Below, one piece after another: positions 1-41,742 of a DNA stretch of 41,742 nt (within the stretch, counting starts at the first letter, position 1; every line of letters starts with the position of its first letter). The notes beneath the pieces are model-generated. The model made no database searches. It saw only the letters and a list, made by a program, of their open reading frames with translations, and was not told the DNA's origin. Where the stretch lies: IMG/VR virus record IMGVR_UViG_3300032093_008073, positions 1 to 41,742 of that record; one strand, 5' to 3'. Position numbers and translations under genes: made by a program. The stretch is from a virus.

Positions 1-33
1 TCGTTTGGGGAGAGATTAAAAGAATATATGTAA
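1..33 (+). CDS. 3' end of an upstream gene (partial)
   Basis: An open frame enters from the window edge and stops at TAA 31-33, giving a C-terminal tail SFGERLKEYM. The stop overlaps the next ATG in the TAATG arrangement used throughout this window, which is the only reason to treat it as coding. No function can be inferred from ten residues. Confidence 0.4.
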   Translation, partial: SFGERLKEYM

Positions 34-338
34 TGCTAACAATACAAAATTTTAAGAAGATACAAAATCAATGGTATGGTGATTGGCAGATTGGTAGAAC
101 TGATGAGGGTAAACAACACTATGCTCTGCAAGCACGGCATAAAAACGGAAAAGATACGGTAACATTGGTAATAATCAGAGAGGGTATATTTGATACGGAA
201 TGGGGTGAGATTACTTATAATATAAAAGTTTCAAAAGATGCCACTGGTGAGACAATAGATGATATTGTTTATAAAAACACCTTAGAAGATATGCAATTAT
301 TTGGTGAATCTTTAGTACATTATTTGAATACAATATAA
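33..338 (+). CDS. Hypothetical phage protein, 101 aa
   Basis: Unrecognised small soluble protein with no signal peptide or membrane segment. Alternating charged and aromatic stretches (WYGDWQIGR near residues 14-22, TEWGEITYNIKV around 55-66) suggest a small beta-rich domain. The start is fixed by the TAATG overlap with the preceding stop. It is the first of three small plus-strand genes that end at the terminator near 1300. Confidence 0.7.
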   Translation: MLTIQNFKKIQNQWYGDWQIGRTDEGKQHYALQARHKNGKDTVTLVIIREGIFDTEWGEITYNIKVSKDATGETIDDIVYKNTLEDMQLFGESLVHYLNTI

Positions 339-354
339 TTATAAAAAAGACTAT

Positions 355-681
355 ATGGAAAACTTAATACCTAAAGCAGAAAGATATTTTGAACTATTCG
401 CATCTAAAAACGTAAAAGGTTTGGAGAACGAAATCTATTCGGATAACATCCATCTAAGGGATTGGAATGGTGAATGGAAGGGGAAACAAGCCGTTTTAGA
501 AATGAATGAAAATTTATTTGTGAACGAATTTAAGATTGATAATATCGAAATAAAACAGGCGGATGTTACCACAATTGTACAATTTGATTTACATATTTCT
601 GATACCATTCTAAAAGTTGTAGACCTAATAGATTGGAATGATGATGGTAAGATTGAAAGAATATTAGCCTATAATGGATAA
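355..681 (+). CDS. NTF2-like (SnoaL-type) small protein, 108 aa
   Basis: Length and pattern fit the NTF2-like/SnoaL fold: an N-terminal helix with YFELFASKNVKGLENEIYSD (about residues 11-30), then a WNGEWKGKQAVLEM segment, then alternating strands ending in a DLIDWNDDGKIERI strand typical of the family's last beta strand. Members bind small ligands or act as isomerases; which applies here cannot be told. The ATG lies 16 nt after the previous stop. Fold assignment is by pattern only. Confidence 0.6.
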   Translation: MENLIPKAERYFELFASKNVKGLENEIYSDNIHLRDWNGEWKGKQAVLEMNENLFVNEFKIDNIEIKQADVTTIVQFDLHISDTILKVVDLIDWNDDGKIERILAYNG

Positions 682-701
682 TATAGAAATCTATTAATCA
701 G

Positions 702-710
702 ATATTTATA
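702..710 (+). promoter_or_regulatory. Late-type promoter box ATATTTATA
   Basis: One of a recurrent set of TATATTTATA-like boxes in front of plus-strand genes. It ends 15 nt before the ATG at 726. No TTTG -33 element precedes it. Assignment as a late promoter is inferred from recurrence and the encoded gp55-like factor. Confidence 0.5.
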
Positions 711-725
711 AAAAAATAATTATAA

Positions 726-1268
726 ATGAGTAATAATATTAGAGTAGCAACTTTATCAGATGCCGAATCTCTTAGAGATATTTATCAAGCTGCAATTACT
801 GATATTCCACAAAGGGCGGATATAAATCCTAAACAAAAAAACTTTTGGTTGGAGAGTGGTTCTAAAATTGAATCTTGGGAATGGGTAATTGAAAATTACA
901 ACGTTTTTGTTTATCTTAAAAATGAGCAAATAGTAGGATTTGTTGGATTATTTAATTCTAATATCAAATATGTTTATGTTCATCCAAACCATAAAGGTAA
1001 TGGTATTGCATTTGAAATGTTAGATTTCATTGAAAAATTTGCCAAAGATCGTGGTGTTGTAGAACTATTTTCCGAAGTGACTGGTGTAGCTGCACATATG
1101 TTTGTTTCCAGAGGTTTTGAAAAAGTAAAAGAAGTTACTGTACCAATACCAAATACCGCTCCTTTTGTTTTTCATAAAATGGTGAAAAATTTGAATACAG
1201 CGTTGGCAGTTAATAAGGCTCAAATTGAAAATCAACCTGATGCTACTGTTTTAGTAGAACCTAATTAA
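726..1268 (+). CDS. GNAT-family N-acetyltransferase, 180 aa
   Basis: GNAT fold: N-terminal IRVATLSDAESLRDIYQAAI (residues 5-24), central strand IVGFVGLFN, then the acetyl-CoA motif A at about residues 82-100, YVHPNHKGNGIAFEML, where H-K-G-N-G-I-A replaces the usual R/Q-x-x-G-x-G/A. A later GVAAHMFVSRGFEKV (about 120-134) is the usual 'A-x-x-(F/L)-Y-x-x-x-G-F' helix-strand. The acceptor substrate is unknown. The last 30 residues are an extra low-homology tail. A late-type box lies just upstream and a bidirectional terminator downstream. Confidence 0.88.
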   Translation: MSNNIRVATLSDAESLRDIYQAAITDIPQRADINPKQKNFWLESGSKIESWEWVIENYNVFVYLKNEQIVGFVGLFNSNIKYVYVHPNHKGNGIAFEMLDFIEKFAKDRGVVELFSEVTGVAAHMFVSRGFEKVKEVTVPIPNTAPFVFHKMVKNLNTALAVNKAQIENQPDATVLVEPN

Positions 1269-1295
1269 TCTTTTAATATAATTTCTTATAAAAAG

Positions 1296-1325
1296 AAAGG
1301 GAGTTATTACACTCCCTTTTTCTTT
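1296..1325. terminator. Bidirectional intrinsic terminator
   Basis: Perfect 9-bp arms AAAGGGAGT (1296-1304) and ACTCCCTTT (1311-1319) around a 6-nt loop, with T-rich sequence after it on the plus strand and A-rich sequence before it. It separates two convergent genes and should serve both. Confidence 0.88.
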
Positions 1326-1353
1326 TGAATACCTTGTGATTTATTATAACTTA

Positions 1354-2166
1354 TTAGAATTTATTTCCGCAGTGTGGGCAGAACTTAAAAGATGATTTCT
1401 TTCTCTTAGCTCCACAATTTCCACAATAGTTTACACCTACTTCTTCTGCTGTATATTGTTTTTGTGATGTTGGTAGAATTTGCCAAGCCACATTCCAAAA
1501 CGAAAACGAATTGAATGTTTTGTTTGTATGTTTGAATGTTTGGTCCGAATTACTACCCATTTCAGTTGTACCTGTTTCTACATGTCTTTTTACGGATTTT
1601 AATTGTTTATCCGAATATGCTCTAATGTTTGGACCTTCAACTGTATTAGAAGTTAAACTAACATTATAGAATGTATTGGTACATGTAGATGATGTAAAAG
1701 TAGCTCCACCCGATGATGTAGTGGTAAAATTTACCGGATTACCATTAATGGTGTGCATATTGGTTGTTCCTGTTGTAAGGAATCCACTATTCCAAGTTGG
1801 TTTGTATTCTGAATAGAACTCAATCTCTACATATCCGTTATTTACAATCGCATCCTGAACTTCTGTATTGTTTCCATTAACTACATAGGTTGAGAACTTA
1901 AACTTGTTAGGCGAGTCCAAAAAGCGTTCCAAAAACACTCTTTCACCCCTTCTAAGAACTATACCACCGCCGGCAATATAATCCCCATCAATTTTAATTT
2001 TTGCTAATACTACGTCTTGTGTAGGATTGAATAATTCAATTTCGTATTCATCTCCATCGGAGAGATATACTTGTCCATCAAATTGTTTGATTCTTTTTTT
2101 ACCTTTCGTAATGAAGGCTTCTGGTCTTTTAATAGCAGACCATGTGTGCGTAATGTTTGTGTACAT
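1354..2166 (-). CDS. Hypothetical protein with C-terminal zinc ribbon, 270 aa
   Basis: The N-terminal half (residues 1-120) is beta-rich and carries DGDEYEIELFNPTQDVV and GGGIVLRRGERVFLERF, which looks like a jelly-roll type domain. The middle is Thr/Ser/Asn-rich. The last 30 residues form a zinc ribbon with paired cysteines, YCGNCG and FCPHCG. Similar beta-domain plus zinc-ribbon layouts occur in phage hypothetical proteins, but I cannot name a family. It has no signal peptide, so it acts in the cytoplasm or in the virion. It ends at the bidirectional terminator near 1300. Confidence 0.75.
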   Translation of the reverse strand: MYTNITHTWSAIKRPEAFITKGKKRIKQFDGQVYLSDGDEYEIELFNPTQDVVLAKIKIDGDYIAGGGIVLRRGERVFLERFLDSPNKFKFSTYVVNGNNTEVQDAIVNNGYVEIEFYSEYKPTWNSGFLTTGTTNMHTINGNPVNFTTTSSGGATFTSSTCTNTFYNVSLTSNTVEGPNIRAYSDKQLKSVKRHVETGTTEMGSNSDQTFKHTNKTFNSFSFWNVAWQILPTSQKQYTAEEVGVNYCGNCGAKRKKSSFKFCPHCGNKF

Positions 2167-2348
2167 AATTGTCTTGTTTTTGTTTGTTTATTTAAGCCTT
2201 TATTCGTTGAGGGTTTTAATTTCAACTCAAATGTTTCTAAGAACACTAAAGGATTAACCACAAGGTTTCTATAATATATATTATGAAAAATAAAAAAACC
2301 CCCATATTTCTATGAGGGTGTTTGTAAATCTTTGGGCTTAATTCTAAT
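2167..2348. other. Intergenic region between two minus-strand genes
   Basis: Holds the upstream region of the zinc-ribbon gene, the terminator of the 37-aa peptide gene (about 2292-2320), and an AT-rich TATAATATATATTA stretch near 2269-2283. No convincing TTTG/TAnnTTTG promoter for the zinc-ribbon gene is visible here on the minus strand. Confidence 0.5.
2285..2321 (-). terminator. Intrinsic terminator of the 37-aa peptide gene
   Basis: Read on the minus strand, CACCCTCATA and TATGGGGGT form a hairpin around GAAA, followed by a run of seven T and more T-rich sequence. It lies about 30 nt after the stop of the small minus-strand gene. Confidence 0.8.
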
Positions 2349-2462
2349 TTACTTTTTAAGGAATCCCTTTACAAAATTTACTAAGTAAGGGAGTACGAAG
2401 TATCCAACTGCTGCACCTACTAAGAAGTGAAGATTGAATACGAAATCTACAATAGCTTGCAT
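2349..2462 (-). CDS. 37-aa single-span membrane peptide
   Basis: A short minus-strand frame starts MQAIVDFVFNLHFLVGAAVG and ends in a basic VKGFLKK tail. Residues 4-30 are almost wholly hydrophobic, giving one membrane span with a positive C-terminus. Coding is supported by the intrinsic terminator placed just after the stop and by the lack of any other content in this stretch. Function is unknown; small phage membrane peptides include holin- and antiholin-like and superinfection-exclusion proteins, but nothing here selects one. Confidence 0.6.
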   Translation of the reverse strand: MQAIVDFVFNLHFLVGAAVGYFVLPYLVNFVKGFLKK

Positions 2463-2612
2463 TTTCTTTTATTTTAAGTTAATCAATTATAACGTTATAA
2501 AGAAACGGGCGCCGATTGTTATTATAATTATCTTCAATAATTGTATTAACTTAATTTCTATTCACAATTTATCACCCCTAAAATATTATGATACCCTATT
2601 ATTTATATTGTT
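2463..2612. other. Intergenic region, 150 bp
   Basis: Upstream region of the 37-aa peptide gene and downstream region of the kinase gene. Apart from the TTATAACGTTATAA dyad and a short GGGCGCC island in an otherwise AT-rich stretch, I see no gene or clear promoter. Confidence 0.5.
2487..2500. promoter_or_regulatory. Perfect 14-bp palindrome TTATAACGTTATAA
   Basis: A perfect dyad without a spacer, 25 bp upstream of the 37-aa peptide gene's start. Its size and place suit an operator for a dimeric repressor, but it is AT-rich and could be chance. Confidence 0.35.
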
Positions 2613-3152
2613 CTATATTAGAGATATTATAATATTAGCAGTATCATTATTGATTGGTACTTTGAAATATTCAACTTCATATCTTTCCAGCATAGAAACA
2701 ATTTCTCTATCAATCTCCATACTTTCTTCTAAGTTTTGGAATCTACCATCAGCTTGATACATTGATGGTTCTCTTTCTAATACTATATTAAGAGAATCAT
2801 ATTGTTTGTGTAAATCAACAATAAATTCATCAAACTTATATCCATAAAACATTGAAGGATATTCTGGTTCTTCGTTGTACCTATCCTTATAGATTAATCC
2901 AAATAGAATTGGTGAATCAACAATGATGTAATCAACCTGTCCATAAAGACGAGAAATGTTACGATGTTGATTAGCCGTAATATAAAATTGGTCTTTAACC
3001 GCATATACATTTCTTTCCCATGCTTGTAATTTAGGAAACTCATAAGGCATCTCAACATTGTATCCTGCTTTTTTCATTTCATAATATAATCCTGCTGCTT
3101 GAGTGGATTTACCTATTGATGGTCCGCCAAATAAATTTATTATCTTACTCAC
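2613..3152 (-). CDS. P-loop nucleoside/nucleotide kinase-like protein, 179 aa
   Basis: Starts with a strand and a Walker A loop, FGGPSIGKST (residues 8-17), then helix, then MPYEFPK. A Walker B-like IIVDSPILF lies at about residues 75-83, where D-S-P resembles the DxxP/DRS motif of deoxynucleoside and thymidylate kinases and NadR-like AAA_28 proteins. A LEREPSMYQADGRFQ segment follows in the lid position. Size matches small phage kinases. It starts 4 nt inside the end of the CpeT-like gene, so the two form one operon. The substrate cannot be assigned from sequence alone. Confidence 0.7.
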   Translation of the reverse strand: MSKIINLFGGPSIGKSTQAAGLYYEMKKAGYNVEMPYEFPKLQAWERNVYAVKDQFYITANQHRNISRLYGQVDYIIVDSPILFGLIYKDRYNEEPEYPSMFYGYKFDEFIVDLHKQYDSLNIVLEREPSMYQADGRFQNLEESMEIDREIVSMLERYEVEYFKVPINNDTANIIISLI

Positions 3153-3754
3153 TTAGAAATCTTTTTATAAATGTAATGTCCTTTTGAACTTCCCCAAACT
3201 TGAATATCTTTATCATTCCATCCCCTTTCCCAACTATGAACAGCATCTTCATATACTAGAAAATCAGTTGTTGTATAAGTAGAACCTCTAAAAGTTGCCA
3301 CACATTTTTTATCATCAGTTTGTCCACCATATACTCCATCACCTCTTGAAATTATATTCAAATCACAACCGGGTTTTAATTTAATATCAGCAAGTGTAAT
3401 ATTCTTAATTGTTTCTGGTTTGAAGAAAGAATGTTTTGTAATATCATTTAGATAATATATTCTTAGTTTAATATAATCTTCAACCAATGCAATTTGATAA
3501 ACTCTTTGACGATATGGTACATAGTTTTTAGCTTCACCTTGCTCAGTATAAACCCAATAGATACCATTTACATCTTTACGAATTAACTTTGTATAAACTC
3601 TAACATCATCAAATGTAGAATCAGTTTTGTGTTGTTCGTAAGTTGAGAATGTACCTGTAATTCTTTTTACATACTCTTTCAAATCTTTTTTATCCATCTG
3701 TCCAAAAGAGTTAATGGACAGGAATACGAATAGTATTAATAGTAATTTTTTCAT
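3149..3754 (-). CDS. Secreted CpeT/CpcT-family protein, 201 aa
   Basis: A signal peptide (residues 1-18, ending NSFGQ) is followed by a domain with the CpeT/CpcT (DUF1001) signature in order: ITGTFSTYEQHKTDS, WVYTEQGEA with PYRQRVYQI (about residues 67-87), GCDLNI (about 128), CVATFRGSTYTT, then SWERGW and VWGSSKGHYIYK at the end. In cyanobacteria and cyanophages this family attaches bilins to phycobiliproteins; nothing else here suggests photosynthesis, so its role is unknown. It is first in a two-gene operon with the P-loop kinase and has a host-like promoter immediately upstream. Family assignment is confident, function is not. Confidence 0.82.
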   Translation of the reverse strand: MKKLLLILFVFLSINSFGQMDKKDLKEYVKRITGTFSTYEQHKTDSTFDDVRVYTKLIRKDVNGIYWVYTEQGEAKNYVPYRQRVYQIALVEDYIKLRIYYLNDITKHSFFKPETIKNITLADIKLKPGCDLNIISRGDGVYGGQTDDKKCVATFRGSTYTTTDFLVYEDAVHSWERGWNDKDIQVWGSSKGHYIYKKISK

Positions 3755-3758
3755 AACA

Positions 3759-3789
3759 CAAATATACGATTTTTTTACGATAAGGCAAA
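3759..3789 (-). promoter_or_regulatory. Bacteroidota-type promoter of the CpeT-like gene
   Basis: On the minus strand TTTG (3789-3786), a 19-nt spacer and TATATTTG (3766-3759) match the Bacteroidota -33/-7 consensus. Only 4 nt separate the -7 box from the ATG, so the transcript is probably leaderless or nearly so. Confidence 0.85.
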
Positions 3790-3813
3790 ATAAAAGGGAG
3801 TATTTCTACTCCC
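3785..3813 (-). terminator. Intrinsic terminator of the TonB-dependent receptor gene
   Basis: Minus-strand hairpin GGGAGTA-GAAA-TACTCCC (3813-3796) followed by TTTTATTTT. It lies 25 nt after the receptor's stop codon and overlaps the -33 element of the next promoter. Confidence 0.85.
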
Positions 3814-3837
3814 AATTATTTCGTTTGTTTATAAGGA

Positions 3838-6800
3838 TTATTTGCCAAATGTGTAACGAATACCTAACTGAGCTGTCCACACATCAAATACTGAAGAATT
3901 GAATTGATATGTATCTTTAATCAAATAAGTACCGCTTGCATCTCTTTGAGTTGCTAATCTATATGTTGGAACGTTGTTAGCATCTCTACTTACAAAGTTC
4001 AACAATTGTGGGTTAGTTGCTCTTTGAGAAACACCCCATTTGTTATTCAACATATTTCCGAAGTTAAGAATATCTGCTCTGATTTGGAAAGCATTTCTCT
4101 TTCCACCAATCTTTACAAATACATCTTGTGCGATAGATAAATCAAATCTATGTAACATTGGTAAATCCAATGCGTTTCTTTCAGCGTATTGACCTCTACG
4201 AGTTGATAGGTAAGGGTCTTGAGCGATGAACTTATCAAAAGCCTCTTGTTGTTGAGCTTCAGTATAAGTTACCGCTGTTGCTCCACTACCTACGGTCAAT
4301 GGTGAGAAACGAATATCAGAACCTTTGTTTGGTACGAATACTAATTCATTGTTAGATACTCTATCACCATTCAAGTCACCAGCTACGATGTAAGAGAATG
4401 GATTATTTTGAGAACCTACATAACCTAAAGTGAATGTAGTTGCTCCACCATATTTCTTACCATAATCTAAACGATAACCCAATAAACCTACAATACGATT
4501 TCTTACTAAGTTTGAAGAAATTGATAATCCTAAATCATTGTTGTTAGTTGTAGATAATGCTGATTGCCAGCTACCACTTGCGATAGAACCTGCATCCATA
4601 AAGTCTTCAGCTTTTGCAGCCGTATAAGCTACATAACCCCAAAAACCTTTAGAGATTGGTTTTTCTAATTTGAATGTTGCTGAACGATTATAAGCCCCAT
4701 TTCTATTAGTTAATACCGCAGCCATTGATACGTTATCGTTTACTCTTACACCAGCATCAGTACCAGCGTAACGAGGTCTTGCATCAACACCACCTAATGT
4801 ACCAACAGGTGCATCTAAGTTAGCGTTATAATAATGAACTGCGTTAATTGTTTTGTTGTATAAAAATTCAGCACTAGCTACTAATCCAAACCAAGGTAAT
4901 TTTTGGTCAATTGCTAAGTTTGATTTCCAAACTTGTGGCATTTTGTAATTAGGGTCAGTTAATGCTAAATCAAATGTTGATGGTAACGTTGGAGTTGAAG
5001 GAATGAAATATTTGTTAGGGTCTGCAGTGAAACCATATTGTGCCGCTGCTGCACCACTCACATCAATAAATCCTGTCAACACACCATTGTTTCCAATTTG
5101 ATTAGAAAGGAACACATATGGAGGTCTACCAGTAAAGATACCACTACCACCTCTGATTTGTGTTTTCTTCTCACCTTTTACATCATAGTTAAATCCGAAA
5201 CGAGGTTCAAATAACAATTGATTTTTAGGAAGTACACTTGTATTCCACTTCTCACCACCAGCAAAAGTCATAGCTGAAATTGCTTTGTTTTCTAATGCTG
5301 TGTTTTCAATTGAAATAATGTTTGCTCTTAAACCAAAAGTTAATTTAAGGTTTTGAGTTGCATTATATTCGTCTTGAACATATAAATCTAAACGATTTGT
5401 TTTCAACACTTGCATTGGTTCAACTGCGCCAGTCAAAGCTGAATAACGGAATTGGAAACGAGCCGGTACAAATGTTGAAGGTGCACCACCATTTGCCAAT
5501 GATTGATTAGCTGCAGTGTAGAAATCTGCCAAGCTATTAAAGATGTAAACACCATTAGAAGCTGGGTAGAATAAGTTGTTTGATTGATATTTTTGGAAGT
5601 TAAAACCACCAACTAAAGTGTGTTTCTCCAAATATTTTGTAACGTTGTTTGTTACATTGAATGTCCAATAGTTCAACTTATTTGATGGAGTAAATGGGTC
5701 AAAACCTACCGAAGTATAAGTTGCTGAACCATCTCTAATATCAATAGTTGGGAACATTTGACTCATATAAGCTCTATCTTCAATTTGCTTATCGTAAGAA
5801 ACGATTAAGTTGTTAAATAAAGTGCTAGATAAATTTGAGTTCAATTCCAATACTGCTGAACGAGTATTATCTTGAATAATATAACCACTGTTCTTAAATG
5901 ACATTGCATTAAATTGAGTAGTTCTATTACCAGCTCCTGCTGATTGAGAGTTTGAAATATTAATCTCCGCTTCAGAATTATGGTGAACATAACGAGCAGT
6001 TAATTTGTTCTTATCGTTAATGTTCCAGTCAGTTCTAAGCAAAAACTTCTTAGAAGCATTTGTGTTAGAATAACCTTCCCAAGGGCCAGTCACATAATTG
6101 AATTTCTCTTTCATAAAATCAGAAAGAGCTTTCATATCAGCATATTTTACTCTACTGATTTGTGTACCCGTCAATGGTGAACCTTCTGAAATCCAGTTAG
6201 TACCCGGCTCAGTTCTTTCTATACTTTCGTAGTTACCAAAAATGAATAATTTGTTTTTGATAATTGGCGCACCTAATCTAAAACCTTGTACTTTCTCATC
6301 AAACTTAGCCGCAGTTACGGTAGTTCCTCTTGCGTTATCACCAACATAAGTTGATGAATTGTTTCTTTGAGTTTGATAAACACTACCTTCAATTTCATTT
6401 GAACCGGAACGAGTTACCGCATTGATACCTGCGCCTGTGAAACCACTTTGGCGAATATCAAATGGTGCAACGTTCACCTGCAATTGGTCAATCGCATCTA
6501 ATGAAATGGCTGAAGCACCAGTTCTACCACCCGCTTGTGCGGAAGAACCTAAACCGAAATTGTTATTGAATTGAGAACCATCAATTGTGAAGTTATTCAA
6601 ACGAGAGTCTTGTGCTCCGAAAGAGTTACCACTACCAAATGGATTGTACTTTGTGATACCATCAATAGTTCTAGCTCCTGTAATCGGAATTGTAGTTAAT
6701 TCTCTACGTCCGAATTGTTGTGCAGCACCAGTTTTTTCTTTTGAGAAAATACCATACTTGTTTGCTGATACAACTACTTCTTTCAATTGTACTGCTTCTT

Positions 6801-7131
6801 CAACCAATACAAATTCTACGTTTTCGGTTAAACCTAAAGATGTATTAATTTCTTTAAGTTCACCTTTCTTAAATCCTACGAATGAAGCGTGGATTGTGTA
6901 AGGTCCACCAACCCTAACCGCTGGAATCACAAACACACCACTCTTATTGGTAACTGAATAATAATTCGTACCAGTTGGGTTGTGTGTTGCATGAATCGAA
7001 GCGCCAGGGATAGTTTCTCCCTTCTGGTTTTTAACCACACCAGAAATGTTTGAGGTTGTGATTTGCGCAAACCCCATAAACGCTGTTGTCATAAATAACA
7101 ACATCATTAACATTGCTTTTTTCATGTGCAT
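3838..7131 (-). CDS. TonB-dependent receptor (Oar/carboxypeptidase-regulatory type), 1097 aa
   Basis: Outer-membrane TonB-dependent transporter. A signal peptide (MKKAMLMMLL to GFAQ, about residues 3-23) precedes a carboxypeptidase-regulatory-like beta-sandwich (about 25-110, SGVVKNQKGETIPGASI). Next come the LKEVVVSA linker, a plug domain with NNFTIDGSQFNNNFG and GGRTGASAISLDAIDQLQV, and a long barrel ending in AQLGIRYTFGK. The layout matches Bacteroidota Oar-like receptors. The substrate is unknown. ATG at 7131 or 7125 are both possible; the second gives a cleaner signal peptide. The gene follows a 40-aa leader ORF and a terminator hairpin. A full-length, intact receptor gene in a phage is very unusual. 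Confidence 0.93.
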   Translation of the reverse strand: MHMKKAMLMMLLFMTTAFMGFAQITTSNISGVVKNQKGETIPGASIHATHNPTGTNYYSVTNKSGVFVIPAVRVGGPYTIHASFVGFKKGELKEINTSLGLTENVEFVLVEEAVQLKEVVVSANKYGIFSKEKTGAAQQFGRRELTTIPITGARTIDGITKYNPFGSGNSFGAQDSRLNNFTIDGSQFNNNFGLGSSAQAGGRTGASAISLDAIDQLQVNVAPFDIRQSGFTGAGINAVTRSGSNEIEGSVYQTQRNNSSTYVGDNARGTTVTAAKFDEKVQGFRLGAPIIKNKLFIFGNYESIERTEPGTNWISEGSPLTGTQISRVKYADMKALSDFMKEKFNYVTGPWEGYSNTNASKKFLLRTDWNINDKNKLTARYVHHNSEAEINISNSQSAGAGNRTTQFNAMSFKNSGYIIQDNTRSAVLELNSNLSSTLFNNLIVSYDKQIEDRAYMSQMFPTIDIRDGSATYTSVGFDPFTPSNKLNYWTFNVTNNVTKYLEKHTLVGGFNFQKYQSNNLFYPASNGVYIFNSLADFYTAANQSLANGGAPSTFVPARFQFRYSALTGAVEPMQVLKTNRLDLYVQDEYNATQNLKLTFGLRANIISIENTALENKAISAMTFAGGEKWNTSVLPKNQLLFEPRFGFNYDVKGEKKTQIRGGSGIFTGRPPYVFLSNQIGNNGVLTGFIDVSGAAAAQYGFTADPNKYFIPSTPTLPSTFDLALTDPNYKMPQVWKSNLAIDQKLPWFGLVASAEFLYNKTINAVHYYNANLDAPVGTLGGVDARPRYAGTDAGVRVNDNVSMAAVLTNRNGAYNRSATFKLEKPISKGFWGYVAYTAAKAEDFMDAGSIASGSWQSALSTTNNNDLGLSISSNLVRNRIVGLLGYRLDYGKKYGGATTFTLGYVGSQNNPFSYIVAGDLNGDRVSNNELVFVPNKGSDIRFSPLTVGSGATAVTYTEAQQQEAFDKFIAQDPYLSTRRGQYAERNALDLPMLHRFDLSIAQDVFVKIGGKRNAFQIRADILNFGNMLNNKWGVSQRATNPQLLNFVSRDANNVPTYRLATQRDASGTYLIKDTYQFNSSVFDVWTAQLGIRYTFGK

Positions 7132-7154
7132 TTGTTTTTGTTTAATATGTAACC

Positions 7155-7192
7155 AAATAAAAAAGGGTGTTCAGTTTATCTGACACCCTTTC
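7155..7192 (-). terminator. Terminator/attenuator hairpin in front of the TonB receptor
   Basis: On the minus strand AAGGGTGTCAG and CTGAACACCCTT pair around a short AT loop, with one bulged base, followed by TTTTTTATTT. The hairpin overlaps the stop of the 40-aa ORF and ends about 25 nt before the receptor start. It could end a small upstream transcript or set read-through into the receptor. Confidence 0.75.
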
Positions 7193-7298
7193 CTTTACCT
7201 AAAATTGAGGTAAATACGTTATATGTAGCAAGAATATTGTTTTTTCCAAAACTATCCGCTTTAGTTCTATACTGTAACATAATATTATAACCCATCAT
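7176..7298 (-). CDS. 40-aa leader ORF upstream of the TonB receptor
   Basis: Minus-strand frame beginning MMGYNIMLQYRTKADSFGKN and ending LGKGKGVR. A canonical host-like promoter lies 35 nt upstream, and the stop codon sits in the loop of the hairpin that precedes the receptor gene. That arrangement suggests either a genuine small protein or a leader peptide coupled to attenuation. No homology is recognised. Confidence 0.5.
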   Translation of the reverse strand: MMGYNIMLQYRTKADSFGKNNILATYNVFTSILGKGKGVR

Positions 7299-7332
7299 TA
7301 TCGTAACTCCCAAATCTTTGGTAAAATTTTCA

Positions 7333-7364
7333 CAAATATATAGAAAGTTTTTGAATTTTCCAAA
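7333..7364 (-). promoter_or_regulatory. Bacteroidota-type promoter for the 40-aa ORF and TonB receptor
   Basis: Minus strand: TTTG (7364-7361), 20-nt spacer, TATATTTG (7340-7333), a full match to the Bacteroidota consensus. Transcription would begin about 30 nt before the 40-aa ORF and about 195 nt before the receptor gene. Confidence 0.85.
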
Positions 7365-7522
7365 AAAATATTAAAAAAAATTCGTATGTCTAATTAATCC
7401 GAAATATATTATAATAGTGTTTCAACAATTTTAGCAAAAAATGTGTAAAAATACCAAAAAATAGGATTTTTAAGGAAAAATTAAAGGTTTAACTAATTGA
7501 AAATCAACGTTTTATAAAAAAA
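7365..7522. other. Divergent intergenic region
   Basis: Part of the 280-bp space between divergent gene sets. Very AT-rich with many A and T runs. It separates the minus-strand promoter at 7333-7364 from the plus-strand promoter at 7523-7554. I see no gene or RNA structure in it. Confidence 0.6.
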
Positions 7523-7554
7523 TTTGGTAGTTTCAGGAAAATTTACTACCTTTA
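7523..7554 (+). promoter_or_regulatory. Bacteroidota-type promoter with a CTACC/GGTAG dyad
   Basis: TTTG (7523-7526), 20-nt spacer and TACCTTTA (7547-7554). The -7 box is embedded in ACTACCTTTAGGTAGT (7545-7560), an inverted repeat, and another GGTAG follows the -33 box. The repeats could be an operator. It drives the gene at 7579 and probably the downstream helicase. Confidence 0.7.
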
Positions 7555-7578
7555 GGTAGTAATAAAAATTGTATTTGT

Positions 7579-7737
7579 ATGAAAAAGTATGAAAATCAGT
7601 TAAAACGCCAAGAAATGGTGAAAGCTGGAGCTTACGATGGAAGATTTCGTGAGAAAATCGTTGTTGACAAGAAAAAGAAGGAGAGCAAAAATTGGGCTCG
7701 TAACAAATTTTCGTTTAATTTATTAAAAAATCAATAA
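7579..7737 (+). CDS. Hypothetical 52-aa basic protein
   Basis: Short frame beginning MKKYENQLKRQEMVKAGAYD, with about a third Lys/Arg and no hydrophobic segment. It lies 18 nt after the TAGGTAGT dyad and 13 nt before the next gene, with the same close spacing as its neighbours. Its charge suggests nucleic-acid binding, but no family is recognised. Confidence 0.65.
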   Translation: MKKYENQLKRQEMVKAGAYDGRFREKIVVDKKKKESKNWARNKFSFNLLKNQ

Positions 7738-7749
7738 AAATTAAAAAAT

Positions 7750-8100
7750 ATGAGACAAACTGACCAAAAAGCCTTAGATTACCTAAAAAGTAACCCTATT
7801 GTAGCTAAATTTATTGAAAAATTGGATAAAGAACGTAAAGAGTATTACGAAAAAGCCAATATGCCGAATCAATACAAACCGGTAGTGGTTGAAATTGGTA
7901 CAAAATTCATCAGAATATGGCATGGTACATCTTGTTGGGGATTTATCAGCCGAGTTGATGGTGATTTGAAAGGTTCACCAATTAAAAAGGGTGATTTGTT
8001 GAAAGCAGCTACTTGGAAAGCTCCAGCAAAGCACGCTAGAGGTAACATTATTGATGGAACTGCTCAATATGGTGTGTATGGGCCGGAATATCTTAAATAA
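7750..8100 (+). CDS. Hypothetical phage protein, 116 aa
   Basis: Soluble protein with a charged N-terminal helix (residues 4-36) and a compact beta-like core, PVVVEIGTKFIRIWHGTSCWGFISRVDG (about 44-71), then GSPIKKGDLLKAATWKAPAKHARGNI. Conservation-like density of Gly/Trp suggests a folded small domain, but I do not recognise a family. It is 4 nt upstream of the helicase and is likely cotranscribed with it. Confidence 0.75.
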   Translation: MRQTDQKALDYLKSNPIVAKFIEKLDKERKEYYEKANMPNQYKPVVVEIGTKFIRIWHGTSCWGFISRVDGDLKGSPIKKGDLLKAATWKAPAKHARGNIIDGTAQYGVYGPEYLK

Positions 8101-8104
8101 TTAA

Positions 8105-9481
8105 ATGGAATTAAGACCGAATCAAATAGAACCTGTAAAAAAGGGTGTGGAATTCTTTCAAAGTAAGAAGCCGCACCCTTCTATCATTGTTGCTCCTACC
8201 GCATTTGGTAAAAGTATCGTTATTGCTGAAATAGCTCATCGTTTAGGTGAGAAAATATTAGTTATTCAGCCTTCAAAAGAATTATTGGAGCAAAACTACA
8301 ACAAATTCATCAATTTAGGCGGAAAAGCATCAATTTACTCCGCATCTATGAATGAAAAGGAGATTGGTGATGTAACTTATGCTACAATTGGTTCAATTGT
8401 TAATATAGCTTGGAAATTTTACGAATTAGGTATCAGAAAAGTGATTATAGATGAGTGTGACCGTTTTCCAAGGGAGCCGGATGGTATGTTAAGGAGATTT
8501 TTAACGGCAGCTAAGATAACTCACGTATTAGGATTAACCGCAACTCCACTTAAACTACAAGCTAACTTAGACCAATGGGGCCAACCTTTCTCAAAATTGG
8601 TAATGCTTACTTCAAAGAGTAAAAAAGGTAATTTCTTTAGAGATATTATTCACGTTGCCCAAATTAAGGAGATGTGTGATATGGGATTTTGGTCACCATT
8701 GAAATATGAATCATACGATTTTGAAACTGGTGATTTAGTTTACAATTCTAATAAGGCGGATTATACGGATGATAGTATTAAGAGGGCTTACAAGCAGCAA
8801 GATATTGGTGGAAAGATAATTAAAAGGATTTCCGAATTACCCGAAAGAAAATCTATTCTAATTGCCGTACCTTCTATTGATGAAGCAAAAGAATTGTCCA
8901 CTCGCTTACCAAGTTGTGAAGCAATCTTTAGCGGAATGCCAGATGCGGACAGAGATAGGATTATTTCAGATTTCAAAAGTGGCAAATTGAGAATAGTTGT
9001 TCAGGTTACTATTCTTTCGGTAGGATTTGACCATCCGCAGTTAGATTGTATCATTACGGGAAGACCTACGGCATCTTTAAGTTGGTGGTATCAGTTTGTG
9101 GGTAGAGTAACTCGTATCCATCCTGAGAAGCTAAATGGGCTTGTAATTGATTTTGTGGGTAGTGTACCAAAGTTCGGAAAGGTAGAAGATTTATACTTTG
9201 ATTACGAAGAACCACTATGGAAATTATACGGAGAAGGTAAAAAGTTATTAACAGGAATTCCACTTCACGAAATAGGATTGCATAAACAAGGACAACCAGA
9301 CCCACATACATTAGCCGCTCAAGGGCCTGTTATTAAAATGAGTTTTGGAAAGTACAAAGATGTGGAAGTTCGTAAAATACCGGGCTATTATCGTAATTGG
9401 TTGTTGGATAATATAAAATGGAACGCCTACAATAAACATATACAAACCGAATTACAAAGGTTGAAGAATATAGGAATCTAA
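8105..9481 (+). CDS. SF2 DNA/RNA helicase with C-terminal DUF3820-like domain, 458 aa
   Basis: ATP-dependent superfamily 2 helicase of the phage/RadD-like type. Q-motif RPNQIEPV (residues 4-11), Walker A APTAFGKS (30-37), motif II DECD (about 117-120, replacing DEAD/DEAH), motif III GLTATP (about 143-148), a second RecA lobe with VTILSVGFDHP, and motif VI QFVGRVTR (about 330-337). The last 50 residues carry SFGKYKDVEVRKIPGYYRNW, the FGKYKG-type small domain seen in DUF3820 and exonuclease-X C-termini. Likely acts in replication fork or recombination processing, as UvsW does in T4. Its operon begins with two small proteins. Confidence 0.9.
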   Translation: MELRPNQIEPVKKGVEFFQSKKPHPSIIVAPTAFGKSIVIAEIAHRLGEKILVIQPSKELLEQNYNKFINLGGKASIYSASMNEKEIGDVTYATIGSIVNIAWKFYELGIRKVIIDECDRFPREPDGMLRRFLTAAKITHVLGLTATPLKLQANLDQWGQPFSKLVMLTSKSKKGNFFRDIIHVAQIKEMCDMGFWSPLKYESYDFETGDLVYNSNKADYTDDSIKRAYKQQDIGGKIIKRISELPERKSILIAVPSIDEAKELSTRLPSCEAIFSGMPDADRDRIISDFKSGKLRIVVQVTILSVGFDHPQLDCIITGRPTASLSWWYQFVGRVTRIHPEKLNGLVIDFVGSVPKFGKVEDLYFDYEEPLWKLYGEGKKLLTGIPLHEIGLHKQGQPDPHTLAAQGPVIKMSFGKYKDVEVRKIPGYYRNWLLDNIKWNAYNKHIQTELQRLKNIGI

Positions 9482-9489
9482 TCCTATTT

Positions 9490-9499
9490 TATATTTATG
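9490..9499 (+). promoter_or_regulatory. Late-type promoter box TATATTTATG
   Basis: Matches the recurrent box at nine of ten positions. It lies just after the helicase stop and 47 nt before the 55-aa gene. A 13-codon frame (9504-9545) lies between them and could be a leader. Confidence 0.45.
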
Positions 9500-9546
9500 T
9501 CTAATGAAACCTTCTTATAGACATACCAAGGAGGGTTGGAGATAAT

Positions 9547-9714
9547 ATGTGGACTCCAATCACCATATCGAAAGTATTGAATTTATTTTTATTGGTGTTT
9601 GGATTCGTATCGTTTTTCTTTCTTAATCAAAAGTGGAAATATCGTTATTATCAATGGGCCGGCCTAAAAAGTGTATGGATTAAAAAGGTACTATTCAAAA
9701 AATTAATAAAATAA
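9547..9714 (+). CDS. 55-aa membrane peptide
   Basis: Frame beginning MWTPITISKVLNLFLLVFGF, with one membrane span (about residues 8-26) and a strongly basic, aromatic C-terminal half (KWKYRYYQW then VWIKKVLFKKLIK). The stop overlaps the next ATG as TAATG, supporting coding and translational coupling. Function is unknown. Confidence 0.65.
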   Translation: MWTPITISKVLNLFLLVFGFVSFFFLNQKWKYRYYQWAGLKSVWIKKVLFKKLIK

Positions 9715-9944
9715 TGTATTACGTTCATAAACAGCTTATTCCAGTTGATACAAATCAAGGTGACCCAAATTGGGCAAAAAGACAGATTTGGGTTCTTAAA
9801 TTAAATCCAAACGATACAATTGATGAATTTGAAAATTTATCCGATGCAGAAGCTAAAAGAGATGAATTGATGAATTCAGACCCAACAGGCCGTATTTACA
9901 AAGTTTCCTTAAAAAATGAGGATGGGAGTTTTTCAGACATTTAG
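9714..9944 (+). CDS. Hypothetical phage protein, 76 aa
   Basis: Small acidic soluble protein. WVLKLNPNDTIDEFENLSDAEAKRDELMNSDPTGRIYKV (about residues 26-64) reads like a strand followed by a helix carrying alternating charges and a final strand. No known family. It overlaps the upstream membrane peptide by one base. Confidence 0.75.
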   Translation: MYYVHKQLIPVDTNQGDPNWAKRQIWVLKLNPNDTIDEFENLSDAEAKRDELMNSDPTGRIYKVSLKNEDGSFSDI

Positions 9945-9974
9945 ACCTGCTTTCCTGGTTATTGTCTAAGTTTT

Positions 9975-9982
9975 TATTTATA
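9975..9982 (+). promoter_or_regulatory. Possible late-type box TATTTATA
   Basis: Core of the recurrent box, but no gene follows closely: the next certain gene starts at 10141 and has its own host-like promoter. The stretch 9945-10140 otherwise holds a CAGTGTCCAGTGTCC tandem repeat near 10000 and no convincing gene. Confidence 0.3.
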
Positions 9983-10092
9983 CTGCTTCAAGTATCCCAG
10001 TGTCCAGTGTCCGTAAATATATATGCTAACAGCTGATAAAAAAGCTGAAAATGTGGAAAAATTTTTCAAAAAAATAAATAAACATGATTTTG

Positions 10093-10124
10093 TTTGGAAA
10101 ATCCAAGAAATATTCATATCTTTG
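10093..10124 (+). promoter_or_regulatory. Bacteroidota-type promoter of the DUF1599 gene
   Basis: TTTG (10093-10096), 20-nt spacer, TATCTTTG (10117-10124), an exact TAnnTTTG match, 16 nt before the ATG at 10141. Confidence 0.85.
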
Positions 10125-10140
10125 TATATAAATTAATTAT

Positions 10141-10485
10141 ATGCAAGAAGAAACAGCTATCCAATATTGTGAAAGAGTATATCCAGAAATGATGCAAGAA
10201 TTCAAAAAGATTCAAGCGGAAATGTATGAAACATTTTGTAAGAAACAAAGAAATTATGGACCTGGTAACATTTCAGTTGGAACTTCCCTTCAAACAAAAG
10301 AAGATGTTAAGCTATCCCTAACTGGATTATGGTTTAGAATTAACGATAAGGTTCAGAGATTAAAACAATTAGTTGTATTAGGTCAGCCCGATGAAGTAGG
10401 TGAATCAGTACAAGATACCTACCAAGATCTTTCCGTTTATGGAATTATCGCTCAGTTAGTACAAAGAGATAAGTGGGCTAAGTAG
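10141..10485 (+). CDS. DUF1599-family protein (nucleotide modification associated), 114 aa
   Basis: All-helical protein matching the DUF1599 pattern: KKQRNYGPGNIS (about residues 35-46), then LWFRINDKVQRLKQL (about 61-75), then GESVQDTYQDLSVYGIIAQL (about 87-106), where the conserved R-x-x-D-K-x-x-R-L and D-x-x-x-D-L-x-x-Y-x-I helices are present. The family is found in phages beside nucleotide and base-modification genes and resembles MazG-like helical pyrophosphohydrolases; its reaction here is not established. It has its own host-like promoter, consistent with early expression. Confidence 0.82.
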   Translation: MQEETAIQYCERVYPEMMQEFKKIQAEMYETFCKKQRNYGPGNISVGTSLQTKEDVKLSLTGLWFRINDKVQRLKQLVVLGQPDEVGESVQDTYQDLSVYGIIAQLVQRDKWAK

Positions 10486-10501
10486 AGGAATTTTATAGGG
10501 A

Positions 10502-10511
10502 TATATTTATC
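10502..10511 (+). promoter_or_regulatory. Late-type promoter box TATATTTATC
   Basis: Ends only 3 nt before the ATG at 10515. If used, the mRNA would be leaderless or start inside the gene. The closeness is unusual among the boxes in this window. Confidence 0.45.
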
Positions 10512-10514
10512 CTT

Positions 10515-11579
10515 ATGGAGTATAGAAAATTAATACAATTAGATAACAAATATCCAAATCTAAGAAATTATAAACCGAGTGTAATTAAAAATGAAATTAT
10601 ACTTGATGGTGTATATCCGGAACTTAATAGAATACAATTTAAGTATCCGGATATTAAAAACATAAGCCCAATATCGGAAACTTCATTTAGATTTATATTA
10701 GGTGTTAAAAAAAATAAAGATGATAAAGAGCCTAAATATTTCACATCCGTTCCTTTCTATAATGATTTTTTAGCAACAATAGATGAATCAAATCCATATC
10801 TTTTACAATCTGCTTTAGATATAAGACTTTTCGTAAACATTGATATAAGTGAATTATTAAAAATTGTAGAAGATAATAAAAAACCAGAAGAAATAGATTT
10901 GGTTTTTATGAACAAAAATTTATTTGTAAACGATAAAGGAGAAATTGATTACGAATCATTGATTAAATATATTGATTCTTGTTTATTACCACCCAATCCA
11001 AATGATTTTGAAAATGGTGGTGTTACCAAAGCAGAACTTTTAGGAACATGGACTGTATTAGAAGTAGACCCAACAACAGGAAAAGCTAAAGCTAAAAGTG
11101 AAGTTGAAGCAGCTAGAAGTTTAGAAAATTATGAAACTGAACTTAAAAATTTAGAAAAAGAATTAAAAGAAGTTAATGGTTTAATTAAACAAGCTGAAAC
11201 TGAATTAAACTCTAAAAATTTTGGAAATACAAATTTATGGAGAACTTTAGGTTTGGTAGTATTTTTCCCACTTAGTTTATTATCATTAATAGGAAGTAAA
11301 AAAAGAAAAGAAGAAGCAAAGGCTAAATTAAAAGAAAAAATAGATGAATTAAAAGTTAAAAAAGCTGATATAGAAAAACAAATTGTTGATTTGAAAAATA
11401 AAAAACCAGCATCAACACCAGCAACGGGTTCATCTTCATTAAATACACAAACACCACAAACTACAAATCCAATAGGCTCAACACCAACTGAAGCACAATC
11501 AAACTATCCTAACGGTCCAAGAAGATTTGGATTCTCTACACAAATAGGAAATATTGGAAATCCAAGAGGTATGAATTAA
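10515..11579 (+). CDS. Hypothetical coiled-coil membrane protein, 354 aa
   Basis: Residues 1-190 form a soluble domain of unknown type (YPNLRNYKPSVIKNEIIL, then SLIKYIDSCLLPPNPNDF). A coiled coil runs over about 200-238 (NYETELKNLEKELKEVNGLI), then a membrane segment around 246-262 (LGLVVFFPLSLLSLIG), then a second charged coiled coil to about 300. The final 55 residues are Thr/Pro/Ser/Asn-rich and probably disordered. No family recognised. The layout suggests a membrane-bound scaffold or tail/head accessory protein expressed late. Confidence 0.75.
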   Translation: MEYRKLIQLDNKYPNLRNYKPSVIKNEIILDGVYPELNRIQFKYPDIKNISPISETSFRFILGVKKNKDDKEPKYFTSVPFYNDFLATIDESNPYLLQSALDIRLFVNIDISELLKIVEDNKKPEEIDLVFMNKNLFVNDKGEIDYESLIKYIDSCLLPPNPNDFENGGVTKAELLGTWTVLEVDPTTGKAKAKSEVEAARSLENYETELKNLEKELKEVNGLIKQAETELNSKNFGNTNLWRTLGLVVFFPLSLLSLIGSKKRKEEAKAKLKEKIDELKVKKADIEKQIVDLKNKKPASTPATGSSSLNTQTPQTTNPIGSTPTEAQSNYPNGPRRFGFSTQIGNIGNPRGMN

Positions 11580-11593
11580 TAGATAAGTTTTGT

Positions 11594-11603
11594 TATATTT
11601 ATA
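11594..11603 (+). promoter_or_regulatory. Late-type promoter box TATATTTATA
   Basis: Full match to the recurrent ten-base box, 18 nt before the ATG at 11622. Confidence 0.6.
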
Positions 11604-11621
11604 TGTAATAAAAGGTAGCCT

Positions 11622-11972
11622 ATGGTTAATCCAAATGTTGCATGGCAGAAGTACCTTAATAGTTCCAACACTGCTATTAATAAGTATCTCAGCGATTATG
11701 GGGATGAGATTCTTCACCAAACATTTCAGCGATTAACATCAGCAATTAAATCTAAAAAATCTCACATTATTTTATTTCGTTTCAAAGAATCTGATATAGT
11801 TTCTAAGATATATCAGAAGGATTATATGTCCGCTTTAGAAATGCTTCTTAATCTTTGTATTAAATTAGAAAAATATGAAATGTGTAGAGATATACATAAT
11901 CAAATAAAAATCTTCAAATTAAAAGCGGCCAGAGGGAAACCGAAAGCAAAAGTTATGATAGTAAAAACCTAA
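11622..11972 (+). CDS. Hypothetical helical protein, 116 aa
   Basis: Mostly helical and basic, with MSALEMLLNLCIKLEKYEMCRDIHNQI (about residues 68-94) resembling a helical-repeat hairpin. The last 20 residues are Lys-rich (KLKAARGKPKAK). No signal peptide or family match. It starts the transcription unit that continues with the PhoH-like gene 14 nt downstream. Confidence 0.72.
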   Translation: MVNPNVAWQKYLNSSNTAINKYLSDYGDEILHQTFQRLTSAIKSKKSHIILFRFKESDIVSKIYQKDYMSALEMLLNLCIKLEKYEMCRDIHNQIKIFKLKAARGKPKAKVMIVKT

Positions 11973-11985
11973 AAAATCAATTGGT

Positions 11986-12834
11986 ATGGCTAAGAAAAGA
12001 GTTTCCGAAGAAGAAGTAGAAAAAGTTGTAGTTAAAGAGTATAAGTTATCTTATCCAAAAGTTATAAAGAAAATAAAATTCAAAACATTTAATCAAAAAA
12101 GATTTTACAAAGCAATTGAGCACCCCAATCATAATATCATAATGGGACATGCTTTAGCAGGAGCAGGAAAAACATACATATCAATTCAAAAAGGTTTAGA
12201 GTTATTATTACATCGTTTATCACATATTGAAAAATTAATAATCATAAATCCAACCGTTGATGTTGGTAACGAAGATAAGTTAGGACATTTGCCTGGCGAT
12301 TTGATGGAGAAGATTGCCGTACATAATGAATCATCTCTTTTTATAATGCACAAAATTATAGGACCGGTTGAAACTAAAAAGTTAATAGAACAAGGTAAAA
12401 TTGAATTCAGAGTATTAAACTTCCTTAGAGGTATAAACTTTGAAAAGAGTTATGTAATTTTAGATGAAGCACAAAACGCATCACCACATCAATTAAAAAC
12501 TTTAATCACTCGTATTTCAGATGATACTAAATTAATCATAGAAGGTGACCTTTCTCAATGTGATAAGTACCGAACTAACGGCTCACCAGCTTATACAAAA
12601 AGTGGATTCTTTGATGTATGGAAACGATTGGGTAAACTAAAAGGTGTTTATCAAATAGAATTTACTAAGGATGATTGTATTCGTTCTGGTATTGTTAAAA
12701 GAGTGCTTGAAAGATATGAATTAGAAGAACAAATTTTATTAGGTGAAAATAACCCCTATGAATTGGACTTTAACTTTAAGCCCTTTCCAGATGAAGAAGA
12801 AACGATTGAAAATGAAGGATTTATAACTCATTGA
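11986..12834 (+). CDS. phoH: PhoH-like ATPase, 282 aa
   Basis: PhoH-family P-loop ATPase, common in marine and large T4-like phages. A 40-residue basic leader precedes FNQKRFYKAI, then Walker A GHALAGAGKT (about residues 53-62), NPTVDVGNEDKLGHLPGDL (about 89-107, the usual RPAV...LGFLPGDL motif), Walker B VILDEAQNA (about 157-165) and IIEGDLSQ (about 186-193, sensor I). The C-terminal 40 residues are acidic. The family is implicated in RNA metabolism and phosphate stress; its role in phage is unproven. A strong terminator follows the stop. Confidence 0.93.
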   Translation: MAKKRVSEEEVEKVVVKEYKLSYPKVIKKIKFKTFNQKRFYKAIEHPNHNIIMGHALAGAGKTYISIQKGLELLLHRLSHIEKLIIINPTVDVGNEDKLGHLPGDLMEKIAVHNESSLFIMHKIIGPVETKKLIEQGKIEFRVLNFLRGINFEKSYVILDEAQNASPHQLKTLITRISDDTKLIIEGDLSQCDKYRTNGSPAYTKSGFFDVWKRLGKLKGVYQIEFTKDDCIRSGIVKRVLERYELEEQILLGENNPYELDFNFKPFPDEEETIENEGFITH

Positions 12835-12854
12835 TTTTCAATTACTTATAAAAA

Positions 12855-12898
12855 GGGTATAACTTGTTGATTTTCAATAGGTTATACCCCTTTTTTTA
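12855..12898 (+). terminator. Intrinsic terminator after phoH
   Basis: GGGTATAAC (12855-12863) pairs with GTTATACCC (12881-12889), followed by seven T. The 17-nt loop carries TTGATTTTCAAT, which also occurs at 12831-12842 at the end of the phoH gene, a 12-bp direct repeat. Confidence 0.88.
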
Positions 12899-12930
12899 TT
12901 TGGTAATATCAGATATTTTTCGTATCTTTA
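12899..12930 (+). promoter_or_regulatory. Bacteroidota-type promoter of the GIY-YIG gene
   Basis: TTTG (12899-12902), 20-nt spacer, TATCTTTA (12923-12930), one mismatch to TAnnTTTG. The -33 element directly follows the phoH terminator U-tract. Confidence 0.7.
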
Positions 12931-12952
12931 TTATGTAATAAAAGTGATAGAT

Positions 12953-13273
12953 ATGCTTAATAGAAAGAAAAGGTCTGACCGTAACCACATTATTTACGAA
13001 ATTTTCAATACCTTCAATGGTAAAAGTTATTTGGGTATTACGGCCTGTATTGGTAGAAGAACAAATTATTCAGTTGTTAATCGTTTTAACAAACATTGTT
13101 CAAGAGCTAAAATGGAAGATAAAGATTGGGCTCTTTATAGAGATATGAAAAAATTTAACAAAGATGTTTACGAACTTTATATTGTTGAAGTTGTTAGAGG
13201 TAAAGCTCTAGCTCACCAAAAAGAAGTTGAATATCTTAAAGAATATAATTACGAACTTAATTCAACACATTAA
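12953..13273 (+). CDS. GIY-YIG-like nuclease domain protein, 106 aa
   Basis: Pattern of a stand-alone GIY-YIG domain: HIIYEIFNTFNGKSYLGIT (about residues 12-30), where YEI and YLG stand for GIY and YIG. A conserved Arg follows within CIGRRT, then RFNKHCSRAKMEDKDWALYRDMKKF with the usual basic/aromatic spacing, and a Glu in KEVEYLKEYN near the end. Such genes are often mobile homing or repair nucleases in phages. ATG 12953 is preferred to the GTG at 12944. Catalytic competence is uncertain because the motifs are divergent. Confidence 0.7.
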   Translation: MLNRKKRSDRNHIIYEIFNTFNGKSYLGITACIGRRTNYSVVNRFNKHCSRAKMEDKDWALYRDMKKFNKDVYELYIVEVVRGKALAHQKEVEYLKEYNYELNSTH

Positions 13274-13275
13274 TT

Positions 13276-13758
13276 ATGAATGATAAAAAAATAGTATGGA
13301 TTGATATGGATGGTGTGCTTGTTGATTTCAATGGGCACGTTGAAGAAACTATATCAAAGAATGAATTTCTAAAAACAGCTTATAAAGGAAGGTATGACCA
13401 CATACCGGGTATTTTCAGAAACCCTAAACCAATTGAAGGAGCTGTTGAAGCAATTAAGAAATTAGCAGAAAGTGGAAAGTATAATTTGTATATCGCTACC
13501 GCAGCACCTTGGGGTAATCCGATGGCGGCTATGGATAAAAGATTTTGGATTGAAGAACACTTTGGTAGATTGTTCCATAAGAAAATGGCAATCACTCACC
13601 TTAAAGGATTATTAATTGGTGATTATCTTATTGATGATAGAACCGCAAATGGTGCTGGTGAATTCAAAGGTGAACTATTAAGATTCGGATGGTCTTACGA
13701 AACAAAAGAATTTAACGAATACCCAACTTGGGATTCTATACTTAAAAAACTCCTATAA
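13276..13758 (+). CDS. 5'(3')-deoxyribonucleotidase (HAD superfamily), 160 aa
   Basis: NT5C-type HAD phosphatase that removes phosphate from deoxynucleoside monophosphates, helping set dNTP pools. The nucleophile motif IDMDGVLVDF has Asp10 and Asp12. IATAAPWGNPMA (about residues 74-85) fits the motif II threonine/serine strand, the HLKGLLIGDYLIDDRTANGA segment gives the motif III Lys and motif IV Asp pair. Length is normal for the family. It starts 2 nt after the GIY-YIG gene and overlaps the next gene by one base. Confidence 0.88.
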   Translation: MNDKKIVWIDMDGVLVDFNGHVEETISKNEFLKTAYKGRYDHIPGIFRNPKPIEGAVEAIKKLAESGKYNLYIATAAPWGNPMAAMDKRFWIEEHFGRLFHKKMAITHLKGLLIGDYLIDDRTANGAGEFKGELLRFGWSYETKEFNEYPTWDSILKKLL

Positions 13759-14306
13759 TGAAAAAGTTATTAACCCCTATCGCTTTATTATTTGTATTAG
13801 TATCTTGTGAGAAAAGAGATTACTATGAGCCAATTAAAGAGTACACATTCACAATTGATTCGGTACTAACAAGAGATGGATTACGTTCCTTACCAAAAGA
13901 TACCAATGGATTGTATCATCTTAAAATTGTTGTAAATGGTACTCCGCAATCACATAGAGTTGTTGGTAGAATAAAAGTGAATGGTAGAGAGCCAATACCG
14001 GCTGAATTAGTAGCTTGGGAAAGTAATATGTATTGGTGGTTGAGGCGTGGTGATACTACGGCAACTATTACACAAGCTTATGTAAATTATTTTACAGGCC
14101 AATATACAATAGTACAATTACCACCAATGATTGCTAGTAAAGATGAGTTAGTACCAACAATAAATAAATCAAGCTACAGTGGTACTAATGGTGAAATTAA
14201 TACTATAATATCTCCTATAAGAGAAATGATTGGTGATACTATGGTTGTTAAGGCATACAATTGGAATTCAAATAAAACTTTATTTACAAAAATAGTCATT
14301 GAATAA
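13758..14306 (+). CDS. Predicted lipoprotein, 182 aa
   Basis: The N-terminus has a signal peptide ending in lipobox LVSC with Cys17, followed by EKRDYYEP, so it should be an envelope lipoprotein of the infected cell. The mature part is beta-rich (YHLKIVVNGTPQSHRVVGRIKVNGREP at about residues 53-79, then AYVNYFTGQYTIVQLPP) and lacks known motifs. It overlaps genes on both sides by one base (TAATG), so it lies inside a nucleotide-metabolism operon, an odd place for an envelope protein. Confidence 0.78.
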   Translation: MKKLLTPIALLFVLVSCEKRDYYEPIKEYTFTIDSVLTRDGLRSLPKDTNGLYHLKIVVNGTPQSHRVVGRIKVNGREPIPAELVAWESNMYWWLRRGDTTATITQAYVNYFTGQYTIVQLPPMIASKDELVPTINKSSYSGTNGEINTIISPIREMIGDTMVVKAYNWNSNKTLFTKIVIE

Positions 14307-14671
14307 TGAGAAAGAAAGAAGTTAAATTACCTATGACTCCTATAACTGAAAAAACCTTTGAAAGACAAGGTTGGAGAAAAGTAAATGCAGATGATGGTAT
14401 GGATGAAGATGGAAACGAACAAAGTGGACATTACTATTATACACTTCCGATTCCAAAATATAGAGATGATGAATTCGCACCTATGTTGGTATCAAACTCA
14501 ACTGATGAGCAATTACTCCTAAAAGAGATTGGTATAAAGCAAGGTCAATTTTTTATAGAGATTGGTGATATGGATGGATTGGGATTTTGTAGTAGTGAAG
14601 AAGAATTGGATGTATTATATTCAGCCCTATGCGGTGAGGATATTGAAGAAAATTTGGAAAATCAAGAATAA
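14306..14671 (+). CDS. Hypothetical acidic protein, 121 aa
   Basis: Acidic soluble protein. TEKTFERQGWRKVNADDGMD (residues 14-33) followed by YYYTLPIPK and a C-terminal FIEIGDMDGLGFCSSEEELDVLYSALCGEDI reads like a small alpha/beta domain seen in phage hypothetical proteins. No known family. Coupled to the lipoprotein by TAATG. Confidence 0.75.
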   Translation: MRKKEVKLPMTPITEKTFERQGWRKVNADDGMDEDGNEQSGHYYYTLPIPKYRDDEFAPMLVSNSTDEQLLLKEIGIKQGQFFIEIGDMDGLGFCSSEEELDVLYSALCGEDIEENLENQE

Positions 14672-14684
14672 ATTTGTATATTTG
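14653..14684 (+). promoter_or_regulatory. Bacteroidota-type promoter of the HD-domain gene
   Basis: TTTG (14653-14656), 20-nt spacer, TATATTTG (14677-14684). It overlaps the end of the previous gene, and the ATG follows after 5 nt, so the mRNA is probably leaderless. Confidence 0.87.
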
Positions 14685-14689
14685 TAATT

Positions 14690-15355
14690 ATGAGAAATTA
14701 TACTGAAAAACAATTGAAGGAAAATTACGATAAGTTCATATCCTTCGTAAAGAAAGCATTCGCTAATCAACCTGAGAGATTAGAGAAATTATTGTATATG
14801 TACTCCGAAGACCAATTAGGAATGGAGTTGTTGATGGCACCTGCAAGTGGTAAAGCGCATTTCCATTCAGCATACACTGGTGGTTACATTGACCATGTTA
14901 TGAATGTATGTAAGAATTCAATTGGAATGATGAAGCAATACAAAGAGAATGGTGGTATCATTGATTTTGAAGTAGAAGAATTATTGTTTGCAGCATTACA
15001 TCACGACTTAGGTAAGTTGGGTGATTTGGGTAAACCTTATTATGTTGAGCAGGAGAGCGATTGGCATCGTAAAAATCAAGGTTCTTTATTCAAACAAAAC
15101 CCTGATATTCATTATATGGATGTAACACATAGAGCATTGTGGACATTGCAACATTATGGTATATCTTTTACTCAAAAAGAAATGTTAGGTATTATGTTAG
15201 CAGATGGATTATATAATGAATCAAACAAAAAGTATTTTGTATCATACGATGAGAACTTTCAGTTAAAGACTGAATTACCTTACTTATTACATTGGGCAGA
15301 CCATATGAGTTGCCGAATTGAAAATAGTGAATATAGAAATGGCGTGAAATTTTAA
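14690..15355 (+). CDS. HD-domain phosphohydrolase, 221 aa
   Basis: Metal-dependent HD superfamily hydrolase. HFHSAYTGGYIDHVMNVC (about residues 57-74) supplies the first His, ALHHDLGKLGDLGKP (about 102-116) is the HD doublet, DWHRKNQGSL and MDVTHRALWTLQHYGIS carry further histidines, and LLHWADHMS near 204-212 supplies the distal Asp. Family members hydrolyse nucleotides or cyclic nucleotides. In a phage nucleotide cluster a dNMP/dNTP hydrolase or a defence-signal hydrolase are both plausible. Substrate not determinable. Confidence 0.85.
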   Translation: MRNYTEKQLKENYDKFISFVKKAFANQPERLEKLLYMYSEDQLGMELLMAPASGKAHFHSAYTGGYIDHVMNVCKNSIGMMKQYKENGGIIDFEVEELLFAALHHDLGKLGDLGKPYYVEQESDWHRKNQGSLFKQNPDIHYMDVTHRALWTLQHYGISFTQKEMLGIMLADGLYNESNKKYFVSYDENFQLKTELPYLLHWADHMSCRIENSEYRNGVKF

Positions 15356-15362
15356 TTTACGC

Positions 15363-15372
15363 TATATTTATA
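15363..15372 (+). promoter_or_regulatory. Late-type promoter box TATATTTATA
   Basis: Full match, just after the HD-gene stop and 82 nt before the Hsp20 gene. The long leader includes CCGGCCGG and a CTAAATC (15404-15410)/GATTTAG (15422-15428) inverted repeat. Confidence 0.55.
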
Positions 15373-15454
15373 TAACGATAGTACCCGGCCGGTATATCAA
15401 ACCCTAAATCGCTCAAAAGAGGATTTAGATTTAACGCTTAAAAAAGGTAAAAAA

Positions 15455-15934
15455 ATGAAAAATCAAATTCAAAGGGGATTCCCTACCCCATTTAACAGGG
15501 ACGAGTTTTTCTCGCCATTCGATACTCTTTTAGATAGAGTATTTTCTGAAAATTTTCCTGAATTATCAAAAGAAGTAGGTATCACACCTTTCGCAGCTTC
15601 GGCATATCCAAAATGTGATATTGTTGATTTCGCTGACCGTATTGAGATTATTGCGGAAATTCCTGGTCTAAGTAAAGACCAAATAACCATTGATGTAGAA
15701 GATTCAATCATTACATTGAAGGGTGAAAAAAATACCAAAGTTGAAGAAAAAGAAGGTGGTACATACCTTCGTAGAGAAGTGAAACGTTCTTCATTCCAAA
15801 GAACATTCACAGCCGATACAAAAATCTTCAATTTGGATAAGCTAAAAGCTAAGTTCGAAGATGGTGTGTTAGAACTAACAGTACCAAAAAGAGAAAAGGA
15901 ACAACCTAAGAAAAGAACAATTTCAATAGGTTAA
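15455..15934 (+). CDS. Small heat shock protein (Hsp20/alpha-crystallin), 159 aa
   Basis: ATP-independent holdase chaperone. The N-terminal arm FPTPFNRDEFFSPFDTLLDRVF (residues 9-30) is typical of class A Hsp20. The alpha-crystallin domain spans about 50-145: PKCDIVDFADRIEIIAEIPGLSKDQITIDV, ITLKGEK, YLRREVKRSSFQRTF, and LKAKFEDGVLELTVPK with the G-V-L motif. Ends in the dimer-capping T-I-S-I-G, an I-x-I/V motif. Hsp20 genes are typical of T4-like cyanophages and large phages. Expressed from a late-type box. Confidence 0.95.
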   Translation: MKNQIQRGFPTPFNRDEFFSPFDTLLDRVFSENFPELSKEVGITPFAASAYPKCDIVDFADRIEIIAEIPGLSKDQITIDVEDSIITLKGEKNTKVEEKEGGTYLRREVKRSSFQRTFTADTKIFNLDKLKAKFEDGVLELTVPKREKEQPKKRTISIG

Positions 15935-15950
15935 TCCTATCAAAATAACG

Positions 15951-15987
15951 AAAGGGTGGGTATCAAAATCCACCCTTTTTATTTTTA
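15951..15987 (+). terminator. Intrinsic terminator after hsp20
   Basis: Arms AAAGGGTGG (15951-15959) and CCACCCTTT (15970-15978) around a 10-nt loop, followed by T-rich sequence to 15987. A late-type box follows at 15991. Confidence 0.88.
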
Positions 15988-15990
15988 ATC

Positions 15991-16000
15991 AATATTTATA
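15991..16000 (+). promoter_or_regulatory. Late-type promoter box AATATTTATA
   Basis: Nine of ten bases match. It directly follows the hsp20 terminator and lies 20 nt before the ATG at 16021. Confidence 0.55.
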
Positions 16001-16020
16001 TAGAAACAAATAATAGTTTT

Positions 16021-16200
16021 ATGAAACCTGAATACAAAATGAGAGCTCAAGAAAACTTAGAAGCAATTGCTAAGAGAGCAAAAGTTATTTCTGAAATGTT
16101 AAAAGGCGAAAGACCAGCTAATCCTGCTGAGGCTACAAAATTAACAGTAGAAATTGAAAGATTAGTTGAGTTGACACAAAATATAGTAGACTTATCATAA
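16021..16200 (+). CDS. Hypothetical helical protein, 59 aa
   Basis: Entirely helical small protein beginning MKPEYKMRAQENLEAIAKRA; heptad-like spacing of Leu/Ile/Val in both halves suggests a two-helix hairpin with a GERPAN turn around residues 29-34. Unknown function. It is 4 nt upstream of the 447-aa membrane protein and shares its late-type box. Confidence 0.72.
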   Translation: MKPEYKMRAQENLEAIAKRAKVISEMLKGERPANPAEATKLTVEIERLVELTQNIVDLS

Positions 16201-16204
16201 GAAA

Positions 16205-17548
16205 ATGAATTGGTTAAAAATATTGGTTGGATTATCAGCAGTTATTGTTGCTGGTTGTGCAGCTTACTTCTCCGTAACGGGATTGGGTGTTCTATTTGCA
16301 GGAGCATCTATATCAGTAATGGTAATGGCAGGTTCTTTAGAGGCTGCAAAATTAGTTGCCGCAACTTATCTAAAGCAAGAATGGGATACACTTAAAGGAT
16401 TTAATAAATGGTATCTAACGATAGCAGTAGCAACTTTAATGCTTATTACATCGGCTGGTATCTTTGGTTACCTTTCTAATGCCTTCCAACAACAAAATCT
16501 TTCCTTACAAAAAGTGGAAAGAGATATTGCAGTATATCAAACTCAAATTGAAAAGAACGATAAGGAAATTGAAAGATATACTAATCAATTAAACAATCAA
16601 CAAAACATTCGTAACTCACAAGAGGCAAATTTATCTAAACAAATTGATAAAGATAAATCAACAGCAAGAGTATCACAAATGATTCGTAATGCTGATAAAG
16701 AGATTAGTTCTATATCCAAACGTATTGATGAACTAACAAAACAAAATAATGTTTCTTTAGATTCAATAAATTCAATTAAAAATAATAATATTGAATTAGA
16801 AAGAGAAGTTGGTGGATTCCGTTTCGTAGCAGATGCGTTTGGTGTTCCACTTAATGATGTTGTTAAATTCTTTATCCTTATTATCGTATTAGTATTTGAC
16901 CCATTGGCAGTAGCATTGATTATTGCGTTTAATGGTTTGATTATGAAACGTAGAGAAGAAAAGATAATGGAAAAAATTGAGAGTAAAGATTATGAAGTAT
17001 ATGGTGATAAAGAAAAGCAAAAAGAAGCTTTAGTTGAGATGATGAAGAATGACCAAGAATTGGGATTGTATGATGAACCAATGGAATTATCAGAAAATGA
17101 TAAAAAAACATTTTTTGATAATATAGAAAATCCACCGGCTCCAAACGAAGAATTAAAAGAAGCGGCTTCTCAATACAACGAAGAAGTAAAAAAAAACGAA
17201 ATTAATTCCACTACAACAAATGTGGAAACGAATGAGATAATTAGTGAAGAAATAACTGATGCTGATTTGTTAAAACTTGAACCTGATTATTCTCCAAGAT
17301 ATATTGATATTGATGGGGATGGATCTGTTGATGGAATTGATACAGATGGAGATGGTATAATAAATGAAGTAACTGCACATCCTAATAGAGCAATGGAAAT
17401 ACGAAATGCACTACCTTATTATGCTAGAGCAACTTTTGATTGGAATGACCGTAAGAGTTGGATAAATGACCAAAATGCGGTTAATTATTGGATAAAACAT
17501 ATCAAACCTTCACAATATCCAACCGATTTTTCAAGTAAATCATATTAA
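16205..17548 (+). CDS. Phage membrane/coiled-coil protein with Asp-rich calcium-type motif, 447 aa
   Basis: Membrane spans at about residues 5-22, 27-50 and 63-87, a long coiled coil over about 90-205 (VERDIAVYQTQIEKNDKEIE), then another span at about 219-245 (FFILIIVLVFDPLAVALIIA). The cytoplasmic C-terminal part is acidic. At about residues 364-384 is DIDGDGSVDGIDTDGDGIIN, two D-x-D-G-D-G loops like thrombospondin type 3/EF-hand calcium loops. Similar FDPLAV-containing proteins are common T4-like phage hypotheticals. No role is established. Related Asp-rich loops occur in the 223-aa protein at 29156. Confidence 0.78.
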   Translation: MNWLKILVGLSAVIVAGCAAYFSVTGLGVLFAGASISVMVMAGSLEAAKLVAATYLKQEWDTLKGFNKWYLTIAVATLMLITSAGIFGYLSNAFQQQNLSLQKVERDIAVYQTQIEKNDKEIERYTNQLNNQQNIRNSQEANLSKQIDKDKSTARVSQMIRNADKEISSISKRIDELTKQNNVSLDSINSIKNNNIELEREVGGFRFVADAFGVPLNDVVKFFILIIVLVFDPLAVALIIAFNGLIMKRREEKIMEKIESKDYEVYGDKEKQKEALVEMMKNDQELGLYDEPMELSENDKKTFFDNIENPPAPNEELKEAASQYNEEVKKNEINSTTTNVETNEIISEEITDADLLKLEPDYSPRYIDIDGDGSVDGIDTDGDGIINEVTAHPNRAMEIRNALPYYARATFDWNDRKSWINDQNAVNYWIKHIKPSQYPTDFSSKSY

Positions 17549-17550
17549 TA

Positions 17551-17582
17551 TTTGGTAAATCCAAACATTTTTTGTATATTTG
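17551..17582 (+). promoter_or_regulatory. Bacteroidota-type promoter of the UvdE gene
   Basis: TTTG (17551-17554), 20-nt spacer, TATATTTG (17575-17582), a full consensus match, 22 nt before the ATG at 17605. Confidence 0.9.
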
Positions 17583-17604
17583 TATTACAACAAATAATAC
17601 TAAA

Positions 17605-18480
17605 ATGATGAATTTAGGATATGCTTGTATCAATATGAGTATGGGTAAAAAAGTTACTACTAACCGAGCTATGGTTAAGAGGACTTTTCAAACTAAAGGA
17701 TTGGATTATGTATCTGAATTAGCATTAGCAAATGCAAAAGATATAATCAAAATATTAGAGTGGAATAGAATGAATGGGATTAAACTATTCAGATTATCTT
17801 CCGCTATCGTACCTTGGGGTGACCATATTGATTTAACCCAACTAAAAGATTACAAAGAGATTAAGAGTGAGTTAAAGAAAGCAGGTGATTTTGCTAAGTT
17901 CCATAACATGCGTATTAATTCGCATCCTGGTCCATTCGTTGTATTAACTTCACCAAATGAAGAAGTTGTTAAGAACGCAATAGCAGATTTGGAATTGCAT
18001 GGTAAGATATTTGATATGATGGGATTATCTAAAACACCATTCAATAATATTAATATTCATTGTAACGGAGTTTACGGAGATAAGAAATCAGCAATGGATA
18101 GATTTTGTAACAACTTCAAACGTTTATCTAAATCAGTTCGTAGCCGATTGACGGTTGAGAATGATGACAAGGCTACAATGTATTCCGTATTAGATTTGAT
18201 GTATATTCATAATAAGATTAAAATTCCAATTGTGTTTGATTATCACCATCACACATTTTGTACAGGCGGATTAACCGAAGAAGAAGCACTTAAATTAGCC
18301 GCAACAACTTGGCCTGATGGAATTACGCAAGAAGTTCATTACTCAGAACCAAAAGAAGGAACAAAACCACAGGCTCACGCTGATTACATAAAACAATTAC
18401 CCGAAACATACGGATTAGATATTGATATTATGGTTGAGGCAAAAGCAAAAGAATTAGCAATATTACCTTTTATTAAATGA
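17605..18480 (+). CDS. uvsE: UV damage endonuclease UvdE/UvsE, 291 aa
   Basis: TIM-barrel UV-damage endonuclease that nicks 5' of photoproducts. Motifs in order: LGYACINMS at the start, FRLSSAIVPWGDH (about residues 63-75), MRINSHPGPFVVL (about 101-113), NNINIHCNGVYGDKKSA (about 144-160), RLTVENDD (about 180-187), IVFDYHHHTF (about 209-218) with the His cluster, and EVHYSEPK (about 243-250). These are the metal-binding His/Glu/Asp sites of the family. The ATG at 17605 is chosen because an earlier in-frame start would lie inside the promoter -7 box. Overlaps the next gene by 4 nt. Confidence 0.93.
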   Translation: MMNLGYACINMSMGKKVTTNRAMVKRTFQTKGLDYVSELALANAKDIIKILEWNRMNGIKLFRLSSAIVPWGDHIDLTQLKDYKEIKSELKKAGDFAKFHNMRINSHPGPFVVLTSPNEEVVKNAIADLELHGKIFDMMGLSKTPFNNINIHCNGVYGDKKSAMDRFCNNFKRLSKSVRSRLTVENDDKATMYSVLDLMYIHNKIKIPIVFDYHHHTFCTGGLTEEEALKLAATTWPDGITQEVHYSEPKEGTKPQAHADYIKQLPETYGLDIDIMVEAKAKELAILPFIK

Positions 18481-18791
18481 TGAATTACATAGCAATATTA
18501 ACCTTTCAAATAATGTTCAATATCTTTAAGGTATTGGAGATTAAATTTACTTATGAGAATCAACTAAATAGGTTACTTATTAATTCAGTTTGGATTAATT
18601 TGGTATCACTTGCTTCAGTTTATTTTTCATTGGATAGTTTGTTAAAAGGAGATATGTGGGTACTACCATTTTATATTGGAGGTAGTGTATTAGGTAAATG
18701 GATAGCAATGACTCAAATGGATAACTTAGAATCTAAATTATTTATATTTTTCAAAACAAAAGAAGATGGCAAAAGGAATACTAGAGTTTGA
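18477..18791 (+). CDS. Predicted integral membrane protein, 104 aa
   Basis: Three hydrophobic segments at about residues 3-20, 37-55 and 61-78, with short charged loops and a charged C-terminal tail. ATGA overlap with the UvdE stop makes it translationally coupled. Similar small multi-span proteins accompany phage DNA-metabolism genes. No specific function can be inferred. The following gene starts inside its 3' end. Confidence 0.75.
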   Translation: MMNYIAILTFQIMFNIFKVLEIKFTYENQLNRLLINSVWINLVSLASVYFSLDSLLKGDMWVLPFYIGGSVLGKWIAMTQMDNLESKLFIFFKTKEDGKRNTRV

Positions 18792-19008
18792 CCTTAATGA
18801 ACCAGATGATATATTGGCACATAAACGTGCAGTTAAAGCAACTGATATGGCTATTGCATTATTTCAATTTGCACATAATACTAAAAAAGGATTTGAATGG
18901 AAATTGGACAAATACGAATCTAAAGAAGATTTGTTAGATGCGGTATATGAGCAGTTTTGGGATATAATGGAAGAACATAATATAAGATTGGATGATATAA
19001 TAAACTAA
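18766..19008 (+). CDS. Hypothetical phage protein, 80 aa
   Basis: Acidic soluble protein. LEFDLNEPDDILAHKRAVKATDMAIALFQF (residues 6-35), then WKLDKYESKEDLLDAVYEQFWDIMEEHNI, resembles a small conserved T4-like phage protein often found in replication clusters. It overlaps the upstream gene by 26 nt and ends 2 nt before thyA. Function unknown. Confidence 0.75.
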   Translation: MAKGILEFDLNEPDDILAHKRAVKATDMAIALFQFAHNTKKGFEWKLDKYESKEDLLDAVYEQFWDIMEEHNIRLDDIIN

Positions 19009-19010
19009 TT

Positions 19011-19832
19011 ATGGCTAACGAAATAGATAGACAATATAAAGAATTATTAGAACACATTATCAGATTTGGTGTTGATAAAACTGATAGAACCGGTACAGGT
19101 ACTAAATCTATTTTTGGATGGCAAATACGTCACAATATGCAGAATGGGTTTCCAGCATTAACAACGAAGAAATTAGCATGGAAGCAAGTATGTTCAGAAC
19201 TACTTTGGTTCTTAACAGGCCAAACTAATATTGCTTTCTTACACAAATATAACAATCATATATGGGATGGTGATTATGCTAAGAGTGGAAGAACTGATGG
19301 TGAGTTAGGACCTATCTATGGTAAACAATGGAGAAAGTGGGATGGTAAGAATGGAAGAATTGACCAAATAGATGATTTAGTGAGAACCATAAAAGAAAAT
19401 CCAGATAGTAGAAGATTGATGGTATCTGCTTGGAATGTAGGTGAATTAGACCAAATGGTTTTACCACCTTGTCATTATGGATTTCAATGTTACGTTAGAG
19501 AAGGTAAGTATCTTTCCTTAATGTGGAATCAACGTTCAGTGGATACATTCTTAGGATTACCTTTTAATATTGCTTCTTATGGGTTATTACTTCATATATT
19601 AGCAAATGAATGTGGTATGATACCTGATGAATTGATTGGTAATTTAGGGGATGTACATTTATACTCTAATCATATTGAGCAGGCTAAAGAACAACTAAGC
19701 CGAACTCCATATGAACTACCAACACTAAAAACCGAAGTGAAAATAGATGGTATATGTTGTGCTACACCTGATGATTTTATATTAGAAGGTTATCAACACC
19801 ACCCAACAATTAAAGCACCTTTAAGTAATTAA
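19011..19832 (+). CDS. thyA: Thymidylate synthase, 273 aa
   Basis: Converts dUMP to dTMP with methylene-tetrahydrofolate. All key regions are present: DRTGTGT (about residues 24-30) with the phosphate-binding Arg, ALTTKKLAWKQVCSELLWFL, IWDGDYA, GPIYGKQWRKW, SRRLMVSAWNVGELDQMVLPPCHYGFQCYV (about 134-163) with the catalytic Cys in PPCH, QRSVDTFLGLPFNIASY (about 171-187), GDVHLYSNH and the C-terminal YQHHPTIKAPLSN. Length is normal. Part of the operon that begins with UvdE. Confidence 0.97.
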   Translation: MANEIDRQYKELLEHIIRFGVDKTDRTGTGTKSIFGWQIRHNMQNGFPALTTKKLAWKQVCSELLWFLTGQTNIAFLHKYNNHIWDGDYAKSGRTDGELGPIYGKQWRKWDGKNGRIDQIDDLVRTIKENPDSRRLMVSAWNVGELDQMVLPPCHYGFQCYVREGKYLSLMWNQRSVDTFLGLPFNIASYGLLLHILANECGMIPDELIGNLGDVHLYSNHIEQAKEQLSRTPYELPTLKTEVKIDGICCATPDDFILEGYQHHPTIKAPLSN

Positions 19833-19834
19833 TT

Positions 19835-20224
19835 ATGGCAAATTTTGATGTAAAAATACAACACCCAAAAAGAGTAGAAAAAAAATGGGGATATGAATTG
19901 TGGATACATAATGATAAAGATTATTGTGGAAAGTTATTAGTGTTCAATAATAGTGGTGATAAATTTTCAATGCACTATCATATGATTAAAGATGAAACGT
20001 GGTATGTACAAGAAGGAGCATTTCAGTTTGATTGGCTAGATACTGAAAATGGTGAAAGACTTTACACACAAATCCAAAAAGGTGATGTGATTGAAATTAA
20101 AAAAGGATTACCACATCAACTAACCGCATTAACTGATGGAGCAACTATCTTTGAAGTTAGTACACAACACTTTGATGAAGATAGTTATAGAATTTACCGA
20201 AACCAACCAAGTGATTTAGAATAA
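19835..20224 (+). CDS. Cupin-domain protein, 129 aa
   Basis: Single cupin barrel resembling the C-terminal half of mannose-phosphate isomerase/guanylyltransferase cupins. HPKRVEKKWGYELWIHN (about residues 9-25), then the metal motif 1 GDKFSMHYHMIKDETWYVQEG (about 42-62; H-x-H and E) and motif 2 GDVIEIKKGLPHQLTAL (about 85-101; G-x-x-x-x-x-P-x-G/L-x-x-H). The usual metal ligands are present. Substrate unknown. It sits 2 nt after thyA, and its TAATG overlap couples the next gene. Confidence 0.85.
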   Translation: MANFDVKIQHPKRVEKKWGYELWIHNDKDYCGKLLVFNNSGDKFSMHYHMIKDETWYVQEGAFQFDWLDTENGERLYTQIQKGDVIEIKKGLPHQLTALTDGATIFEVSTQHFDEDSYRIYRNQPSDLE

Positions 20225-20412
20225 TGACAAAGATAACAAAATATTTGAGAAATTTAGAAGAACTAAAAAAAGAATTGGAAGAAAATCCTGAAAACATAAA
20301 ATACTATATAGGTTATATGGGATTTAATTCTGAAGATGACCGTTCAATAGATTTCATAAACGAAAAAATAAAAGAATATAAAAATAAACAAAATGAAAGT
20401 ACAAAAAATTAA
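20224..20412 (+). CDS. Hypothetical 62-aa protein
   Basis: Highly charged helical protein beginning MTKITKYLRNLEELKKELEE, ending in a Lys/Asn-rich tail. No motif. Overlaps the cupin stop by one base and the next gene's start by 20 nt, so the coding evidence is mainly its packed position. Confidence 0.65.
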   Translation: MTKITKYLRNLEELKKELEENPENIKYYIGYMGFNSEDDRSIDFINEKIKEYKNKQNESTKN

Positions 20413-20968
20413 AGAATCTATTATAAGCACAGATGATTATAATGAATACAAATCTTTAATATCTAACCTAGATGGATTTGTATTTAATGGTGCCGATGTT
20501 GGTATAGATAAAAGAATTATTACAATTCGTTTGGGTAATAAAGAAGATGAATTAAATTTGATTAATCCTAAAATATTACAAGTTTCTGATAAACCATTGG
20601 TTTACTTTGAAAAAGATAGTATTAAAAAGAATAAAGTTAGAAAAACAATTCGTTATCCTTGGATTGTTTTACAAACTGATAATTTAGGAAAAGTTGAATT
20701 CAAAGCAGAAAAAACTGATTGGAAAAACGCTGATGAGTTTTTTGGTGATGTTGGGTTGTTAGAGTGTGTTTTAGTACAAAGAGCAATAGATGCAATTGAT
20801 GGTATTGATATTACACACCCATCAAGATCTTATTCAGAAACTATTGTAAAGGATAAAGAACCTGGACGCAACGAAAGAGTTATGTTGCAGGGACCAAATG
20901 GTGAGATGGAATTTGTTAAGAGTAAAAAGATTGATTCCTATCTCGAAAAGGGTTGGCAATTAATCTAA
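20393..20968 (+). CDS. Degenerate peptide deformylase-like protein, 191 aa
   Basis: The order of elements matches peptide deformylase: ADVGIDKRIITIRL (about residues 34-47) for the GLAANQIG-I-x-x-R segment, LINPKIL (about 56-62), YFEKDSIKKNKVRKTIRYPWIVLQ (about 71-94) for the EGCLS motif and following strand, and LLECVLVQRAIDAIDGIDI (about 120-138) where active enzymes have QHExDHLNG. The zinc ligands are gone: HExxH reads RAxxA and the motif Cys is Asp. It should not deformylate peptides; a binding or regulatory role is possible. A 50-residue C-terminal extension follows. Homology is by pattern. Confidence 0.62.
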   Translation: MKVQKIKESIISTDDYNEYKSLISNLDGFVFNGADVGIDKRIITIRLGNKEDELNLINPKILQVSDKPLVYFEKDSIKKNKVRKTIRYPWIVLQTDNLGKVEFKAEKTDWKNADEFFGDVGLLECVLVQRAIDAIDGIDITHPSRSYSETIVKDKEPGRNERVMLQGPNGEMEFVKSKKIDSYLEKGWQLI

Positions 20969-20979
20969 ACTCTAAAAAA

Positions 20980-21219
20980 ATGGCAAGATTTATATTTATC
21001 ACTACCAACGAAGAAAATAGAGAAGCTTCTAAAATTGAGTTTACTGTTCCTGATGATTTGGATATTTGGGAGTATAAAAGAATATGTATGAGAATGGCAG
21101 GGGCAATGGGTTATACAAATATATCTATTAAGAAGGCTTTTGGGCACGAATATAAAAGAGAATTAGATTACGAATTAACACAAAACCTACAAGCCTTATA
21201 TTCAGGCTCCTATGTATAA
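20980..21219 (+). CDS. Hypothetical protein, 79 aa
   Basis: Small alpha/beta protein starting MARFIFITTNEENREASKIE, with a FTVPDDLDIWEYKRICMRMAGAMGY segment. An upstream in-frame TTG exists, but the ATG 11 nt after the previous stop is preferred. No family recognised. Confidence 0.72.
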   Translation: MARFIFITTNEENREASKIEFTVPDDLDIWEYKRICMRMAGAMGYTNISIKKAFGHEYKRELDYELTQNLQALYSGSYV

Positions 21220-21220
21220 T

Positions 21221-21466
21221 ATGGAAGCAAAAACAATAGCAGAAATACTAACACATCAGCAAGAAAATATACTTGCACTTAAAATTACTTTGGATTCTCT
21301 TATTGAAGAATTGAATGAATTGGAAGTAATTGATTATGGTAAGTTAGAAAAGAAAGTACAAAGAAGAATTAAAAAACTTCACAATTTAGCAAAAAAAGCA
21401 CAAAAAGAACATACAGAAATGGATATTCCATTTAACCTTTTTGGTAATCCAATTGCTGAGGCTTAA
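21221..21466 (+). CDS. Hypothetical helical protein, 81 aa
   Basis: Two long helices (about residues 3-33 and 38-70), the second rich in Lys, with a HNLAKKAQKEHTEMDIPF tail. Coiled-coil-like spacing. ATG at 21221 lies right after the previous stop; an in-frame ATG at 21212 inside the previous gene is an alternative. Unknown function. Confidence 0.7.
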   Translation: MEAKTIAEILTHQQENILALKITLDSLIEELNELEVIDYGKLEKKVQRRIKKLHNLAKKAQKEHTEMDIPFNLFGNPIAEA

Positions 21467-21467
21467 A

Positions 21468-21499
21468 TTTGGAATTATCAAAAAATTGTTGTATATTTG
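21468..21499 (+). promoter_or_regulatory. Bacteroidota-type promoter upstream of the late sigma operon
   Basis: TTTG (21468-21471), 20-nt spacer, TATATTTG (21492-21499), 18 nt before the ATG at 21518. It would place the gp55-like sigma gene under host RNA polymerase control. Confidence 0.88.
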
Positions 21500-21517
21500 T
21501 ATAATAACTAAAAATTT

Positions 21518-21805
21518 ATGGATTATTTAATAGGTTTTTTATTAATAATATTATTACCAGCTTCAATAATATTCAATATATTACTTCTTATCAGAGGTAT
21601 TAATTTTGTAAAACAAAATGAACAATTAAAAGATGTAATTAATGTTTATGAAGATAAACAATTACAAACTCAAGAAAAATTAGAAACTATGTTGCAAATG
21701 ATGAGAGATATTGATATTAGAGGTTCATTTGAATCAGATGACGAAGTTGGAGCTGTGTTCTCTGAATTAAAGAACACAATTGAAACTTACAAAAATGAAA
21801 TCTAA
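21518..21805 (+). CDS. Membrane-anchored coiled-coil protein, 95 aa
   Basis: N-terminal membrane span (about residues 4-26, LIGFLLIILLPASIIFNILL) followed by an acidic coiled coil (INFVKQNEQLKDVINVYEDK, then QTQEKLETMLQMM). Such anchored coiled-coil proteins often sit next to late transcription genes in T4-like phages. It starts the operon containing the sigma factor, 2 nt upstream of it. Role unknown. Confidence 0.75.
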   Translation: MDYLIGFLLIILLPASIIFNILLLIRGINFVKQNEQLKDVINVYEDKQLQTQEKLETMLQMMRDIDIRGSFESDDEVGAVFSELKNTIETYKNEI

Positions 21806-21807
21806 TC

Positions 21808-22530
21808 ATGCCAAGAAAAAAGAAAGACAGAGTTTATTTTACAATAGATACTGAAAAAGCAATTATTGAATATAATAAAACAACCGATATAAAAATCAGA
21901 AATAAAATTTACGAAGAAAGTATAAAATATCCATTTGAGAAATTAGCAGAAAATATTCTTAATACTTTCAAATTTTCTTATTTTGATGTAAGTAAGGAAG
22001 ATGTACAAATGGAAGTGGTATCTACACTAATTGAAAAAATACATATGTTCCAAGAAGGTAAGGGTAAAGCATTCTCTTATTTTTCTATTGTTGCTAAAAA
22101 CCATTTGATTCTAAAAAATAATAGCAACTACAAACGTTTCAAAAAAACAGCACTACTTTCTGAAATGCCCGAAAGCTGGAATCCAGAAGATGATTTTAGA
22201 GAAGTAGAACAAGGAAATGAGTTTGTAGAATTCAAAGAATTAATGTTAAAATATTGGGACCAAAATTTGACAAGAGTTTTTACAAAGAAAAGAGATATTC
22301 AAATTGCAGATGCTGTTTTAGAATTATTCCGTAGAAGTAGGTATATAGAAAATTTTAATAAGAAACACCTATATTTACTAATCCGAGAAATGACAGATTG
22401 TAAGACTCACTACATTACAAAAGTGGTAAACGAAATGAAAAAACATCAGGTAAAGATGTTAAACGATTACTTAGACCACGGAATGATTAAATCTCCAAAT
22501 AACGATTTTTGGGAAGAAGAATATTTATAA
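21808..22530 (+). CDS. gp55-like late-transcription sigma factor, 240 aa
   Basis: Resembles T4 gp55 and its relatives in marine T4-like phages. VYFTIDTEKAIIEYNKTTD (residues 9-27) is followed by YPFEKLAENILNTFKFSYFDVS, then KEDVQMEVVSTLIEKIHMFQEGKGKAFSYFSIVAKNHLI (about 63-101), the region-2-like core-binding and DNA-melting helices with the conserved 'KxKAFxYF' stretch, and a basic NNSNYKRFKK. The C-terminal 100 residues are longer than in T4. It should direct host core RNA polymerase to late promoters, here presumably the TATATTTATA boxes. No sliding-clamp or gp33 partner is visible in this window. Confidence 0.8.
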   Translation: MPRKKKDRVYFTIDTEKAIIEYNKTTDIKIRNKIYEESIKYPFEKLAENILNTFKFSYFDVSKEDVQMEVVSTLIEKIHMFQEGKGKAFSYFSIVAKNHLILKNNSNYKRFKKTALLSEMPESWNPEDDFREVEQGNEFVEFKELMLKYWDQNLTRVFTKKRDIQIADAVLELFRRSRYIENFNKKHLYLLIREMTDCKTHYITKVVNEMKKHQVKMLNDYLDHGMIKSPNNDFWEEEYL

Positions 22531-22548
22531 TCTATAAAGGATTATATT

Positions 22549-22914
22549 ATGACAGATTTAGCTTCAATGTTATTACACAGCCGTACACAGGCTCACGTAT
22601 TCCATTTAAGGGTATCTCCTAATGGATTAGCTCCGCATCTTGCTTTAGAAGGGTACTACGATGGTATTGTAGGGATGATAGATGGTTTGGTAGAGGGTTA
22701 TCAAGGAATGGCTGGTTTGATTGAATTCAAAGCAGTAAAAGGAATTGACAATGATGCATCTATTGAGAACATCATCGCTTATTTTGAAGACCTGTTAAAA
22801 TTTGTACAAACTAATAGAAAATCAGAAGAATTATCAGCTAGCTGGATTCAGAACGAAGTTGATAATGTTGAAAAATTAATATATTCTACACTCTATAAGT
22901 TGAAAAATTTATAG
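22549..22914 (+). CDS. Ferritin/Dps-like helical protein (DUF5856-type), 121 aa
   Basis: Helical protein with HVFHLRVSPNGLAPHLALEGYYDGIVGMIDGLVEGYQG (about residues 16-53), which reads like helices A and B of Dps/ferritin-like four-helix bundles (H-x-x-H, then H-x-x-L-x-x-Y-D-x-x-x-x-x-I-D). Similar short phage proteins exist without known function. It has only two of the usual metal-site segments. It ends the sigma-factor operon; a hairpin follows. Confidence 0.65.
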   Translation: MTDLASMLLHSRTQAHVFHLRVSPNGLAPHLALEGYYDGIVGMIDGLVEGYQGMAGLIEFKAVKGIDNDASIENIIAYFEDLLKFVQTNRKSEELSASWIQNEVDNVEKLIYSTLYKLKNL

Positions 22915-22941
22915 TAATTTTACTTAAAAAAGTTAGTAATT

Positions 22942-22976
22942 AATGGGTATCTAATATTTATGCTTAGATACCCATT
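22942..22976. repeat. 13-bp perfect inverted repeat with a late-type box in its loop
   Basis: AATGGGTATCTAA (22942-22954) and TTAGATACCCATT (22964-22976) are exact reverse complements around TATTTATGC. The loop region reads AATATTTATG, a near match to the late-type box. A weak T-run follows, so it may be a terminator, a regulated promoter, or both. The rest of 22915-23085 holds no gene that I can support. Confidence 0.7.
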
Positions 22977-23085
22977 TTAGTATCTAATTGTTTTGCTTTA
23001 GTACGTTATTTCCTATTTGTTCCGTTTATTGGTTTCCGCAAGTGTTATCTAACTTGTTATACTAACATAATAAGCTGATATACTC

Positions 23086-23742
23086 ATGCAATACATTAAA
23101 TCTCAGGTTTTGAACTTAAAAGAGTTTTTGTTCAAAGCGTTTCTTACTGGTGTGCTTACCTTCATAGGTTTAGCATTCCTGTTCCAAGTTTTTATGGTGT
23201 TCTTAACCTTCTCAGGTAATGAACAACTAATTGACAAAATTACACACGAACTAACAATTCGTTTTGATGGCAGGTTTTCCGATAATCCTGCGAACATTAA
23301 TTACCAAGCCGAAGACCACATTTGGGTTGAAGGTGTAGACAACCAAGTTAAAATTGGTAAGCTAGCCGGCAATAGAAATTTGGCATTTGGTGTTAAAAAT
23401 ATCTTAGAGGAATTCCTTCAAGAAAAAGGATATGACCTAAATGAAAATGCACAATATAAATTAAAAGTTAATATTGTGTATTTGGATGTTCTATCTACAA
23501 AGACAAACATTTCAGTATTCCATAAAGGAGAAGAAGAAGTGGTTGTTCGTTTACAGGGAATACTTTACAAAGATGGCAAAAAAGAAAAAGAAGTTGTAGT
23601 TGAAGAATCTTCATCTGAAATATCAATGTCCACACTTATTGTAGACCAGGGTGGTAAATTCAATCAAACTTCATTATCTAACGCACTTAAAAAAGCATCG
23701 GATAAGTTGATTACTAAGCTATTCGGTGGAAAAGCAAAATAA
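23086..23742 (+). CDS. Membrane-anchored periplasmic protein, 218 aa
   Basis: An N-terminal membrane anchor (about residues 15-39, FLTGVLTFIGLAFLFQVFMVF) is followed by an alpha/beta domain (AFGVKNILEEFLQEKGYDLNENAQYKLKVNIVYLDVL, about 102-138) and a C-terminal helix SNALKKASDKLITKLFG. The layout resembles envelope lipoprotein-like or CsgG/LpoB-type domains, but I cannot assign a family. It is 1 nt upstream of the first exported cohesin/dockerin-type protein and likely works with that block. Confidence 0.7.
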   Translation: MQYIKSQVLNLKEFLFKAFLTGVLTFIGLAFLFQVFMVFLTFSGNEQLIDKITHELTIRFDGRFSDNPANINYQAEDHIWVEGVDNQVKIGKLAGNRNLAFGVKNILEEFLQEKGYDLNENAQYKLKVNIVYLDVLSTKTNISVFHKGEEEVVVRLQGILYKDGKKEKEVVVEESSSEISMSTLIVDQGGKFNQTSLSNALKKASDKLITKLFGGKAK

Positions 23743-23743
23743 T

Positions 23744-25402
23744 ATGAAAAGAATATTAACCTTAGTAGCGGCAGTTTTAATAAGCTTTGCAGCAAAAGCT
23801 CAAATAATTGTCAACCAATCAGTTTCAGCAGGACCTTATAGAGTAGGGGATACAATCACTGTAACTTATACGGTAGATAAGGGAACAACTAAGCCACGTT
23901 ATTTTTGGTTAAGATATGACTACAATAATAAGGCTTTAACTTATGTTTCCACAACCTTCTCACAGGGTAATCAATCACAAACTTATTACACAAGTTGGAA
24001 CAACTATAAGTTTACTGCAGCTGCAAACATCGCAGATACATCTTTATATGCACAATATGGCTCTACACCTTGGGGATATGCTGTAAACAACGATTGGAAT
24101 GTTGGACAGATTGCAGTTCAAAGAGTAGACCAAAGCGTAAATGGTGTAGTGGCAACTCAAAAGTATATTCTTAAAGACCAAAACACTTATGCTGGTATTT
24201 TTAAGTTAAACCTATCTTACGCAACTGATAGTGCTAGTGGAGCAAATATTCCATTCATTAGAACAACAGCTGGTCCAACAACAATAACTGGTGTAACTGG
24301 TAATACTTCTTATTTCAAAGTAAGAGTTCTATTCCCTTCTGGATATAACATTGGTGACCATAACGTTCAATTAATGAGATTAAAAACCGATGGTACTGGT
24401 GATATAGATTGGTCACAACAACCTATTGCACAAAGAGCATTAGATGGTAGTGGTGAAGCAATATTTACATCAGGTATCAGAGTTGGTGATAGTTTAGGCG
24501 TATTTGTAGCAAATGCATCATCTAAGACTTGGATGAATAATGTGGTGACTGTATCTGATGCATATAAATCATTCTTAGGTATTTCACAAACTGATTTAAG
24601 TGGTAACACTACTTACTTCACAAGACCAAACTTAGAAAAGAAAGTTGGTAATATTACTAAGAACGATGCCGTATTTACTGAAGCAGATGCATACTATTCA
24701 TTTGCGCATGTAATGGGAGTTGATGTATCAGCAAACGCTTTCATTCCAACTTCTACCGCAACTTCTTGGAGATGGCATAGTGGTTTATTAAATCAAAGTT
24801 GGTTAGATGGTACTTCAAAATATAGAGTTTATGTGACACAACCTACACAAACTGTAGATGCTGTATTCGCATGGGGTGGTGACTTAGATTGGTCACATTC
24901 ATCTCATCCTGATACAATCGCATCAAGAATAGCAGCTGGTATCTTTACTAATAAATCAAACGATTTAACAATTGGTGAAATTAAAACTATGGCTATGACA
25001 TCTAATATGAGTAACTCTTATAATGAGTCTGTATTAGAAGAAGTTAAATTGGGTGTAGCATCTACAATACAAAATGGTAAAGTAGTTCTTACCACAAACT
25101 TAACTAAAGAAGGTTTAGCAGGTTTGCAAGTTATTATGAACTACGATTCAACAAAATTAGATTTGGAAAATATCATATTTGATTCTGGTTCAACTATCAC
25201 AAACTTCTCAACAAAGGATAATGGTAGATTGACATTTGGTTCTATTGACCAACAAAAGACAGCTAGAATCAAAACTGGTACTCCATATAAATTAATATTT
25301 AATCCAAAAGTTCCATTAAGCAACACTGCAGGTTTATTCTTCTTTGTGTTAGCCGATGCGGTAGATGCTAATGGAAAGAAAGTAGAACTTGTAATTGAAT
25401 AA
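23744..25402 (+). CDS. Exported protein with dockerin-like and cohesin-like modules, 552 aa
   Basis: The signal peptide (residues 1-20, ending AAKAQ) is preferred from ATG 23744. An N-terminal beta domain (about 21-130, GPYRVGDTITVTYTVDKGTT with YFWLRYDYN) resembles cohesin-like folds. A VTVSDAYKSFLG helix (about 267-278) and ITKNDAVFTEADAYYSFAHV (about 303-322) form a dockerin-like unit. DLDWSHSSHPDTI (about 383-395) and a final cohesin-like beta sandwich (about 429-552, GLAGLQVIMNYDSTKLDLEN) follow. The last 290 residues are paralogous to the end of the next protein. Likely a cell-surface or envelope adhesin/scaffold. Confidence 0.78.
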   Translation: MKRILTLVAAVLISFAAKAQIIVNQSVSAGPYRVGDTITVTYTVDKGTTKPRYFWLRYDYNNKALTYVSTTFSQGNQSQTYYTSWNNYKFTAAANIADTSLYAQYGSTPWGYAVNNDWNVGQIAVQRVDQSVNGVVATQKYILKDQNTYAGIFKLNLSYATDSASGANIPFIRTTAGPTTITGVTGNTSYFKVRVLFPSGYNIGDHNVQLMRLKTDGTGDIDWSQQPIAQRALDGSGEAIFTSGIRVGDSLGVFVANASSKTWMNNVVTVSDAYKSFLGISQTDLSGNTTYFTRPNLEKKVGNITKNDAVFTEADAYYSFAHVMGVDVSANAFIPTSTATSWRWHSGLLNQSWLDGTSKYRVYVTQPTQTVDAVFAWGGDLDWSHSSHPDTIASRIAAGIFTNKSNDLTIGEIKTMAMTSNMSNSYNESVLEEVKLGVASTIQNGKVVLTTNLTKEGLAGLQVIMNYDSTKLDLENIIFDSGSTITNFSTKDNGRLTFGSIDQQKTARIKTGTPYKLIFNPKVPLSNTAGLFFFVLADAVDANGKKVELVIE

Positions 25403-27981
25403 TGAGAATATTATTAACACTATTATTATCTTTAATTGTATCTTTAGGGTTTGGTCAGCAGGTAAATGCACCAGACCCTAAAGAGTTTACGGTAAACACA
25501 TCTGCACAAAATGCAAGCGGTTTTAGTTTAAGTGGATTTAATTCTACTGATGTTTTACTATGTGCTATTGGTTTACCTGTTGCTCCAACTGGAACTACGT
25601 TTTACATAACAACTACAACGGGTCTTACCGCATCCATTGGATATACTTTGACCGGTAATAAAACTCGTTTAACTTTTACGGGTACTCAAGCTAACATTAA
25701 CAACGCATTAGCATCTCTAAAAGTAAACACAACAGGTACCGCAGGTAATGTTCAAATATCGGTATCTGCAACTGTAAACCCAACTGGATATTTTTATCTT
25801 CCAACAAATGGACACTTTTATAGACCAATATCAACCGGTGTGTTTTATTCACAATCTAAAATAAACGCAGCTGCAACAACATTCAAAGGGCAAAGAGGGT
25901 ATTTGGTAACTATAACTTCTTCAGATGAGGATTTATTTATTTTTAATAATGTACCACAATCTAACATATGGTTTGCATTAACGGATTCAATAACCGAAGG
26001 AACTTGGAGAATAGATGATGGACCTGAAAAAGGTACTATCGTAAGAATAGGTACAACAAATCAGCAAGGTGTTTATAACAATTGGGCAGGTGGTGAACCA
26101 AATAACTGGGGTGGAAACGAAGATTATGCGGTAACTAAATGGGGTGGTTCTCAATGGAACGATTTGAATTCTAACTATAATAATCCGTATGTAATTGAGT
26201 ATGGAACATGGACAAATCCTGATGACCAAACTTTTACTGAATTCTACAATAATAGTGTTATTAATACAAATGGACCTAACTTAAATTTGGTAGGTCAATT
26301 TAATTTTAACTTTGGTGGTAATATTGATGAAACTAAATTTTTAGGAACGATATTCAAAAGAAACAACTCCACATCGGCATGGACGGGAAATACATATAAA
26401 ACATTAAATGGTTTAGGTAGAGTAACTCTTTCTGAACAATTAGATACTGCAAAACTATTTTCATCTGCAATATCAATAGCAACCGCAAATGATATGACTG
26501 CATATAGTGAAACCGATATAGGTAAGATATACAAAATGACCATAACAGGTAATACAGGTGGTACAATTTGGGGAACAAACATATACACAAACGATTCATA
26601 TATTCCAAAAGCAGCTGTGCATGCTGGGGTAATAACTGCCGGACAAACAAAAGATGTTTACATTAAAATAGTTGAGGGATTAAATGATTATCCAGCATCA
26701 ACACAAAATGGTGTAACATCAGATAGTTGGGGAGCATGGGGATTGAGTTATCAATTTGTAAACGAACCATCATCCTACAAAGCAACCATAACAACTGGAC
26801 AAGCAGAATTTTCTTATGTTAATATTTCAAATGGTGTTACAACTCTTTATATTGATTTAACTAGATTTGGAAGTACACAACCATCAACAATATCTAAAGT
26901 TAAAATATTGGATTGTTATGATGGGCCTGTAACATATCAACAAACATCTGCATATTGGGCACATTATGTTGTTCCATCAACACTTACAAAAGTTACCGAT
27001 GGAACTTCGGCATTTAATTCATCAATAAGAAATGCTGGAAATAATAATTGGGCTTTTATGTCTAATATTTCTTTTGCACAAAATGGTACTTACAAACAAC
27101 ATAAATTCCAATTTCAAAATTATGATTCAGTACAACTTAAAACACTTTACAATAGTATAGTTACTGTATCGGATGTTTATTTAGCATTTAAGGAATTGGC
27201 AGAAGCTGGTGGTATATTTGGTGGTGGTAGTGGAACGCAATTCACTTATGGTATGCAATTCAAAAATGCGGATATTGATGATAATGGTGTATTCAATGAA
27301 GCGGATTGTTTTAGATTATTACAAAACTTAACAGGTGCTAAAAACTTAGTGGATAACTACACATTGGATAATACAATGAAAATAGTTTTAGATTCAACTT
27401 ATGCAACTATTGGTAAATCTAATTGGAAAGATTTTCCATCTTATTTAGGTAAAGAGTATGGATTCAGTTTATTGGATGGTAAAATAAATTACACATACAA
27501 TTTAGCAGTAACTTGGAAAGGTGATGTAAACTTATCACACTCAGCAACTCCACCTTCAAATGGTATAACAACAATGTCAGCAAACTTTGGTGAAAGAAGT
27601 ATGAGTGTAAATGGTGAACCAACTGCATATATTATCTCGCAAATAGTTGGAGATAGTTTAATTGCAACTATTAAATTCAATCCAAATATAAATTCTATTG
27701 TTGGTACTCAATTCCAAATAAATTATGATAACTCTTTAATTACGTTATCTTCAACAAAATACAAAACAACAGGCTCACCTATAAACTTCGCAAATGATAG
27801 AGGAACATTTATTAATTTAGGTTCTCTTAATACTGGTGGTGAATTATTAGATGGTACTACCGAATATCAACTTACGTTCAAATTAAAACAACAATTGGAT
27901 AACTCTTTAGGTTTGGTTTCTATTGCTGGAAACGAAGCGGTAAATAAAGATGGTAAAACTATTAAAATAAGAATACAATAA
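25402..27981 (+). CDS. Exported C-type-lectin protein with dockerin-like and cohesin-like modules, 859 aa
   Basis: A signal peptide (1-18, SLGFGQ) is followed by a beta domain (about 20-125). A C-type lectin-like domain spans about 128-270: YSQSKINAAATTFKGQRGYLVTI, then IWFALTDS, NWAGGEPNNWGGNEDYAV with the carbohydrate-binding EPN triad, and WNDLNSNYNNPYVIEYG. The middle is beta-rich and unassigned. The C-terminal part repeats the neighbour's plan: VTVSDVYLAFKEL (about 590), DIDDNGVFNEADCFRLLQNL (about 624-643, an F-hand/dockerin calcium loop), VTWKGDVNLSHS, and a cohesin-like domain (about 735-859). Probably binds glycans at the host surface. Coupled to its neighbours by TAATG. Confidence 0.85.
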   Translation: MRILLTLLLSLIVSLGFGQQVNAPDPKEFTVNTSAQNASGFSLSGFNSTDVLLCAIGLPVAPTGTTFYITTTTGLTASIGYTLTGNKTRLTFTGTQANINNALASLKVNTTGTAGNVQISVSATVNPTGYFYLPTNGHFYRPISTGVFYSQSKINAAATTFKGQRGYLVTITSSDEDLFIFNNVPQSNIWFALTDSITEGTWRIDDGPEKGTIVRIGTTNQQGVYNNWAGGEPNNWGGNEDYAVTKWGGSQWNDLNSNYNNPYVIEYGTWTNPDDQTFTEFYNNSVINTNGPNLNLVGQFNFNFGGNIDETKFLGTIFKRNNSTSAWTGNTYKTLNGLGRVTLSEQLDTAKLFSSAISIATANDMTAYSETDIGKIYKMTITGNTGGTIWGTNIYTNDSYIPKAAVHAGVITAGQTKDVYIKIVEGLNDYPASTQNGVTSDSWGAWGLSYQFVNEPSSYKATITTGQAEFSYVNISNGVTTLYIDLTRFGSTQPSTISKVKILDCYDGPVTYQQTSAYWAHYVVPSTLTKVTDGTSAFNSSIRNAGNNNWAFMSNISFAQNGTYKQHKFQFQNYDSVQLKTLYNSIVTVSDVYLAFKELAEAGGIFGGGSGTQFTYGMQFKNADIDDNGVFNEADCFRLLQNLTGAKNLVDNYTLDNTMKIVLDSTYATIGKSNWKDFPSYLGKEYGFSLLDGKINYTYNLAVTWKGDVNLSHSATPPSNGITTMSANFGERSMSVNGEPTAYIISQIVGDSLIATIKFNPNINSIVGTQFQINYDNSLITLSSTKYKTTGSPINFANDRGTFINLGSLNTGGELLDGTTEYQLTFKLKQQLDNSLGLVSIAGNEAVNKDGKTIKIRIQ

Positions 27982-28328
27982 TGAGATACCTTTTAACGAT
28001 ATTATTTTTAATTTCAATATGGGGATGTAGAAAATTAGATGTAGTCCCAACCCCACCACCTGCTCCATCTGATATATTCTCTGTTAAAGAAACATCTATT
28101 GGAAATGGTGAACAAATCAAGTTCAATCTAAAGACCGAAGGGGTCTATACACTTACTTTATTTGATTCAGTTGGCCAGCAAGTTGTGGCCCGAGAAAGAA
28201 TAATTGGAAAAACTGGATTAAATACACTAAAACTTTATACTAAATCACTACCTATTAAATATTTATATCTGACCTTAGAGGACCAGAATAGTGTTGAAGT
28301 AGGTAAAACGTTACTGATAATTAATTAA
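27981..28328 (+). CDS. Lipoprotein with T9SS-sorting-like beta domain, 115 aa
   Basis: Lipobox ISIWGC with Cys16 followed by RKLDVVPTPPPAPS. The remaining about 80 residues (VYTLTLFDSVGQQVVARERI, then GLNTLKLYTKSLPIKYLYLTL) have the strand pattern of the type A sorting domain found at the C-terminus of type IX-secreted proteins. It is paralogous to the next gene. A lipoprotein consisting mainly of such a domain is odd. TAATG coupling ties it to the lectin protein. Confidence 0.75.
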   Translation: MRYLLTILFLISIWGCRKLDVVPTPPPAPSDIFSVKETSIGNGEQIKFNLKTEGVYTLTLFDSVGQQVVARERIIGKTGLNTLKLYTKSLPIKYLYLTLEDQNSVEVGKTLLIIN

Positions 28329-28341
28329 AAACAAACAAAAA

Positions 28342-28716
28342 ATGAAAAAATTATTATTAGTATTGTTTGGAGCACTATTAATTGTTGGCTGTAGAAAATT
28401 AGATATTTATCCACAACCACCAGTTGTAAATCCAAATGAGGAACTAAAAATGGCAGCGGCTTCTGGTTTGAAACTACAATCAGTATTCGTAACTTCAGAA
28501 GTGGCTATTAACGTAAAGTTAGAAGCTGGACAAAACGTAACAATTAAAATCTTTGATATTGCAAATAGAGTAGTATCTAAAGAAACAATGTACGCAAACA
28601 CCGGTGATAATATATTAAAGGTTTATACTAATGCATTTCCAGCATCAGCATATAGAATAGCTCTATACGATGCAAATGGTAAAATGTTAGGTATTACCGA
28701 TTTTAATAAGTTATAA
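28342..28716 (+). CDS. Lipoprotein paralogue with T9SS-sorting-like beta domain, 124 aa
   Basis: Lipobox LLIVGC with Cys17 followed by RKLDIYPQPPVVNP, nearly the same start as the neighbour. The domain NVTIKIFDIANRVVSKETMY, then NILKVYTNAFPASAYRIALYDANGK matches the 'v-x-I-x-D-x-x-G-R-x-V ... G-x-Y-x-L-x-L' pattern of type IX sorting domains. Probable tandem duplication with the upstream lipoprotein. Envelope location; role in anchoring or presenting the two large exported proteins is only a guess. Confidence 0.78.
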   Translation: MKKLLLVLFGALLIVGCRKLDIYPQPPVVNPNEELKMAAASGLKLQSVFVTSEVAINVKLEAGQNVTIKIFDIANRVVSKETMYANTGDNILKVYTNAFPASAYRIALYDANGKMLGITDFNKL

Positions 28717-28743
28717 AATTTGTAACAATAAAATAAAAACAAA

Positions 28744-29061
28744 ATGTCAGAAGAAGTAGAAAGCACAAATGATGGTACTTGGTCTGGTTTGAAGAAAACA
28801 ATAATCGGTGTTGCAACAACAGCGGTTATGGGCTTAGGTACTTGGGGTGTAACAAAAATCACAGGCGGTGGAGATGAAGCAGCTCCTGCACCTGCAGCAG
28901 CACCCGTAATCAACATCACAAATTCTAACCAGCAATCTCAATCAGCAGGTGGAACAACTAAAATCATTGAAAGAGAAAAAGTTGTAGAAAAACCAGCTGC
29001 AGCTCCAGCACCTAAAAAGAAAGATGGTGATGAGTTCAAAGAGAAACCAGCTGAGTGGTAA
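28744..29061 (+). CDS. Small membrane protein with Ala/Pro-rich tail, 105 aa
   Basis: A hydrophobic segment at about residues 20-40 (IIGVATTAVMGLGTWGVTKI) followed by an Ala/Pro-rich linker, a short beta stretch VINITNSNQQSQSAGGTTKI and a Lys/Pro/Glu tail. Low-complexity composition. It opens a run of three small membrane proteins that may be lysis or envelope proteins. No family recognised. Confidence 0.72.
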   Translation: MSEEVESTNDGTWSGLKKTIIGVATTAVMGLGTWGVTKITGGGDEAAPAPAAAPVINITNSNQQSQSAGGTTKIIEREKVVEKPAAAPAPKKKDGDEFKEKPAEW

Positions 29062-29064
29062 TAT

Positions 29065-29169
29065 ATGGGATATAAAATTGGGGTTACATTATTTTTCATA
29101 GCCTTCTTATTATGGGCTATGAATCATGCAAATAACGAAAGAATACGAAAAGAAAATGGCAGAGAATAA
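29065..29169 (+). CDS. 34-aa single-span membrane peptide
   Basis: Frame beginning MGYKIGVTLFFIAFLLWAMN: one membrane span (about residues 4-19) and a charged NNERIRKENGRE tail. It starts 3 nt after the previous stop and overlaps the next gene by 14 nt. Coding is supported by spacing and hydrophobic design only. Confidence 0.55.
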   Translation: MGYKIGVTLFFIAFLLWAMNHANNERIRKENGRE

Positions 29170-29827
29170 TCAACAACCACCAAGCGGCTTTAAGGACCTT
29201 CTTAATTCAATGATGAAAAGAAGATGGTGGATTACCGCATTGGTATTAGGTGGGTTTATGTTTATAATGGCAGGAATGTTCGGGGCTATATTTATGAAAT
29301 CCGAAATTGCAGGTGAATGGAAAGAACTTCTTTTATTATTATTAGGTGCTTTCATTGGTAGTTATGGTAAAATCATAGATTACTGGTTTAGTGATACCGA
29401 TAAAGATAAGATGTTAGTTCAGAAAATGGATGAGGAAGATGGAACTTCACTTTCACATACAAACGATATGAAGGAAAGTAACAAACCTACAACTCCACTT
29501 ATTCCAGATGCATTTGTCCAAGCTGCAAATCATGCACATGAAATCAATCTAATAGAAGCTAACAAACCAAAAGAAGAAAAAGTTGAATCACAAATTACAG
29601 ACGCTGTAACCGCTCCAACTCCAAAAGCAGGTAGAACTGGTGTAGAAGTTGATGAAGATGGTGATGGTGTAATGGATGGTATTGACTTTGATGGTGATGG
29701 TAAGATTGATGTTTATTTCGCACATAGACAGTGTGAACACATTTGGGGTGATAAAGATGGTGATGGTGATGAAGAATGTTTGAAATGTGGAAAGATAAAA
29801 GACGAAGATGCTGAACAAGCAGGGTAA
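29156..29827 (+). CDS. Membrane protein with Asp-rich calcium-type loops and Cys/His motif, 223 aa
   Basis: Two spans at about residues 24-45 and 55-72, then a charged cytoplasmic tail. At about 169-190 EDGDGVMDGIDFDGDGKIDV carries two D-x-D-G-D-G loops, as in the 447-aa protein at 16205, followed by CEHIWGDKDGDGDEECLKCG (about 196-215), a Cys-His-Cys-Cys set that could bind zinc. ATG at 29156 is preferred to 29126 because it starts at MAENNQQPPSG and avoids overlap with most of the 34-aa peptide. Function unknown. Confidence 0.72.
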   Translation: MAENNQQPPSGFKDLLNSMMKRRWWITALVLGGFMFIMAGMFGAIFMKSEIAGEWKELLLLLLGAFIGSYGKIIDYWFSDTDKDKMLVQKMDEEDGTSLSHTNDMKESNKPTTPLIPDAFVQAANHAHEINLIEANKPKEEKVESQITDAVTAPTPKAGRTGVEVDEDGDGVMDGIDFDGDGKIDVYFAHRQCEHIWGDKDGDGDEECLKCGKIKDEDAEQAG

Positions 29828-29876
29828 TATAAATCAGTTACGCATAGGTTACATTAATAAACTAAATAAGTAAACT

Positions 29877-30137
29877 ATGGGATGGTTAAAAGAACTATTC
29901 AGCGATGACAATCACATCAATGAAAAATCAGTAGTAGGTTTCGGTGCATTCATAATGATGGTTATTACTCTTTCAGTTGATATTATCACTGGTGTAATGG
30001 GTAAAGAAATGCCAATCCACGAATTTGTATTTGATGGATTTATGGTAATCACATTGGGAGCATTCGGTATCGCTTCAGTTGATAAATTCATCAACGCTAA
30101 GAAGGGAAAGAAAGTTGAAGAAGAAGAATTAGGATAA
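29877..30137 (+). CDS. Small two-span membrane protein, holin-like, 86 aa
   Basis: Two membrane spans (about residues 18-38 and 49-68) and a Lys/Glu-rich C-terminal tail, beginning MGWLKELFSDDNHINEKSVV. The plan (short N-tail, two spans, charged C-tail) and size suit class II holins. A lysin is not visible nearby, so holin is only a possibility. A strong terminator follows directly. Confidence 0.65.
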   Translation: MGWLKELFSDDNHINEKSVVGFGAFIMMVITLSVDIITGVMGKEMPIHEFVFDGFMVITLGAFGIASVDKFINAKKGKKVEEEELG

Positions 30138-30140
30138 TAT

Positions 30141-30178
30141 AAAGGGAGAACATAGTTTCTCCCTTTTTTATATTTATA
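30141..30178 (+). terminator. Terminator fused to late-type box
   Basis: AGGGAGAA (30143-30150) pairs with TTCTCCCT (30157-30164), then TTTTTTATATTTATA: the terminator's U-tract runs straight into the TATATTTATA box. Nearly the same unit recurs at 31598-31635. Confidence 0.85.
30169..30178 (+). promoter_or_regulatory. Late-type promoter box TATATTTATA
   Basis: Full match, 14 nt before the ATG at 30193, at the end of a terminator U-tract. Confidence 0.65.
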
Positions 30179-30192
30179 CTAAATAAAATGTT

Positions 30193-30396
30193 ATGGCACT
30201 ACCTTGTCCCGCTTGCAAACAACCTTTGGGATTAACTTTAGAATTTATATTCAAACATCCAGTTTCAGCCTGTCCACATTGTGAGACAGTTTTGGATTTT
30301 ACAGTTAATGATGAAATAAAGGAAAAATATAAGGAAGCACTTGTTGAAATAGAAAAAATCAAAAAAGAGTACCAAGGAGTAGTAAAATTTGGATAA
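30193..30396 (+). CDS. Zinc-ribbon protein, 67 aa
   Basis: CPACKQP (Cys5, Cys8) and a second pair CPHC (about Cys27, Cys30) flank LTLEFIFKHPVSA, a classic four-Cys zinc ribbon. A charged helix follows (NDEIKEKYKEALVEIEKIKK). Closely similar short proteins with 'EFI..HPVSACPHC' are common in T4-like phages. Probably a nucleic-acid or protein-binding accessory factor. It has its own late-type box. Confidence 0.78.
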   Translation: MALPCPACKQPLGLTLEFIFKHPVSACPHCETVLDFTVNDEIKEKYKEALVEIEKIKKEYQGVVKFG

Positions 30397-30419
30397 TTGG
30401 GGTGTTTTATACTTTTTGG

Positions 30420-30429
30420 GATATTTATG
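30420..30429 (+). promoter_or_regulatory. Late-type promoter box GATATTTATG
   Basis: Eight of ten bases match, 41 nt before the ATG at 30471 and just after the zinc-ribbon stop. Confidence 0.4.
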
Positions 30430-30470
30430 TTCAAACAAGTTACAAAAATTAATTATAAAAACTTAAATTT

Positions 30471-31085
30471 ATGGCAGGTATCGCAGACCAATTCGCAGGT
30501 CTTCCTATTGAAGATTTGATTGTTTCACCTATTGTTGGTATGGCAAAAGGTCAAGCAAAATTAAACGAAGTAACTTGGAAATATATTTCTGAAGTAGCAT
30601 TCGTAACGGACGAGAAAACTAAAAAAACTAAAGCACGTGCTTTAGATGTTGAAATGAACAGAGTTGTAACCGATGGTGCAACAGGTGAACAAAAACTACA
30701 AAAAATTTATAGTAAAGTTCCTATGTTACCATTAGTACCACTTCCTTCATTAGCAATTACTTCAGCAGATATTGAATTTGCTATGGAAGTAAAAACTTCA
30801 GAGACAGAAAAAAGTGATGTAAAAACTGAAAGCAGTGTTGAAGTATCAGCTGGTGGTAGATTTTGGGGTATGAGCTGGAATGCAAAAATTTCTGGTAAAG
30901 TAGCTACAAACAAAGAGAACACTAGAAGCACTGACAACTCAGCTAAATACAATGTAAAAGTACACGCTGAACAATTACCAGCAACTGAAGGTATGTTGAA
31001 ATTATCAGATTACCTAACTCAAATGTTAGAACCATCTTTAATTCCACTTACTGAAGACCCAGCAACTGGTGGTGGTAAGAAGTAA
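30471..31085 (+). CDS. DUF2589-family protein, 204 aa
   Basis: Matches the DUF2589 plan: GLPIEDLIVSPIVGMAKGQAKLNEVTWKYI (about residues 10-39), a variable linker, then VPMLPLVPLPSLAITSADIEFAMEVKTS (about 83-110), which is the hallmark 'P-L-L-x-I-P-S-L-x-I-x-x-x-x-V-x-F-x-x-x' segment, an acidic/Lys linker and a final beta strand pair with KYNVKVHAEQLPATEGM. The family has no known function. It is paired with the next gene, which shares the core segment. This module is flanked by two near-identical terminator-promoter units. Confidence 0.8.
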   Translation: MAGIADQFAGLPIEDLIVSPIVGMAKGQAKLNEVTWKYISEVAFVTDEKTKKTKARALDVEMNRVVTDGATGEQKLQKIYSKVPMLPLVPLPSLAITSADIEFAMEVKTSETEKSDVKTESSVEVSAGGRFWGMSWNAKISGKVATNKENTRSTDNSAKYNVKVHAEQLPATEGMLKLSDYLTQMLEPSLIPLTEDPATGGGKK

Positions 31086-31113
31086 TAGATAAAAATAAAA
31101 TAAAGGTTATATT

Positions 31114-31590
31114 ATGGCAAGATTAAATGTAGAGGAACTTGTTGGCGGTCTCTTAGAGGCCGCCATGGTTTCTCAAGGTATAAGTGAAAGACAGCATATT
31201 AATGCTATCCGAAACTATTTCAATGAAGATGGTACACCCAAAACCACTACCTTTAATATAGGTGGTAAGGATTTGGTTGTACCTCTTTATATTTTGGCGG
31301 ACCATTCATCTATTGGATTGGATGAGCTAGATATTGAGTTTACTTGTAGACTTATATTTGGTGACGAAGAAAAAGAAGTATCCAGTCTTAAAAAATCTCT
31401 ATTAGGTTTATTTAAGAAAAAAGGATACGAACACAATATCAAAGGTATTGAAGTTGATTCAGGTTACAATCCAACTGAAGCTGGTATGGCTAAAATAAAG
31501 GTTAAGTTTAAGGCTGATGAAAAGCCCGAAGCTGTAAGTAGATTGATTGATGAATATATCAAAAATCTTGAAGACCCAAATGTAAAGTAA
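31114..31590 (+). CDS. DUF2589-like partner protein, 158 aa
   Basis: Shares the core VPLYILADHSSIGLDELDIEFTCRLIF (about residues 49-75) with the DUF2589 gene upstream. The N-terminus LNVEELVGGLLEAAMVSQGI replaces the family's usual first helix. DUF2589 genes are often in tandem pairs, which this pair follows. Unknown function. It ends at the second of the two near-identical terminator-promoter units. Confidence 0.7.
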   Translation: MARLNVEELVGGLLEAAMVSQGISERQHINAIRNYFNEDGTPKTTTFNIGGKDLVVPLYILADHSSIGLDELDIEFTCRLIFGDEEKEVSSLKKSLLGLFKKKGYEHNIKGIEVDSGYNPTEAGMAKIKVKFKADEKPEAVSRLIDEYIKNLEDPNVK

Positions 31591-31597
31591 ATAAATT

Positions 31598-31635
31598 AAG
31601 GGAGAACATCGTTTCTCCCTTTTTTTATATTTATA
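31598..31635 (+). terminator. Terminator fused to late-type box (second copy)
   Basis: AGGGAGAA (31599-31606) and TTCTCCCT (31613-31620), loop CATCGT, then T-run into TATATTTATA. It matches the unit at 30141-30178 except for a single loop base and T-run length. Confidence 0.85.
31626..31635 (+). promoter_or_regulatory. Late-type promoter box TATATTTATA
   Basis: Full match, 15 nt before the ATG at 31651. Confidence 0.65.
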
Positions 31636-31650
31636 AGAAATTATCTATGT

Positions 31651-32379
31651 ATGAAAAAATTATTCGTATTATTAAGTATATTGTTGATTACGAGTGGTGT
31701 GGGTGTCCTACATGCTCAAACAATAGGAAAAACTAAAACTGAAGATTTCAAAGCAGATTTTGAAAAGAAAAAAGATATATCTGCATATTTGGATTATGAA
31801 GGTCCAAAGAAAAATATCCAAATCCTTAAATGTGGTATTGGTGAAGAAGTGTACGAAATGTACCCTGAATTAAAAGAAAAGAGAGTAGGATTGGGTGTTG
31901 CAAATATCGTATTAGAATATTTGGATAACCTTAATCGTTTTGAATTTACCGAAGATAAGACTGAAATTAAAAATAGAATGGTGCAACAATTCAAAGCATC
32001 AAACGCTGGTATTTCCGAAAACAAAATTGAAGGTAGAGGAAAGATTAAATTGGCACATTACTTTGTAGAGATTGAAGTATATGATTATTCAGTATCAGAA
32101 GATGAAACTATTAACTTAAAAGATGGTATCAAAGATAACTTAGTAACTCGTTTAGGTTTACAGGTTAGATTTACAAATGCTGAGAATGGTTCAATCATCG
32201 CAGCATCTGGTTTGGGTGAAGCTAAAACAAATAGAGAACTTACTTTACTTTCTGATGCAACTGTGGACCCAATTAAATTCAACCAATCTACAATTAGTAT
32301 TTCAACTAAGAAAGCATTGGATATAGCTTGTGCAAACATTTTGGACAAGATGATTAAAAAGGGTGTATTTGAAAAATAA
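31651..32379 (+). CDS. Exported CsgG-like protein, 242 aa
   Basis: A signal peptide (residues 1-23, ending LHAQ) precedes a domain with the CsgG-family order: conserved N-strand (IQILKCGIGEEV), a VGLGVANIVLEYLDNLNRFEFTEDKTEI (about 77-104) matching 'G-x-x-x-x-x-L-x-x-L-x-x-x-x-x-F-x-v-v-E-R', then IEGRGKIKLAHYFVEIEVYDYS (about 125-146), LGLQVRFTNAENGSIIAASG (about 166-185), and the final helix ALDIACANILDKMIKKG. CsgG proteins form outer-membrane secretion pores; this one lacks an evident lipobox. Assignment is by pattern. Coupled by TAATG to a capsid-targeted protein gene. Confidence 0.62.
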   Translation: MKKLFVLLSILLITSGVGVLHAQTIGKTKTEDFKADFEKKKDISAYLDYEGPKKNIQILKCGIGEEVYEMYPELKEKRVGLGVANIVLEYLDNLNRFEFTEDKTEIKNRMVQQFKASNAGISENKIEGRGKIKLAHYFVEIEVYDYSVSEDETINLKDGIKDNLVTRLGLQVRFTNAENGSIIAASGLGEAKTNRELTLLSDATVDPIKFNQSTISISTKKALDIACANILDKMIKKGVFEK

Positions 32380-32621
32380 TGATTAGCTTAAAAACTATAT
32401 TATCAGAATCAACCAAAACCGAATATATTGTTTGGGGTATTCCTCCTGGTAAAAGAGATGAGGAAATTTTATACACAAAAGCTAAATCAAGTGGTGAAGC
32501 TAAAAAAGTAATAGATATATTAACACAAAAGCATGGATGTAAAAAGTGTAGAGTTCAGGTCTTAAATTTATCGCAAGATACCGATTTCTCACAAGAATTT
32601 GGAAACACTGTAAAACGTTAA
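32379..32621 (+). CDS. Candidate capsid-targeted protein, 80 aa
   Basis: Begins MISLKTILSE then STKTEY: the first ten residues end in L-S-E, the (L/I)-x-E cleavage consensus of T4 prohead protease, as in T4 internal proteins. After the presumed cut the mature part (YIVWGIPPGKRDEEIL, then HGCKKCRVQVLNLSQDTDF) resembles a short phage protein family of unknown role. TAATG-coupled to the CsgG-like gene. A prohead protease gene is not in this window, so processing is inferred. Confidence 0.7.
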   Translation: MISLKTILSESTKTEYIVWGIPPGKRDEEILYTKAKSSGEAKKVIDILTQKHGCKKCRVQVLNLSQDTDFSQEFGNTVKR

Positions 32622-32624
32622 GAT

Positions 32625-32747
32625 ATGGCAAAAGCAAAACCAAAACCAGTACCTATGAGAAGTAGGAGAAGCGGTTTGAAAAAAATGAAGTTAATTAAAC
32701 AAAATTTAGAAGTATTAAAAAGATTAGAGAATGATAAAGTTAAGTAA
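32625..32747 (+). CDS. 40-aa basic peptide
   Basis: Frame beginning MAKAKPKPVPMRSRRSGLKK, with about 40% Lys/Arg. Its start follows the previous stop by 3 nt, and its end overlaps the next gene by 17 nt. Strong positive charge suggests nucleic-acid binding, perhaps within the capsid, but the frame is short. Confidence 0.55.
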   Translation: MAKAKPKPVPMRSRRSGLKKMKLIKQNLEVLKRLENDKVK

Positions 32748-33222
32748 TATACTAAAAGAAAACTACTCTCATATCAGATATTTAGTATCTGACCTTAAGA
32801 ATCTATACTATGAAGTTAATGATAAAAAGTTAAAACAAATAATATTGGATTTAATTCCTTCAGGAACACAATACACATATACTCCACAAAAATCAGATTT
32901 TTATATTAAAAAATTTAATGAGTTAGAAACATTAAGTAAAAAAGTATTAAAACCAAACAACCCAGCTCTTAAAACAATACAAAAAGTAGTTAAGGGTGGT
33001 ATGGATTTTTGGAATCAGAAAGAGAATATCAAAGAAATAGAAGTAGGACAGGGACACGAAAACGATAGAGATATGGTTGTGGGTGTTGCTGAAATTATTC
33101 GTATGGTAGATGATATGAACAATAGAAAGGAAATAGCAGATGCTATGTTAAGAAAGTTCAAATCAGAAGATGTAATACACAATGCAAAGGAGTTCCTAAC
33201 ATTATGTGGAATTTCTTCATAA
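32731..33222 (+). CDS. Candidate capsid-targeted protein, 163 aa
   Basis: Starts MIKLSNILKE followed by NYSHIR: L-K-E fits the capsid-targeting cleavage rule. The mature part is helical and charged (YLVSDLKNLYYEVNDKKLKQ, then KEIEVGQGHENDRDMVVGVAEIIRMVDDMN). No family recognised. Overlaps the small basic peptide gene. Confidence 0.72.
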   Translation: MIKLSNILKENYSHIRYLVSDLKNLYYEVNDKKLKQIILDLIPSGTQYTYTPQKSDFYIKKFNELETLSKKVLKPNNPALKTIQKVVKGGMDFWNQKENIKEIEVGQGHENDRDMVVGVAEIIRMVDDMNNRKEIADAMLRKFKSEDVIHNAKEFLTLCGISS

Positions 33223-33250
33223 TTTCTTAATATTAAAATAACCAATTTAG

Positions 33251-33309
33251 AGAAACGCTTTCATAGTTATTGGGGAACTAACCTAAAATAACTTTATGAG
33301 AGCGTTTCT
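33251..33309 (+). promoter_or_regulatory. Hairpin covering the start codon of the second TonB receptor
   Basis: AGAAACGCTTTCATA (33251-33265) pairs with TATGAGAGCGTTTCT (33295-33309): fifteen pairs, fourteen Watson-Crick and one U-G, with a 29-nt loop. The right arm includes the ATG at 33296. T-rich coding sequence follows, so it could block initiation or end the upstream transcript. Confidence 0.75.
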
Positions 33310-35548
33310 TTTATTTCTGTTACTACCTTTATCAACATTTTCGCAAGATACATTATTTAACAAAGTCCTTTCAGAAGTGACTGTAAAATCTGCCGGTCAA
33401 AGGATAACCGAAGCATCCATTGTAAGAAGTATTCGTAATTCAAATGTAGTATCCGATGGATTATCAGTTGAGTTTATTAAAAAAACACCCGATAGAACCG
33501 TTGGTGATGCACTTAAAAGAGTAAGCGGTGTTACTATTCAAAACGATAAGTTTGTATTGGTAAGAGGATTAGCAGACCGTTACAATTCTGCTATGTTAAA
33601 TAAAACTCTACTGCCATCAACCGAACCAGATAGGAGAGCATTTTCATTTGATATAATTCCTACATCCCTAATTGATAATATAATCATAGCTAAATCAGCT
33701 TCAGCAAATCTACCTGGTGATTGGAGTGGTGGATTGGTGCAAGTTTCTACAAAAGAAGTTTCCAACAATTTTTTCAATATCTCATTGGGAAGTGGTTGGG
33801 GTTCGGTTTCATCTCTTAAAGATTTTAAGTTAGTTCAAGCTACTGAATTTCCTTCCACATTCCCATCCACTTATCGTTTCCGAATAAGCCCAAACATTGA
33901 AAGGAGAGCATTTACAAAGTTAATAGGTTCACCAACAACCGAAGGGTTTACATCTCCACTTAATACAAATGGAGCACTTTCATTTGGATATAAGAAGGGT
34001 AAGTTTAATGCTTTACTTAGTTCTACAATACGAAACTCATTCAATCTAAACTATATTGAAAGAACTGATTATCAATCTTCAACTGAATTGGCATACGATT
34101 ACAAAGATACACTTTACTCAAAAAGATTTCAAGCAAATGGATTACTTAACTTAACTTATTTGGGTGAAAACCGATATAGTTGGAAAACATTAGTAAGTTA
34201 TCAAACTGATGACTCGTATATGAATAGAGTTGGTGAGAACTATGATAATGTTCAGAATGTATTAAGTAATTCTTCTAATCATATCCGCAACTTTGTTCTT
34301 AATTCACAATTAGACGGTAAGATTAAGACATGGGATTTTAATGTAGGATATAATTTTATTTTTAGAGAACAACCTGATTATAGAGTTAATCCAATTACAA
34401 AATCATTGGGTGTAAACGAACCATATGCAACCGCATGGAGAGACACATATCGTTTCTGGTCAATTATGGATGAGAACGGAATGAATGGTAACATTAACAA
34501 AGATTTTGGTAAGATAAAAGTTGGTGGTGGTTATCTAAAAAAGATTAGAGGATTTAACGCAAGAGTTTTTAGATATACCGCAGTTGATATGTTGGATGAA
34601 ATAACAAACAACACCGATAGATACACCGCAGATTTTGATTTAGGTAATGGTTATGTAATGTATGATGGTGAGTGGGGTAAATGGAAATTGAATAGTGGAT
34701 TGAGAACTGAATATAATATCTTTAGAGTTAATACATCTGATTTTAGCGGAATACAAATAAATGTAGATAGAGAGTATTTGGATTTGTTACCTTCATTAAA
34801 TCTTTCATACAACGAAGAAAAAAGTAAGTATAGATTTTCAATGAGTAAAACATTAGCAAGACCTGAATTTAGAGAAGTGGCTAATTTTGCTTATTATGAT
34901 TTTGTAAGAAACGCACAATTATTGGGTAATTCAAATCTTAAAAAATCTGACATCTATAATGTAGACCTTAAATGGGAATACTATCCATCAAATAAAGAAA
35001 GTATATTCATTTCTGCGTTTGGTAAAAACTTTGTAAATCCAATTGAACAAATAGTAGCGGATGGTTCAGTTCCTTCCAATCTTCTTTTAACTTACACAAA
35101 TCCAAAACAAGCAACAATATATGGTGTAGAATTGGAAATCAGAAAAAAGATAAATGGTTGGTTTGATTTTTATACAAACACTTCGGTAATGAATTCGCAA
35201 GTAAATGCAAATGGAATTAGAAGACAATTGCAAGGACAATCAAACTATGTTATTAATTCTGGTATAAACATACATAAGAAAAATGAAACATTAAATATTT
35301 CATATAATAGAGTTGGAGATAGAATATCAGCAGTTGGTTTCCAAGGTTACTCTGATATTTTTGAAAACGCTAGAGATGTAATAGATATTGTGTTTCTACA
35401 TAAATTAAAAAAAGGAGAACTTAAATTTGCGGTAGCAGATATACTTGCACAACCATCGGTTTATTATCAAAAGTTACAAACAAAACGAAATTTGATAAAA
35501 ACAAACAACGAACAAACAATTTCATTAACATTAAATTTAACACTATGA
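33296..35548 (+). CDS. TonB-dependent receptor, 750 aa
   Basis: A signal peptide (1-17, STFSQ) is followed by LSEVTVKSAGQRI, the TonB-box-side linker, and a plug domain (about 45-155) with DRTVGDALKRVSGVTIQ, FVLVRGLADRYNSAMLNKTLLP, AFSFDIIPTSLIDNIII and GGLVQVSTKEV. The barrel then runs to a C-terminal ISLTLNLTL. It lacks the carboxypeptidase-regulatory domain found in the first receptor. Substrate unknown. The ATG lies in a strong hairpin, and the next gene, a beta-helix lipoprotein, overlaps its stop by 4 nt, as Bacteroidota transporter-lipoprotein pairs do. Confidence 0.93.
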   Translation: MRAFLLFLLLPLSTFSQDTLFNKVLSEVTVKSAGQRITEASIVRSIRNSNVVSDGLSVEFIKKTPDRTVGDALKRVSGVTIQNDKFVLVRGLADRYNSAMLNKTLLPSTEPDRRAFSFDIIPTSLIDNIIIAKSASANLPGDWSGGLVQVSTKEVSNNFFNISLGSGWGSVSSLKDFKLVQATEFPSTFPSTYRFRISPNIERRAFTKLIGSPTTEGFTSPLNTNGALSFGYKKGKFNALLSSTIRNSFNLNYIERTDYQSSTELAYDYKDTLYSKRFQANGLLNLTYLGENRYSWKTLVSYQTDDSYMNRVGENYDNVQNVLSNSSNHIRNFVLNSQLDGKIKTWDFNVGYNFIFREQPDYRVNPITKSLGVNEPYATAWRDTYRFWSIMDENGMNGNINKDFGKIKVGGGYLKKIRGFNARVFRYTAVDMLDEITNNTDRYTADFDLGNGYVMYDGEWGKWKLNSGLRTEYNIFRVNTSDFSGIQINVDREYLDLLPSLNLSYNEEKSKYRFSMSKTLARPEFREVANFAYYDFVRNAQLLGNSNLKKSDIYNVDLKWEYYPSNKESIFISAFGKNFVNPIEQIVADGSVPSNLLLTYTNPKQATIYGVELEIRKKINGWFDFYTNTSVMNSQVNANGIRRQLQGQSNYVINSGINIHKKNETLNISYNRVGDRISAVGFQGYSDIFENARDVIDIVFLHKLKKGELKFAVADILAQPSVYYQKLQTKRNLIKTNNEQTISLTLNLTL

Positions 35549-36741
35549 GAAAATTATTAGGACTTATTTTAATCTTAGGATTATTCAGTTGCGAAAAAAA
35601 TTTAGGTGGATATGAACCGCCTGTAAATGTTCCCCTTTCAACAACATTAAGTGGAACATACAAAGAAACTATCACACTAACCGCAGATAAAGTGTGGATA
35701 TTAAAAGGATATGTTTATATCACAAATGGTTCACAATTAAGAATTCAACCGGGTACAAAGATTGTATCTGATGTTGCTGAAAAGGGTGCATTGTGTATCG
35801 AAAGAGGTGCACAAATAATTGCGGAAGGAACTGCACAAAAGCCAATCGTATTTACATCAGGAAAACCAGATGGTGAGAAAGCACCTGGTGATTGGGGTGG
35901 TATTGTAATATTGGGTATAGCTCCAACTAATAGAACATCAGAACCAACTATTGAAGGTGGTATTGGTAGACCTTATGGTGGTACACTACCTGCTGATAAT
36001 AGTGGTGTTCTAAAATATGTAAGAATTGAATACGCTGGAATCGCAGCAATGCCAAACTCCGAAATTAACGCACTAACATTGGGTGGTGTTGGTAGTGGAA
36101 CAATCATTGAGAATGTTCAAACTATTTACGCTAACGATGATGCATTTGAATTTTTTGGTGGAACTGTAAATGCTAAAAACTTATATGCATTCGCAACCGC
36201 AGATGATGATTTTGACTTTGATTTTGGATATACTGGAACTATTACAAATGGTGTGGCAAAGAGAGACCCACAATTTGTAGATAACGGAGATGCTGGAAAT
36301 GGTATTGAGTGTGATAACGATGGAACAGGTTCAACCGCAACTCCATATACACATCCAAAACTATTCAATATGATTTTAGTTGGACCTAATACCTCAACTG
36401 CATTAGCAAACCATAACTTAGGTTTAAGATTTAGGAGAGGGACTCAATTCACAATGAAGAATAGTGTAATTTGGGGATGGATGAAAGGTGGATTGAGTTT
36501 AGAAAGTAATGAAACAGCACAATTCGTAAAAGATGGTGTTTCTGTATTTGAAAACAATTCAGTAGGAACATTTAATCCTACCCTAAACTTTATCAGTAGA
36601 GCAACCACAATTTTAACAAATGAACAACTTAAAACTTTAGCATTAGGTAAAGGTAATAAGGAAATAGATGTGGTAATACCTGAATTAGATAAACCAATAT
36701 GGGTTAATGGATGGACTAGATTTCCAACAAAAGGTAATTAA
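35545..36741 (+). CDS. Beta-helix lipoprotein paired with the TonB receptor, 398 aa
   Basis: Lipobox GLFSC with Cys16. The mature protein is a right-handed parallel beta-helix type sequence: LKGYVYITNGSQLRIQPGTKIV (about residues 52-73), GALCIERGAQIIAEGTAQKPIVF, DWGGIVILG, ALTLGGVGSGTIIENVQTIY, and DDAFEFFGGTVNAKN (about 194-208). Such lipoproteins frequently follow TonB-dependent receptors in Bacteroidota and are thought to sit on the receptor as a surface or substrate-binding partner. ATGA overlap with the receptor means translational coupling. A terminator fused to a late-type box follows. Confidence 0.86.
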   Translation: MRKLLGLILILGLFSCEKNLGGYEPPVNVPLSTTLSGTYKETITLTADKVWILKGYVYITNGSQLRIQPGTKIVSDVAEKGALCIERGAQIIAEGTAQKPIVFTSGKPDGEKAPGDWGGIVILGIAPTNRTSEPTIEGGIGRPYGGTLPADNSGVLKYVRIEYAGIAAMPNSEINALTLGGVGSGTIIENVQTIYANDDAFEFFGGTVNAKNLYAFATADDDFDFDFGYTGTITNGVAKRDPQFVDNGDAGNGIECDNDGTGSTATPYTHPKLFNMILVGPNTSTALANHNLGLRFRRGTQFTMKNSVIWGWMKGGLSLESNETAQFVKDGVSVFENNSVGTFNPTLNFISRATTILTNEQLKTLALGKGNKEIDVVIPELDKPIWVNGWTRFPTKGN

Positions 36742-36744
36742 AAC

Positions 36745-36781
36745 GAAAGGGAGTACTAAACTCCCTTTTTTTATATTTATA
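36745..36781 (+). terminator. Terminator fused to late-type box (third copy)
   Basis: AAAGGGAGT (36746-36754) and ACTCCCTTT (36760-36768), loop ACTAA, then T-run entering TATATTTATA. Same architecture as at 30141 and 31598. Confidence 0.87.
36772..36781 (+). promoter_or_regulatory. Late-type promoter box TATATTTATA
   Basis: Full match, 19 nt before the ATG at 36801. An AGGAGG-type sequence at 36791-36796 lies just before that start, unusual for Bacteroidota, where Shine-Dalgarno sites are rare. Confidence 0.65.
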
Positions 36782-36800
36782 GGTACAAAAAGGAGGACCT

Positions 36801-37622
36801 ATGAAAAAACTATTATTCTTAATAATGTTACTACCATTAGTTGCATTATCTCAAGTCTCCTCTTGGAGAACTAATCCACCACAACCTAGAGTATCAACTC
36901 CATCTGTTCAAGGACAGAGAAGTGATATTAGTATGTGGAGAAATTCTTCACCTAGAGATTTTAATAGACCACAAACAAAGCCTGGCTCAAACATCATCAT
37001 CAACAACAATCCTTGGGGTTGGAATAATTGGGGATGGGGTTGGAATAGATGGGATATGTGGGGAGCACCTGGTTTCGGTTGGAACTTCTATACTCCTATG
37101 TGGTATTGGAATGATTGGGGATACCGTCAACCTGCAAGAGTATATGTTTACAATGATGGTAGGAAAGATACTATAAGAGGTAAAAAACCTATCATAAATT
37201 TTGGTTTACACAAAACAACAAACGAACAAATCGGTGGTTATTTCGCAGTTGGTAACAAAGGATATTTCATAATGGATTTTGTTTCAACTTATGCAACTGA
37301 CCGTTCTACTTTCTTTCCTTATGGTACAATTGGTAGAGTAGATTTCCCACTAATTTCAGACCTTAAAAAAGAAAGAACGTTTTATGTTGGTGGTGGTATC
37401 CGATACAAAAGAACCGGCTTCCATACAATGATAGGTGCTGGTAGAGAGATAGTAAGATGGAGAGGTAAAGATGCTTTGGGTGAAATAACTTTCCCTAAGT
37501 ACAATTCAAATTTTGTTACAGCGAAGGTCGGTGTTATGTATGACATTAAAAACTTTACAATCAAGTTTGACACTGACCCTATTAGAGATTATGTCCAATT
37601 TGGTTTAGGACTTAATTTCTAA
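36801..37622 (+). CDS. Exported outer-membrane barrel-like protein with Trp/Asn-rich segment, 273 aa
   Basis: Signal peptide (1-18, VALSQ). Residues about 70-112 are extremely Trp/Gly/Asn-rich (NNPWGWNNWGWGWNRW, then GFGWNFYTPMWYWNDWG). The C-terminal half alternates in beta-strand style (FYVGGGIRYKRTGFHTMIGA, then VTAKVGVMYDIKNFTIKF) and ends YVQFGLGLNF, a C-terminal aromatic typical of outer-membrane barrels. Function unknown. An AGGAGG lies 4 nt before the ATG. Likely late. Confidence 0.75.
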   Translation: MKKLLFLIMLLPLVALSQVSSWRTNPPQPRVSTPSVQGQRSDISMWRNSSPRDFNRPQTKPGSNIIINNNPWGWNNWGWGWNRWDMWGAPGFGWNFYTPMWYWNDWGYRQPARVYVYNDGRKDTIRGKKPIINFGLHKTTNEQIGGYFAVGNKGYFIMDFVSTYATDRSTFFPYGTIGRVDFPLISDLKKERTFYVGGGIRYKRTGFHTMIGAGREIVRWRGKDALGEITFPKYNSNFVTAKVGVMYDIKNFTIKFDTDPIRDYVQFGLGLNF

Positions 37623-37623
37623 A

Positions 37624-39039
37624 ATGGTAAAATATCTAAGTATTTTTTTATTGGTATTAAGTTGCCTGTTCACACAAAATGTGAGCGGGCAAACTTATAC
37701 CCAATCCTATGTGGACAAGTGTACTGGTGAATTAAAGCTAGTTACAACACAAATGGTGAATGGTAACTATGTGGTATCATTCTATAATCAGGTCAGAACA
37801 TTTACTGCAACTGAAGTAATGAGTGGTGTTACACAGGCTTGGTTGACAACCGTTTACGCACAATATTCTACAATGGGTTGTCCTACTAATCAGGTGGTGC
37901 AACAAACTGTAAACCAAACTGTAAATCAGGCAACATCCCAAGCAGCATCAGCAGCGGCATCGGCAGCAAGTTCAGCTGCATCATCTGCTGCTAGTTCAGC
38001 CGCTTCATCATCAGCAAGTTCAGCAGCAAGCAGTTCCGCATCAGCGGCAGCATCTTCATCGGCTAGTTCTACACCACCACCTACATCTTCATCATCAGGA
38101 AGCACTACTTCTGGAAGTTCTAGCAGTAGTTCTGGTTCATCTTCATCCAGCTCAAGCAGCTCATCATCTTCATCTTCTGAAACTAAATCGGAGAGTAGTA
38201 GTTCATCATCTTCATCAGAACAAAAGAGTGAACAAAAATCTGAGCAGAAGCAGGAAGAGCAAAAGAGTGAAAGTAAATCGGAAGAAAAGAAAGAAGAATC
38301 TAAATCCGAAGAAAAAAAGGAAGAAAAGAAAGAGGAGAAAAAAGAGGAAAAGAAGGATGATAAAAAGAAAGGAAAGAATGCAGTAAATCCTATGTTAGTT
38401 TCAGCAGATTTAGCAGGAACTCAAGATATGGAAGGAAAATATGCAGCATTGGCAAGTGTTGGTATATCTAAATCATCTCTTATGGGTGATAAATCTTATT
38501 CTGCTACCGCACTTATTTGGAGTACGTTAGACCAATACGCAGTTAGTGGTGGTATGACAAAGATGGATTTTGAAGAAGGTAAATTAAATGGTATTCATTC
38601 ATATTCAGTAACCGCAGCGTATCTGAAAGGAACTTGGATGCAAATGTTAGGATATACCTATGTAAAACCACATCCTAAATGGGGAACTTATGGATACAAT
38701 GTTGGTGTTATTGCATTACAAATTAAAAATCCAATGACTCAAAAATATAATTTGAATTTGTTGACATCATTTGTGGGATTTTGGACTAAACCTTACCAAA
38801 TCAATCGTAAAACCACAATTTCACCACAAATATTCTATATGAATTCACCAATTAGTTACAATCCATCAACAAAGGGAACATTGGTGACAAGAATACCTGG
38901 TTTTGTTGTGGGAAGTGGATATGATTTCAGACTTAGTAAAAGATTCGCATTTTCAGCAGCTTATAGGGCTGTATTATCTTTAGAACCTAAGTTTACTATT
39001 ATGAACAACTTCCAAATTGGTTCTAAATTGGTTTTGTAA
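37624..39039 (+). CDS. Exported protein with Ala/Ser and Lys/Glu low-complexity region and C-terminal barrel, 471 aa
   Basis: Signal peptide (about 1-22, NVSGQ), then a small Cys-containing domain (YVDKCTGELKLVTTQMVNG). Residues about 95-190 are dominated by Ala and Ser (long Ser runs), then about 190-250 by Glu/Lys/Ser/Gln repeats such as EEKKEE. The C-terminal 215 residues form a beta-rich barrel-like domain (SYSATALIWSTLDQYAVSGG, then FVVGSGYDFRLSKRFAFSAA) ending FQIGSKLVL. Resembles bacterial cell-surface proteins with disordered stalks. Homopolymeric Ser codon usage varies (TCA, TCT, AGC, AGT), suggesting selection on the protein rather than slippage. Confidence 0.78.
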   Translation: MVKYLSIFLLVLSCLFTQNVSGQTYTQSYVDKCTGELKLVTTQMVNGNYVVSFYNQVRTFTATEVMSGVTQAWLTTVYAQYSTMGCPTNQVVQQTVNQTVNQATSQAASAAASAASSAASSAASSAASSSASSAASSSASAAASSSASSTPPPTSSSSGSTTSGSSSSSSGSSSSSSSSSSSSSSETKSESSSSSSSSEQKSEQKSEQKQEEQKSESKSEEKKEESKSEEKKEEKKEEKKEEKKDDKKKGKNAVNPMLVSADLAGTQDMEGKYAALASVGISKSSLMGDKSYSATALIWSTLDQYAVSGGMTKMDFEEGKLNGIHSYSVTAAYLKGTWMQMLGYTYVKPHPKWGTYGYNVGVIALQIKNPMTQKYNLNLLTSFVGFWTKPYQINRKTTISPQIFYMNSPISYNPSTKGTLVTRIPGFVVGSGYDFRLSKRFAFSAAYRAVLSLEPKFTIMNNFQIGSKLVL

Positions 39040-39048
39040 ATATTTATA
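39039..39048 (+). promoter_or_regulatory. Late-type promoter box AATATTTATA
   Basis: Nine of ten bases match, overlapping the stop of the previous gene; 17 nt before the ATG at 39066. It would drive the capsid-targeted gene cluster. Confidence 0.6.
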
Positions 39049-39065
39049 CACAAAAATAATACCTT

Positions 39066-39722
39066 ATGAAAAAATTTGTTAATTTCAAAAACATTGCCAT
39101 TGCCGCATTGGTAATTTGGATTTTATTACAATGGTTTAACCCAGGTGGAGTTATGCCAGGCGGAAGAACTATCAGAATTGATGGTAAAAAATACGAAGTT
39201 ATAAAACATACGATAGATACTGTTGAAGTAGAGAAAGTAAAAGTAGTTACTAAGAAAGGAAAAGATATTGTACATGAAGTAATTGATGTAGATACTTTAG
39301 TACTTAAAGAAATGATAAATGTAGATAGTGCAGCAATCCTTAAAGATTACTTAGCAAAGATTGTTTACAAAGATACCCTAACTTTAGATGGTGGATTGGG
39401 AACTATTGCATTAACGGATACTATCACAAAGAATAGAATATTAGGTAGAACTTGGGATGCTAAAGTAAAAGAAAGAATCATCAAAGAAGAACTTATTGTT
39501 AAAGAACCTGCAAAAGCACAACTTTATTATGGTTTGAATGCTGGGTTTAACAAAGAAGATTATGTATCTGCAGTTGGAGCTGGTTTAATCTTAAAAACTA
39601 AAAAAGATAAAATTTATCAATTTGGTTTAGGTGTAAACAATAGAACTACTGATGGAACTAATGGTTCATTCTCACCTTATGTTGGATTTGGTACTTATTG
39701 GAAAATTAAAGTTAAAAAATAA
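39066..39722 (+). CDS. Membrane-anchored protein with C-terminal beta domain, 218 aa
   Basis: N-terminal anchor (about residues 9-22, IAIAALVIWILLQWF), a charged middle rich in Val/Lys/Glu (TIDTVEVEKVKVVTKKGKDI), and a C-terminal beta segment (YYGLNAGFNKEDYVSAVGAG, then FGLGVNNRTTDGTNGSFSPY and VGFGTYWKIKV) resembling the end of small barrel or spanin-like proteins. No family recognised. TAATG overlap couples it to the first capsid-targeted gene of the cluster. Confidence 0.7.
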   Translation: MKKFVNFKNIAIAALVIWILLQWFNPGGVMPGGRTIRIDGKKYEVIKHTIDTVEVEKVKVVTKKGKDIVHEVIDVDTLVLKEMINVDSAAILKDYLAKIVYKDTLTLDGGLGTIALTDTITKNRILGRTWDAKVKERIIKEELIVKEPAKAQLYYGLNAGFNKEDYVSAVGAGLILKTKKDKIYQFGLGVNNRTTDGTNGSFSPYVGFGTYWKIKVKK

Positions 39723-39994
39723 TGATAAAGCTAACACAAATTAACGAAGCATCGGAAGTGATGTATAAAGAATTGAAACCAGTTCATCAAAAGCAGGTTC
39801 AAGCATTTGAAAAAATCATAGGTGGAAAGCACTCTCAAATATTTGATGGTATTCACGGAATGATTGTTGATATAGAAGCAAGTGGTAACTTTGGTAGCGG
39901 ATATAGATTTGATGCTAATACACTAAAAAAGTTATTAGCACTTAAAGTTCGTTGGATAGAAGCTGATGGTGATTTAGTAACAATAGCATTTTAA
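39722..39994 (+). CDS. Candidate capsid-targeted protein, 90 aa
   Basis: Starts MIKLTQINE then ASEVMYK; I-N-E fits the cleavage rule though the leader is one residue shorter than in its relatives. The mature part (FEKIIGGKHSQIFDGIHGMI, then RFDANTLKKLLALKVRWIEA) is a small alpha/beta domain with no known family. Coupled to the previous gene by TAATG. Confidence 0.7.
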   Translation: MIKLTQINEASEVMYKELKPVHQKQVQAFEKIIGGKHSQIFDGIHGMIVDIEASGNFGSGYRFDANTLKKLLALKVRWIEADGDLVTIAF

Positions 39995-39995
39995 T

Positions 39996-40343
39996 ATGAT
40001 AAAGTTAAAAGATTTAATAACAGAAGCAAAATCAGATTATCAAGTATATCATAAAACATACTCAGCAGCAATAGCTACAGCTAAAGCATATGCGGAGAAA
40101 AAAGGATATGAAGTTGATGATGAAGATTCTTTTAGAAAAATAGGAATGGGCCCTAGAAAACCATCTGCTGGTAAGACAAATAGATTTTCAATTGAATTAA
40201 CTAAAGATGGAAAACCACAAAAGAAAATGCTACATATTCAAGTTTATAATATGGGTACTTTCAAAAGAGATTCTGATGGTTCTTTAGTTAGAAGTATGTA
40301 TGGTGGGCAAAACGAATATGAACTAAACGCTTACATCAACTAA
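39996..40343 (+). CDS. Candidate capsid-targeted protein, 115 aa
   Basis: Starts MIKLKDLITE then AKSDYQ: I-T-E at the presumed cut. The mature part (YHKTYSAAIATAKAYAEKKG, DDEDSFRKIGMGPRKPSAGK, TNRFSIELTKDGKPQKKMLH) closely resembles a short phage protein recurring in T4-like phages of water environments, ending YGGQNEYELNAYIN. Function unknown. One-base overlap with the next gene. Confidence 0.76.
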   Translation: MIKLKDLITEAKSDYQVYHKTYSAAIATAKAYAEKKGYEVDDEDSFRKIGMGPRKPSAGKTNRFSIELTKDGKPQKKMLHIQVYNMGTFKRDSDGSLVRSMYGGQNEYELNAYIN

Positions 40344-40657
40344 TGATATTACTTAAAGACATATTAGGAGAAGACCTTCGTAAGTGGTTTGGTAAGGGCA
40401 AGACTGGTTCTACAACTGGTGGTGGTTGGGATAGATACAATGCACAAGGTAAGAAGGTTGGTAAGTGTGGTGATTCAAAAGCAGGAGACCCATACGCAGC
40501 TTGCCTATCAAAAGAAAAAGCAGCTAAGTTAGGACCTGATGGTAGAGCGGCATTTGTAAAAAGAAAAAGAGCTGCACAATCAAAAGCAGGAGATGCTAAG
40601 AAAGGCGGTGAAAAATCAAAAGGTCAAAAACCAACATTTGTTAAGACAGGTGCATAA
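40343..40657 (+). CDS. Candidate capsid-targeted basic protein, 104 aa
   Basis: Starts MILLKDILGE then DLRKWFG: L-G-E. The mature part is very basic and Gly-rich (GGGWDRYNAQGKKVGKCGDS, DPYAACLSKEKAAKLGPDGR, AAFVKRKRAAQSKAGDAKKG). The 'KCGDSK ... YAACLSKEKA' pattern belongs to a widespread family of short phage and giant-virus proteins. High Lys content suits DNA binding inside the head. Confidence 0.76.
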   Translation: MILLKDILGEDLRKWFGKGKTGSTTGGGWDRYNAQGKKVGKCGDSKAGDPYAACLSKEKAAKLGPDGRAAFVKRKRAAQSKAGDAKKGGEKSKGQKPTFVKTGA

Positions 40658-41274
40658 TGATTTCACTAAAAAAGATATTATCAGAGGTTGGAGAAGGTTC
40701 AGCAAAACCATTTTCATACAATAGAAAAGGTAATTTCAGTTCATTTTTCAAATCACTAAAAACGGCATCAACAATTGACAAATATACAAAGCAAAAAGAT
40801 TTTGTGTATGAAGTAATTGGTGATAAGTCTCGTTATTTGGTAAAATTTGCTTGTATTTTAAGAAAAAAGAACCCTATGATTTTGGTATTACCTGGTCAAA
40901 AAAGAAAAGACCCACCAAAAGATAAATACGAAATGGAAGTTTCAATTGGATTTAATGTAAAGAGAGCAAGGGATGAATATGAAACCGGTTTTGGAGAAAT
41001 GTATAGTTTAATGGCTACTGTAATTGAAACTATAAAAGATTTTGTGAAAGGTGTTGATGATGATATTAAGGTAAATGGAATTCACATTTATCCAAAAGCA
41101 GATTTCAAAGGACTTGAAAGTGATGTTGATTCAAAAAGAGGTAGAATATATTTATCTTATATTAAGAAGAATATAGGAAAACTACCAGGCAAATGGTCAG
41201 CATTTCAATACAATGATAGAATTGAAGTAAGAAATGGTGATTGGACTGGTAATGATATAATAGCAAAAAGTTAA
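40657..41274 (+). CDS. Candidate capsid-targeted protein, 205 aa
   Basis: Starts MISLKKILSE then VGEGSAK: L-S-E. The mature part is a mixed alpha/beta domain (FVYEVIGDKSRYLVKFACIL, then YEMEVSIGFNVKRARDEYETG, and VNGIHIYPKADFKGLESDVD), the largest of the complete capsid-targeted candidates here. No family recognised; the 'IHIYPKADFKG' region looks like an exposed turn between strands. Joined to the previous gene by TAATG. Confidence 0.74.
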   Translation: MISLKKILSEVGEGSAKPFSYNRKGNFSSFFKSLKTASTIDKYTKQKDFVYEVIGDKSRYLVKFACILRKKNPMILVLPGQKRKDPPKDKYEMEVSIGFNVKRARDEYETGFGEMYSLMATVIETIKDFVKGVDDDIKVNGIHIYPKADFKGLESDVDSKRGRIYLSYIKKNIGKLPGKWSAFQYNDRIEVRNGDWTGNDIIAKS

Positions 41275-41277
41275 ACT

Positions 41278-41580
41278 ATGATAAAGCTAACCGATATAAT
41301 TAATGAAAAATGGAGCCAGAAGTATAAGCGCTCTATTGATTGTAACAACCCAAAAGGATTCTCACAAAAAGCACATTGTCAGGGTAGAAAGAAAAACGAG
41401 TTGGTAGAAGAAGCTTTAGAATTATTTTTAGAAAAGAATTGTCCAACTGACCCAGAAAAGTGGTCAGCATCAAAAGCGGCAGCTAAAAGAAAGTTTGATG
41501 TATATCCATCAGCATATGCAAATGGATGGGCTGCAAAAAATTACAAATCAAAAGGTGGTGGTTGGAAGACCTGTAAATAA
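41278..41580 (+). CDS. Candidate capsid-targeted protein with DUF5872-like domain, 100 aa
   Basis: Starts MIKLTDIINE then KWSQKY: I-N-E. Two short motif blocks follow, SIDCNNPKGFSQKAHCQGRK (about residues 17-36) and KWSASKAAAKRKFDVYPSAY with NGWAAKNYKSKGGGWKTCK to the end. The second block is like DUF5872-type segments found in phages and large eukaryotic viruses. Basic overall; probably packed in the capsid with the DNA. Confidence 0.77.
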   Translation: MIKLTDIINEKWSQKYKRSIDCNNPKGFSQKAHCQGRKKNELVEEALELFLEKNCPTDPEKWSASKAAAKRKFDVYPSAYANGWAAKNYKSKGGGWKTCK

Positions 41581-41581
41581 T

Positions 41582-41742
41582 ATGATAAAGTTAAAATCAT
41601 TAATAAAAGAAAGTTTTGTACAAGAAGCTGTAACATGGCTATTTGTAAATGTGGCTATATTTGTAATTAGTCAGGTCATAAGAGGTATCAGAAATAAATC
41701 CGAATATAAAAATTATACACAAGAACCACATATAAAATGGTT
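41582..41742 (+). CDS. Candidate capsid-targeted membrane protein (partial, cut by window end)
   Basis: Starts MIKLKSLIKE then SFVQEA: I-K-E. It continues into a membrane span (AVTWLFVNVAIFVISQVI, about residues 15-32) and a basic RGIRNKSEYKNYTQ segment, then runs off the window. A predicted membrane span in an injected protein would be notable. Two codons of context after the previous stop fit the cluster's spacing. Confidence 0.72.
   Translation, partial: MIKLKSLIKESFVQEAVTWLFVNVAIFVISQVIRGIRNKSEYKNYTQEPHIKW

Follow-up and report, generated by a model that had tools for sequence, protein, structure and literature searches.

The window analysed here, a linear IMG/VR virus fragment of 41,742 nucleotides, contains three minus-strand genes in an operon layout: an Oar-type TonB-dependent receptor, followed by a CpeT-family protein and an AAA kinase. 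The receptor gene ends 83 bases upstream of the CpeT gene, whose stop codon lies in a 4-base overlap with the kinase gene. A conserved flank, divergent from these three genes, served to recognise the corresponding genomic slot in other phages.

3838–7131, minus strand: Oar-type TonB-dependent receptor of 1097 amino acids, first gene of the operon (PF25183, 1.5e-52; PF13620, 1e-16)
3149–3754, minus strand: CpeT/CpcT-family (DUF1001) calycin with a signal peptide (PF06206, AlphaFold2, Foldseek)
2613–3152, minus strand: AAA_28/NadR-like P-loop kinase, 'thymidylate kinase' in PHROG (PF13521, 7.7e-9; phrog_2107, 1.6e-13)
7750–9481, plus strand: conserved flank with a 116-aa protein and a RadD-like helicase

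The CpeT ORF is intact, starts with ATG and encodes 201 amino acids; the plus strand of the same interval is full of stop codons. A sequence-only reading had placed this interval in the CpeT/CpcT family without giving the strand, and the profile search agreed: PF06206 (CpeT) was the single Pfam match, with E=4.4e-32 and a score of 111.8 bits (cut-off 21), and it spanned profile positions 3–181 of 181. The ORF also matched PHROG_488, 'CpeT-like antenna protein' (1.8e-10), and among PDB sequences CRUMPLED LEAF (CRL) 6lix (2.4e-9) and CpcT 4o4o (9.5e-8). All of the signature motifs that had been quoted are present (EQ at 71–72, PYRQRVY at 80–86, GC at 129–130, SWERGW at 174–179 and VWG at 186–188), as is the signal peptide. 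At the N-terminus, MKKLLLILFVFLSINSFGQ forms a clear signal peptide of the Bacteroidota type (..SFGQ), which is probably cleaved between ..SFG and Q19. Signal peptides are kept in the CpeT proteins of three other phages, found at loci L002 (in contig G001) and L003 (in G002) and in genome G528. CpeT is under purifying selection (dN/dS 0.16–0.32), and between the window and L002 it evolves faster than the neighbouring genes (dN/dS 0.24 versus 0.07–0.10). A chance motif as the source of the CpeT call is ruled out by the profile match, the fold and this conservation.

An AlphaFold2 model of CpeT, built from five sequences, reached a pLDDT of 85.5. In Foldseek it matched bilin-bound CpcT (4o4s, E=1.5e-10, TM 0.79), CRL (6lix, 0.71–0.73) and 5hi8 (TMt 0.79). 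All five matches with E<0.001 belong to the CpeT family (CRL, CpcT in its phycocyanobilin-bound and free forms, and the CpeT of phage P-HM1), with all others far behind. The model thus predicts the calyx-shaped beta-barrel of CpcT in the window protein. The pocket of CpcT contains rotating arginines. Alignment with CpcT placed E71, Q72, P80, R82, R84, C130, C151, R177, W187 and G188 of the window protein at family positions. Of these, R82, R84, R177, E71 and Q72 are candidate pocket or rim residues in the sequence comparison with CpcT and CRL, and they align with CpcT. Structure prediction had been proposed as a way to see whether the bilin pocket is kept; it recovered the CpcT-like fold, and the sequence alignment suggests that the candidate pocket residues are kept. 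As the only two cysteines in the three window-type CpeTs and in the G528 CpeT are the family pair (C130 and C151 in the window), a periplasmic disulfide between them is plausible.

Co-transcription of CpeT with the P-loop kinase had also been proposed, and the gene layout supports it, as the genes overlap and the receptor–CpeT–kinase order is kept at L002 and L003. Naming the kinase as the partner was incomplete, however, because the receptor upstream had been overlooked. This receptor (hereafter OMP) comprises a CarboxypepD_reg domain, a TonB-box-like LKEVVVS, a plug-like region and an OMP_b-brl_4 barrel, and among plasmid-borne TonB-dependent receptors (TBDTs) its nearest match is one from Bacteroides, at 35% identity. 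No Pfam Plug match was found in it, and its AlphaFold2 model has low confidence (pLDDT 55.9), leaving the plug region unresolved. At L003 the kinase (8615–9163) is only 50% identical to that of the window and the upstream OMP and helicase genes are 81–95% identical; a possible explanation is allelic replacement of the kinase inside a kept operon.

Searches seeded with the OMP and with the neighbouring helicase yielded 118 viral loci; the window, G001 and G002 alone have CpeT at this slot. Nine relatives carry another OMP subtype (type B) at the same slot with the kinase directly after it and no CpeT, and at three loci outside this slot (L098, L101 and L111) the kinase directly follows an OMP of the window type, again without CpeT. 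This suggests that the OMP and the kinase form the older pair, into which CpeT looks to have been inserted as an accessory gene. Phage-borne Oar-type receptors are commoner than CpeT: they were found at 38 viral loci (window 3838–7131; L081–L118), in two subtypes and several contexts. The sole full-length OMP match in INPHARED, 32% identical, lies in an unannotated human-faecal 'Bacteriophage sp.' record (MT837825.1, 2520–5648).

The shared operon with an Oar-architecture TBDT raises the question of whether CpeT is its cargo, reaching the periplasm and then being secreted through the receptor to act outside the cell, for example by binding a ligand or blocking a receptor. Oar of Myxococcus xanthus is required for the secretion of PopC (PMC6434023), and fast evolution relative to neighbouring genes, as seen for CpeT, is frequent in surface-exposed factors. 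The same OMP nevertheless occurs without CpeT in many phages, the G528 CpeT has no adjacent OMP, and we found no evidence of secretion by this OMP, so we consider the cargo role improbable.

Over ~36 kb the window is syntenic with G001, a 160-kb T4-like contig, with 73% identity for CpeT, 91% for the OMP and 93% for the kinase. G001 encodes UvsX, DnaB, PolB, a clamp loader, a ligase and tail fibres, and larger relatives contain the T4 major capsid protein gp23; these genes rule out a host-derived contig. Judged by its DNA polymerase, the nearest isolate is Mel-JY01, a reported Microcystis phage (52%), which shares the gene set only in part and has no CpeT or OMP match. All eight recognisable SPase-I sites have Q at +1. 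Shine-Dalgarno-like sites precede 3 of 47 window genes and 3 of 183 G001 genes, versus 52 of 202 in Mel-JY01. Neither PsbA/PsbD nor a phycobiliprotein (PF00502) was found in the window and nine related phage records. The Oar architecture dominates in Bacteroidetes (PMC6434023). Taken together as indirect evidence, the signal-peptide sites, the rarity of Shine-Dalgarno sites, the Bacteroides-like Oar-type receptor and the absence of these photosynthesis genes make a non-photosynthetic member of the Bacteroidota the most likely host, in line with the earlier presumption of a non-photosynthetic host. A signal peptide in a phage of such a host suggests that CpeT acts in the envelope.

These observations bear on whether CpeT could be a classic cyanophage lyase that attaches bilins to phycobiliproteins in a cyanobacterial host, with a misleading signal peptide. 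CpeT, heme oxygenase (HO) and ferredoxin-dependent bilin reductase (FDBR) are known cyanophage auxiliary genes, and the affinity of the DNA polymerase to Mel-JY01 would agree with such a host. The cleavage sites, the Shine-Dalgarno counts, the Bacteroides-like receptor and the missing photosynthesis genes argue against it, as do the type of bilin reductase and the best tree described below, and we regard a cyanobacterial host as very improbable. A lyase role is in itself unlikely, because CpeT carries an export signal and the substrate is absent from the phage records.

Genes for bilin synthesis were found in relatives of the window phage; the window contig itself does not cover the corresponding region.

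88084–89221 of G001 (8084–9221 of L017), minus strand: HO and PcyX-like FDBR (PF01126, PF05996)
9178–9864 of L202 (G528): CpeT with a ..FGYSQ signal peptide, 36% identical to the window CpeT, at a different locus

In G001 the HO gene (PF01126, 2.9e-14) overlaps the FDBR gene (PF05996, 1.3e-20), and the best PDB match of the latter is PcyX (5owg, 7.5e-19). The reductase keeps E51, H62 and D79, which align with E76, H88 and D105 of PcyA. Phages, though not cyanophages, have been reported to encode PcyX (PMC13193486). Searches with PF05996 found FDBR in G001 and three of nine other records, and in 4 of 20 records of a second set. At least 14 loci in large Bacteroidota-type phages hold the pair, and in all 14 FDBR loci examined HO lies directly upstream and overlaps. 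G528, a 271-kb genome of the same phage group, contains both a second secreted CpeT and the HO–FDBR cassette. CpeT lies outside the HO–FDBR operon. Among records longer than 100 kb, both of those with CpeT carry FDBR, compared with 5 of 15 without CpeT, a difference that is suggestive but not significant (Fisher p=0.15); seen from the other side, five of the seven long FDBR-bearing records lack CpeT. The claim that the window protein is unrelated to phycobiliproteins is fair, given the lack of PF00502 in the ten records, but the HO–FDBR cassettes in G001 and G528 weaken any extension of it to bilins in general.

Together, these results lead us to a reading in which CpeT is an exported calycin that binds a bilin or related tetrapyrrole as part of a phage bilin/heme module, and we would give it about an even chance of being right. 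During infection, HO and the PcyX-like ferredoxin-dependent reductase would turn host heme into a bilin, with PEB as the assumed product; that the window phage itself has the cassette is suggested by G001, its closest CpeT-bearing relative. Both of these enzymes depend on ferredoxin and are cytoplasmic, whereas CpeT is exported, and a transport step between them is missing from the module. CpeT would be a lipocalin-like calycin in the periplasm or facing the outer membrane, with the bilin or a related tetrapyrrole as its putative ligand. It may hold the pigment or hand it over in the envelope, rather than to a phycobiliprotein, and gene order suggests a link to the Oar-type receptor of the same operon. 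The phage might benefit through release of heme iron while the pigment is discarded or exported, through sequestration, through an extracellular signal or shield, or through loading of an envelope protein. The simplest reading of the sequences would be that the old calyx property of the CpeT family, the holding of a linear tetrapyrrole, has been kept in an envelope without phycobiliproteins. The more extensive proposal, that large T4-like Bacteroidota phages carry a full bilin pathway together with an exported CpeT carrier and a TonB receptor, working outside the cytoplasm and apart from photosynthesis, is tentative and somewhat doubtful.

The main rival is a structural role like that proposed for plant CRL, in which the calycin would no longer take part in bilin chemistry and would instead aid outer-membrane biogenesis, here by assisting or stabilising the Oar-type receptor. 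The window protein is nearer to CRL (1.2e-19) than to CpcT (1.8e-14) in profile comparison, and its gene lies directly downstream of the OMP gene. CRL itself is located at the plastid outer envelope, and plastid division depends on it in plants, which have no phycobiliproteins (PMC2408579); secreted CpeTs occur in bacteria that lack phycobilisomes. However, relatives keep the same type of OMP without CpeT (L098, L101 and L111), or type B at the nine slot loci, which indicates that the receptor does not need CpeT. The G528 CpeT is encoded elsewhere, with no adjoining OMP, and the presence of HO–FDBR in the CpeT phages would have to be a coincidence. A CRL-like role is, on balance, unlikely.

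To place the window protein within its family, we compared it with bacterial and cyanophage members. It is 20–28% identical to the CpcT/CpeT lyases. In the tree, the three window-type CpeTs form their own clade (support 100/99), which is joined by the G528 protein (93/92). The best tree separates this phage clade from the cyanophage CpeT and CpcT proteins, although a union of the two was not rejected (AU p=0.28), so the phylogeny that had been suggested as a check points to a clade of its own that may still join the cyanobacterial one. Wider viral scans with distant CpeT seeds returned nothing, and DNA-pattern matches at two loci (L079 and L080) had no CpeT ORF. Among bacteria, CpeT-family proteins were found in 3 of 299 sampled Pseudomonadota genomes and in 32 of 248 genomes of one Gammaproteobacterial order; the proteins among these that we read mostly have a signal peptide or lipobox. 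No conserved neighbourhood was found for the secreted CpeTs of the Gammaproteobacteria, which are non-photosynthetic. In one genome (G244, L067 5066–6841) the secreted CpeT gene directly follows a gene recognised by eye, which we take to be hemE, encoding uroporphyrinogen decarboxylase; this arrangement is not conserved in other genomes. That the family has a wider role, here in the periplasm, is compatible with the export signal. The idea itself is not new, given plant CRL (PMC2408579) and the uncharacterised CpeT homologues reported from non-photosynthetic organisms in 2008 (PMC2327270). In the part of the journal literature covered, we found no account of heterotroph-infecting phages that encode a secreted CpeT.

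This 41-kb phage fragment encodes about a dozen proteins that are secreted or sit in the envelope. A second TonB-dependent receptor (33296–36741, plus strand; Plug and OMP_b-brl_3) is followed, with a 4-base overlap, by a lipoprotein (..FSCEK). This looks like a phage-carried receptor-plus-lipoprotein pair, and it recurs next to the OMP at another locus (L090). C-type lectin and LCCL domains are present in a secreted protein of 859 aa (25402–27981, plus strand); the gene before it (23726–25402) encodes another secreted protein, which has a weak cohesin-like match. Six small plus-strand ORFs (at 32379, 32731, 39996, 40343, 40657 and 41278) share the N-terminus MI[KSL]L..IL.E, for which 0.005 are expected from shuffled N-termini, and an ORF at 39722 (MIKLTQINEAS) is a near match. 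By analogy with the capsid-targeting sequences of T4 that are cut by the prohead protease, these ORFs are candidates for head-packaged, injected proteins.

CpeT in phages has previously been read as a cyanophage photosynthesis gene, whereas here it is exported by probable Bacteroidota phages. An 'antenna protein' annotation in viromes can thus mislabel phages of heterotrophs as cyanophages. The system also bears on the purpose of bilin synthesis by non-cyanobacterial phages, and on the function of plant CRL and of the CpeT-family proteins of non-photosynthetic organisms.

Several known systems resemble parts of this locus. The window CpeT shares the family profile, the calycin fold (TM 0.79) and the EQ, PYR, GC, second-cysteine, RG and WG motifs with the CpcT/CpeT lyases (Nostoc CpcT, 4o4o/4o4s; cyanophage 5hi8, S-PM2 and S-WAM2). 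Unlike these, it is exported, has a Bacteroidota-type host without phycobiliproteins, shares its operon with genes for an Oar TBDT and a kinase, and forms its own clade. Arabidopsis CRL (6lix/6liy) is of the same family, matches the profile better than any other solved structure (1.2e-19) and works at an outer-envelope membrane in an organism without phycobiliproteins (PMC2408579). It is, however, eukaryotic and plastid-bound, and it lacks the second family cysteine in the alignment, whereas the window protein has both. The HO–PcyX cassette known from phages other than cyanophages (PcyX EBK42635, 5owg; Pelagibacter phage Mosig EXVC030M) likewise has adjacent, overlapping HO and FDBR genes in this order, in a T4-like phage and, for Mosig, with a heterotrophic host. 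Mosig has no CpeT match in INPHARED; in contrast, the relative of the cassette-bearing G001, part of a large group of Bacteroidota type, exports CpeT. Finally, Myxococcus Oar (PMC6434023) resembles the phage receptor in its CarboxypepD_reg domain, TonB-box-like motif and beta-barrel, but the receptor described here is carried by phages, at 38 viral loci and in several genomic contexts.
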